The notes below the pieces were generated by a model. It made no database searches and had not been told where the DNA came from. It worked only from the letters and a program-made list of their open reading frames with translations. A DNA stretch of 64,000 nt from Norana najaformis (Eukaryota > Annelida > Clitellata > Crassiclitellata > Hormogastridae), in NCBI GenBank assembly GCA_964023275.1, contig OZ029919.1, positions 10,680,202 through 10,744,201 of the forward strand, written 5' to 3'. Both the position numbers and the translations under genes were made by a program. Positions 1-64,000 of the stretch are shown here, in pieces (positions within the stretch are counted from its first letter, which is position 1; each line of letters starts with the position of its first letter).

Positions 1-430
1 CATAAAAGCACCGCTCTGCAACTGAAATATAACCGGGATTATACTAAGGCTCTAAACAAATTGAAGAAAAAAAACAGATTATATGCTGGGGATGCAGGAT
101 TTTCATGTTATAGTAAAAGAGGTTCGTAATAACAGAGGCTGTATGAAAGCTATATTCCAGTAAACTATCAGTTTATGTAAAGATAGGACGAATCAATGGT
201 GCTAAGGAAAAATGGGGAGAATTATTATTCCTTCTGCTTTTCAATTGTTATTCTAGTGTCGCTGTCGGTGCCATAGATATTGAGTTTCATCTTCGGGCGC
301 TGTTGAATCGAAAGAAAACTCGGGCACCTGTTTGTACTTCCAGCTGCTGCTGCTGAGACTGAATATACTGATCGCCATCCGTCGACGAAAAGCAGATTGT
401 CAGTTTCATCTTCAGACGCGTCAGTTTTCA
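1..430. other. No supported feature
   Basis: Moderately AT-rich unique-looking sequence. Short open frames on both strands have no recognisable domain, splice context or codon bias. Confidence 0.5.
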
Positions 431-474
431 AAATGCGAACAGGTTTCATGGAGGATCAACACGACCCATATTAT

Positions 475-945
475 TACTCTCCTCTTCATCCTCCTCATCT
501 CTTTCCTCTGCCTCTTCCTCCCCTTAATTTCATCCTCTTTCTTCTTCGCCTCTTCTTTCTTTTTCTCCCTCTTTCTTCTTTTTTCATTCTTATTCTGTCT
601 CTTATTCTTATTCTTCATCCATTTTCTTCTTCTTTGTTTCTGTCTTTCTTTTTTCCTTTTCTTCTCTTTCTTCTTTCTTCTTTTTCTTTATAATTTTATT
701 CTTCGTCTTGTTTCTCTTCATCAACTACTTTTCTTCTTATTTTTTCTTCTTTTAATTCTTATTCTTCCTCTTGCTGTTCTTCGTGATATTTTCTGTTTCT
801 TTGTTTTCTTCTTTCCTTCTTGTTCGTCTGTTTCTTCAATATCCTTTTCTTCTTTCTTTCCTTTCTTCTTGTTTCTTGTAGTTCTTCACCCTGTTTTTCT
901 TCATGTTGTTCTTCCTGTTCTTGTTTCTATTCTTCTTCTACAACG
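475..945. repeat. Degenerate CTT/TTC pyrimidine tract
   Basis: About 470 bp almost free of purines on plus (CTTCTT, TTTCTT, CCTCTT mixtures). The 214-residue Phe/Leu/Ser frame is a composition artefact. Confidence 0.8.
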
Positions 946-1379
946 GAGGAAATGCGATATATTTATTCAGGGATAATTGCATCTCCTATAGCTTTCCGCG
1001 ATTCGTGATACACGATTCCCACACTGCAGTAACTCGGGGAAATAAAACCAGTGCCGAACGACGAGAGGAAACCGATCTGGCAAAACAGTCACTGATTGAT
1101 AAGGACACACGTGCGTATCATTTCGTGGCCCCCAGAGCATACGAGGCTATGCCTTGAAGCCATCAGTGTCTGTTTGTAAGGCACATCTGCGATGCCCTAG
1201 TAATGGTGAGCAAATCTTAGATAAACAGTGTTATCGATACTAAGCCGAGCCTGCAGTGCCCGTACAATCTTAGAGCCATTCTCGTGAGCCATAAACCCGA
1301 CACAGATGACCGCATATGGACCATGAATACCTGCCCTGAGACCAGTCATTCGCTCATACTCATTAGCATCATATTACTT

Positions 1380-2480
1380 GGTGTCTGTAATTCTCTGCCT
1401 CCTTATGTGCTCCTGTCTTCCTTCTTTTGTCTGTATCCCTGTCTCTGCCACTGTCTCTGTTTCTGCCTTTGCCTTCTGTATCTGTCTCTGCTTCTGAATC
1501 CCGCTGTGTTCTATTCTGTTTCTCGACTGAGGATTTTCGTCTCAGACTATCCCAATAATTGATTGGCATATGTCTTTCTCTCTGTCTTTGGACTTTACCT
1601 ATATGGATGCCTTTGTGCCTGTGTCGTTATCTGTCCCTGTCTCTGCCTGTGTCTGTATGTGCCTCACCTGCTGGTCCTTCTTTAGTTCTGTTGCCTGTTC
1701 TGTTGCTGTCACCTCTAGAGTCTCTGTCTAAATGTGTGTCTATATCCGCCGCTTTGTCTGCTTCCGTCCTTGTCTCATTGTCTGCCGTATAGTCCCTGCA
1801 TCTGGTGGTTCGTCTGTCTGCGGGTCTGTTTGTCTGTCTGTCCCTGTGTGTCAAGCGCGTCCGTGTTCTGCGTTTGCTTTATGTCTTTCTCGGGCTCTGT
1901 AATCTCCGCCTAGTACGATGGAGAGAAGGATGGAGAAGACGATGGAGAGGCCGAGAAGAGAGGCCGAGAAGAGACGCAATAGATTTATTGCTCACCGAAG
2001 CCGTGCCGAGAATTTCATGAAGTCCCGACCATCAATACCACCGCCCCTCGAATAATCGCTGCTGCCAGTAAAACTATATATGTAGAGCACGTATATAATA
2101 CACATACATATCTATACATATATATATTCAAATACTTATATAGATAGACTATATATATATATATATATTACATGTATTTGCATGTATATATACACGCATA
2201 CATATATGCACATATGCAACATAGAAAGCATCCATTTTCTTGAGAGCTTCTGTTATGTACCAGCGCTATATAGAAGGATTTGGTATAGGACTGTTATACA
2301 GCAATTATTTGTAGAGCTGTCATTTATGAATAGACATTATATGGTCGTTAATAACTATAATGCTATTATATATACGAATATATATACATATATATATTTA
2401 TGAAGATCTCATATATGGACATTTTATGTTGTAAGAATTATTTAGCCATTATATATATAAATATATATATATATGCACGA
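1380..2480. repeat. CTGT/CTCT-rich tract, then AT-rich tract
   Basis: 1380-1880 is degenerate TCTGTCTC. 2060-2480 is TATATA/CATATA-rich. No gene is supported. Confidence 0.6.
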
Positions 2481-2513
2481 GAGAAAGATTTGGCATATTT
2501 CAAATATGGATAG

Positions 2514-3350
2514 GATCCGAACAAAATCCTCTGTCTTAATCCTGATAAGACTCAATATATCTGGCTAGGTGGCCGTGTCCAGCTTGGCAAAATTGACTTT
2601 AGTTCCCTTTCCTCTAATTTCCCTCAAATCCACTTCTCTTCCTCAGTCCGTGACCTTGGAATCACCCTGGATCAAACTCTTTCTCTGACTGACCATGTAA
2701 ATAATATCTCTCGCTCTTGTCTTTACCACCTACGACAACTCCGCTCTATTCGTCACTCGCTTCCTCTTCATGCGATCACTACTTTGGTCCATGCCCTGAT
2801 TTGCACTAGGATTGACTTTGGCAATGCTGCCTATATTGGACTTTCTGCAATTAACACCTCCAAGCTTCAGTCTATACTTAATGCTGCTGCACGCCTTATT
2901 GGTAGTCTTCCAAAGTCTGCCCATATATCTACTTTTATTCGTGATTCACTTCATTGGCTTCCTGTCAGTCAACGGATCCAGTTTAAGATTCTTATTCTTA
3001 TGCGCAACTGCCTTCTAGGCTCTGCTCCGTCCTACTTAACTTCTTTTTGTATTCCGGTTTCCTCGTTGCCTGCCCATGCCTCCCTTCGCTCAGCTACCCG
3101 TGGTCTTTTGGTAGTCCCTCGCGTCCGCACTACAACTGCCCAGTCCAGGAGCTTTGCCTTTGTTGGCCCTTCCAGCTGGAACTGCCTTCCTCTTGACCTG
3201 CGGCTTCAGTTACTTAGTCTCTCTCCTACCCAGTCTCGCAAACGCCTGAAATCCTTTTTGTTTGTTCAAGTCGGGAGCGCCACTGTTTCCTAAGTGGCGC
3301 TTTATAAATGTTCGTTTACAATTACAATTACAATTACAAAATCTGGCTGT
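2514..3350 (+). mobile_element. 5'-truncated LINE, CR1/L2-like reverse transcriptase C-terminus and 3' tail
   Basis: The open frame starts in the reverse transcriptase at LNPDKTQYIWLGG. It continues through VRDLGITLD and DSLHWLPVSQRIQFKI to LRSATRGLLVVPRVRT and SFAFVGPSSWNCLPLDLR, all typical of the C-terminus of CR1/L2/Jockey-type LINEs. It stops at 3293. The 3' end reads GTGGCGCTTTATAAATG, followed by a (TTACAA)n tail. The frame is intact from 2514 to the stop, so the insertion is fairly young. It is 5'-truncated and cannot move by itself. Confidence 0.85.
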
Positions 3351-3359
3351 TGATAACCA

Positions 3360-4080
3360 ATTGCATTGAAACAATTCTTCTTCTTCTTCTTCTTCTTTTT
3401 CTTCTTCTTCTCCTTCTTCTTCACTTTTGACTCTTTCTTCTTTATTATCATCATTACCATTGCCATCATTATCATCCTCATCATCATTGCTCATCCATCT
3501 AGCTACCACCATTACCGTCCCCATCATCATCATCAGCAGCAGCAGCAGCATTGCGACCATAGCTCCATTAATAAAGAGATAAGTGAACAGTACCTTATGT
3601 GTATGATATTGTATGATATTGACTATAAGTCGACAATTAAAACTACATACAGATGTTGCCCGAACAAACTATAAATAATGGGACACAGAGCATTGATATC
3701 CAGATGATGATCACAGTTGCGTTTTATCTGAGCCATCACAGACTGCAGAGTTACTCAGCTTCCGTCTAAAGAAGACGTTTTTATGATTAGGCCTGCTTTT
3801 ATGAATCCATTTAAGCTGTAATTCCCTGCATCTTAGGAGTCATGGGTAGTTCCGTCTGTGAGTCTGTGCATGCATGCGTGGCTGCGTATGAATCGAAATG
3901 TTTGTGTCTTTGTATCTGCCTGGTTCTGTGTGTCTATAGAACTACTTATCTGATGTACTTCGTGCAGACGTGGTAGTAGATGCTCGTCTGCACAGATTTT
4001 TGCTTACGAGCTCTTGCTTGCTGTGAGTGTCTGTGTCTAAGTGTGTGCTTAAGTATTTGTCTGTGTTTCTAATTGTGCGT
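3360..4080. other. TTC and CAT microsatellites, otherwise nothing supported
   Basis: 3375-3425 is a TTC array and 3445-3545 an imperfect CAT/CAG mixture. 3560-4080 shows no feature I can support. Confidence 0.5.
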
Positions 4081-4084
4081 CTAT

Positions 4085-4175
4085 GTGTCTAATCTAATCT
4101 AAAGACTTCTGTAGCGCCGTTATCATAATGTCCAAGGCATCAGTCGATGCTCGCTTCGGGTCAAAATTGCAGATA
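4085..4175 (-). repeat. Retroelement 3' tail, TTAGATT type
   Basis: Minus strand: CGACTGATGCCTTGGACATT, then ATGATAACGGCGCTACAGAAG and (TTAGA)n. Near-identical to 53.57-53.65 kb and to each half of the fold-back at 14.4 kb. Confidence 0.6.
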
Positions 4176-4799
4176 ATGCTGGCGGTGTCTGGGTGAGTGT
4201 TCGCATTTGGTTTAGTAGTGAAATCGTTTCTTGGTCGTCGAGTAGTCGACATTGATGGCCGTTGGCCACGGGCAGTTGGGAACATCGGCCGAAGAAATTG
4301 TAAATTCCTGAGGAGAAAAGGTTGCATTGATTCCTGAAAATAAATCGACAGAATTCTCTGTAACATGAGAGTCACCTCAAGTAGGAAATTCACACAAGGA
4401 AGATATTACGAATTTCTCCTGAAAGCAACTCAACCTTCTTCTGAATGTCCGGATATTGGGAACTATTGAACTCAGCAGATCAGTCTAAAACGATGAAACG
4501 CCAGCTTTAAAAAGCATCTGTTTTCGTATTGACATTTCTGACTGACTTGGTTTTAGGTGTTGGCTGTTGCTTGTGGCTTTAAGTGGGGCACACGAAAACA
4601 CTGTTACATTACACTACTTCACTTTAAACTGCGGCTGGTGTAAACTTGGCAGCCTGCCAGTTAGTGAATACATTTGGAATAAATTCCTAAACGCCGTGAT
4701 GCTGCTTTTTAGTCCAATCCACCAACCTCCAGTTTCTCTCATTCCAAACACAACCCACCCTACTAGTTCCCCTACTAGTTCCTCTGTCTCCTCCTCTCT

Positions 4800-4930
4800 C
4801 TGGTCTCCTGGCAACCGGGCCTTTTTTCATATAGTGACACTGGACAACTGTTCTGACTTGACGCAGCGCTAGTGAATAAGCTGCAGTTGTCCTGAGTTTA
4901 GCTTTTAAGATCTAATTATACTAAGGCACG
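4800..4930 (+). repeat. Dispersed repeat tail fragment
   Basis: CTCCTGGCAACCGGGCC and GACTTGACGCAGCGCTAGTG, AATAAGCTGCAG, TTTAGCTTTTAAG. It matches the family at 34.9 kb and lacks its TTACGA end. Confidence 0.45.
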
Positions 4931-4946
4931 TAATAAATGTGCGAGT

Positions 4947-4952
4947 TTTAAT
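4947..4952 (-). terminator. Possible poly(A) signal ATTAAA of the glucosidase gene
   Basis: ATTAAA on the minus strand lies only 7 bases beyond the TAA stop at 4959-4961. It is the common variant poly(A) signal. It implies a very short 3' UTR, so a more distal signal is possible. Confidence 0.35.
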
Positions 4953-4958
4953 TGCTAT

Positions 4959-6273
4959 TTACGCGGTCTTATTTAGGCTGTAATTTATTAAACGTTTGGT
5001 AATTTTGACAAAGAATGTATGTTTCATCATAGCTTCCATCATCAGGCAATGGTAGAAATGATGCAGGCGTTGAATGGGATGAAATGGGACAGTCTTACCA
5101 GGCGACAGTGGGATCTGTTCAACGGGGTTCGTTGTGTTGAGGAACAACTGATGGGACCCGGTAGAGATCACAGCGATGGTGACAAAGGTCGAATCCAAGG
5201 CAAGGTCGAATTCCATCTCCATGTAGTTGAGGCTGCGGAAGGCCATGGAGGTTGTTCCAGGCGGAAGACGAGGGGTCTGGAAACGAAGCTCTGCCACATC
5301 CAAGCGCATTCCACCGTAGCCGAAGAGCACTGTCTGTAGGAAGCCTCCCATTCCAGTTATGAAATTAACTGCTCCATCGCCCGACTGGACCTCTGTCCAC
5401 ACCTGGACGAATGGCAAAAACTCGGTTCAATGGACGGATCAACTCGACCATTAGACGAATGAATTCATTGATGGATGAAGAAAAGGAGTGGCGGATACAT
5501 CAATTGACTGATGGATAGACTCAATAACGAATACAGAATGAATGGATGGGTGGGTGGATGAATGGATGGATGGATGGATGGATGAGTGGGTGGATGGGTG
5601 GATGGGTGGGTGGGTGGATGGACGGATGGATGGATGTAACTGACCTTGAATGGTTCTCTGGCGTAGGAGTTGTAGGCCTTGGTGAAGAGTTCGTCTGCTT
5701 TGATGAACTGCCCGAGATCGAGCCACCCAGTGGAGAAGACGCCCCAAGTCATCGCTGGTCCGTTTGGGTGGGTGACCGTCTCGTACCATTCCAAGTCATT
5801 CTGACGGACATCGTCTGGCATCGTCCACATGAGTGGAAAGCCGAGCATCACCACATCCGCCTGCTTCACTCCCCGCGGATCAGACGTGTCTACCATCGAC
5901 AGCAAGTCTCTTTCAACTGTTCGGAAGAGTTTCTCTGGCTTCCTGTTCTCTTGCCTTCTTACGTGCTATTCAGCTATTCAACGATTATGAGGCACTCCAA
6001 ACATACGTCAGCTTATCTAAGTCGAGCTTGGGTTTGTCTGTCGGACAGTTGCATATGCAGCGCATACATACATACGTACAATACATACATACATACATAC
6101 ATGCTTACATACTTACATGCATACAAGCATGTATGAATACTTACATACATACATACATACATACTTACATGCATACAAGCATGTATGAATACTTACATAC
6201 ATACATAAATACATACATACATACTTACATACTTACATGCATACAAGCATGTATGAATACTTACATACATAAA

Positions 6274-6307
<34 letters not shown>

Positions 6308-9300
6308 CATACAGACAGACAAATAATTATATTCTAAGTATTGCTTCCAGTATCCTTTTGCACATCGAGGACCTACTAGTCTATCCATAAAACGACTAGC
6401 CAAAGAAATGTTTATCAAACAATTCAGTTGCCATGAACCTACGTTACTTTGCCCTATCTTGCTTTACAGTACCATACTTTACCTTACACGAGATGTAAGT
6501 ACTTTGTTTTGCCATACTGGTTTGGATTTGGTAGTCGTATCCTTCGAATTCTTCATGGTATCTTTTCGGTTTGTTGAAGGGAAAAGCGAGATTCTGAGCC
6601 AGAGAAACCCAACTAAAAAACATCAAATGCACAGTCGTTGGGTTCCAATGAATTCTTAATTTGCTAGTTAAGATATATCTGGTTCACTTACTGTCACGTT
6701 AGTCGGCTCCAATTGTTGTAGTTATTATTATTATTAATATTATTATTATAATCATCATCATCGTCATCATCATCATCATCATTATTAGTGTCAGTAAAGA
6801 CTTTTGATTAATAAATTCCTGGGTAAATTTCTTCTAAGAAAACACTATGTTTTGTTTTGAGGCATCCTGTCAGTAAAAAGAGGTTGTGTGCGACATTTAC
6901 TTGAAACCCATTATGCGTAAGTTTTGGAGCCTCTTAGGGCCCTTCATCTACCCCAAAAAACCCAAATAACACTAAAAATCATTATCTTCACCACCAAAAA
7001 CAGAACCATCATCACGTAACAGGCGTTGGCTATAGGATAGGATTTTGTGTTTCCTATGCTTTTCTGCAAATTAATGTTAGCAAAGGCAGCGTTGGTAAAA
7101 GACAGACGGAGAGCGAGAGCGAGAGAGAGAAATATAGCCAGAGAAACAGAGAGAGAAAAAAAAGAGACAGAGAGAGAACGAGTGATACAAACAGACAATG
7201 AAGGATACGAGCAAATAGAAAAATGCAAAAAATATGTTGGTTGGTCACGAATCGTGCCTGGATCTGGGCTGAACCTGTGCATGACTATCCTCGGGATGAC
7301 TCCGCGAGTGGGGAGCGCACGACAGCAAACATTGTCTTGTAATAGCCCTTGAATATTTAACAACAGCCTCGTTGCTGCCTGGCCTAGGTTGTTATTCTGC
7401 CTATACGCTGGCTGTGCCTCCTTTACGACAACAAGCACTCTACAATTACGTCGCAGCTGTTTTCGTCAAACGTCTCGCCATATTACGAGCGACCATCGTT
7501 CACTACAATTACACATGATTATCGTCAGAACTCTGTGGCAATCTATTTTGCCTTCGTGTTCCTTTCAACTGCGTCTGCCTTTGTCGTTTGTGTAACCCTA
7601 AGTCCCTGCCTACCAGCCAACCTGTCTGGTACGAGCGTCTCGTAGTCCTGACCGATGAGGCAAGCAGCGTAACGGGCGAAGTGGATGGAATAGCTGGCGA
7701 TGAGGTTCGTGTAGACGGAGTTGTTTACGTTCTCGGCATGCTCATCAGGGGGCATTACACCTGCACATGGTCGTAACAGACACGCACGCCTTTCAGATTA
7801 GCCGTACTACAAGTATCTGCTTCTAATGTACATTTAATTGCACTGTATAGTGTAGTGTTTCTCATATTTATATAGCGCTTCTTTCAGAAGAAAATTACCC
7901 AGAAGCGCTCTCGGCATGAATGCTCCGAGTAAACAGAGGAGTCGATGACTCTGAGCAACTGTGACTGAGGGACTTGCTCAAGGTCCATACACAATAACCG
8001 TCCGAGGGGATGAGGTTCGAACCCCCCTACTCTCCACATTACAAGTCGAGCGCTCTAATCAATAACTATGCTACCTACACGTGCAATAGCCTTAACAAGT
8101 AATGGACATGTGTTATATTGCATTGCATTGCATATATAACAGTGTACTGTAATAATAAGACGCTTTATATAGCGCCTTAGGACGGCCGAGACCGAAAAAG
8201 GGCAATGTACAGGAGTTCGAATTAAAAAATCAACGACAGTCGTATGATATTTTTTAAAGATGCTTTCTGAACCGTGATGGGGCATAATGGAACAATGCAT
8301 TAATAGGCCGACAAATGTTACACAAATAGCCTATCAGTACAATGTCTGTGCATATAATGTGCTATAATTATGCATGCTATTAACACACGACATGCAAACA
8401 ATATATACGAAAACTGTACAGGTAGCACAGAGCAAGCAATAAAATACGTGTTCGACTTGATTGTTAACGAGTTACTGTACAATAAGTTGCCTTCAAGACT
8501 GACCATACTTAGACTTAGACTTAGACTTAGGTCCTCCTGTTCCGATCGGAGCATTGGTCGACAAGCCTTCGCCATTCCACGCGTTCACCAGCCATCACCA
8601 TCGCCTCGTCCCAGTCCAATCCCATCCGCTCCAGATCTCCCCCGAAAGTTTAAGACTGACCATATGCAAAAGTAAAACTGCAGAGTAATACAGTTGGCTA
8701 TATTTACACAGTGTTGTAAGACCTGCATTACAAGATTCAGATTTCCTGACTGTGCGCGTAATAAGTGCTTTAAAGCAACATTTAATGATATCGATCAGAG
8801 GTGCTTGCCGTTGATGTCGTAGCGTTGCGTGGTAGAATTGAAGACTGCTCTACTGTTCCAGAACCTAGCCATCTCCAGGATGAAGTCCAGTCCAGTGTAC
8901 GACGTCCCTGCCTGGGCCGTGCTCAGCCAGTTCGTGTCTCGTGTGGCAGATATGTACTGGCGGGCGGCGTAAGCGATGTCTCCAGTTATGTGCTGTTGGT
9001 TCTCGGCACACGCGGGGCAGATGACCGGGGTTACTTCGATCCCGGTGTAGGCACTCTCCCAGGGGAACCGCGCGCCCTCGTATCCACCTATTGCCGCTCG
9101 ATCGAAGGCAGCATTTATGCCATGGATTCGGTAGGACAGTATGTCTCGGGCAAGTTCCGGCCGCAGCATTAGGATTCCCGGATACATCCACGTTTCCATG
9201 TCCCAGAACACGTGTCCCTGGTAGTCAGTATTATTGGCACCGTTCGGAAGGCCTCCGGGTGACAGGCCGTAGAACTGGTTGTTGGTCGAGTAGGCCGAGT

Positions 9301-12300
9301 GAGATGGAAGGCTCGTGTACAGGTAGTAGAGACATCCGCGAACGACCTTCTGAAGGTGAAGGTCGCCTTGGATTTCGATGTCACCCTTGGCCCAGACGGA
9401 TGACCGGAAGGTCTGATGGTGATCGAGATGAAGTCCTTCGCTGTCGCCGACTGAGATTAGATCGAAGGCTCTGTCGAAGTTCTCTTGAGCGACTGAGGTC
9501 TGCTGATCAACGGAAAGGACGAAGGTCCACCTGGCGCTGTTCTGACCTTGGGGAAGGACGAAGGTCGTCGGCATCTCGTTCCAGTACAAAGACAGCTGTA
9601 TTTTCGGAGTCGTTGGCGTTTCCGGTTCAGTGATTTCGCCTGACTGAGTCCTTCGTATTGATAAAATAATCGTTTATCATTCGTATTATAAATCCCACAA
9701 GACTACTGCAGGCAAAAACCGCTGATGGCCACACACGTCGTACGTAATTCAGTATCAAGGTAAAAGGTAAAGGTTCCCCATACTCGCAATCGAGCTTCGG
9801 GGCCGGAGCTGATCCCGGTGTTAGGCTGTCAACCCGTAGGTGGCATTGCCATGCATCGGGGGTAGGTGGCCAGGTCTTTCCGGCGAACCCACGGTTACCT
9901 ACGCAGTCGAACTGTTACTCATTTCACTGCGGCCCCTTTGGAGTAAAGGCTGAGTCGACCTTATTGGGCTAGCGGGATTCGAACCTGCGTCCTTCTGCTA
10001 TTCGCACCAGTGTTTTTACCATTCAGCTATCACCCCGCTCCAGTTCAATAGAGCTATTGGCATTTTCTTGAATAATTAGCCTTTTTACCTTTATACTGAA
10101 CTTAGTGGCTATCAGCGGTTTTTGCCGCTATGATAGACCTATAATGAAGTTTGCCTTGCTTAAAAAAATTCTTTACATGTAAAGTTCTCTGCAGACTCAT
10201 TCTGCAAAGCCATTTCTACCAAGTTCAACGCCTGCAGACTTGTACATGCGATTAATAAATATTTGTTATTAGTTAATTAAGAAAATCGTAAGCTTAAATG
10301 TAATTGATTTCCTGACTTCGTTTGTTTTGTGTTTACATATTGTATAGAATTTCGTTATATTTTGCTGCGTCAATAGTCATCTCGCTTCTGTGCTAATAGT
10401 CTGCCCTAACCAAGCTGGACTTTCTTTATTTTTGATGTACCTTTCGCATCACGTTAAAATGTATATCATCTGTAAGATGTAACATTGTTGACTTTCAATC
10501 AGTTAAAGTGATAATGATGCTGATTATGTTGATGACATGAAATATTTCGTATCGAATGTATTACCAGCACTGGGTGTTTGCCGCGGCGCAGTTGGGGTTT
10601 GGATAAGATTGGACCGGTTGAAGAGCCAGGTCCTGAGAGGCCGCAGAACCAAGGTCCAGTCTGGTTGCCGTGATGTCAAGAGAGCAGCAAGGTCCGCACG
10701 AACTTGACTGGTTGCGTTCTATGATGACTTCCGTGACCAGGAGGCGAGTGAAGCGCTGATGAGCATACACCTGGTAGGTGACTGTAGCTCCAGGTAGCAA
10801 CATGACTTCTTGGAATGTTGCTATAGGAACGAATCACAGATACACCGGAAAATCTTACCTACATCTGTCGAGGTTATCTCGCAAAAAATACCGTAACTTT
10901 ATACTAAAGAGTGACGCGGGGACAGAAATTTATTCCCACTCCCAATCCGAATTTTTAATGTTAACCCTATTCCCTATCCCTCCCCGCAGACACCTGTCCC
11001 CGCTCCCTAATCATCGCCGCAAACCTTCTTCTCATCCCCTCATCATTCCAACATGATAGATTTTTATCCCCGCACTGTCCCCAAAACTTACAGGAAATAA
11101 ACAGTCAACGCATAACATGAACACTGAAAGCATACTAAGTTTGTTAACGTTTTGGAAAAGTCGAACACTAAAATGCTGTACCAAAGCTAATTATTTGTTT
11201 CATTCACGGATAAAGAGCACATCATCGATAGTTTCAGTACTTAGCTACATTCCACGACCCTCAATTGTTCACGAAATGTCTCTAGTATATAGTCTGTTTT
11301 AGCCGTAGTCTCTGAACGACTTTCCGCGTTACCTTGATCATAGGAATTATATGTTTCAGATTAGTCTATAGAGACATAATGAGCGCTTTATTACGTCTGA
11401 AGGTAGAGAAAAATCAAATGGTAGGGGCCTGCAACAGTGCTGTAGACCCAGACAGATCTATAACGAATTATCGAGAACCCAAACTGCAAAATGTTCATGA
11501 ATATTGGGAATGAAATTCGAACTGCATTTGTAGAAAACGCTGAGCTCAGAACCACAAGAAAAATATTCACCAAAGTAACACTGCAAAATAATTAACTTTA
11601 AGAAAATTTGGTGTTAAATTAGCCAGTTGCCAAATGAATACAGTTCGGCTCTTCTTAACTATGTGCTATAAGTCTAGTCTATCCAATAACGAACAAGACA
11701 AGAATTTTACTCATACACGAATAAAGTAACACACATATAGTATTGCAAGCATCGTATTCTTCTTCCCATTGTCTGTCCTGCGAATCTAGTTTCAAACACC
11801 ACCCACCGTAGCAGTCTGACTACATGCCTGCCTGACTTTTGAACCTTGACCTGGAATCGAGCCCTTCTTGCCTATAGATTTTGTTTTGACTAAGCGCCTG
11901 TGATTAAGCTGGTTCTCGCGACATAGCTTTCTTTGGGCACTGTAGAAATCTCGAGTTTAAGACACCTCGAGTTTAAGATTACAATGATAAGGTGAAATCT
12001 ATGAAGCCCTACGAGGAGAGGTGCTTACCGTTCTGGAGGTCAAGTCTATAGCGTCGAAGAGGATTTCCACATTCGTCATTTGGAAAAGAAAAGTTGCTGG
12101 AATGGATGGACGGAATCCTAGCTCTGTGACTCCAACCTACAGTGCATCGTCGTACAATGTAATAATGTAATGTAATGTAACGATGTGGGATGATGCCCTA
12201 TAATCTAGAGCGATGTGCTGATGTTATGTCTTGTGTTGCAACGTAATGTTATGCTATCTGAAGGTACGAAATTTTGTATCTCATCATTATTTTGATGTTG

Positions 12301-12628
12301 CATATGTAAACGAATGCGATGCAATTTGACGTGAGCACTAAGATACAGTGGCATTTAAAGTTAAGTAATGATATCTTAAGACATGGAATGTAATGCGATG
12401 ACTTAGCGAAATATGATTCAATCTGATAGTATTGTAAGGTGTCATCAATCAGTTTTAGCAGGTGAACTACTCCTTGATAATGCGAACTTTATGGCGCGCC
12501 AAATTCAGGACTATTATTGTGTTGTATAGCTTGAGTTTTTGCCTCAACCGATTCCTTCCTCAGTGCGTCTTTGCAAGGGCAAAAAGTGCAGCTGTTCACT
12601 CGTGTCATTAGACAAACACTGTTCTATT

Positions 12629-12690
<62 letters not shown>

Positions 12691-13941
12691 TATCGGCATA
12701 TATATGTGTACATATATGCTCAACTAGCCAACACGGTCGATCATTTAAGCATACTTAAGGCAGATTACAGCTGGCCAATGTACGAGAGATCGAGGCACTC
12801 GTAGATGGCATTAACCCTACATACGATTACCTCTACTATACCTGAACGTCGTACTGGCACAGATGATTGTAGAAGCATCTTCGACACACACTCTTCACGT
12901 GCTTAGAGAAGATCAATTCCTGGTCCAGGGTGACATCAAGGTCACGAACAGAAGTGGGAAAAGAGACACAGCGGAAGCAACGCTGCAAGTTGGGCAAATC
13001 AATTTGGGAATTTGCCCCCGACTGTCAAACCATCTGCGTTTGGTTTTCGGGGTTTAGCTGAAGCTGGTTGGACGATATCCCAGCAGAGCAAAGCGACTCA
13101 GATACCTGAAATATTTCCTCCGCTGCCGAGATTACCTCCACACCTGTTTCAGTATGCTTATGTGTTTCCATGTCAGTATGCGTATGTGCCTGGGTCAGTA
13201 TACACATGTGTCCGTGTCAGTGTGCTTAGGTGTCTGTGCCAGTGCGTTTGTCTACCTGTTTCTCCATTGTAGATTCCATTGACGAAGACGGCATCTCCGT
13301 AGATGGTCGTCGCTAGGTGGCCGCTTCCAACGGATGGATTGTACCTGCGGCTGGGCGGCAGGCTGTGCGAACAAATCATACACACTCTTACTTCCGGCTG
13401 TATCAGACGGAGAGACGGATTCATGGATTGGGTCATTGGAGGAAGCGATCGATCTATAGGAATTGATCATTTCTTCATAGACCATTCTATTTGTCAATCT
13501 ATAGGAGGTTCTTAGAGTGACGGCTTGTCAAGTTGTCATATATTCTGATATATTTTTCCGCATTAGTCGGCTGTAATGCCTGATATATTCTCTGCCCTCG
13601 GCTATGGTTCCTTTTGTCATCTAATCTAGTGGTTAGCCTACTGGACTGTCAATCGAAAGATCAGGGTTCAAATCCCCGCTAAGGCAGAAGTTGATTAATG
13701 AAGATTTCGGCTCCACTTGCGCCTCCTAGCCAACTTAGCTACATTAGAACACTGACCGTACGCTGTCAGTGGGAAGATCAGGCGGCTACGGGCCGGTCAC
13801 TCGCCTTTATATGCCGAGGCTAAGAAAATGAAGTCGTTAACACTTCATACCCATAGCTGCCTCTCGAGACTAGCTTAATGTACTGCCTCTCTTCTTCTTC
13901 TTCTTCTTCTTCTTCTTCTTCTTCTTCTTCTTCTTCTTCTT

Positions 13942-13972
<31 letters not shown>

Positions 13973-14305
13973 AAAGAATAGTAGGCTATAGGTTAGGTAT
14001 ATAGTCAAAAAGATGTAACCGACGCTGAATCTGGTGCTGAGTTTGTGTGGCCTATTGAAATTGTAGAAACCGAGTGATTTCGCTATCACATTAATGAGCC
14101 CATACCTTTCGGATTCAAATGCATACGGGTCATCGCTGATGTCAACTGCAGTGTCTTTTTCGGAATTCTGGTCCAATGCAGCCAATGTGTCATCGACAGT
14201 GGCGGTTTCTAGCGAATGCCTGCGACCTGCGGCCACCGTTCGCAGAGTGTCGCCACTGACGCTGCAAACGACTAGTGCCAGCAGAAATCCGGTCAGAAGG
14301 CCCAT
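4959..14305 (-). CDS. GH65 family protein-glucosylgalactosylhydroxylysine glucosidase-like, nine coding exons, secreted form
   Basis: Predicted enzyme that hydrolyses the glucose from glucosyl-galactosyl-hydroxylysine (PGGHG/ATHL1 group of GH65). Exons: 14106-14305, 13256-13362, 12029-12136, 10565-10820, 8809-9650, 7622-7760, about 6518-6612, about 5645-5916, 4959-5402. Every junction keeps phase, giving about 820 residues against about 737 in human. Seen: N-terminal hydrophobic [17 protein letters not shown] (signal peptide), [25 protein letters not shown] (Asp about 374), [26 protein letters not shown] (Glu about 511, general-acid position of the family), [31 protein letters not shown] (Glu about 677) and [13 protein letters not shown]. 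Several N-x-S/T sites fit secretion. Start: three in-frame Met codons lie at 14365, 14344 and 14305. I chose 14305 because it has A at -3 and G at +4 and opens directly on the signal peptide. The exon 7/8 junction is uncertain by some residues. The intron 5 donor is GC. Confidence 0.88.
5540..5636. repeat. GGATG/GGGTG repeat in glucosidase intron 8
   Basis: About 97 bp of GATGGATGGGTGGGTG lying within 10 bp of the splice donor of exon 8 (5644/5645). On the transcribed strand it is CATCCATCCACCCACC. Confidence 0.8.
6058..6316. repeat. (CATA)n with higher-order structure, glucosidase intron 7
   Basis: CATA repeats with an embedded CTTACATGCATACAAGCATG unit recurring three times about 60 bp apart (6112, 6170, 6232). 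Confidence 0.8.
7862..8085 (-). mobile_element. tRNA-derived SINE, family 1
   Basis: Minus-strand head with box A-like TAGCATAGTTATTGATTAGAG and B box GGTTCGAACCT (8012-8022). The body contains the complement of ACTTGCTCAAGGTCC. The tail is AAGCGCTATATAAATATG. It sits in glucosidase intron 5. Confidence 0.7.
8803..8812 (-). other. Non-canonical GC splice donor of glucosidase intron 5
   Basis: On the minus strand exon 5 ends in ...AAC G followed by GCAAGC. The next exon starts after ...TGTGCAG at 7760 with GT GTA ATG CCC. Joining G to GT restores Gly and the conserved IN-G-VMPPDE run at phase 1. No GT near the site preserves both the phase and the conserved residues. GC-AG introns are a known minor class. 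Confidence 0.75.
9711..10126. mobile_element. Terminal-inverted-repeat element containing a minus-strand tRNA-like SINE
   Basis: The ends 9711-9732 and 10105-10126 are inverted repeats (21 of 22 match; GGCAAAAACCGCTGAT...). A second inverted block, TTCAGTAT.AAGGTAAAA, follows inside each. Between them, on the minus strand, is a tRNA-like head: A-box-like TAGCTGAATGG at 10019-10029 and B box GGTTCGAATCC at 9975-9985. A body and a CTTTACC-rich tail follow at about 9757-9775. It lies in glucosidase intron 4. Confidence 0.7.
11868..11985 (+). repeat. Dispersed repeat tail, diverged
   Basis: TTGTTTTGACTAAGCGCCTG, AAGCTGGTTCTCGCGACATA, TTTGGGCACTGTAGAAATC, then CTCGAGTTTAAGA twice. Related to the 57.1 kb copy. 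Lies in glucosidase intron 3. Confidence 0.45.
12631..12692. repeat. (AT)n microsatellite, glucosidase intron 2
   Basis: Two AT runs separated by one TATTAT interruption. Confidence 0.9.
13614..13972 (+). mobile_element. tRNA-derived SINE with (CTT)n tail
   Basis: A-box-like TGGTTAGCCTACTGG and B box GGGTTCAAATCCC at about 13630-13675 form a tRNA-like head. About 210 bp of body follow, and 28 or so CTT units close it (13886-13971). It lies in glucosidase intron 1, opposite to the gene. The body differs from the other SINE family in the window. Confidence 0.75.
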
Positions 14306-14371
14306 ATTTCGCTGGAAATACCATCTAAACGCTTTTCTAAACATAATAGATTTGTCTCGCTTCATTAGATT

Positions 14372-14566
14372 TGTATAATCTAATCGAATAACTTCTATAG
14401 CGCCGTTATCATAATGCAGAAAGCATCATTCGATCAATTCGGCATCAGTTAGACCCGAGGGATTATGATTTCGACTGCAATTATGACTTGAAGCGACCAT
14501 CGATTGATTCCCTGAGCATTATGATAACGGCGCTATAAAAGTCATTAGATTAGATTAGATTCGATC
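14372..14566. mobile_element. Fold-back element or head-to-head pair of retroelement tails
   Basis: Both ends carry (TTAGAT)n next to CTTCTATAGCGCCGTTATCA (left) and its near-complement TGATAACGGCGCTATAAAAG (right), so the 195 bp fold into a long hairpin. The same unit occurs singly at 4.1 kb and 53.6 kb. It lies 7 bp upstream of the most distal Met codon of the glucosidase frame. Confidence 0.7.
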
Positions 14567-14711
14567 AGTCGATGGTCGCCACAAGTGAGGTCGTAGTAAA
14601 AATTATAATCCGTTGGATAAACCAGACTGAAACCGATAGGTCAGTGAACCATGTAGGCCTACTTCTATTAAATTTGCATATAGGCGCAAAAAAGATTGCA
14701 ACTAAAGTTAT

Positions 14712-14880
14712 TCTAATCGCAAATTTATATAGCGCCTCTTCAGTAGAAACTCATCTCAGTAGACAGGCAGTCAATCAATTATAAATTTCAAGTAACACAC
14801 CAGAAATCGAACCGCAGACGTTACACTTGCTGAGAAGCGGAAGCTTTCTCACCCCCTTCCAAGATGGTAAACCTTGGGAG
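14712..14880 (-). mobile_element. Decayed SINE, family 1-like
   Basis: The minus-strand tail AAGAGGCGCTATATAAATTTG (14718-14738) and a degraded B box (GGTTCGATTTC, about 14802-14812) suggest a diverged tRNA-SINE. Head and body are poorly conserved. Confidence 0.45.
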
Positions 14881-14884
14881 TGGC

Positions 14885-16680
14885 TGTTCTTCTGGATGAC
14901 CCAGTTTAGAGACAGGCTGTTCTTCTAAAAGCCCCATTTTAGAGGTAAGCTGTGCTTCTGGAACAATCCATTTAGTATAATCTATTAATATAAGCCATAG
15001 TGTTAATCCGGTGGGAGCTGATAATTTAATTTAACTGATTATGATTCCATTTATGGCTGCTCTTTGCCTCCTGTAGGTGACGAAATGACCGACGTAGAAG
15101 GCGCTCATCTGTGGTGAATCCGGTAGAACGCCCGGTCTTTTCGGATGATCTAAGGGAATCTGTGTCTCTGTGTGTTTCCATGTTTCTGTCTCTCTTTCCC
15201 TCTATCTCTTCTACCTCTCTCTGTCTGTCGCTCTGTCACTGTCTCCCCTATCTCTGTCACTCTATCCCTTTCTTCGTCTCTCTCTCTGTCTCTCTCTATC
15301 TCTTTCTGTCACTCTATCCCTCTCTCCGTCCCTCTTTTCGGATAATCTAAGGGAATCTGTGTCTCTGTGTGTTTCCATATTTCTGTATCTCTTTCCCTCT
15401 ATCTCTTCTACCTCTCTCTGTCTGTCGCTCTGTCACTCTCTCCCCTATCTCTGTCACTCTATCCCTTTCCCCGTCTCTCTCTCTCTCTGTCTCTCTCTAT
15501 CTCTCTCTGTCACTCTTTTCCTCTCTCCGTCCCTCTTTTCGGATAATCTAAGGGAATCTGTGTCTCTGTGTGTCTCCGTGTTTCTGTCTCTCTCCCTTTG
15601 TCTCTTGGAACCATTTCTCTCTGTCGCTCTGTCAATCTCTCCTTCTCTCCGTCTCTCTATCCATCTGTCACGCTCTCCCTTTCTCCGTCTGTCTGTCTCT
15701 CGCTCTCTCGTTTGTGCACCTGATAGCAGAGGCCATCAAAACACAGATTTTTCTTTTGCCAATACGTTTGGGGTTAAAAGATGTCCTTCAACTAAGGGAC
15801 ACTCGATTCCTGGTCTCTTTTAGAAAAATCCAAAGAGAGGCGTGTCTCCCAATCTTGTTTGTCTATGGCATAGTTTAGGAAAGCAGTGAACCTGTATTTA
15901 TCATCATATATCAGACAGGTCTATATCTAAAATTTAAATGAAATAAGGCCCATAGAGCCATAACTGTGCAAAGTTTCACAAGTTGCCAAACTATACCTTG
16001 AACATTCTAAGTCTTGTGACTACGCTGAATTGCAGATATGTTTAAAACATATAACTTTATCGTTATGCAACGCTGTTCTCCAGTGATTAAACCCTGGAGA
16101 ACCCTTGACAGAGAAAAAAAGGACTGACTGTAGGATTACCTGTGATCGTTGGAGCTGTTTACAGGACATTCGTTTGGTTATAAGTTTTTGAACCGTGCGA
16201 ATCCATGACACCTGTTAAGATACGGATGGGAGCCGAGACCGCGTGCAGGCCTATGAGTGGAGGTGGCTTACACCTGTTCAGCCTTTGCGTTGCGATAAAG
16301 AGACCAACGTCCATGAACTTAGGTATGAATCAGACATCTCTTCGTCTTAAGCAATGCTCTTGTTGACTGTCCCCGTATTTGGACGTATCTCTGTTTGCTT
16401 CTGCTTCTGTGTCTATCTGTATGTTTAAACGTCGATCGAAGTATTACTAAATTTGTTTGGAGTATCTGTCTGTTTCTCTGGTTACCCCTTTTTAGTGCTC
16501 GACATTTTGTTTGCCCCAGTAAACGTAGCGATTAAAGCCTACTCCGAGTTCAGTAATTTGATTTTAAAATACATGACGACCCTTGACTATGAATATGCAT
16601 TTACTATTGTATATTATAGTTGTGTTGTTTTCTGTGTGTACATAACAAAATGTAACCAATCTTGTATTATCTAATCTAGT
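14885..16680. other. No gene seen apart from the 200 bp tandem units
   Basis: The flanks of the 15.1-15.7 kb array carry no domain, clear splice pair or repeat that I recognise. Confidence 0.4.
15138..15715. repeat. Three tandem units of about 200 bp, pyrimidine-rich
   Basis: TTTTCGGATAATCTAAGGG starts at 15138, 15335 and 15536. Each is followed by AATCTGTGTCTCTGTGTG and CT-rich DNA. The third unit is partial and fades after about 15600. Confidence 0.8.
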
Positions 16681-16790
16681 CTTCAAAATTCTATAACGTC
16701 GTTATGAAGATTTTAGCGCCCTATAATAAGTCTCTCACATATATAATAATAATAAACAGTTAATAGTTAATAATAATAATAACAATAATA

Positions 16791-16796
<6 letters not shown>

Positions 16797-16866
<70 letters not shown>
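16797..16866. repeat. (TAA)n microsatellite
   Basis: About 70 bp of pure TAA, preceded by imperfect TAA/AAT repeats from about 16740. Confidence 0.9.
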
Positions 16867-16868
<2 letters not shown>

Positions 16869-16869
16869 G

Positions 16870-18680
<1,811 letters not shown>

Positions 18681-18687
18681 TTGTTCT

Positions 18688-18945
18688 AGGAGAATGAGCT
18701 TTCCTGTTGCCGGAGCAACATTTTGGAATTCTCTTTCTGCATCATCTATGCGTTGTGGTCAGTCTTTTGTGTCACTTCATTCGTAACCGAAGACTTACCT
18801 TTTTCAGTTGACTTATCCGCCGTAGGCCGCAGTTCTGTTTCAGTGGACTGACTTTCGCGATATTGATCTGACTGCGGCTTGAATTTTATGCGCTATCAGT
18901 TGATGCCTTGTGCATTAGTCAACGGCGCTATATATGTTTTTAATC
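18688..18945 (+). mobile_element. Decayed LINE 3' end with GGCGCTATATATG tail
   Basis: Plus-strand remnant MSFPVAGATFWNSLSASSMR, a stop, then PKTYLFQL. The 3' part holds GACTGCGGCTTGA, TTGATGCCTTGTGCATTAG and AACGGCGCTATATATG. Similar tails occur at 20.0 kb and 41.6 kb. Confidence 0.6.
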
Positions 18946-19251
18946 AATAATACTAATCACGCATATATCTGGGAATCAATGACGTCATTTATGTTTCTGT
19001 ATCAATACTACCGTAAAAATTAAAATCTAAAATCCTTTTGAAGGTATGTTCTGGAAAAGCAGACACAATTGTACAAATTCTTCTGTTGTCTGTTGTTCAA
19101 ACACGTTATTGAAGTCATCGAAAAAAACTCACGGTACAACGGTGACAGTTTTGACCTCTTTTGCAAATTCTCATGCATTCACTTATGTTCTGTGTTGGCC
19201 ACAACACGAACATTATTAATGTCACCCACTAACGTTTTGATAACACCTATG

Positions 19252-19569
19252 ACCGGCCAGAAGCTTTGGTGGAAGGGCGGTGGTGTGACCGGCCAGAAGC
19301 TTTGGTGGAAGGGCGGTGGTGTGACCGGCCAGAAGCTTTGGTGGAAGGGCGGTGGTGTGACCGGCCAGAAGCTTTGGTGGAAGGGCGGTGGTGTGACCGG
19401 CCAGAAGCTTTGGTGGAAGGGCGGTGGTGTGACCGGCCAGAAGCTTTGGTGGAAGGGGGTGTGTGACCGGCCAGAAGCTTTGGTGGAAGGGCGGTGGTGT
19501 GACCGGCCAGAAGCTTTGGTGGATGGGCGGTCGTGTGACCGGCCAGAAGCTTTGGTGGAAGGGCGGTAA
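19252..19569. repeat. 36 bp minisatellite, nine copies
   Basis: Unit begins GACCGGCCAGAAGCTTTGG and repeats every 36 bp (HindIII site in each). Copy 6 has a 2 bp deletion. The units are nearly identical, hence recently expanded. They read as TGQKLWWKGGGV on plus and are also open on minus, but there is no evidence of a protein. Confidence 0.9.
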
Positions 19570-20014
19570 CTTTTAATGCGCCTGTGTGTAGTGCATAAGG
19601 AATCAACCGATGGCGCACCAAAACCAAGCCACAATCAGGTCAGTATCCAGAAGGTCATTCCAACGAGACAGAGGTAGCCTACGGTAAATAAGCAATTTGA
19701 AAATGGCAAGTTTTAAATTAAGCCCGAAATGACAGAAGCGACTGAGCAGAACTAACAGACATAAGGAGGCATTTCCAACACTTAGGTGCAGCAACCGAAG
19801 AAGCCCGTTCACCGAGAACAGTTGAGAATATATGACGCTAAGCAATAACCCGAGTCTCGAGCACATAAATCCGCACACGACAAACTACCTTCGAGCTCTG
19901 TTGCTGTGACGGAGACATGACGAGATTGAAAGTCCTTCCAGTTCTAAGAATTCTTCATTTCTTTGATGCGATAGGTATGTCTGGTCAGAGAGTGAGAGGT
20001 ACTTGCGCGCGATC

Positions 20015-20052
20015 GACTGATGTTGAGTGCATTATTACTACGGCGCTATAGC
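20015..20052 (+). repeat. Retroelement 3' tail fragment
   Basis: GACTGATGTTGAGTGCATTA followed by TTACTACGGCGCTATAGC. It matches the tail of the 18.7 kb LINE. Confidence 0.45.
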
Positions 20053-20059
20053 TGCTCTA

Positions 20060-22000
20060 AGATTAGTCATATGGATACCTACAGTACTACACGCTGTTGT
20101 TCTAGTGACGGATGTATGCCTGGAACCATCTTTTTGCGAAGAATTCAAAATGAACCAAGTCAAGAAAGATTTACAGTTTGCTTGAGTCTTTTTATACCAG
20201 TCAAATAGTTCAAATAGTCACGTTTCACTCTGTTATAGGTAGGCCAAAAGGGGCTATATAAGTTCATAGTCTATATTCAAACATGCTTCGTTACAATCAT
20301 GCATCACTCTTTAACTGACGAAGAAAATTGTCAGAAGTCAATCGAGGACTTCTTTTCTATCAAGCGTGACCTACGATTTTGGGCAAATTCGAATGAAGGT
20401 AATTTGTAGGGGTTACCCATTAATGTCTGCGCTATAAGACAGACTTTGTTCTGTCACATACGCGTGAATGATGACAGAAGAGATTTAAATATAATTCAAT
20501 TAGAGCAATCGCAGCGACAGACACCAATTACATATACATTTAAAAACGCGTCCCTTGTGAAGTCCCGAGGGGCAATCATGTAAGCACCGGGGTCCGTGAA
20601 GCTCCCTAGGCGACGGTTGCGTGGATCATTGGACGACGGACCGTCCGGTTAAGCTGAAAGCCCTGCCAATCTTCCGCAGGACATTCGACAGCAGACGATC
20701 CTTAGATAACGACGTCAGTCATTCAGAGCAATACTGTTCGTCACTCGGTTTGCAATCCGCTGATCAGTCATCGCATAGTGTCAATATACCGCTCATCCAA
20801 AAACGCAGCTAAATCGGTGTATCTCGGTGTAATGGGCTCCGATATATAGCCTACGCATGTGTAGATCATTGCAATTTTTTGTTTTCGTGCACGATCTATT
20901 GATCTATTTTCCTACAGATAAGTGTCTTACTTGTTTAAGCATCATTTATTGACATGATTATAAATGCATTAAACTTCTAAATTTAAGATATATGTAGCCT
21001 ACAGACTAACATAAATACAACGTATAGGCCTACTACAGATAAATGTTTTTAATATAAATGTATAAATAAATGGATAAATGTATCCTATATTCTGCGCGAT
21101 CGAGGTTTTGTGTTATCAGGTGGGGAGCGCCGCCGAAGAGTTACTTCAGGAAGATTGGCTTTTAGACTCGTTTTAAATTGACGTAATGTAGGCAGACCAG
21201 TGTGTTCAATAGACAGGGAGAAACGCTCCGAGCTCAGCGACATCTCTTCATAAGCGCATTTCATACAAGCAGCTTTAAGATAAACTGATTCATACCGATG
21301 GGCCGAACTCCTCGTGTAGTCAATGACCCGTCTTGTTGTACGATCATGACGAGGAGGCTAGACCGACCTAAACACAGAACAATGCAACCCGCTCGAACAG
21401 ATTTCCTGCTATATTGAACTTGTGATTTTGCACGTCGGCCTGAGCATGCATAGGCCTACACAAAGAGAGCAGCTTTACGATAAACTGATTCATACCGGCA
21501 AAGGCAAAGGTGATTTTTGCTCGACAGATGTCTCTTTTCAACTGGTTATGTCGAAATAGATCCAAGCAGCCACTTTGCCACATGCATTAAACATTTCGGA
21601 GATTTACATGTACAATTACATTAAATATTATTGGCATAATTGTACGGCGCACTGAAGTATATTTATCGGCGTGCATCCTCCGGTCGAGGGAAGCGGTTTA
21701 ACGTCATCGGGTGAATAGTTATTTCCGTGGCTCTGGAGGAAGACATTTCGTAATAGCATGACGCAACTGCCGTGGCAGGTGTTGTGGGATTCCATGTGCT
21801 GATATACAGGTGCAGAAGGCATCATGCAAAATAGACATTTCATGCAAACAGTCACTGATAACGCTAAGTTTTCTGACATAGGGGGGGCCAAGAAAAGACC
21901 AGAAGTTTCCAGGGGCCACGATAATTCGGTTTTAGTGATAAATTCCGTTAGCATATTGAAGTACGATGAAGTGGCCTATAACTGTAAAGATTGATCCAGT
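20060..22000. other. No supported gene
   Basis: Only the 30 bp direct repeat at 21.27/21.47 kb stands out. The minus-strand open frame at 21.63-21.95 kb has no recognisable domain. Confidence 0.4.
21268..21497. repeat. 30 bp direct repeat, 200 bp apart
   Basis: AGCAGCTTTAAGATAAACTG...CATACCG at 21268 recurs at 21468 with one change (AAGA to ACGA). The intervening DNA is unique. Confidence 0.7.
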
Positions 22001-22004
22001 AACA

Positions 22005-22110
22005 TGTAGAGCCGGGCGATGAAGCAGTAAGGCGTCGGTCTTTAACCTCTGCTATTTGGATTCGACTCTCGCTAATCAAGTCATGTCAGCGCTTATAAGT
22101 GTTACTTACA
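22005..22110 (+). mobile_element. tRNA-like SINE head fragment
   Basis: GCCGGGCGATGAAGCAGTAA and TTGGATTCGACTCTCGC resemble A and B boxes of a tRNA-derived head. GTCAGCGCTTATAAGTG follows about 30 bp later. No cloverleaf closes well, so a real tRNA gene is unlikely. Confidence 0.35.
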
Positions 22111-22815
22111 TAAAAGGCATTATGTTAAATGCTTTGATTCATTTAGTCATTCATACATACGTACGTACATAAATACATCTATACATACGTAAGTGTGTCT
22201 GTATGCACTGTATGCATGTATGTCTGTATGCATGTATGTATGTGTATATCTATCGATGTATGCATGTATGTAAGTCTGTATACCTTTCGAACTATGGGTA
22301 ATCTCGATGGTGATTATTCTAAGACACGATCGAATACCTCCTCAAATCTCACACAATCCCATCTACAAGCAGTGCTACTGTTTCAGTCGTATGAAGTGTG
22401 TCAATCCGACATCTGAAAGGCTGAGGTTTTTGTGTGGATTCATTGAATTCTGTCAATTCGATCAATTTCCTTGGACATTAGTTGTCAGATGTTCTGGTGA
22501 ACAGAAAAGATTTTGAACTGAGAAATAGAATATTCGTGTCGTAAAGCAAGTCAGAACGCGATAATAAGAGAAAAAAGACCCGACTTCCGCTCATCTTGGC
22601 AACTCCTACTCCTACGCACTCGCTCGTCTAATCTATCTGCTTTGAAAGGTGATTTCCGGTTATTTAAGTTTGTATTGCGCATGTGTGAGCTCAATTAATT
22701 AGTAAAAGCCGCTTCCTGCAAACGGAAATGGAGCTTATTTAAAGTGCAAGTGAGAAGAGAAAGAAATGCAAGCGCTTTGTGGACTGGCTAAAGGATTTTA
22801 GTCGTTTGTGCACTG

Positions 22816-23031
<216 letters not shown>

Positions 23032-23189
23032 GCACGCAACAAATGCTTTGCACCGCTAGACGGTTGCAGATGTTGCAGGTGTTAGATGAATGGCATCGAT
23101 AGCTAAGCTCCCAGAAATTTTTTCTGCAAGCTATTGAGATGAAAATACCCATCCACTTTAAAAGTGGAACCTTATAACTTCGCTTCTTT

Positions 23190-23390
23190 ATCGTGTCAGT
23201 CATCTAAGTCATATATGTCATCTAAGTCATCTAAGTCCTCTCAGTCATCTGAGTCATCTAAGTCATCTAAGTCGTCTAAGTCATCTAATCCTCTAAGTCG
23301 TCTAAGTCATCTAAGTCATATAAGTCCTCTAAGTCCTGTAAGTCCTGTAAGTCATCTAAGTCCTGTAAGTCATCTAAGTTCTCTAAGTCA
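23190..23390. repeat. 9 bp tandem repeat (TCATCTAAG)
   Basis: About 20 degenerate copies of TCATCTAAG/TCCTCTAAG, reading as repeated KSS on plus. No start context or flanking coding sequence is seen. Confidence 0.8.
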
Positions 23391-23636
23391 TGGATGTTGA
23401 GTGAAAGGATCTTTCGGCTGAAGTGCTGATAGCAACATGAATCAAACTTAGGCCTATAACCCATAGGCCTATCTGCCTATGGTTTACTTTATAAGAAACG
23501 AATTGCCAACTTGGCACGACTCAACGCGATTCGAATCTCAGACGCTTTTGGAGTTTTAGGGAAAGCGAATGGCGCAACTATTTCGTCTGAACCCATTCAC
23601 TTTGAAGTTTGATATCCTGTGCCTTTGGTCAATTGT

Positions 23637-23800
23637 CTATTACTTATATAGCGCCAGTATATAATGACTAAGAATCAATCGATGCCACTGAACTACTACA
23701 CATGATGTGATGCTACATAGCGATTGTCTAAGAGGAGATTCGAACCCGTGCTCTCCACATCACAATGCAAACGGGTCAACCAATGGACAAACGTGTAAAA
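23637..23800 (-). mobile_element. tRNA-derived SINE, family 1
   Basis: Minus strand: B box GGGTTCGAATCTCC, a body with GGCATCGATTGATTCTTAGT, and tail ACTGGCGCTATATAAG. It shares order and motifs with the copies at 51.6 and 61.1 kb. Confidence 0.6.
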
Positions 23801-23924
23801 TAGAGCTAAGATTAATGCTTTCCGCTGCTGCCGCTTCTGCAGCTGCTGAAGACTGTGATGGATGATGCTTGTGACACTGTCGACGATAATCCGTAGTTGC
23901 CAACAATCGACCTTTGAACCGTCG

Positions 23925-24415
23925 ACTCACCCGTTTCGTAGCGTAGCTTTAACAGGAGGAAAGACATACAGTTTTTGATTTTAGAAATCATAATTGATCG
24001 AACAGTTCAATCACAACAGTACTTGAAACGTTACTGTTTCTAAAGGCACGAATCTATCAACAACATATGTAACTTAAACTTTTAACTTAGCACACGCCAG
24101 ATTAGTGCCACCTACGAATCTTTGGGCTCTCGGCTTAAGAATCTGCGCACTCTCCTATATAAGCCCTTTCCCGCAAAGACAGCAGACAAGTAAAAGCTGG
24201 CTTATACCGGCATTCGTTTATGCGCATTTGTGGGTTTTACCAAAACCCGTTGACTCATCACAACGTAGGCTCGCGAGCACCCACATGACAAAATGCGCGT
24301 TAGCGATAGTTATTGCCGATATAAGCCTGCCTGCCCGCAGGGATCTGCCAGCTAATCACACCGCCCCCACCGCGTATTCAGTGCGTGCCAACCACCACGT
24401 GATCAGCACGTGCAA
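23925..24415 (-). promoter_or_regulatory. Promoter-like module, copy A (E-boxes, AP-1 site, TATA box, leader, splice donor)
   Basis: In minus-strand order: two CACGTG (24407-24412 and 24396-24401), TGAGTCA (24251-24257), TATATA (24156-24161), then a leader ending at a strong donor, CGG|GTGAGT (23925-23930). Homologous throughout to copy B at 41.9-42.4 kb. Downstream exons are not identified. It could be a duplicated gene promoter or the start of a mobile element. Confidence 0.5.
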
Positions 24416-24429
24416 GAACAAATAAACAA

Positions 24430-26100
24430 ACCCGATGACTCGTGGAAATTTCCTATGCAAGCGCGCACTCAAAAATCGCTGACTAAGCAACGCAGCACTG
24501 CTCACAAACAAGGGAGCCTCATACTTTCAAGCGCCTGTATCCAACGCAACCAGTTCTCCAATGCATTATCAAAATTATACTGATACATGATTTATATGCA
24601 TACACATATACAATATCCAGTACACATATACATGCATATTATATAATTAAATGTAGATATAGAATTTATATATATATATTTAAATGTTCATATGCAATGT
24701 ACTGAAACAGAGTTGATACATGTCACCGTATGTCACCGTGCATACATAACTACGTGTATATATATGCTAATGCAATAAAAATATACTCAGAGTTCTACGT
24801 ATATATTCAGAATATTATGCCTACTCGAGTACTGTTGTTCTGTCTTTGAATTACTGCCTTGCAGCATTCCTTCCACATACAGTATTAAATCCCGATTCCA
24901 ATAAACCCAAGCTTTTGCGATATTAGCGTCGTGCAGAACGCCGACATAAAATAATTACCTGTGCAGGCACATTAATTGTTGTCATAGTAACGTGAGGAGA
25001 GGAGGGTGGAGGATCGGTGAGGCTGGCCAAGTGGGCTCCGATGACTCGGAAAATCAGACACAAACGTTGAAACCTATGAGCAGGCGTCATCCTTTCAAAA
25101 CTCCGATCTGAGTTTAAGTAGAAAGGTCTTCGTCGCCCGATTCAAGACAATAGATGCTTCAGGCGATTAGTAACGAACCGATGGATCTGCAAGGACTTTG
25201 GTAAGTAGGCCTAAGTCAACCACAGCGAAACCAAGGTTTGCAAATGTAAGGAACCAGAAACGCGAAAACGAACACGCCTTCCTATGTATGTATGGATGTA
25301 TGTCTGTATGTATGTTTGAATGCATGTATGCATGTGTATAGGCTACGTGTGTATATATGTATGTAATACATGCATATGTACTGTATGTAATACATGCATA
25401 TGTACTATGTAACACATACATAATATGTATGTGTGTAATACATACATGCATATATACATACTACATATGTATGCATGTACAGTATGTATTTATGCGTATG
25501 CATGAATGCGTGTACCTGAACACTTGTACAGCGTCTTTAGAGCACATCTCGAAAGCACTTCTAAAGCATTTCTAACAGTTCTAAAAAGGTGGGTTCTAAG
25601 TTTAGTTGAAAATGCTTCTTGTGAATCAGCTGGTATAGGTCGGGTTTCCAGCAGAAGACTCTTCCAGAATGGGACGTACGCCAATGCTTCCTACACCACT
25701 CGCAAACCGGAAGGGTTTCTTCGGTCGGCTAAAGGCCACGTGAAGATCTTATTGTCTGCGAGTGCTTTTACGCGAAGGCTGTCTTCTGATATGCAAAAGT
25801 ATTGACTGCCAATGGTGAGCGAATATGATGGTGATGCGTGGGAATCACAACCCGATGGCCGAGTTCATGACCTCTAACAACATTTGATCACTTTCACAAG
25901 CGCTTGCATGTTCGGTTACAATTCTATGTACCCACTTATGGCACCACATGCACTGTTAATTTTAGGACACGAGTACAAACTGCCGAACGCAGTTGCGCAG
26001 ATATAACTATTTCAAGATCGATGCTTAAACTTAACTGAATCAAATACTTCGTAAAACTCGCCACCAAAAGAAATCGACTTTTACTGGTCCGTAAATTCGT
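24430..26100. other. AT-rich DNA and CATA/TGTA repeats
   Basis: 24580-24800 is TATA-rich and 25280-25510 is degenerate GTATGTAT. No supported gene. Confidence 0.45.
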
Positions 26101-26167
26101 CCCTAGATCGTTCTTAGTCGTAATGACTCAGCCTCATGACATTCCCAAAAACTCAGCCACCTGCCAC

Positions 26168-26399
26168 CTGCACCAATAACACATTGGTCGTGACCTTCTA
26201 AGTTAAAATGCCTCATCAACACATGTGCTCGGCTAAATGCTCTTCCGGAGGCGACGAAATAGTCTGACATTTTGGTCGTAAATTTTTTCAACTCAACGGC
26301 TGAGCGCAGCTGTCTGAAATGCAGGCTACCACGAGAACTGAGTTGCATGTTCTTCTTCAACGTTCTGCGCTTAGGCAAGTCCAAGAATCCAACGACCCA
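26168..26399 (-). CDS. Weak candidate internal exon, product unknown
   Basis: On the minus strand a pyrimidine-rich acceptor (ATTATTTTTCAG) precedes a frame reading WVVGFLDLPKRRTLKK and later ASGRAFSRAHVLMRHF. A possible donor, GCAG|GTGGCA, lies at 26167. The frame stays open to 26103. No domain is recognised and no partner exon was found. Confidence 0.15.
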
Positions 26400-26579
26400 C
26401 TGAAAAATAATTAAATAATTTGATGGGTTAATTAGAAGTAGTATAATGAAATGGTATGCTAACAGTTCAAAAATAATTTTATTTAAAAGGGGCAATCATG
26501 TCTTAGATGATGAACACTTCAGCACTTAACCAAATGCTGACTGTTAAGTAAGTGAAAGTATAGATAAAAGCGCTATATG

Positions 26580-28908
26580 AATTTCCAGATACACGCATGT
26601 ATACATAGTTACATGTGCAATTGACTAATGAAGTAGTCTGCAAATCTCACAGCGAGACGTAAAAGAGGCTCGCGTATTCTTTTCTTAATGCAAATGCACA
26701 CAGTGTGTGTTTTCTATACCAACAACAGTATGACCTCGAACCTGTTCATTTTTAATGAATATATCAGGTGAGATCCTTCATCACCGCTGCCCGTTTGAAT
26801 AGGCGCCGCGCCATTTAAAGTCCCCGTCTTAAGACCTTAAACAACGGATAAATTACGAACTCCTGGAACAAAGTATACTGTTTTGCGATAGGAATATACA
26901 ACTTGTTCAGAGGTAATATAATAAACTGCTTGACGGCCGACGCCTACAACTTGCTCGGTGTTAGCAACTTATATTACTTGGTGATATAGGCATACAACTT
27001 GCCCAAGGTCGTTTTACGTTGTCCGCTCAGCAGGACTCAGTTTAGTGACTTCACTGAAAGATCCCTCGACTCTTCTACATATCAATATGCTTTAAAGATA
27101 AGATACCGAGCAAAATGCGCTGACATCGTTGATTGTGTTCTGTCGTGTGGCCATTTTTAATATTGTGGAGATTATACGTTGACCGAAATTGGCGGTTTAT
27201 TCCGACGCAGATAACAACAATATCCTTCAGCTGTCATGCCTCCGAGAACGAACGTTAAGAGAGGCTGTAATAAATGAACGACCACCTATGTACCAGTGTT
27301 TGATTGATTGATTGTATGGTTGGTTGATTGGTAGGTTGATTGATTCATAGATTGATTGGTTGGTTGGTTTGGCTGATTGATTGTTTGATTGATTGATTGA
27401 TTGGTTTATTGATTGATTGATTGACTACCTAAGTACCATTTGAGTGACTGGTCTAACACTTTAATTTACATTACAATTACATTACAACGTGTTTTGATTA
27501 GCCGTGGTACGCTATGAGGCGATGAAGCAGAGTGTGATTTTGCAATGCAAAACAACCTAATAGGGCTAATCTGTCCACGTCGTGAAACCCGTCAGCCGTT
27601 GTCCACCGGACATGATAATAGAAAGCTGTCGAAGAGAATGGGTTCTCCTCGGGACGATAAAACAAAGCCAAGAAGAGGCATGTGATTCCCTTTCGTCGAG
27701 TGCATTAAGTGCATCAAGTACGGAAGATATTTAGCCAATAAAGACCCGCCACAGCGTCTTCTAATCTTTCATCGATTTCCCTTCGCACTTGGCAGAAAAC
27801 CTGATCGGCGTAAGGCCAGGATGTATCAGCCCGCGGTCGTTCTGGCAAGCGTTGAGATAGTTCCCCAGCTTCTCTAGCCATTCTGGGAGCTTTGCTCCAG
27901 GTGTTTATCCAAATGCCACGCTCTCTGTTTCCCACCCCGTAATCGTCCGAAGACCATTGCTCTTCTCAGCCCATGACCATATACCGTCTAAAGTTTACCC
28001 GTTCCAGGGGTGCGCGGATCTATCCACCCAGCTCACGAAGTCTATTACAATATGCGCCTCTCATGAGTCGCACTGGGACCTCGTAAATTTCACTGCTCTT
28101 TGTGGAGTCCAGTCGTCGAATTCGCTCCTTCAATCAGACTTTTTAGAGAACATACGCCATTTGTTCGTTCTTTTGGATGGTTTCACGAAATTTTAATACA
28201 AGGCTGTTAGTTTACTGACCTAAGTTCCCAACAATGCATCCAGTTGGTAACGATTCCCTCGTCTATAAACGTCGAGCCTCTGCCGTAAAAATCCCTCCTG
28301 TCGTAAAACCCCTTTCAATGTGGCTAAATGCCCAGCATAAAACACACAGAATGTTCTCGATGAATTCATTCTTTTATCAGAGCGACGGAGATGTAAGACG
28401 CACGTGTTCAATGACCTATTGCGGTTCAACGTAACAGCAGGTATATTGTTTCCATTAGGATTTCAACGCCGTAGAAGTCGACGAGTTGGATTAACTGAAA
28501 TTAGAAACAGTAATGCTTATTGAAATATATAGATATGAACGGATCCTGCTGGACTGAACTACTCCAGACCAGTGTTGTTTTTAGAAATTAGTCTTTACCC
28601 TGACAGCCATATTCATTGGGCTCATTGCTGGCTCACACTGTGCCGCTGTTAGGCACCTGTTGGTCGCGTTTTGGCCCAAAGTAGAATCAATTAATGCGGC
28701 TCTCTGGGTTGGCTAGACTAGAAGACGAAACATGAATGACCCAGAGGAAATAAGAAGGCAACTGAAGGTCCACCCCGCTGTACTTGGACGTCCATATTAT
28801 TCTTTGCATTCAACAGTAGCACGTGTGAAAAAGGTGCTTTATAGACTTTCAGGCGCATATGTTGCTGGAATTATGTATAACGTTTGGCTATTTCTTGTAT
28901 ATATATAT

Positions 28909-28943
<35 letters not shown>

Positions 28944-29640
28944 GAAAAAGGAATGCGAACGTCTCTGTTCTGGGCACGTCTCCAGGTCGTGTCTACTGTA
29001 TAGTCCGAAATTCAGTGGGCGCAGATAGGGCTCCACCACTCTTGTCCAATTGGTCAGTTCCGGACTTTTTCAACTTCTTGTGAGGCCAGATATCATTGCT
29101 CGTAGAACTCTGGTATGGTCCTATTCACTGTCGCAACGTGCGGTGTGTCTAAACAGCCGGAGCCTCCTTGATTGGGCTCGCGTTGGCGACGTGAGCCGTA
29201 TATGGAATGTGCAGGATTCTCCTCTTGCACCACTGATTCAAGGCACTGAGCTTCGCATCACGTCCAAATCTCAGTTCCTATTTTGTACTGCACCGCCTTA
29301 ATCATTACTCATGATATCTTAAACGAAGTAACGTGACCTATTTCTACATAAAATAATCACGAAAGTTTCTTTTCTTAGTGTTCAGTATTGAGTTTCTTCT
29401 TTTCAGGAGTGTCACTTGTAACATAAATTCGTACAATTTCTCCAAATTAAATATTTCAGTTACATATCCACTGTCATCAACTTCGAAGGCCAACTATGGA
29501 GTGGAAATTCATTGGTCGGGCTAAAGTGTCTGCGTTAGACTGCCAGTGTGGACGACGGCCTTCCGCTAAACGAGCATCACTCGTAGCACCCGAAGTTGTG
29601 CTTTTAGAACTGTAGCATCATTTGCGCTAGCAAGAAGTGC
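26580..29640. other. No supported gene
   Basis: 27300-27425 is degenerate TTGA repeat and 28905-28945 is GACA repeat. Minus frames at 27.71-27.93 and 28.22-28.43 kb look protein-like in composition but match no family I know. Confidence 0.4.
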
Positions 29641-29699
29641 TTTTGTGAGGTTCTAATGGCGCTATACAAATGCCCTGATACACTTACATACAGCCAGAG

Positions 29700-30024
29700 C
29701 AGCGATTCTCAAACTTTTTGGTCTCAGGATCCCTTTACACTCTTAAAAATTATTACTGAGGACTCCAAAGAGCTTTGTTTATGTAGGTTATATCTATCGA
29801 TATTTACCATATTATAAATTAAAACTGAGAAATTAATGCATTAATTCATAATAAAATAACAATAATAAGCCTGTTACATGTTAACATAAATAACATATTT
29901 TTATGAAAAGTCACTATATTTTTTAAACAAAAAACTATGGTCTTATTGTTATTATGAAAATAGTATTGACCTCGCGGACCCCTTGAAATGGTCTCGGGAA
30001 AACCCAGGGTCCTAGGACTGAATC
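29700..30024 (+). mobile_element. Non-autonomous hAT-like transposon (325 bp) with 8 bp target-site duplications
   Basis: The left end CAGCGATTCTCAAACTTTTT is a typical hAT terminus. The right end is decayed (...GGACTGAATC). Flanking 8-mers AGCCAGAG (29692-29699) and AGCTAGAG (30025-30032) differ at one base, as expected for hAT target duplications. There is no transposase. The interior (AT-rich, with GACCTCGCGGACCCC near the right end) closely resembles, from memory, a Charlie-type hAT element common in vertebrates. Confidence 0.75.
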
Positions 30025-30943
30025 AGCTAGAGGATGGCGCTATTGAAGTGTTGGGTTACACTAATTTACATTCCAGTAAAACATCACCATCAATAATTTC
30101 GTCTTTTATTGTGAACAGTCAAAAGCACTTGACGAGCTACTTCATGTGACCGAGAGTTTCCTTAAAGGATTTTAACGTAAAGTTTCTGTTACAACAGTTA
30201 CTGTGAATGTTCCATCTAAGATTTCTATTTACATGTTACTTTTCCACTGACAATCACCCAGAGAAAAACAAACTAGCAACAGGCTAAATAATGCAACCGC
30301 TAATCTTAGGGACCAGCGTGTTATTGGACCGCGGCTTAACGGGTCGGCCGAGCAACGTAGACAAACCCCTCTGCAAGAGCGCATGATTCCTTCTCCTGAA
30401 TAATAATAGGCCAGAGACCGGTCTGATTACATTACTGAGAAACTGCCTTCATCGGAACCACCTGCTTGGAAACCGCGTCGATACCCAGCAGTTGCCCTTC
30501 AATTTGTGCGCCCAGGTTCGAATCAAACACTAAAATCGACAATCGCATCAGATGAGGTATTCATGTGTTTAACGCAAAATATGCAGGTTTCTAGCCGCCG
30601 ACAAACAACTGTGAAAATAATCAGCTTATTCGCTCTTTTAACAAGAACTGGTTATTGCTGAGATAAATGCAGTCAAATTTGTTCCGGCTGTGTTTCTTAT
30701 TCAGGAAGAGGTAAATGTGCGCTGCCTCGGCGGAATGTGTTTAATATTTTGCATTGGCAAGAACGCTAAACAGCAGTAGAAGTCAGGTTTAAAGCAATGG
30801 TAAGTAGCACGTCACGTAACAGACTGTGGGCGACATCATGCTATAGTCAATGCTTTGGCTTCAGTAAGATTAACGTAGAGTCTCTAAGGAGTTTCCCCTC
30901 TCTCTCATGCGCTATAAATATATTGAATTGATTTTAAAATTGT

Positions 30944-31374
30944 TTATTGAATCACCAACAACCAACAATCTAAACAGTCACAACAGTTTCACCTAAAATA
31001 TTACAAGTGCTGGGGGTCAAAGGTCAATCCAGAAGGAACAAATGTCCCGTTACAGTATGGATTACCCTCTCACATAATTGATATACAGGCGGTTAATGCA
31101 ATACGGCATGTAAGCCCAAAATTGATTTCAAAGTCAAGTTTAATTTTATAAAAAATAAACCCGAACAGCACAGTGCAAAGTGAAACAGTGATAACATTGA
31201 TTATAACTAAGAATCTGAGTACTTTTTGAATCTTATTTCTTCCATCGTTTTCTCTTTTTGTTATGGTGGAAGTCACACATAGGGCAAGAAGACGGTTACT
31301 ATTCGAATTGTATATGCGACTTGATCTGTCGATATCCGGATCTCTGAGTGTCTGTTATTCTTCGTCGACGCCAT
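30944..31374 (-). pseudogene. Possible small membrane-protein gene or remnant, frame shifted
   Basis: On the minus strand CCAACATGGCGTCGACG starts a frame of 33 codons (MASTKNNRHSEIR...). A second, offset frame is open after a TAA from about 31349 to its stop at 31070. It contains one clear membrane segment (VLRFLVIINVITVSLCTVLF, about 31150-31210). An AATAAA lies about 120 bases after that stop. The promoter-like start, membrane helix and poly(A) signal look gene-like, but the two frames do not join. No family is recognised. Confidence 0.22.
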
Positions 31375-31499
31375 GTTGGTCGTACATATTACTTATTCTT
31401 CAAACGTCTGCGCACACGGAGACTGGTTCCCGATCGAGATTAATTGAAATCCCACTCTGCGCATGACTGGCATGAACCGATGGACCGGAAGTGATCAGA

Positions 31500-34400
31500 A
31501 CCCCTCTTCAGAAGGTCATTCGATCGCTTGTTGGATTGCTGTTGCCGACACTTGGCCTCCCTCATCGGAACTACGATGACTTCCATACTAGGAATTCTGG
31601 AGAGGTTTCTATCTCTATGAAATATCTTCTCATTTAACTCACACGATGACTACATTAGAGCACTGGTAACACAACACGCGTTTAGTTAGGAGTGGCACAG
31701 CTGATGTTATTACTGTCTGGAGGAACTTTTCCATTCTAAAAGAGCATTGACGCCATATTAGTCAAATACCTTTCAAAATCTCAGGGTATGAACTCGCATG
31801 TACCCAGCAAAACAATTGCTGCAATGTAGTACGTGTGTGATGTTACCTTTTAGAAACTGCACATCTCGTTAAAAATATCTTTTCCGGAAATTCCATCGTT
31901 TACGTGTTGCATGAGAAGCAGATTGTGTCTTGGAGGCTATTCACCAAAGCGTGTCGCAGGACATGGTTTGGCGAGAAAATTGTGATTGTAATTTGAGATT
32001 TATAAAGCGCCTCTTAGAGGATAAAATCACTGATGAACAGTACAGTCTTCAGACGCCTGCGGAATACTGTCAATGGGAGAGAAAGGAGAAAGGAAAGCGG
32101 GTCAAGTCTGACACTTTTTTGGCAAATTCAAAGAAGCGAATGAAAATTGTGATAAAGTAAAGTTTCTGAATTGACAATCTTTTCAAGTTACACTGGCTAC
32201 CAAAAAAAACAAGCTCAGTCCATTCTGTGCTCACCACATGTTACAGTGGAAAACATTTAACACGAAGCGTTTAACACAAAATATTGGTTAATGCTGTTCC
32301 CGCATCAAAGGTTCTAAATCGATTACGACACCGATAACATGAAAAAAGTGTCGGTTCCGCCGATGGAAATGCAATAGAAAACCTTGGTTAACACAAAATG
32401 TGAATTTATTTTCAACATCTGGCTCCGTTGATCCAACGCGAACGGTCATATTTGTCTCACTTTCGGGACTACACTTGATGTGCGCTGGTGGCGAGTGAGA
32501 CGTTCATTGCAGTGCTGTGATAGTTTGACCTACGCCATTTATAAGCTCGACAGCTCACAGCATAAATGATGGCTTTTAAATTAATGAAAAATGCTTTCAT
32601 TGCAGTGTTGCATTTATAATTCATACGTACAACGCATGAATGATGTTATGCAATGTGATGAGGTGAGTAATCCGTCGACTGTCATGGAAGCAACCTGAAC
32701 TTGCGATGCACTGTCTGACCCCGACTCTAAGTCTACCAATACCTGACTTTGAGGCCTTTCTTTAGTTGTACGTTGTACGTACCTAGTTATTAATAATGAT
32801 AATGTTTATGATATAATAATAATAACAACAACAGCAAAAGCAGCAACAACAGCAACAACAATAATAGTAAGGTACAGTATATATGCCTATACAAATACCT
32901 ATTTATTAGTATTTGCCTCTGATTCAAATTTTTATGCCTGGCACGTTAATCTCTAAATATTCAATGATAATGATTATGACATAATAATAATAATAATAAC
33001 AACAACAACAACAATAATAAGGTACATATGATCCCTCAGAAACAAGAAAATATGTACCTTGAGTAAAAATTATATCCCAGGGAAGGTAAGATAAGGTAAT
33101 GCAGGGAAAGTAATGAAGGAAAGGTAGATATTGGGACTGCGGTAGATATCTGTCACCTGTTGGGAATTCATAGGTCGGGTTAACATGGCAATGTTAGCAG
33201 CGTATGAGTTGGACTATTATTAACTTTGGTTTCTAATGTGATATCTTTAAAGTTTTTACAAGTTTATCTCACTATTATTATCTTTAAATTAATTACCAAG
33301 TAGGAAAGAATTAAATGAATTTGTGCAGTTTTGGGTAGTCTGCTTTAAATGCACGTACTCCATTACGAGTGCTATATCTAACGACCGTTGTGTATACTCT
33401 ACAGTACCTGCTCATATTAAACATTTGAAAAACTTGAATTGAAGAAAAACGGTAACGAAATTCATTTAACACAAATTGTTCGTTTCGTGATAAACGATCT
33501 GCAGGCTCGACTGTGCTCTCTTATCCAAGATGGCGGGCATGAGTGACAGCGCATGTCGATTGCGCCCATTGGCTTATTTGAATCTGTGTAGACACTGCAG
33601 ACTCATATATATGAGAATAAGTCATACGTATATGTAAGCAAATAGCACAAGAGTTTTTAATTCTAAACAAGAAACTTAACTTTATTATTTAAATACTATT
33701 AAGAAATGAAGAAGTAGTGAGGATATTATGTTTGAAACGTTTGTCTATACCACCAGCTTGATATTTTGACAGCTTTTCGATGCGGTCCACATGATCTACT
33801 CGATGCCATCTTAGCAGGCTTGTAAGTGTTGTTAAGTCGCTTTAGCAGTATAGCATAAGGAATTTCAGTGTCATACTTGCATGATCTCCTTTTCTTGACA
33901 TTTGACGTTCATTAACAGCTGTAAGTTCGTTCAAAAGTACTTTGAGGTTGTTAGATTGAAAGCACAATCAGACTTTGACACCACTGCGCCTTGAAGATGA
34001 AGATCAGCAACTTTCCTGCATTAAATAGAAAGGCCTTCGGATAGGCATAAGTTGTAACAAATGCTTTTCCTGACTCATGTGGAGGTAACAACATTAGACA
34101 CCGGAGCAACAATCAAGTATATGAAGGTGAGGCAAAAGTAATACTGTGAGGTGAAAAATTTCAAAAATAATATATGCCAGCTGCTAGCAGTTAACCAGCG
34201 TGCTGACTTTATGTCCCAAGTTACTTCCAATGTGCGTGCATTATTAATTAAGGGCGTCCGCGAGAAAGGGTTAGAGTTACGATTATCAGCCCTGGCGCTA
34301 TTGTCCCACTCTCCCTACCTGCACAGGTGACAAATGGCGTGTGACGTTTATATATATTTATAACGCCAGCTAATATTTGGCCAATAACTGCCCCACATAA

Positions 34401-34875
34401 TGAAGTAATTATCCAAAGCTGCTCTGGCGGGTCAATGATTCCTGCATGAAATGTAATTATAGTTATAAAACAAACGGTAATTACGGTCACCGAGTGCAAT
34501 CACGCGCCTGCATTGTAAAGCACGATAGAAATGTCGACACGTCTACCTCGTGTCACGAGGCCCTGCTGCACGTTATAGATTTTCCCCTTTTTATGTCAGC
34601 CTCGTTTGTCCGAATGGAATCAACTGGAAAATCTTTTGTTGGCTATGCATCCCTCACAGATGCACCTTGAAGGCCGGCTTGTTAGAAACGTTAGTCTAAA
34701 GCAAATCATGGAAAATCGTCGATCAGTATAACTTTTCTTGCGTGTCTCAGTAGCCTAGTTAATAGCTATCTTCAAACGAAGAAAAAGAATGCGAACATCG
34801 GACGCACTGATGAAAAACTGACAACTTACTTGTGCACAAGTATAATATCTCTGTCTATCTCTCTATCTCTCTGCC

Positions 34876-34900
<25 letters not shown>
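31500..34900. other. No supported gene, two similar ATAATAAC/AACAAC segments
   Basis: 32790-32880 and 32955-33025 share GATAATG, ATAATAATAATAAC, CAACAACAA and AAGGTAC in the same order. At 33530 CCAAGATGGCGGGCATG resembles a YY1-type initiation site, but the frame lacks support. Confidence 0.4.
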
Positions 34901-34904
<4 letters not shown>

Positions 34905-34908
<4 letters not shown>

Positions 34909-35055
34909 TATGGCAACCGGATTTGATTCTTGACATGGCATCTTTGGGTAACCTCATTGACTTGACGCAGAGCTCGTGAAAATAAGCTGGTGCCCTGCGC
35001 TTAGTTTTTAAGTAGCGCTCTGGAAATTTGGAGTTTACGATTACGATTACGATAC
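34905..35055 (+). repeat. Dispersed repeat tail with (TTACGA)n end
   Basis: GACTTGACGCAGAGCTCGTG, AAATAAGCTGGTGCCCTGCG, TTTTTAAGTAGCGCTCTGG, then GAGTTTACGATTACGATTACG. Related copies lie at 4.81-4.93, 11.87-11.98 and 57.1-57.2 kb. Probably a LINE or SINE 3' end. Confidence 0.55.
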
Positions 35056-35563
35056 TATAGAAAATTACGGAGGTAGTTTCTATTTCTGTAGAGCCTCATA
35101 TCCGACTACGAACGTAACTGTGGTCTCGACCAACAACGAGCTGCACATTCGTAGCCTTTTGAAAAGCTATCAAGAAGCCAAAATATTGCACGTCGCGATA
35201 CTGCATTAAACTGTATTACCTTGCCTTATATTATCTTACTTTACCTTTCCTTTATTATGTTACCTTCCTTGCATTATTTTATCTTACTTGAATATTATTA
35301 TTATTGTTATTATTATTATTATTATGACCATCACCATCATCATCGTAGTCGTCGTCGTCGTCATCATCATCATCATCATTAGTAAATGTGTATGTACAAC
35401 GCGCGCAATTAAGGAAAGGCCTCAAAGGCACGTATTGGTAGACTTAGAGTCGGGGCCGGAGAGTGCATCGTAAGTTCACGTGGCTTCCATGGCAGTCGAC
35501 GGATGACTTGATGACTTACCTAGGCTCATCATGTTGCATAACATAACAACGGATGGCTAATGC

Positions 35564-35625
35564 TAGATGTCAACAAGTACTGTGGCCTAATTAGTAGATG
35601 TCAACAAGTACTGTGGCCTAATTAG
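35564..35625. repeat. 31 bp tandem duplication
   Basis: The unit beginning TAGATGTCAACAAGTACTG is present twice in tandem (35564, 35595) without mismatches. Confidence 0.85.
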
Positions 35626-35770
35626 TAGACGGCTGAGAGGCGATTAAACTCGAGGCACAGACAAGAATCATTCGCGTATTACATTCGTGTATCGCGCGCA
35701 CACCAGTCGCCAGACTTATTTGGGCCGATGCATTATGATCTGAGCTGGCGCTGACTTATACACACTCACA

Positions 35771-35775
<5 letters not shown>

Positions 35776-35816
<41 letters not shown>
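35776..35816. repeat. (AT)n microsatellite
   Basis: About 20 AT units followed by ACAC and an imperfect TGTG region. Confidence 0.9.
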
Positions 35817-35821
<5 letters not shown>

Positions 35822-36239
35822 AATGCACATCTCCCATATACACATGTGTGTATTTGTGTGTACAAATATCGTTCAACGGCAGAGGAAGGCGGGAAGTGAG
35901 GGAAGTAATGGAGAGTAGGGACCTAGTTTGCTTTCCTGAAGCGGTTGTTAAACCGCCCTCACTGAGCGAAAAGTTGATCTATTGCATCCATACTCCTCGT
36001 GACAATGCTGTGACTTGATACCTGCGAGTGGGTAATAGTCGTCTTCTTCTATTAGCACTTCTAGGTCTTTCCCGGGACGCATGCGTTTGTTTGCTAATCA
36101 CAGCTGAATATTTTTTGTGAAGCCTGGATTTGTGGATTTTCATCTTCAGTATTTCGAAAAGTAATGAAGAAAATGTTGTTTGTTGTTAAAAGGTGAACTC
36201 ATTAGAGAATAATTATAGTGCCTCTTTGCCAAGACTGAG

Positions 36240-36248
36240 TAACCTGGG

Positions 36249-36294
<46 letters not shown>

Positions 36295-36307
36295 ATAACC
36301 CAGGTTA
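36240..36307. repeat. AT repeat inside a perfect 13 bp inverted repeat
   Basis: TAACCTGGGTTAT (36240-36252) and ATAACCCAGGTTA (36295-36307) flank an AT run. The whole can extrude as a cruciform. Confidence 0.75.
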
Positions 36308-36399
36308 TTTTATATATATATAATATTGGAGTGATTTATAGGATTTGTCAAAGTATCTGCGAAACCTGTTTTCGATTTGAAGCTTAAATGAGTAAGTAA

Positions 36400-36460
36400 A
36401 TCTAATCTGTTGACTTTTATAGCGCCTTTTTCATGATGCACAAAGCATAATTAACGGTGA
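36400..36460 (-). repeat. Retroelement 3' tail fragment
   Basis: Minus strand: AATTATGCTTTGTGCATCAT, then AAAAAGGCGCTATAAAAGTC and AGATTAGATTT. Diverged copy of the TTAGATT-type tail. Confidence 0.5.
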
Positions 36461-36895
36461 AATAAATACTGCGCTGATGTTACGCTTATTTTAATATTTA
36501 GTTAGTTTTAGTAAACTATTTTTATATCCATGATGAAAATTTTAATTCTTTTGAACTTAAAAACAGAACTGATTGTCTTATGCTGATCATCTTTGCGGAG
36601 ACGCTGGATATTCTGTATAAAAGCATAATGATATATACATCTGTATATATGATATATACATGTATATAAGCTAATATAGCTCTGTGTAGACCTATATATT
36701 TGTACATGTGATATACGTGCATATAGCCCTATGTAGTTATATACATATGTATATAATAATTATATAGATATAGAATATATATATACACATGTATATAGCA
36801 TGTATATATTTACTTATCTTTGTACATGTTACACAGATATGAAACCATGACTGAAACTTAACATATCATGCTACTTTTAAGTCATAGTAGTAGGC

Positions 36896-37123
36896 CTACA
36901 AGTCCTGATAGTCTGTATACATGTGAGCAAAGTACGACACAGGACCGGAGAATTTTCTCGTCAGCTTCAAGTGATGACATTTCTCATAGGTCGTCAGTAG
37001 AGGGAGATCGTCATCCCCTGAGGAGCGTTGGCCTTCGCTGCGTTTGAGCTTTAAGCTCTGACTACGTTTAGTTAAGCAATCGATCAATTAGCTGTGTTCA
37101 TCTGACGAAAAGCCGTCCGCCAT
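36896..37123 (-). pseudogene. Short minus-strand frame with ATGGCGG start and one in-frame TAA
   Basis: AACATGGCGGACGG opens a frame reading MADGFSSDEHS. A TAA at 37088-37090 interrupts it. The same frame then continues for 63 codons with a basic, hydrophilic composition (KRSQSLKLKRSEG, later LTTYEKCHHLKLTRK) to a TAG at 36896. No family is recognised. It may be a broken small gene, a mis-sequenced exon or chance. Confidence 0.2.
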
Positions 37124-38625
37124 GTTATGTTTCTGTATTCGTGGAATTTGAGAAGCCGACCAGTGACTGCATCGACAGCCCATCCAGCTGACCTGCACGA
37201 TAGTCGAATGATAAGGTTCGTCGACCTTTCATTTCAAAGCATTGATGTAAATATTTTTGCAAAATTTTTCTACAATTTCACGCATTTCAAACTTGTTTAT
37301 TTCATGAACGTGTTCGAATTATTTTCGTGTTTGGGATTTCTTCTGTCAGTTGATTGCTTAGAATTGTTTTTTAATCAAATTTGCGTTAACTTGAAGATGA
37401 TTCGTGAAGTTGCTTCACGTATATTATGTATTTCATATTGTGTTGTTCCCTCTTACTTAGCTGTGACCATGTTTATTAGAAGTCTAGAGTAGTTATTAGA
37501 GACGCAAATCTGGCTTCGTTGTTCTACTCATGCAGTCGGCCTCAACGTTTCTTATGACTTTTCAACGTTTATTAGCTTTCTCACGTTTTTTCAACGTTTT
37601 ATATTTCTTGGCTCAGCGTTTTATATTCATGCTTAAAAGCGTCTAAGGTTAATATCTCGGTGTCTTATGACTAAAAATACAGTTTGGCTACAACAAACAT
37701 AGGTAAATGGTGTCTAATAAAAGGCACAGTTAATGGTAGACATTTCTGTTAGCAGTGACTGAAGGGGTTCTTTAGTTCCTGCTTTGATCTCATACGATGG
37801 TGTACCGTCAGTTGATGGCAGTCGAATATCCCTTCATTACCTCACTGTAGTTTTTTCTTATGTCTCTCACTCCCCTAATCGCATTCAGGAAGTTGTTAAC
37901 TTGCTCAAGCACTTCTGTGCTGTTCGTTATTGTCACATTTCCGGTTCTCGACTTCTTAGTAAACTACTTAAGTAAACCACTGAACCACCTGAGATTCAGT
38001 TGCGACGCTTTGTTTAGATTCTGTAACTAGATGACGAGATGACAGTGTGATGAAAACCAGCAGACATCCTGATGACACTATGAGAGTGAGGTGAAAACCA
38101 GATGACAGCAATATGACGAGATGACAGTGAGATAACAATCAGATGGCGACTTCAGCCAGACAAACGCGAAATATAGCCCGAAACATTAGCCCGATGCATT
38201 TGAAAGATCCCTAAGCTGCAGTCGCTCAGCATCTGTACGCAGTTTCCTAGACAACGCCATCACCACCTTCACCGCCACTGATCATCAGCACCGATGTCAT
38301 CAGCATCAGCACCAGCAGCAGCAACGACGTCTTGGCACATTCATTCAGTCAGCGTTGAAGCGGCCAAAGAGCGCCACAACTTCATCTACCTCTACAAACC
38401 GGTGCCATAAACGCACCAGGATAAAGCTGCTGCGACAAGCTACTGATGGGCATTAGCCATGCACCCTCCGCGGTCTACCTCCGCGGTCGACCATTAACGC
38501 GACACAAGAACGGACTCATCCTCGCGCGAGATTTTATCGAATCCTTTACTACGAAAGACTGTCGTCGAATTAGCGCCACCTGACGGAGGGAGAAGGCATA
38601 CGAGACAGATGCGACTGTACAAACA

Positions 38626-38670
38626 ATGGCGGCGTCCATTAGAGAGATAGTAGCCGTCGTCGCTTGTAAG
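38626..38670 (+). CDS. Candidate first coding exon of an unidentified plus-strand gene
   Basis: ACAAACAATGGCGG is a good initiation context. The frame reads MAASIREIVAVVACK and runs straight into a textbook donor, AAG|GTGAGT, at 38671. The upstream 350 bp are GC- and CpG-richer than the surroundings, as at a promoter. I found no downstream exon that I can join, so the product is unknown. A chance ATG/donor pair remains possible. Confidence 0.4.
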
Positions 38671-39529
38671 GTGAGTTCAACAATCGACTAGTCATCAAGA
38701 ATGCAGTCTAGCTGTCGTTCCTTACGTGGAAACCACTCTGTTTCTTATAAATTGCTCCTTGGAAATATTTAGAATGTTGCCAAATTGCAAAGGAATGGGG
38801 AAGGCAAGTTAGTAGATAAGTTCAAGTGCTGAATCCCGATTTTGACTACTATATGCTTCGATTTCACTTCTTACCGACCACCTGTTGCTTCCTGGTTTAT
38901 CATGGTTGCAGTTCTGTTGAAGTTTTCAGTTTAGATTAGATTTGATTGGATTAGATTGGATTCGATTGGATTAGAATAGTACAATTGAATTTTGTCTATT
39001 CGTTACAAAGGATATATTTATCAGTAAATGTTCTCAGTGGCTTGATCCTTTGCCAGACAAAATTAAATCTTTTCAGGTCACCAATTCTTTGACCGATGAC
39101 GTGATTAAAACAGGAAAGAGCTAAAGCGAAGAACATCTTTATATGCATCAAATAATCCGGACACACAACAAACATAAAAACAAACAAAAACACACTAACG
39201 TGATTATCCATACTTCTGCATTCTGCGCCATGCAGCTTAAATTAATCAAACTTAGGTGACAAGCACTAATTTGAGAATCAAATTTCGATAAAAACTAATT
39301 TGCTGCTGCTTTTTCATAATCAGCAATTATAGTACCTGGGTGCAATTCGCACAGTCCAGACAAAAGTGCTTCATAGTGGCTTGTAATTTGTTTGACAGCA
39401 GCGCATAAACACATGCGGCAGTGTTATAGGGCCTACAATAGATAACAATACAACTATAATTTAATAATACCCTCCTTACAAAATTCAGAAGTGCACATTG
39501 AAATCTGGAAACAGGAAACGTTAAGAGCC

Positions 39530-39765
39530 ATAAACGGGCTGAAAGAGGTAATTTTTCAGCTTGGAGCGGAAGACGTTCACAGCAGGAGATTTGCGAATGT
39601 GAGAAGGTAGAGGGTTCCAGATGGCAGGACCAGCAACAGTGAGTGAAGGTCGACCGAACACAAGTCTTGTGTCAGGAACAACATAATTTCCAGAAGAAGC
39701 AGATCGGAGAGAGGACCGGGCTTTAAGGGAGCTGCAAATAAGATGACAGATGATTTTCCTGCACT
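39530..39765 (-). mobile_element. LINE 3' fragment (C-terminal reverse-transcriptase region)
   Basis: The minus strand reads SSLKARSSLRSASSGNYVV, then VAGPAIWNPLPSHIRKSP and FRSKLKNYLFQPVYGS to a stop. This is the conserved end of CR1/L2-like ORF2. It is truncated at its 5' side, where a degenerate ATAACA/CATGA-rich stretch (39770-40080) begins. Confidence 0.75.
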
Positions 39766-40079
39766 TTGTACATAAGACATGCTAGTTTGAAGCGGATGCA
39801 TTTGTCTGCATTTAACATAACATAACACAGTTTTGCCACCATAAGATCCACGAATCGTGTGCATTCGTCTGCATTTTACATAACATAACACAGCATAGCA
39901 TAAAATAACATAACATAATATGGCATGACATAACATAACATAATGACATTGCGTAACATGACATATCATAATATAACACCGCATAGCATGACAAAACATG
40001 GGTTTTAAGACATTTCATGTATGTCATGTATGTCATGTATGTCAGAACCACCGTTGTCGTTGTTATGTTGTTGTGGACT

Positions 40080-40620
40080 ATTTATTTATTTAAAACACTT
40101 ATAACGAGCGCAAAAATGTCAGTACACCTGTATCTGAGGCGCGGATGCATGTTCGCTAGGGGCCAAGATGGAATCGTGCAAAAGCCAGGATGAAGTAGTG
40201 AGTTTTAACAAGTGATTTAAAAGACGGTAGCGAGTTTGCAAGTCGGGCTTTCTGTGGTAGACGATTCTAAATGCGAGGAGCACAGCAGCTAAAGGCACGT
40301 GACCAGTATCAGAAGAACGTAAAAATCTAGGAGGGCGATTTGGAGTCAACAAAGTATTAAGACATGATGGAAGTCCAGTATTCTGAGCCTTAAAAGTCCA
40401 ATATGCAATTTTAAACTTAATACGCCACTGAACAGGAAGCCAGTGAAGTGCGCGAAGGCGATCTAATGCATTTCATGAAGAAGAACATGTAACAACTCCA
40501 GAAAGAGAGTTAAAACCCCTCTGAAGCTTTCTTGCATTAAAAGAAGATATACCGTATAATACTGCATTCTAACTTTAGATGTTCGCCCCATAAGCAAAGC
40601 AAAAGCGACAGCTTTTTAAG
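40080..40620 (-). mobile_element. Second, decayed LINE 3' fragment
   Basis: The minus strand encodes DRLRALHWLPVQWRIKFKI at about 40400-40460. Further downstream, in a shifted frame, it reads APRI*NRLPQKARLANSLPS, where the expected Trp codon is TAG. It is a pseudogenised CR1/L2-like copy separate from the one at 39.5 kb. Its 3' end contains GCGCTCGTTATAAGTG and an AT-rich tail. Confidence 0.7.
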
Positions 40621-41539
40621 AATTTCCGATCGACCTCAGCAGCAACAGAAAAAACGCCTGTCGTAAAAAGAAAATCTCTTCAACGTTGTTCAAAAACTGC
40701 TTGTTGTTAAGTTGTTTTTCGCTCTTTTCCTTCGTCGACTTGATCAGCTACACGTGGCTAATACTTAGGATAAAAATTACATTGCTGGCGTTTAAAGCAC
40801 CGAATACCTGCTCAGAATCGTGCCCAGATAAATACCACGTATTATTCTCTTCGACTGTTCTATTATTGCGATGCAGATGTGGTAGAGAAACCTAAGCAAG
40901 TTCAGTGCAGCTCTGTAACAGGTAACAGATGCATAAATAAATTCTTTAAATAAATGGCTTAAATAAACAGAGAATAAAATAGGGCAATTGCTAATCTCAC
41001 AATAGCACAACCTTTCGATAAAGTTTACATGGTTTGACAGAGTTTTTAAATTAAGACTTGAATCGCTGTCTAGGCCGAGTTTCTTTTGTATTTAGCATTT
41101 TATCCTCAGGCAAACGACGATTAATTTAGCAAACTCGTGTTAAAAAATGATGTAGATATGGACGTGTGTGTGTGCATGAGTTTGCGTTTAAATTGAGAAA
41201 TGTTTGCGTATAATATTGTGGCCTTTCACGTCGACTGTACTTGGGGGGGCTTTCTTAATTTACAGTGGAAATTGGAAGCCCTTGTTTCTGAGGGTGCTCG
41301 GTTCAGTTTGGTTCTTGGCAATATCCGGACTAGGTTCAGTTCTGGTTCTCTTGTTTGATTTTTTCGGGTTCATTTTAAGTTCTGACGATTGAAGTCATGT
41401 TGAGCATGTCAACAAAATGAGTATTTATCTTAGACAGAGCGGGGTTTATTATAGGAAAACTGTGGGGTGGTTAGAAATACTCAGACCAAGGGCGAAACGC
41501 CTGAGATAAATGCATCCCAATGACGGTGACCTTGGTGGA

Positions 41540-41640
41540 CTGATCTTCTGGCTATTTAAAACTGATTGCGGCTTGACTTTGGTGCGCCGTCGGTAGATGC
41601 TTTGTGCATTAGACACAGTATAATAAGAGGGCAAAAGAGA
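41540..41640 (+). repeat. LINE 3' tail fragment
   Basis: GATTGCGGCTTGACTTTGG, GGTAGATGCTTTGTGCATTAG, then ACAGTATAATAAG. Homologous to 18.85-18.94 kb, without the coding part. Confidence 0.5.
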
Positions 41641-41919
41641 ATTTTTTGAACCGGGAGAAACCGTTTTTTTGTTGTACCTGACTTCCACAAATAAGCGATT
41701 GCAATTGATCGTTTTTTAGTTGTTTGCATGTGAACATGTTCAACATAATCGTCTGTGCTTTGCAGTAGATTATATACCACTGCAATATCTTCTGTTTACA
41801 AATCGTCCGCGGTTGATCTTTAAACTTCAGAGGGGCATGAAGGTAATGTAAACGTTGTTAGTCAGCAAGTTTTAAGGCCGCTTCTGCATAGAAAATTTTC
41901 ATGAGTCGTCGGGTTATTG

Positions 41920-42371
41920 ATTTGTTTGTGCACGCGCTGATCACGTGGTGGGATGGCGTGATTAGCAACCTGCGGGCAGGCGCACTGACATCAGCGGTGA
42001 TTCTAGCCGGCGCGTATCAGTGTCATATCAAGTTGGCTCTCGCGCGGGAAATTGAGAAGCCTTCGTTGTGATGAGTCAGCGGGTTTTGGAAAACACACGA
42101 TTGCTCAAAATCGGGAAGCCGGTCTAAACCAGTTTTACCGGTCTGCTGTCTTGGCGGAAAAGAGCTTATATAAATTGATACAAATGCATTGAGAGAGCGC
42201 GAAGATTTTGTAGCAGTGGTCTGTCGTGTGCTATGTTGTAAGTTTGTGTTACAAATGTCGATTCAGGTGCTGTAGTGATTGAACTGTTCATTTTATCAAT
42301 TAATATAGTTTCGAAAATCAAAGACTGTGTGTCTATTCTCAAATGAACGCTAGACGACCAATCGGGTAAGT
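41920..42371 (+). promoter_or_regulatory. Promoter-like module, copy B
   Basis: CACGTG (41942-41947), TGAGTCA (42072-42078) and TATATAA (42167-42173), then a leader containing GTGATTGAACTGTTC and a donor, CGG|GTAAGT (42366-42371). The TATA box lies 89 bp after the AP-1-like site, almost the same as in copy A (90 bp). It points away from copy A. No coding exon was recognised downstream. Confidence 0.5.
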
Positions 42372-42489
42372 CGACGGTTCGAAGCCCGATCGACTGACAG
42401 CTTCGAAAGATCGCCGACACCATCATTGTCAGCTTCAGTCAGCTTCTTAATGATCCTATCTCACGTTTTCCTATTTCGCCACTGACGTA

Positions 42490-42645
42490 CTCGGGTAGTT
42501 CCAGTCCCAAGCCTGGATAAAGGAGGAGGGCGTCGTCAACGGCCCTTGATGCCATAAGATGTCGTAAACATTGGAACTACTGCTTTTTTCCAATTAGCAT
42601 CAACCAGGGCCATGTACCTGTCCTGCCTGCCAGGTAGGGATGGGA
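42490..42645 (+). mobile_element. Possible RTE-type LINE 5' fragment
   Basis: CCCAAGCCTGGATAAAGGAG and the following CCTGTCCTGCCTGCCAGG resemble the leader region of invertebrate RTE-like LINEs as I remember it. There is no coding evidence. A repeat-library search would decide. Confidence 0.25.
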
Positions 42646-43459
42646 GCTGAAAAAATGCGAGTTTCTAATTAAGGTTTATGATTGTTCGTTTCTATCGTAT
42701 TAATGTTTGGCTGCAGTGACCGTTGTTTTACCAGAGCTTTTATGTAAAATTTAATGAACTTTCCATTGTGTATAGGTCTACCTAGTATCTAATGCTAACA
42801 CAAATTACTTTAATATCATGTTGTATATGCACATAAATAGTTGACTACATCATGTGTGTTAATAATTAGTATGTCGTATGTAACAAACATTATAATAATA
42901 TACTAGACTTTATGAAAGTTGAATATTATTATGATTATTATTATGATTATTATTACTATTTATTATTATTTTTTATTATCATCATCATCGTCATCATCAT
43001 CATCATCATCATCATCTGGATATCTATTTATTTCTCCCTCACGCAGCTTATATCTCTTATTCCTCGACTCATTCTCACTTCGAGTCTCACATTAGCTTTC
43101 TTTCTGCATGTGTTTCACTTTCTATCTCTTCATCAACTCTGTGCCTTTCTTTTACTTTGTGTGTGTATGTGTGTGTGTCTATCTTTGCGTGTCTGTACCT
43201 GTTCATGCTGTCCGTGTCTGCTTCGTTCATTGCTTCTTAGGCCCTGTCTGTCTCTGTCCTTATGAGACGCCTGCAAGCATCAACCTCTGACACGTTGAGA
43301 CAACTTCCAATAATTAATGTCAAAAAAGATCCGGATTAGATCTGATATTTCTCTGCAGCAAAAGCATCTACTTAAATCAGTGCAAATATGGTGCCCTTGC
43401 CAGCTGCAATGATGAAATTACACGACATCACTAAATTAGTCCTATATTTTTACTTAATT

Positions 43460-43521
<62 letters not shown>

Positions 43522-43640
43522 TAACACGGAGATCATGAACAGGCACAGACACGCAAAGATAGACACACACAATAATAATATTAATAATAATAATAATAAT
43601 AATTATTATTATTATTATTATTATTATTGTTATTATTATA
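43460..43640. repeat. (AAT)n arrays, second one palindromic with (ATT)n
   Basis: 43460-43519 is AAT. 43570-43640 is AAT switching to ATT, so the second array is self-complementary. Confidence 0.85.
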
Positions 43641-43850
43641 TACTATTAACATTATCATCATCATCATTACTGCTGCTAATTTAATGTTCTACTGCTAAGG
43701 TTAACACTACCACTTCTACCTCTACTACTCTCACTACTGCCAACTACTGCTGCCACTATCATCTCTACTATATTCCCAACCCCAATGCAGCTACTAAGAT
43801 TACTTCCACTTACTCTACTATTTCACTATTTTACTATCTCAGGTAGTAAT

Positions 43851-43910
43851 AGCCGAGAAATTAGATTAACAGTAGAAGCGAAACTGTTCCTGCAGTTAAT
43901 CTAATCTATA
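43851..43910. repeat. Short inverted repeat around AGATTAAC
   Basis: TTAGATTAACAGTAG and CTGCAGTTAATCTAATCT lie about 20 bp apart in opposite orientation, a small imperfect hairpin. Confidence 0.4.
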
Positions 43911-44240
43911 GTTACACGTAATACATCAACAGATTGTTGCTTCAAAAGAAAGCCACTGCGGTTCGTGTATGATAATCCTTTGGATAGAACCTGTCGAGAT
44001 CCAAGAAGCCAGAGAGACATGCTCCGGGTAATGAGCAATCCGAATAGGATCGGATTTCAGTCTGGTCCCGAACGATATGAGAAGCTTTTGTCAGGTACAT
44101 AAAAGAGGCTATATCAAGTGTCTTGATACATGCATACATAAATACATACATACAGTACATACATACTTACATACATAGACATACACATACAGTACATGCG
44201 TACATACATACAAACATGCTTGCATACATACATACATACA

Positions 44241-44272
<32 letters not shown>

Positions 44273-44279
44273 CATGCAA

Positions 44280-47200
44280 CTGGCAGAGCGGACAGAAAGG
44301 TGCAATTGAATTCCGGTCCCTAGGACTGGCAATCGAGAAAGTCCGCCGTCTCTTATTTGCTTTAAATTGACTGGATCATTCCATGACAAATCAACCAAAA
44401 GAGTCAATTTTACACCAAGCCAATCCTCACAAAACATGGTGAAAGGTCACATATATACAAGATTTTCCTGTCATTTGACCGAGACAAAGAAACATTTTGC
44501 TGAAAACGAGGCGGTCGATTAAACTGATTCGCAATATTTAAACAGCTGTAACCTTAGAATTAAAATGGACAGGTTTTTTTCTAACAAATCAGTTTGTGTT
44601 CTTGTTTGAAATGCCCCATAATGTAGCTATTTGGTACAATACAACATAAAAACTGTGAACAGTGCTCCAAACTTCAATTTTTCCGCTGTTCTAGAGCGTC
44701 GTATGAATTAATATTAGGCCTACATGTGTATTTACATGTAGGGCTATGTGTGCATGCATGTTTGTGTGTATACATGTATGCATGCATGTATATGTGTATG
44801 CATGTATGCATTGTGTATGTGCGAATGCATGTGAGAGCGATCAAAGATGTTAGAAAGGTTGGCCGACTTAAATGCGGTAACTGCAGTACCGACTTGATCT
44901 AGATGTGTTGGATAGGAAGGCAATATACAATGTATAGGCCGAGGTCGGCTACTACTTTGAAGAAGTAAGAAAGCGTGTTAGAAGGAGCAAAATTATTAAT
45001 CTTGTTTCAAGTGCTTAATGTGCAAGTACAAGTACTTGTACGAGTACTTGAGTAGTAAGTACAAGCACGAGTAAAAGCACTTGGGTACTTTGTTGCCAGT
45101 TAAATGTACAGAAGTACATGCAATATAAAAACAAGCGTTATCTGGACCTTATGCTCGCATCAAAATTGCGATGTAAGTAACTTTTAGTACACTGCAGGAA
45201 AATCGATGTAAGTGATAATGATACCTGTTTCCTTAAGCAGACTTAAACGGATATGAATGCAATACCAAATTTATGCAGAGCTACAAAATTGAAATAACTT
45301 TTTACAATTATTCAAGTATGAGTACAAGTACTTCGTTTGCAAGTACTATAGACAGAAAATGCATATTATTGACAGCGTGGTTCACATGCAATTTGATTAG
45401 ATTAGATTACTAAAATAAAAACTGCAATACCAAGCACAGAACTAGAACCTCGTGGGCATATATATGAATTTACATTTGGCTTATATGTATACCTAATTAG
45501 CAAAGTAGACCTACGACTGTACAAAATGCAATAAGCCTGCAGAAAGAATAATCGTTCATCGCATCAGCTTGCTCCAGATCCGACGGTTCTAGCTTTCATA
45601 CGCCGGCAGCAGTAGCAGCAGCAGCAGCAGACATTCATATCAATAAAGCGGCAATATAAGTCCTATATAAACATGATCACAATCCGCTTTTCATGAGACA
45701 CGTTTATGGCATTCTTTCTACGACGACTGCCATGATATGTCTAGGGAAAGTGATGGAAAGTGAGAGAACGAAGGAGAGCTTACGCATCGTATATGGTACT
45801 CTTTCATAATTCATTTAGTCGTTTATATGCATATAACAGAAATACACACATGCAAGAAATAATGAAACTTGCAATTATAGGCCCATATTCATACATATAG
45901 CAGAGAGAAAGACAGCGGTTATATGGACAATTAATAAATGTAAAGTGAGCTTATAATAGATATATGTGTCTTTGTGCATGGTCACCATAGTCACAGTCAT
46001 AAAGTAGATTGCAGATGGAATCTACGTCTATTGCGGCTACAGCACAAAGCACAGGGCATTACAGCCATCGTCTGGGTTGTCTGTGTGCTTTTGTGTTTCC
46101 AGGGTTCACTGGCGCATCCGTGTTTCCATGTTTCAAAATCTGGAGGACGTCAGCCAAGGCTGAGTAGTCCTTGTGCTTAATCCGTTGGCTTACAGTACAC
46201 TCATAGAGAATGATGTTGGTTGTCAATGGAATCCTGGACAATATATATATATATATATGCATATATACCTAATGGCTTATTTGCTTTAAAAAGTTTGTCG
46301 TGCTTCGAATTAAATTAATCTTTATTTTTATAAAGTTATACCAACAATTTTACTCTAGAGTTTATCAAGTAGGTTGGCTTTTTTCATCCCGTTGCTGAGA
46401 GAAGTTTTATTTAATTATTTCTCGTTTGCATTGTTTTTGTGTAATTTTCTTGACTGTCTTGGTGCGAACAAACTCATTGTATTAGCGGCCACCGCGTCTC
46501 GCCCTCTGGTCGACTTCGTTCCATGCAACAGGTTTCGTCCACTGCCGATAATAATTGTATCGAAATAGTTCCAAACTAACACGGCTGGCATACTTTAGCT
46601 TTTATGTTCATAAGTCGCCCATGAGCTGAAGAATCTATCCCTTTCAAAAATTAAATTAGGTTCACGTTCTTCATACTTGTTGCGTGGTTTGAGTCGATCG
46701 GAGGTTGAATGCGTGTATTGTTTGTCCGAGTGAAATAGACCATATAATTGTGAGCATTTCTTCTTTTGAGAACGAATTTGTTGCTCTGTATCTGAATTTT
46801 CAGATGCTTTTCCACTATTTTATCTGTTTCAGAGTTTATTTTCACTAGAATTACACAACATGAAGACATAATTTCAGTTGTTAAAGTTATTAGAATACAT
46901 TCCTATTTGAACTACACATCTGTAACAGAGGTAGTCTGAGTAGGTGAGCAACGACAAAAGTGAGTCAGTTGTTGTAGTGTATTACATTACGCAGTCAACC
47001 TCGCTGCCATAGAAGTTATAGCATTAATCAGGGTTAATGCAGCTCTGACAGGAAATGAGGCGCCCTATAGCAGGAAACTGATCTGCAAAATATCAGGCCC
47101 CATCTCAGGCAGCATCCGACTCCACAAAGTCTGAAGATAATAGGTAACTAGACGCCAGCTAGTCTAGATAGGACCGGTCAGCTCTAGTCGATCCTAATTA

Positions 47201-47660
47201 ACTGGTGAGTAAAGTATTACACCAGGTGGTGGTCCGTGGAATATACCCGCCTCCTTCCCGGTGTAACAGTCCGTCAACCGAGGGTAACGAATCAACAGGC
47301 AATTCCTTAGGCTAGATATGGGAAGATCCAAGGATTTGTTTGACATTACCTCTTAACGAATCTTAAGATATGATATCCAATAGGAACTGTATCTCTTAGC
47401 AACAACTTCCGAGCAGGGGTGATAATCAAACTTAAGAACAGCAGTCAGTTGTGAGAGAGAAGTCAGGCAAGATGTGGCACAGACACGTTAGTATCTAGTG
47501 TCAAATAGACACTGCAGTCAACCGTTGTGGCTAGAAATAATTATAAGACTCGTCGTAGGCAAACGTTGCCGTTCTATGTGTAATGTAGTTCACGTAATCT
47601 AGTATGTATTCGGAAGTACATTCGCGTTTGGCAGTCATTCGTCGTAGCAGAAAGACATTC
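44280..47660. other. No supported gene
   Basis: 45005-45350 has a cluster of self-complementary AGTACAAGTACTTGTAC-type motifs at both ends, possibly an old short DNA transposon. The plus frame at 45.97-46.18 kb has a hydrophobic stretch but no supporting context. Confidence 0.35.
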
Positions 47661-47666
47661 ACCTTC

Positions 47667-48130
47667 TTCAAGACCAATAAAACTACATAGAAAAACATAT
47701 CCTTCAAGACCAGTGAAACTACATAGAAAAACATATTCTTCAAGACCAATAAAACTACACAGAAAAACATATTCTTCAAGACCAATAAAACTACACAGAA
47801 AAACATATTCTTCAAGACCAATAAAACTACATAGAAAAACATATCCTTCAAGACCAACAGAACTACATAGAAAAACATATTCTTCAAGACCAACAGAACT
47901 ACATAGAAAAACATATTCTTCAAGACCAATAAAACTACATAGAAAAACATATCCTTCAAGACCAATAAAACTACATAGAAAAACATATTCTTCAAGACCA
48001 ATAAAACTACATAGAAAAACATATTCTTCAAGACCAATAAAACTACATAGAAAAACATATTCTTCAAGACCAATGAAACTACATAGAAAAGATATCCTTA
48101 AAGACCAACAGAACTACATAGAAAACCCAT
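47667..48130. repeat. 36 bp minisatellite, twelve to thirteen copies
   Basis: Unit begins TTCAAGACCAATAAAACTAC. Starts fall every 36 bp from 47667 to 48063, then a shortened copy. Variants (ACAGAACT, AGTGAAACT, ATATCC/ATATTC) are interspersed. Open on both strands (KLHRKTYSSRPI on plus, a hydrophobic VLKNMFFYVVLL on minus). Unrelated in sequence to the 19.3 kb array. Confidence 0.9.
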
Positions 48131-48862
48131 TTCCGTCAGATGATGTGGAAGAACTCTACAATAAATGGCGTGGAACTTTACTATTCATCTTTGGTTTATC
48201 AACTGTGTCTAGATGCGTGCTCATTAGGCCTATGCTGTCTAAATATTGAGGTTATAATGAAGTGCTTTGCCTAACGTGCCTATCCTTAGCTTTTAGTTTT
48301 AAGTAAGACAAACATGTGCACTACAAAAGACTAACTTTCATTTTATCGAAAGTAAAATACAACCAAGGGTGTTCTTTAAACCGTTTCACTGGAAAATGCA
48401 CTATTCTACCTGAACAGTAATCTTGCTGAATGACAACACACCTGTATAGGTCGGTCGGTCGGTCGATAGCTGGAGAAAACAACTGTACATGATTGTGCAA
48501 CATTAACGCGCTATAGAATATTGATCTAAGAATAGTATATGACTGATTTTTAAAGAAAAGTGAATGCGCCGAAACAATTGTAAGTATTTTTAAAATCTGC
48601 ATGTCATATTTAAAACTGCGCAGCTGAGAAAAGCATGCATAAAATTGTATTATCTTGCGGGAGCGCTTAACTCTTTCGGAAAAGCTGTTAGACCTATGAA
48701 CCTGTCTTATACGACCCGAGTCTTTCTGTTCTACACGACATTCTGCAGTCGACAGAGATCGGTCGTGATCCACGGCCGCCCATACAGTCCGCATTAAACG
48801 AACGTCACATTCGCGTATTAGTCTATTTGCAGCAGAGGGTGCTATAGCTGTCGCTTCGAGTG

Positions 48863-48978
<116 letters not shown>

Positions 48979-48979
48979 T

Positions 48980-49584
48980 CCTCGCACATCAAATACCTTG
49001 TAGGCTAAATAGCAGAGCTCGTTTTGAGCATTCTTTTTGGCATAATTAGCGGGAACTAAATGCTATCTTTCTTTCTTGTTCTTGTTCTTCTTTTTGGCGT
49101 TCTTCTTCGTGTTATTCTTCGCGTTCTTCTTCGCATTGTTCTTCTTCTTCAAGTTCTCTGCCTTGGGCAGGTTCGGACCTCCAATGGCGCCATTCCTGAC
49201 GTTGATGGGTCTCCTCCTTCAGGTTAACTAAATGCAGTATGTACAAAATGGCATGATGTATTGCGTCGCATGGGTTATGTAAAATGTCTAGTCACGCGAG
49301 AGATCAGCGATAAATTTTGTCTCGAGATTCGTCGGTTTTTAACACGATCATCCAATCGTTCAATTCGTATAAATATTCTGAGCATTTATAGGGCGCCAAT
49401 ATGACAGCCTTGAAGTCGTTTTTCGAGCCCCACTGAGGTGAATTGGCATGCATGCGAGCGTTCTCTTAAAAAATAACTAGGTCTCTCTCCCTCACTCATG
49501 CACTTATTCCATAGACCTGTCTGTCTGTCTCTACCTCCCTTTCTCCCTTCATTTCTATCCCTCCCTGTATCTGCCTCCCTCCCT

Positions 49585-49628
<44 letters not shown>

Positions 49629-50260
49629 CTCCTCTCTCTTTCTCTCATCCTCTCTCTCACACACTCTCTCTTCTTGCCTTTCTCTCTGTCTTTCTATTTC
49701 TCTAAGAGCCAGTCAGGTGAGCGTCAAGTTCTGTCTTGGACCGATAAATAATTCGTTGCGGATTTGCGGATCGCTCTATTGAAACGCAGGTTCCAGAGTT
49801 CCTCATTGTTCCAACTTGACGCCGAAATAAAAACGCCTACAGTCGGTCCGCCCCCTAGCGGCGGCTAGTATGGCAAGTGATCGCATTACCAGCCGAAGTC
49901 AATGTTCGGGATTAAAGGAAAATGGACGATAATATCGTAATTTCTGGTCGTTAATTCGTCCACTGCAGTCGACCGCAGAACATCTCGTCAACGACGACGT
50001 CGTTTCACGTTTATGCGTCAATAGATGATGATGATGATGACGACGACGAGGATGATGATGATTATGCATAAAATTTCCTCGGAATATAGACGCTTGTAAG
50101 AGTGATGTAGCAGCCGAAATTATAGTGTGGCCAAATTGTCTAGTTATAAAGCAGTCAGTTTTCATTACAGCCAGAAAGTACGTTTAGTGTTTTGAGGTAA
50201 TCAGGCTGTACGACGTATGTAGGATGTAATTACTATGCTTCAATACAAAGACATGTAGGC
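48980..50260. other. No supported gene, CT-rich tracts
   Basis: 49060-49150 is degenerate TTCTT and 49500-49720 is CCCT/CTCT with a pure CT run. A diverged tail ATTGGCGCCCTATAAATGC (minus) lies at about 49385-49403. Confidence 0.4.
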
Positions 50261-50269
50261 CTTTTAATA

Positions 50270-50990
50270 GAAAGATTGAGACATAGAAAGATACAGAGAC
50301 ATACAGACAGTCAGACAGACAATCTGAGACAGACAGACAGTCAGGCAGACAGTCTGAGACAGATAGACAGTATGAGGCAGACAGACAGACAGTCTGAGAC
50401 AGATAGACAGACAGAAAGGCAGACAGTCTGAGACAGATAGACAGTATGAGGCAGACAGACAGACAGACAGTCTGAGACAGATAGACAGACAGAAAGTCTG
50501 AGACAGATAGACAGCATGAGGCAGACAGACAGTCTGAGACAGACAGACAATCTGAGACAGACAGACAGACAATCTAAGACAGACAGACAGACAGTCTGAG
50601 ACAGATAGACAGACAGAAAGTCTGAGACAGATAGACAGCATGAGGCAGACAGACAGTCTGAGACAGACAGACAATCTGAGACAGACAGACAGACAGTCTG
50701 AGACAGACAGACAATCTGAGACAGACAGACAGACAGTCTGAGACAGACAGACAATCTGAGACAGACGGACAGACAGTCTGAGACAGATAGACAGCATGAG
50801 GCAGACAGACAGTCTGAGACAGACAGACAATCTGAGACAGACAGACAGACAGTCTGAGACAGACAGACAATCTGAGACAGACGGACAGACAATCTGAGAC
50901 AGACAGACAGACAGTCTGAGACAGACAGACAATCTGAGACAGACGGACAGACAGTCTGAGACAGATAGACAGACAGACAGACAGATTGAT
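50270..50990. repeat. Complex CAGACAGA/TCTGAGA repeat array
   Basis: About 720 bp built from GACAGACAGTCTGAGACAGA variants, with higher-order duplications of roughly 125 bp (for example from 50475 and again from 50600, each with GACAGCATGAGGCAGACA). The long minus-strand open frames (SVCLRLSVCL) are a by-product of the repeat. Confidence 0.85.
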
Positions 50991-51584
50991 GCAGCAAGAG
51001 AGAAAAGCATAACGATCCGTCGTCGTGTCGTATATTATTATCTGATGCTGATGCTGATGCTAAGCGTGCTGCTGCGGCTGGACTCGTCTTTCGTCCTATG
51101 CCATTGATTCGTAGATCATCACTCGTAAGAACTACAGTAAGAGCAGAATGCGCTGCTTCGTCTATCTTGATGACTGACATCATTCTTGGCCGTCGAACAA
51201 AAAACTCCTCTGTCGCTCGGTCGATTCCAATTACGCCGCAGGTAACTGAGCAACAACGGAGACTCTAATTAATTGCACGTCAAATTTCTTGGCTCCTATT
51301 AGCTGCTCTTAGGTTTTACGAATCGTAATATGTGTGTAGGTATGAATGTATGCACGTGTCACAAAGGTCTGTCCATACTCGCACCTGTGTAAATGCGCTA
51401 AATGAATAATGTATTTGAAGGTGAGGCAAGGTGATCGACGTGTGTAGGTACGGGAGATCTATAGGTGTGTAGAAAAAGGATTGTCTTAGACTGCAACTGC
51501 GCAGAAGTTGAAAAAATCTGCGTCTAACGCTGCATCGGTTGCTGTGGTCTGAGATTTGTGGGCAGGGAGTGAATCTTTCTCAAA

Positions 51585-51800
51585 ATTTTTATTTTTTATT
51601 TATGTATTATTATTTTTCATTTTTTTGCATTTATTAGGCGCCGCTATCTAATGACTTAGCATCAATCGATAGCGCCGAACAGTTGTGAGTTAAGAACTTG
51701 CTCAAGGTCCCCACATAATAACCGTCTCGGAGGAGGCTCGGACCCGTAATCTTCGCGTTACAAGCCGAACGCTCTATCCAATACGATACCGTGCACCACG
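51585..51800 (-). mobile_element. tRNA-derived SINE, family 1, with A-rich tail
   Basis: The minus-strand head begins TGCACGGTATCGTATTGGAT, with B-box remnant GGGTCCGAGCC. The body includes the complement of AACTTGCTCAAGGTCC. A stem-like tail with GATTGATGC...ATTAGATAGCGGCGCC leads into an A-rich tract (51585-51630). Confidence 0.7.
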
Positions 51801-51925
51801 TATGTATGAATGTAATATATATGTATGATTGTAAGTATGTATGTACGTATCTGTGTACCTGTATATTTGTGTATGCATGCTTGTATGTATGTATTTTGTT
51901 GTATGGTATGTGGTATATGAAGAAC

Positions 51926-52195
51926 TTGTCTTGTCTTGTCTTGTCTTGTCTTGTCTTTAGCCGTCCTGGAGCCAAGGGTTGGCTGCACCACGAACAATTC
52001 TGTACCATCTGCTTCTGTCTCTCGTTTCTTCTGGTCAAACGATAATTCATTCCATGACTTGATGCTGTCTATCCATGTCATCTTGGATCTCCCCCGAGCT
52101 CGGGCTCCAGGAATTGTGCCTTGGATGATTACTTCCTCTAAGAAGTCTCCACTCTTTCGCAACCCATACCCAAAGTATGCCATCTATGCTTGATT
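51926..52195 (-). mobile_element. LINE 3' fragment of a different clade, with (AAGAC)n tail
   Basis: The minus strand reads GYGLRKSGDFLEEVIIQGTI, then PGARARGRSKMTWIDSIKSW and QPTLGSRTAKDKTRQDK. The P-G-x-R-x-R-G-R...W-x-D-x-I-K-x-W motif is the usual C-terminus of I/Nimb- or RTE-type LINEs. It ends in tandem AAGAC (51926-51957). The 5' side is truncated at 52195. Confidence 0.75.
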
Positions 52196-52886
52196 CATCA
52201 AAGTACACTAAACTGCGGATTCATATGTAGTCTTAGACTTCAAATAAATCCATATATATTATGTGCACAATAGCAGGTAAATCTATTCACTGTATGCATG
52301 GTTTTTCTTGGTCAAAATCTGTGTCGACCAGTTTGCTTACGTCAAAATCGTCACCCATATAATTATAATTAGGGGCCTATATATACATATATGTATAATC
52401 GCAGTATAGACGATCGTGTGTATATACGCGTGCATGTATATATGATCATATTGTATCACTCTAATCACTCGTACTAACACCAGAGCCTTCGCACAATTGT
52501 ACATTGGACCGAGTAGGCCTCCATTAGACCCCGTAGAACACCTATTACAGTGTATAGGTGGCGCCAGGTACCTGCGGTCTATGCGCATTCGCAGACGTCG
52601 TCAGTCTCTCATTGTACAGCAGACGAGAGGAGATCCATGGCCAGCGAGGAATCGTAGTCGTCGTCGTCGTCGTCGTCGTTTACTTGTATAGAGAATATAT
52701 CTATGGCCGGCGTCCGTCCGTTTTAAGGGCATAAATCTGTTCGTATTATGTGCCGGATCTGTGTGTTATGGTTCGTCTTTGACATTTCCACTAAAGTCTG
52801 GCGTTTGCGGCCGTGTCTATCAATTCTATAAATCTCCGTATACAGAACATATTAAATCGTCGGCGATAGATGGGGTATACATGCCC

Positions 52887-52998
<112 letters not shown>

Positions 52999-53567
52999 AC
53001 GCACACACATACACGCACACACTCACACGGGCCTACGTAGGGCCTATATATTTCACGCACATTTACTATACTCTCGTCGTACATTTGCCTTTCAGTGGCT
53101 TTGTCTGTATTTGTATGTCTCTGTATTTCTATAACTGTCTGTCGTTCTCCGTCTCTTTTGTTTTAATGTTTGCCTCCCTCTTGTTTGCCTCACCTACTCT
53201 ATGTCTCTCTCTCTGTCTCTGTCTGTTTGGCTCATCTACTCTGTCTGTGTGTGTGTCTTGTTTCTCGCTGCTCTATAGTTCGGTATATCTTGACATTCAA
53301 TCGTTGGTGGGTATACATATTAGCAAAATATCAATAAATAAATGAACATACAAAATTATATTGGAACGGAAATCGACTTATGATAAAGAAAACACGTCTT
53401 GTTTTTCACGTGTGTATGGGTTCAGTGGCGGAATTTAACTAATTAGTTTTATTACGCCTATACATCATGCGCCAATAAAGAGAGCTGTACTCCTGAAAGT
53501 CGATGGCCACAAAGCTACGAAACATACGGTGTATAGTATAGTTAGGCAGAGTCATTACAATGGACGA

Positions 53568-53645
53568 TTACTAATCTAATCTAAAGATTTCTATAGCGCC
53601 GTTATCGTAATGCCCAAGGCATCAGCCGATGATCGCTTCAAGATT
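53568..53645 (-). repeat. Retroelement 3' tail, TTAGATT type
   Basis: Minus strand: GGCTGATGCCTTGGGCATTA, CGATAACGGCGCTATAGAAA, then TTAGATTAGATTAG. Same unit as at 4.1 kb. Confidence 0.6.
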
Positions 53646-53649
53646 GAAA

Positions 53650-54980
53650 GAATACATTAACTCTAGACCACACAGATGATCCCTTATACTCCCAGAATGT
53701 ACATGCCTATAGAATCGAAGTATCTGGTGTTATTATTGGTACGAGTGATCAACCCAGCACGTTATCTATACGCCTATTCGATCTGAGACCTGCGTATGAA
53801 AGTATGTATCTGTCCGTTTGAAAGTCATCTCGTTTTTTACAGCGATACTTAGGCCCTATATATATATATCTTTGATGACCAGCATCTGCTTTTCTAAGTT
53901 ACTGCGTTACTTCTGGCCGGGTGGTTATCACTCGCTTCTAAAATCCATATTTTTATTATAAAAGAGAGCTGTTAGGTGTTTATCGACTTATTAAATCATC
54001 ATATCTGTTTTAATTGCTTAAATTATTGTTCATCTACGTTTTCTATAAATTCATTTAATGTTTCGGCATCACTGAGATATCTTTCCTCCCTTATATGCGT
54101 CTTACTCCACTGAAATTGATAAACTTTATAACTATAATAGCCTACTCGCTTCAGACATGGCTACTGTTCTGTCGTTTGCATTAGTATACTGTTAGACAGT
54201 TTTATCATCGTCTTATATATTCCAGTCTTATGTCTATACCTCTATGAATATCTGTGTTTGTGCCTGTATCTCACGTCTCTGTCTTGTGCATGTCTTTGTT
54301 TTTCACCTATGTCAGTGTCTGTCTCTGTCTGTATATCGGTGTATGTTTCTGTGTCTGTCTTTATGTCTATCTCAGTGCCTGTTCCTGTGACCGTTTCTCT
54401 CATTGTCTATGTCTACTACTAAACTCTTGGGTTCGAACAATTATCTTCAAATCATAAGTTTCTCGTTATTTATTTTCTGGAATTTTCCTGAGAATTATCG
54501 AAAATTTATCTGAGAACAGTTGAAAGTCAGCACCTAAAGGCCACTCGCAGAGTTATAATCGATCTTCAATCACGAATTCGGATCAGATTTCAGATCAGAT
54601 CACACGTGGCCTTCCGGTTAACGATTTACTGATATCGATTTCTGTTTTTGACATTTGAGGCGTGGAAGTCAAAGCCATAACATCAGACATGACAGGTAGA
54701 CGAACAAATGAACGGACAGACAGACGGACAGACAGACGGACGGAGTGCAGAGCGGGCTTGCTCCTCGCAGAAGCACGTTTACACCTGCACTGATTTACGA
54801 TTGCATTATTTGACATTAGGCCTGCTTTCTGTGAATACAGTGCTGAATAATATTTCATATATGTGTATATGTGTAACATAAAAAAATAGAAAAATTAGCA
54901 TAACAGGACTTAGAATAACCTGACATAAGATAGACAACATTACATAATTATATAGCTCATCACATCACTTAGCATCAGAT
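53650..54980. other. No supported gene
   Basis: AT-rich with TCTGTCTC-like tracts at 54250-54410 and a GACGGACA tract at 54710-54745. Confidence 0.4.
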
Positions 54981-54984
54981 AACA

Positions 54985-55255
54985 TTACAATACAATACAA
55001 TACAACTTATATTTATAACGCGCCTTAATAAAACAATGTCTTACTCAAAGAACGCGTTACAACATAATAATTAGTTATAGTACTGAGAGAATAAATGAGT
55101 CTTAAGTTTTAATTTAAAAGTATCTATTGAAGAGCATCTTCGAATAGATTCAGGCAAAGAGTTCCACTCAACTGGACCAGCTACTTCAAACATTCTTTTA
55201 TCAAACTGTAGGTTAACTCTTCTGACTTCAAAGTACCCCTTTTCCATTGCTTTCT
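54985..55255 (-). mobile_element. LINE 3' fragment with (TTGTA)n tail
   Basis: The minus strand reads RMFEVAGPVEWNSLPESIRR, then DTFKLKLKTHLFSQYYN and a stop. The 3' end is AAGGCGCGTTATAAATATAAG followed by repeated TTGTA. It has the same layout as the 2.5-3.3 kb LINE, but the sequence is diverged. Confidence 0.75.
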
Positions 55256-55424
55256 ATTAGAGTTTTTTTCTTTTCGTTAATTTTCCTGCCTGTGATCATC
55301 GTCTGTAACATACTGCAAACTTATATCCATAGGATGGCTTTTCAAGCCTTTCATCTCTTAATCCAAGCGCGGATTTTCGTCGTGAGAGTCGGCGGATCGA
55401 GAAAGCGAATCGAGGGTTGGTTGC

Positions 55425-55535
55425 AGAGGGATGGGTGGGAGTGGATGGGTGGGAGTGGATGGGTGGGAGTGGATGGGTGGGAGTGGATGGATGAGTTGGG
55501 ATTGGGTGGGAGTGGATGGGTGGGTGGGTAGAAGC
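55425..55535. repeat. 14 bp tandem repeat (GGGTGGGAGTGGAT)
   Basis: About seven G-rich units on plus. The G runs are spaced so that a quadruplex is conceivable. Confidence 0.75.
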
Positions 55536-56334
55536 CACCCTCCGTCGATGTGGTCTTGGCGTGTTTCGAACTGACACAGCCGATGTGTATTAGACGCATT
55601 CGTATATAAGTCGCCATTCTGTTTCTTCGCCCAACATCTACTGTTTAGACTCAGAAGGTGAGATTCGTGCGGCACGCGACCAGTCTATTGAACATATCAC
55701 TACACAGACGGCTTGTAATAACACCGACTCCCTTAAAAGGACGACACAGTGGACATGTAGCTGAACACTTATGTGGCGCCTTTTAAGGATCGTCGTATAT
55801 ATTATAACGAATCTAAGCTGTATTTTCATGAACATCGCTTTTGAGGAGAAGATACATGTATGTACGTTGTATGCAAATGCTTCATCTAAGGCCTTCTGTA
55901 TGGATCGTGTATTCACAGAAACCAATCTCAGGTCTCAACGTAAAGATAGATGAGCCGGTAAATGTAAATTTCAAGCTTTGATGTAAATACAGAGGACCGT
56001 TCTAATCTACAGATTAGATTAGATTGTAACGATCGGGGTACTGGTGAAAAGATGACATCTACCAGCGCCCGGCTTAAGGTTCTGTCCACAAGAGCAAGGC
56101 CCCGTTGTCTGTTCGGAGGCTGAGTCACCGAAAGTCTATAAGTTTATTACATCTAACGAAAGACTAACCCTAACATCTATATAAAATTCTTAAGTGCGTC
56201 TGCGGGTTCGCGACAACATGGTCGATCTCCGTCCAGTGTCGTCTCCGGCAAGTCTTCTTTCCTCCGTGTTATCGTTGCGGGTGTGCGAGTCTCTGTTGGA
56301 ACAGCCAGCGTCACGCCTTTTATATGCAGTCGAT

Positions 56335-56540
56335 GAGACACGTTGCTAAGGAGGGAGACTGGTTGCTAGAGATAGGAGACAGGTCATCAAGTACAGGAGA
56401 CACGTTGCTAAGGAGGGAGACTGGTTGCTAAAGACAGGAGAAAGGTCACCGAGTACAGGAGACACGTTGCTAAGGAGGGAGACTGGTTGCTAGAGACAGG
56501 AGAAAGGTCACCGAGTACAGGAGACACGTTGCTAAGGATG
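56335..56540. repeat. 62 bp tandem repeat, 3.3 copies
   Basis: Unit begins GAGACACGTTGCTAAGGAGG and starts at 56335, 56397, 56459 and 56521 (partial). Related fragments (CTGTTGCTTGAGACAGGAGA, TTGCTAAGG) recur at 56745-56800. Confidence 0.85.
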
Positions 56541-57104
56541 TCAGCTCCGGATATAAATCCGTTGGTTGGGCTCCACGTTTGTGCGTCAGCCTGTCACTGG
56601 TGACTTCCTAAAATTATTTATGCACTGTTTTGCTTACTGACGTACTTCTGTTCTTAATGGCATTTAACGTCATTTAGGAGAGCGTGGGCAGCGGTTTTAT
56701 AACATGCTTAAAAGGCGCTACGTTAAGTGCCTAAGTAACGAACAGGTTGCTATGGAGAGATACCTGTTGCTTGAGACAGGAGACAGATTGCTAAGGCAGA
56801 AGGCTGACAGAGTTCTCGTGAGAAAGAAGGAAAGTGGGCCAAAGTCGCAGCTCGACAACAAGACGGAGGATGAGGAGGATGAGGATGAGGAGGATGAGAA
56901 GGAGGAGGAGGAGGAGGAGGAGGAGAATGAGGAGAATGAGGAGAATGAGGAGAATGAGGAGGAGGAGGAGAAGGAGGGTATTTAGGCAATATGTATTATA
57001 GGTAATCGAATCTATACATTTGGTTTAAGAACAACAATCAAAGAGAAACCAATGCCTATCAGCATCCAAGGAGAAGCTATGTCTATCTAGGGGTCTATTT
57101 GTCT

Positions 57105-57205
57105 TTCTAATTTGTTTTGACTGAGCGCCATTGAATTAGCTGGTTTCTGCACTTAGCTTTTGTTGGGCACTTTGAAATTTCAAGTTTACGATTACGATTA
57201 GGAGG
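57105..57205 (+). repeat. Dispersed repeat tail with (TTACGA)n end
   Basis: TTGTTTTGACTGAGCGCCAT, AGCTGGTTTCTGCACTTAGC, TTGGGCACTTTGAAATTTC, then AGTTTACGATTACGATTAGG. Same family as the 34.9 kb copy. Confidence 0.5.
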
Positions 57206-57224
57206 TTAATTACTGCAGATTACA

Positions 57225-57365
57225 GCAGCGAAAAAGACTTACAAATCAGAATGGATGCAACTCAGAAGCATTTGGAAAAATTAAAAGGATACGGAGAAGC
57301 TGGAAACTAAGAAAGAAGACCAAATTAAGAGTTTATGAGACGATGATACAACCCATTTTCTTATG
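57225..57365 (+). mobile_element. LINE reverse-transcriptase fragment
   Basis: The plus frame reads EAFGKIKRIRRSWKLRKKTK, then LRVYETMIQPIFLCGK and a stop. This matches the F-x-K-L..IW.S..L...TK..VY...V.P..LYG segment of LINE reverse transcriptases. It is short, decayed and lies directly after a LINE/SINE-type tail at 57.1 kb. Confidence 0.6.
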
Positions 57366-57490
57366 TGGAAAATGAAGCGCTGAATAAACATCATAAATGA
57401 AGACATAATAAGACTTGGACTAAATATGACCGAAAAAATGGAAATCATTTATTGGCACCCATATCCGCCAAATGACTGGCATTAAGAACA

Positions 57491-57659
<169 letters not shown>

Positions 57660-60600
57660 GAAAGTCTAGAACTGTCTATCAGATAGATCGTTTCTACCGT
57701 GTTTATTGTCATTCTAAATAGGAATGTCCTATTCACTATTCACTATGGAATGTCTTTCGAACACAAATGTCCTTCCGAAAGCTTACTAGACTGATAGAGC
57801 TACATTACATTGAACGAGAGCGTTAGCCACGACGAGTCTATATCCTATCCCATCCGAAACGATTGTCTAAATGACTCCGTCGACTCTCTTGTCTGTAATG
57901 TCTTGGACCAAACTTCTGACTGCAACTCTTAGGCTAGATCCTGCTCTGCTCGGATATTGGAGCTGAGGGCTACGCATTGGTGTTTGATTGGCCCCGTGGA
58001 TCCCCATATGGATTTCCGGGCTCGCTCAGTATGCTTTTCCTATATAGACGGATCCTGTCTCAGTCGACAAGCTGCTTCGCTGAAAGAGTGTGCTTCTTTC
58101 GCAGAGTACCTTGAGGCGCCTCCTGGTGTAATACTTCATAATTAAGCTGCCTGCACTATCCCTTTACTCCTTCTCAGTTAAGCCAAGCGAGCTGGCCACA
58201 CTATTGCTAGATGACGCTACTGATGTCTTAGCTAATCTTATGTTAATCTTATGTTGGCTGTCTATCTCTTGTCTGTCGTCTCTCTCTGTCTCTCTCTAGC
58301 TGCTTGCCATTTCTCATCGGGACTTTCGCTCGTGATGATCCAAAATCATTTATCCCAGATAATTCCCTGTCCAAAATGCCAAAACCTACAATGGGTGGAA
58401 CCGGATGCGCTTTCTACAGTGCTACTGCTAACTGTTCCAAATCACTCATACAAAGCTGTAACTTCGATGGCGGCAAACCGATTGTGCAGTGTAATATACT
58501 GCTGCAGCTTATTTACTCATACTTGCTTACCTATTCAGTTGAACGAGTGATATATATACATACATATATATATAGGCAGAGATTCTCATCATGATTCACC
58601 TCATAAGGAGTGAATGAACTTAAACGAATTTTTAAAATATGCACAGAGTTATATATGTATGTAATAGTAACACACACATATATATACAGTATATATATAT
58701 ACATATAAGAGTCAAATGACTCATATATATAGGTTGGTGGTCTTGAGCCATGAAGGTAATCACCTTGGAGGCTTTGATTCTAAATCTGACATGCTCTGCC
58801 TCGTGGCTTCTCTGACCAGAACACCAGAAGTTGTTTGTCGTTGCGTGATGTAAGCTGTTATAGTCATCTTCGGAATTGAATGTGATGAAAATTAACTGTA
58901 GGTCTAATCAACTAGACTGTTTTAATGACTTCAACAATATAGGCATTGTTGCCTATAAATATAAATTGCAAAAAGAACAATAAATTGCAAGAAGAACTTA
59001 TGTCTAAAGATACATTTCTAGTGCGGTGTTTCATGGTTCAATTTAACACGAATTATTTCTCCGGAATTAAATTAAACTTATTGTTCATGCTGCTTCTGTT
59101 ATTATTTGTATCATTCTGTTCACTGCTTCTCAATGATGCATTGGTCTTAACGTGTGCCTAATGGTCCTGGCCTTGTTCTCGAAAGACTCGCCCTTGTAAC
59201 TTTTGGTCTAGTTAACATCTATAATTGAGTTAATTTAAGTATAGTAGTACTTCGTGAAGTTCTGTTCCTGTCTTGTGCCCACCAGGTTCTGCGATCACTG
59301 CGTTCTTCCGCCCATGGAGACCTGCTCGTTCCGCGCTCCCGTAAGACGATTCAGCACATCGTACTTTCTCGTGTTGACCTGTTAGACAGCCATGCTTTAG
59401 CGCGTTTGTGAGATTATTAAAAGGCTCTGCATAAATAGCTATATATACACAGACATACACAGTTATAACAGTAGTATATAGGCCTATACTGTGTGTGGCC
59501 ATTACATATTCCGCGCAGGATACGCTAACATAGCAATATTATATAGAGTTTTAACAGAATGTGGTAAGTCATGGAATGCTCATCATGCAGATAATGACAC
59601 AAGTTCGTGTCTCTGATTCGTCAAGATGTTCCTCTCCAACAGAAAAACACCTGCGTTGCATTAACTGTCAGCAAAACAAATAGTCTCTTGCAGGTGACGC
59701 TTGGATTTCATACGCATAGCATGTGGTGGCAGCCTCGATGCACTTACAGATGTAGGCCTTTAACCTGTATCCGTGGCATCGGCATCGCTCTGAAATCTAA
59801 TAGGTCGCTATATCTGTAGATATTGCACCCAAATGACTGCCATTAGGAACTCAGTTTTTATGCATACAACATAATGAATTCATTTCAATTTGTAACAGAA
59901 GCTGTGAGGAAGTTCTACAATATTATGTATTATTATGCTACAAATAGGTAGATTTCTAATCAATAACTTATGAGGTTATGTATAGCAATGCCTACAAATG
60001 CTTATAAGCAGGCAACACAATTGAATGCAAGCCAGGGATCATAGGTCGGGTCCAAGTAGGCTGCTTCCTGCACTTAGTCATGCATAGTTTTCAATTGTAA
60101 AACATTATCCACTTTAACTTGTAATCTTCACAATGTTTACTAATTCATTGTTTCTCGATCCTATGTAAGATGGAAACGACATCATCATTGTTTTATTTTG
60201 ACGTAGAATGCTTAATCAAAGCATTAATCAAGTTTAATCAAAGCATAAATAGCGACATATACACATATATAATATTAATCAATTACCACTCGTCACGATG
60301 TTGCGACAGTCAAACTTCTGGCTGTTCCTCAACCTATCATTTTGGTAAGATAAGGTCGTGGTTACATACGTTTATGGCTACACAGGCCAGGTCAGTTTAA
60401 ATTGTGTTATTATTATTATTAATCAGATACTTATATCGTGCTAATTTGTGAATTCACTTAAAACGCGCGGGTATACCTGGAAATAGATAAGTCTTCGGTT
60501 GTTTGCGAAATGAGACAAGAGAAAGACAATGGTCCTTCAAAGCTGTTGGTAATAAATTCCATAAATAAGGACTAGTGTGAAAACAGGCACGAAAACTACC

Positions 60601-61080
60601 AGGTTTTCTGTATGTTTGGACGAACATCCGGCCAAATAAAGTTGATCTTATGTTTATCCTGGTGGAATTAGACGTTTTAAATTAAGTTTTAATTCCCGGG
60701 TGAAATTTAATAAAAATTAAAATCAAAATAGACAGATTAATATAACTTGTCTATTATTAATTAAAATTAGTAATATTTTTTGTCTCGAGGTACATATGAT
60801 CACTCGGGATTTAAAAACTTATTGAAAACTTATTGAAGAGGTAAAGCATTTGGAAGGTCGCTTTTCGTCAAGTTTTGGCAAAGGAAATGTAATATTAGCT
60901 CTTAGTAATATTAGCTGTCTGTTGCTTAGGTATGATATAACTGCGTGGGTTTATGCCACCTACTAACCTCTAGGCCAATACGCGGGCATTCATACAATTA
61001 CATGCATCGCGATTAAACGCATAGAAATAATGCGTGCACGAAAATCAATCTACGCGTGTAACAGTGCATCATGCTTTTCT
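57660..61080. other. No supported gene apart from a small LINE fragment
   Basis: 58550-58730 is TATACATA-rich. Open frames of 60-100 codons on both strands show no domain or splice support. Confidence 0.4.
59240..59345 (+). mobile_element. Small LINE C-terminal fragment
   Basis: The plus frame reads VLRSLRSSAHGDLLVPRSRK, the LRS...GDL.VPR.R element typical of CR1/L2-like ORF2 ends. It breaks down on both sides. Confidence 0.5.
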
Positions 61081-61087
61081 AGCATGT

Positions 61088-61275
61088 ATAGTGGGGCACG
61101 GTAGACGATTGGTTAAAGTGCTCGGCTTCTATGGCGGAGAGTACTGGTTCGAGTCTGCCCTGAAACGGTTACTGTGTAGGGACCTCGAGCAAGACCATCA
61201 CTCACAGATGCTCAGCGCCATATATTGATGTTCGGTCATTAGATGCTGGCGCTTAGTAAATAAATGCAGAAATAA
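61088..61275 (+). mobile_element. tRNA-derived SINE, family 1
   Basis: Plus-strand head GGGGCACGGTAGACGATTGG with B box TGGTTCGAGTCTG. The body contains GGGACCTCGAGCAAGACCAT (reverse of the family motif). The tail is ATTGATGTTCGGTCATTAG, CTGGCGCTTAGTAAATAAATG, then AAT repeats. It is the best-preserved copy in this orientation. Confidence 0.72.
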
Positions 61276-61462
61276 TAATAATGTATACTTACCTGCAACT
61301 GATAATAATGCTGCTGATGTATACCTACTGCATGGTAGCCCTGAATGTACATGTAGCATAACGGTCAGAGCAAATCACTCTTACATTAACCGAGAACAAT
61401 GTTGAGTCAAGTCATGCACTTGTGTTCCTTGGCCACAGTATTTGTCTGCTGTTAATCGACTA

Positions 61463-61558
61463 TTTATTTCTATGGGCGTTCTACAGGCTAAGTTAGCGTT
61501 TCCTGTGTTTGCTAAAGTTGTTTTCTCCCTTAGCCTGTAGAACGCCCATAAAAATAAA
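61463..61558. repeat. 30 bp inverted repeat with 36 bp loop
   Basis: Arms 61463-61492 and 61529-61558 pair at 29 of 30 positions around TATGGGCGTTCTACAGGCTA. The single mismatch is C-A as plus-strand RNA but a G-U pair as minus-strand RNA. It could be a hairpin RNA precursor or transposon-derived. No open frame uses it. Confidence 0.7.
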
Positions 61559-61917
61559 CAAATTGGATTGTACCTGCGAAATGTTAATGACGGCATCAAT
61601 AAAGGTCGTTTAGGTATCGCCCATACAAACCAACCCACATGGTGGCTTTCGTATTGTATTAGGTTGAAAGTATTTGTAAACATCTCACTTTTCAGTGGAA
61701 ATATTATTGTAGGTTGTGATTCGTAAGTCAAGGTCCGTAAGCATCCTCTTTCATTTATCGATGCAGTCATTGCAATTATTATGGATGATGCACGATAAAA
61801 GCTTTTACAGGTCTTGTTAATAGTGGCTCAGCTGCAGAGTAGAACTCTGGTTCTGAGGAAATGCGGTTGTAGGCTTAAATGTGGCACCGCACTGGACCGA
61901 CTACCTGTCCATACCTC

Positions 61918-62110
61918 ACTCTTTAACCTTCTTCCTTTCTTCTTCATTTCCTTTTTCCCTTCCTTCTTTCCTTTCTCCCTTCCCTATTTACCTTCCTTCT
62001 TTTCCTTCCTTCCTTTATTTATTTATTCCTTCTTTCCTTTCTTCCTTCCTTCCTTCCTTTCTTCTTTCCTTTCTTCCTTTCTTCGTTCGTTCATTCGTTT
62101 CTCCATCCCG
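61918..62110. repeat. (CCTT)n-rich pyrimidine tract upstream of the GPCR
   Basis: About 190 bp of CCTT/CTTT mixtures on plus, ending about 660 bp before the receptor start codon. Confidence 0.8.
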
Positions 62111-62768
62111 CCTGCACTTGTTTTCGATTTGTATTGCCAGTGATCCATAACGCTCTCATATTGTATCCTGTTACGTTTCACAGGTTACGACAGCACTGAT
62201 GGCCCACAGCGCCGTTCGATGCTGACATTCAGGAGATCTTAGGAGGAATTGTGCTGTAGCTGCTGCCAGTGGCGGACAGAGCTGTGCTCTGACGGTAGTG
62301 TAGCTTTAATCCATTCGAGCTGCTTACGATTTCCATTGAAGAGAGACGGCAAAGAGCAGAGCATTAAGTCTTCATTGGCCTTACGTTAGCTGCGTCTATG
62401 GTTGAAACGGTCAACCTTTAAACAATAGAGTGTGAGCGAATGGACGCGTGTTGGTCCACAGGTGTGTTGACTGCTTTGCTGACATCTGAGGAGTTTGGCG
62501 ATTTCGATTATTGCAGGAACCATAGCAATCTTCTCTATTCTTGCGTCAGCAAATGCTGAAAAGACAGACGCTCATACAAAAGTATGCCGACGAACACACG
62601 GACAAGAAGCATGGACCAAACAGACAGCAATCGGAGGCGATTAGAAAGACGCGCTGATTACGAAAGCAAAATCGAGAAAGACGAAACAGAACATAATCAC
62701 AGTAGCAGACAGACAAATATCGAGACAGAAAGAGACTTTTCTTCTGCTCGGAAGAAGAACTCCTCTGA

Positions 62769-64000
62769 ATGGATCCGGCGACGGATGGACTGAGACTCGA
62801 CAATGCCTTCGACCCCCCACCAAGCATCGCCGTTGCTTTATTGACGGACCTCATGAGCCATCGATCGAACGCCTCTCTAGTGCCACTCCCTGAAGCCAAC
62901 GACACCACGGCCAGTCCGAAGAGCCCATGGAACTCAGCAGCATCTTCCGTGTCTCTTCACTACAGCCTGGCAACCATGATCCTCGTTGCACTTCTGCTGT
63001 TCGTTATCATCCTATCGACCGTCCTCGGCAACCTCCTCGTCTTCGTCGCTCTCTTCCGGTCGCGTTACCTGCGCACCGTCTCCAACTACCTGATCGGGAA
63101 CCTGGCGCTGAGCGACTTCCTCCTGGCAACGACCATACTCCCTCTGTCGACCGTCAACGAGTGTCTCGGCCACTGGATCTTCGGACGCGTATTGTGCAAC
63201 TTTTGGCTGACGATGGACGTCCTCTACTGCACGGCCTCCATCTGGAACCTCTGCGTCATCGCCTTCGATCGCTTCACCGCCACCCTCTACCCCATCTGGT
63301 ACCGAGATAAGCGGTCCGCACGCCAGGCCGGCATCTATGCTGCCCTGGTCTGGGTTATTTCCGCCACAATATGTGTCCCGCCACTCCTCGGCTGGAACGA
63401 CCTTTCGCAGAACTACGTCTACGACGACGAGGCAGAGGTCCATCACTGCATCCTCTTCCAGACGCGCAGCTACGTCGTCTACTCCGCATTCGGGTCCTTC
63501 TACTTGCCATTCCTCGTCACCCTCTGTCTCTACAGTCGAATCTTTGTAGTTCTACGAGCGCGAATCAAGAGGACCCCATGTGCCGGTTCCCGTTGCACTC
63601 TGAACACGACCAGTGTTCGAGGCGACAGCAACCACCAGGAACCGATGACGAATGAAGCGCCTGTTGTGACTGACAGAGCGAAGAAGGGTTGTTCCGGTCC
63701 TCGACTGGTTCGAGCGAACGCTATCTGCGGCGAGGAAGACGCTAGTCAGTCGGTTTCGGACCCTGTTCTGAGCCGAGGCCAACAGGACAGTGAAGCTGGT
63801 GATCAGCGGTCAGAACCGGGACAGGATATTAGCCTCAGCCACTTTGGCTCGGGAGATGATCCCGTGCTGTCCCTGGATGACCAGTCGATGGGAGGACAGT
63901 CTCTCGTATCGGTTGATCATTATCAAAGGCCGGCCAGTGCTGACCACAGTCGCCGACCCTTTGTGGGTTCGTACAGACTGAAACTGAAAGCTGCCATCAC
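62769..64000 (+). CDS. Class A amine-type G protein-coupled receptor, 5' part (runs off the window)
   Basis: An open frame of 410 codons runs to the window end. An in-frame TGA lies directly before the ATG. Residues of rhodopsin-type GPCRs sit at consistent spacing: N88 (1.50) in LGNLLVF, D116 (2.50) in NLALSD, W136-FG-C143 (3.25), D150 (3.32), D167-R168-F169 (DRF, not DRY), W195 (4.50), C227 in loop 2 and P247 (5.50). D3.32 with S239 (5.42) and S243 (5.46) is the usual pocket for catechol or phenol amines. TM1-5 cover about 70-268. A third intracellular loop of at least 140 residues follows, as in D2-, alpha2- or 5-HT1-like receptors. N-terminal NAS and NDT are potential glycosylation sites. 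TM6-7 lie outside, so the ligand cannot be assigned. M29 is an alternative start. A possible 5' UTR acceptor (TTCGATTATTGCAG) ends at 62516. Confidence 0.9.
   Translation, partial: MDPATDGLRLDNAFDPPPSIAVALLTDLMSHRSNASLVPLPEANDTTASPKSPWNSAASSVSLHYSLATMILVALLLFVIILSTVLGNLLVFVALFRSRYLRTVSNYLIGNLALSDFLLATTILPLSTVNECLGHWIFGRVLCNFWLTMDVLYCTASIWNLCVIAFDRFTATLYPIWYRDKRSARQAGIYAALVWVISATICVPPLLGWNDLSQNYVYDDEAEVHHCILFQTRSYVVYSAFGSFYLPFLVTLCLYSRIFVVLRARIKRTPCAGSRCTLNTTSVRGDSNHQEPMTNEAPVVTDRAKKGCSGPRLVRANAICGEEDASQSVSDPVLSRGQQDSEAGDQRSEPGQDISLSHFGSGDDPVLSLDDQSMGGQSLVSVDHYQRPASADHSRRPFVGSYRLKLKAAI

What the first reader, a model, noticed from the sequence alone, without database searches (positions are those of the whole stretch)
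29692..30032. hAT-like element resembling a vertebrate Charlie-type transposon in an invertebrate-looking genome
The 325 bp insert has a hAT-type left end and 8 bp flanking duplications (AGCCAGAG/AGCTAGAG). Its interior, such as CCCTTTACACTCTTAAAAAT and GACCTCGCGGACCCC, is strikingly like a hAT element I know from mammalian genomes. hAT elements are known to move horizontally between animals. If the similarity holds, this is either a horizontally transferred family or a very conserved non-autonomous element. Decay of the right end and of one duplication base argues against recent contamination.
Basis: partly seen in the sequence, partly recalled or inferred. Interest (0 to 1): 0.75.

Follow-up and report, generated by a model that had tools for sequence, protein, structure and literature searches.

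The report
Mammal-like MER1/Charlie3 transposon in an annelid
A worm genome carries hundreds of old copies of a small cut-and-paste transposon that looks nearly the same as one known from primates, which points to the element having jumped between very distant animals rather than having been inherited.

Summary
Window 29700-30024 is a 325-bp copy of a non-autonomous hAT element with an 8-bp target duplication matching at 7 of 8 bases; about 19 bp of its right end are lost. The 608-Mb, 17-contig genome gave 383 candidate copies; 40 were scored and all 40 matched a 336-bp consensus at 85-91%. Markers make the host an annelid: erythrocruorin linkers, many innexins. Longer copies keep the C-terminus of a decayed transposase. 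An 85-aa peptide, recalled from memory as that of human MER1A/Charlie3, was sent before any relic had been seen. The majority of 22 annelid relic loci equals it at 82 of 85 residues, one by a tie; 23 loci of other hAT families reach 42-57%. Recalled mammalian DNA matches both ends of the consensus at 93-95%. A recalled SPIN element, as control, matched only its last 67-82 bp. No vertebrate sequence was available to any tool, so the mammalian side rests on recall plus papers. Best reading: a Charlie3/MER1-type hAT moved horizontally, directly or through third hosts. New member of a known kind (compare SPIN, OC1).

The parts
29692..29699 (.). left target-site duplication AGCCAGAG
   Evidence: read; 7 of 8 bases equal the right copy; family-wide duplications
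29700..30024 (+). non-autonomous hAT (Charlie3/MER1-like) element, 325 bp, aligned to consensus positions 1-317 of 336
29700..29713 (+). left terminal inverted repeat CAGCGATTCTCAAA (consensus CAGCGGTTCTCAAA)
30019..30024 (+). decayed right end: TGAATC where the consensus has about 19 bp including the terminal repeat TTTGAGAACCGCTG
   Evidence: (three-way alignment)
30025..30032 (.). right target-site duplication AGCTAGAG
   Evidence: read

Best explanation
A deletion derivative (MITE) of a hAT transposon of the Charlie3/MER1 lineage. Its ends are cut and joined in trans by the transposase of a longer relative, leaving 8-bp target duplications (structure shown here; transposition itself inferred). 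The lineage entered an ancestor of this annelid by horizontal transfer, directly from or through vertebrates or a shared third host (inferred). It left deletion derivatives of several sizes (about 336 bp, about 470-525 bp, and 640-700 bp) and then seems to have died: among the copies examined there are only decayed elements and C-terminal transposase fragments.
For: Consensus with perfect 14-bp inverted ends. 20 of 33 copies with both ends have 6 or more of 8 duplication bases matching, against 4.8% when lefts and rights of different copies are paired; 7 of the 40 aligned copies were left out for lost ends. Long copies with transposase C-terminus between the same ends. Recalled mammalian peptide against majority of 22 annelid relic loci, one per place: 82 of 85 (one tied column counted as agreeing), and 64 of 64 columns covered by 10 or more loci; 23 loci of other hAT families of this genome 42-57%. 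Recalled DNA against consensus: 92.9% over 239 columns on the left, 94.7% over 113 on the right. At 29 substitution sites where the window copy differs from the consensus, the recalled mammalian sequence agrees with the consensus at 26, the window at 2, neither at 1. SPIN control: terminal match only. Papers (passages): MER1A and MER1B come from CHARLIE3 (PMC5753468); Charlie3 among the dominating DNA transposons of tarsier, with recent activity (PMC5059674); simian-specific MER1A in ANRIL (PMC3831594). Host annelid.
Against: No vertebrate sequence was compared by a tool; the mammalian side is recall. The recalled nucleotide pieces were typed after the consensus had been seen, so only the peptide test is prospective in the log, and the peptide guided the alignment from which the majority was taken. 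Single relics are only 54-94% identical to the peptide. 13 of 33 copies with both ends have fewer than 6 of 8 duplication bases matching. Presence or absence in other annelids and in other vertebrates is unknown. No autonomous copy was found. The direction of transfer is not shown.
Confidence: 0.85

Rival explanations
1. An ordinary resident annelid hAT MITE that shares only the generic Charlie-type ends with mammalian elements, the likeness being over-read from memory.
For: The genome holds many other hAT copies (of 150 scored transposase matches most are below 60% identity to the peptide), some with right ends 66-77% like the consensus over 64-109 columns. hAT ends of this group are alike in general.
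Against: The recalled peptide predicted 82 of 85 residues (one by a tie) of coding relics that are not in the window. The recalled left piece runs past position 450 in relics L058, L073, L090, L091, L093, L095, L096 and L098 at 79-87%, where other families give 58-69%. A recalled SPIN element matched only at its right end.
Confidence: 0.08
2. Vertical inheritance of a very conserved element from the last common ancestor of annelids and mammals.
For: Shared sequence in two deep lineages, by itself.
Against: Copies are neutral-looking: mean 0.106 K2P from consensus without CpG sites in the 40 aligned; many transposase relics carry stops or frameshifts. A decaying repeat could not keep 93-95% between lineages split for over 500 million years (age recalled). 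Papers report Charlie3/MER1 insertion within primates.
Confidence: 0.03
3. Contamination of the assembly, or of the window, with mammalian DNA.
For: None found.
Against: The 80 rows listed (many places in both) lie on C1 to C16 of a 17-contig assembly; the 40 aligned copies are diverged and many have their own duplications; the consensus differs from the recalled mammalian sequence at 5-7% of sites.
Confidence: 0.01

Closest known systems
MER1A/MER1B and Charlie3 (hAT-Charlie, primates)
   Same: Ends, length class (336 bp here; MER1B 337 and MER1A 527 bp from memory), noncoding interior, C-terminal transposase sequence, layout of long and short deletion derivatives.
   Different: Host is an annelid; 5-7% consensus differences and a 7-column gap near position 135 against the recalled sequence; the internal deletion joint of the longer annelid copies seems to differ from recalled MER1A. 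Human side recalled, not searched.
OposCharlie1 (OC1) and SPIN horizontally transferred hAT families
   Same: hAT elements nearly identical between distant animals; OC1 is 90-95% identical across hosts (PMC3621081, passages); SPIN, OC1, hAT1 and ET occur in Rhodnius (PMC11614815, passages).
   Different: Different family: recalled SPIN matches this genome only over its last 67-82 bp at 77-84%. The cases in those passages involve tetrapods and a blood-feeding bug; here the partner is an annelid and the family is one from primates.
Other hAT transposons of the same annelid genome (e.g. L063, 554-aa open frame)
   Same: Same superfamily: L063 has a weak PF05699 match, just under its cut-off (the two L049 frames in that call matched no family); several have similar right ends.
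   Different: Only 42-57% identical to the recalled peptide in the C-terminal 85 aa (23 loci).

Membership tests
hAT superfamily, non-autonomous (MITE) | short terminal inverted repeats of hAT type (CAGNGGTTCTCAAA) | tested here: met
   consensus ends CAGCGGTTCTCAAA / TTTGAGAACCGCTG; right end lost in the window copy
hAT superfamily, non-autonomous (MITE) | 8-bp target-site duplication | tested here: met
   20 of 33 copies at 6/8 or better against 4.8% of mismatched pairs
hAT superfamily, non-autonomous (MITE) | mobilised by a hAT transposase with related sequence | tested here: inconclusive
   decayed C-terminal transposase relics between the same ends; no full-length partner found
Charlie3/MER1 | full-length nucleotide similarity to the Charlie3/MER1A/MER1B consensus (about 80% or more over 80% of length) | not testable with these tools
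   no repeat library or vertebrate genome at hand; recalled pieces give 93-95% at both ends
Charlie3/MER1 | transposase C-terminus of Charlie3 | tested here: inconclusive
   82 of 85 residues (one by a tie) equal a peptide recalled from memory and sent before the relics were seen; that the peptide is Charlie3's comes from no call
Horizontally transferred transposon | similarity between hosts far above that expected from host divergence | tested here: inconclusive
   strong if the recalled sequence is right; not measured against real vertebrate DNA or host genes
Horizontally transferred transposon | patchy distribution among relatives of each host | not testable with these tools
   own genome has no relatives in the collection
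SPIN | full-length similarity to SPIN | tested here: not met
   recalled SPIN sequence: 18 of 18 scored matches cover only its last 67-82 bp of 311

The most novel reading that the evidence does not exclude
Charlie3, one of the transposons that shaped primate genomes, came from an invertebrate reservoir: annelids or their parasites and soil or water neighbours kept and passed on this hAT lineage, and primates and this worm were infected from the same source within the same era, each then making its own short derivatives.
Probability: 0.2. Interest if true: 0.85.

Novelty: new member of a known kind. Interest (0 to 1): 0.62.

Why it matters
If confirmed, a hAT family active in the primate lineage is shared almost unchanged with an annelid. 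That would tie the origin of the primate DNA-transposon wave to transfer across phyla and give a concrete sequence to trace through soil and aquatic animals and their parasites. It would extend the SPIN/OC1 type of event to annelids.

Tried and rejected
Rfam on the whole window (gathering) and on 29650-30080 (E up to 1): 0 matches. Phage and plasmid collections with the element, distant mode: no match. Exact-pattern scans: viral contigs with three patterns, 0; genome contigs with one pattern, 0. Printed-sequence searches of the paper library: 0 papers and 2 unrelated ones (listing). Paper searches for Charlie3 with MER1B or horizontal, and for hAT transfer with molluscs, primates, snails, earthworms or annelids: no report of this family in an annelid was seen. 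Searches found 457 and 875 papers and listed only 10 and 15, and most subscription papers are not held, so this does not show that no report exists. PMC1914374 is not held.

Host: the mollusc guess was tested with hemocyanin PF14830, 0 matches, and the leech guess with hirudin PF00713, 0 matches; in both the 14 controls were also silent, so neither is evidence of absence. Empty-site search with the joined flanks against loci already held: of 7 matching loci none crosses the joint; the left flank itself resembles an old dispersed repeat. A date was not attempted: no substitution rate for this host. My first majority of relic peptides (81 of 85 over 23 loci) counted two places twice (L054/L103, L062/L106) and left out one (L050/L100); one search repeats it with one locus per place (22 loci: 82 of 85, one by a tie).

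Full report
What is there. The sequence at 29692-30032 reads as described: an 8-bp direct repeat AGCCAGAG/AGCTAGAG around a 325-bp insert that begins CAGCGATTCTCAAAC. The window lies in contig C7 of a genome of 608,420,607 bases in 17 contigs. Searching that genome with the insert gave 346 first-look candidates; 40 were scored and 40 matched, the 39 other than the window copy at 80-85% identity. All 40 places were fetched with flanks and aligned. The consensus is 336 bp with perfect 14-bp inverted ends. Searching with the consensus gave 383 candidates, 40 scored, 40 matched at 85-91%. Because only the best 40 are scored, copy number is open upwards and the divergences are biased towards well-kept copies or, copies like this one. 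No scored copy was closer than 91%, so the family looks extinct here.

How it inserted. Of 40 aligned copies, 33 keep both ends; 20 of these 33 have 6 or more matching bases of 8 in the flanking duplication, against 4.8% when left and right flanks of different copies are paired. The other 13 of 33 have fewer than 6 matching. The commonest duplication bases resemble the hAT preference nTCTAGAn (preference recalled). Mean distance to consensus without CpG sites is 0.106 over the 40.

Longer relatives. An 85-aa peptide that I recalled as the C-terminus of the transposase in human MER1A/Charlie3 was searched in the genome: 294 candidates, 150 scored. Most matches are below 60% identical and belong to other hAT families, several with long open frames. 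A smaller group of mostly short matches, many of them broken by stops, reaches up to 89%. Seven loci of that group (L050, L054, L058, L062, L064, L065, L073) carry the element's own ends. In an alignment of six of them the transposase remnant lies between the left end and the right end in copies L065 (518 bp) and L062 (about 490 bp). A DNA search with an internal stretch of L058 gave 22 matches from 21 candidates; several of these are alike over about 640-690 bp. Spans measured between both ends were 471, 483, 508, 512, 518, 523, 638 and 695 bp (L058 and L089 are the same place; a further locus, L064, gave 1529 bp because its left piece is displaced). No full-length autonomous copy was found in these searches.

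The test of the mammalian likeness. The peptide was sent before any relic had been seen (first, answered), so it is a prospective prediction. Taking the tblastn-aligned residues of 22 annelid relic loci that carry the element's ends, one per genomic place, the majority equals the recalled peptide at 82 of 85 positions, one of these being a two-against-two tie; coverage runs from 3 to 21 loci, and all 64 columns covered by 10 or more loci agree. An earlier version with two places counted twice and one left out gave 81 of 85. Single relics are 54-94% identical over the part that they keep, as expected of decayed copies. The query guided the alignment, which favours agreement somewhat. The 23 loci of other hAT families are 42-57% identical to the recalled peptide. 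At the DNA level, recalled pieces match the annelid consensus at 92.9% over 239 columns (left) and 94.7% over 113 columns (right), and run through single decayed relics for up to 494 bp. Where the window copy differs from the annelid consensus by substitution, the recalled sequence agrees with the consensus at 26 of 29 sites. These nucleotide pieces were typed after the consensus had been seen, so they are weaker evidence than the peptide. As a control, a recalled SPIN element, which shares the same kind of ends, matched only over its last 67-82 bp in 18 of 18 scored places.

The host. Innexins give 73 matches, 16 of them near full length (positions 1 to 332-333) without a stop. The annelid erythrocruorin linker family PF16915 gives 29 matches, the best at 8.1e-32. 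That this family is confined to annelids is recalled. Mollusc hemocyanin and hirudin gave nothing, with silent controls. I conclude that the host is an annelid, species unknown.

What the papers say. Passages seen, not whole texts: MER1A and MER1B originated from CHARLIE3 (PMC5753468). Charlie3 is among the dominating DNA transposons of tarsier with recent activity there (PMC5059674). A simian-specific MER1A reaches from exon 3 into intron 3 of ANRIL (PMC3831594); the same paper reports hits of a longer, overlapping stretch of that exon in zebrafish, lizard and non-placental mammals, which it sets apart from the MER1A and which I did not pursue. OC1 elements are 90-95% identical among distant hosts, explained by horizontal transfer (PMC3621081). 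SPIN, OC1, hAT1 and ET moved between tetrapods and Rhodnius, up to about 98.1% identity (PMC11614815). In the snail-schistosome paper PMC13155389 the terms hAT and annelid do not occur. My ten paper searches showed no report of Charlie3/MER1 in an annelid; two of them listed only a small part of what they found, and the library lacks most subscription papers.

Interpretation. Structure, duplications and dispersal make this a hAT MITE family beyond reasonable doubt. Near identity, over noncoding and coding parts, with an element that primates were still mobilising makes horizontal transfer by far the simplest account, if the recalled sequence is right. That the transfer involved the autonomous element and not just the MITE is suggested by the annelid's longer derivatives with transposase remnants; comparison of deletion joints with real MER1A/MER1B would test it. 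Direction, date and intermediaries remain open.

Noticed in passing
window 29608-29692: The left flank of the element resembles an old dispersed repeat (GGCGCTATACAAATGCCC-type tail), matching parts of other loci (L074, L065, L047, L077, L078, L063) at 68-82%; a diverged copy of its end (ATGGCGCTAT) lies just right of the element at 30034.
   Followed up: partly
window 4959-9673, minus strand: Exons of a glycosyl hydrolase family 65 gene (PF03632 4e-35, PF03633 2.7e-5), possibly a protein-glucosylgalactosylhydroxylysine glucosidase relative (recalled).
   Followed up: partly
L063 (C2:17230265) and the 18 places: Other hAT copies in the same genome have a right end 77-84% like the last 67-82 bp of recalled SPIN; one such end lies about 1.9 kb from the transposase match of L063.
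   Followed up: no
G000 C1:9.37-9.73 Mb (L094, L096, L097, L099, L100): Five of the longer copies sit within 360 kb on one contig; perhaps a local duplication.
   Followed up: no
L101 (C3:5720507): The right end of one long copy is partly repeated in tandem: consensus stretch 269-303 is found two to three more times.
   Followed up: no
window 19250-19567, 47664-48125, 56335-56538: Minisatellites with 36-, 36- and 62-bp units.
   Followed up: no
G000: Large innexin set: 73 matches, 16 nearly full length without introns in the domain.
   Followed up: no
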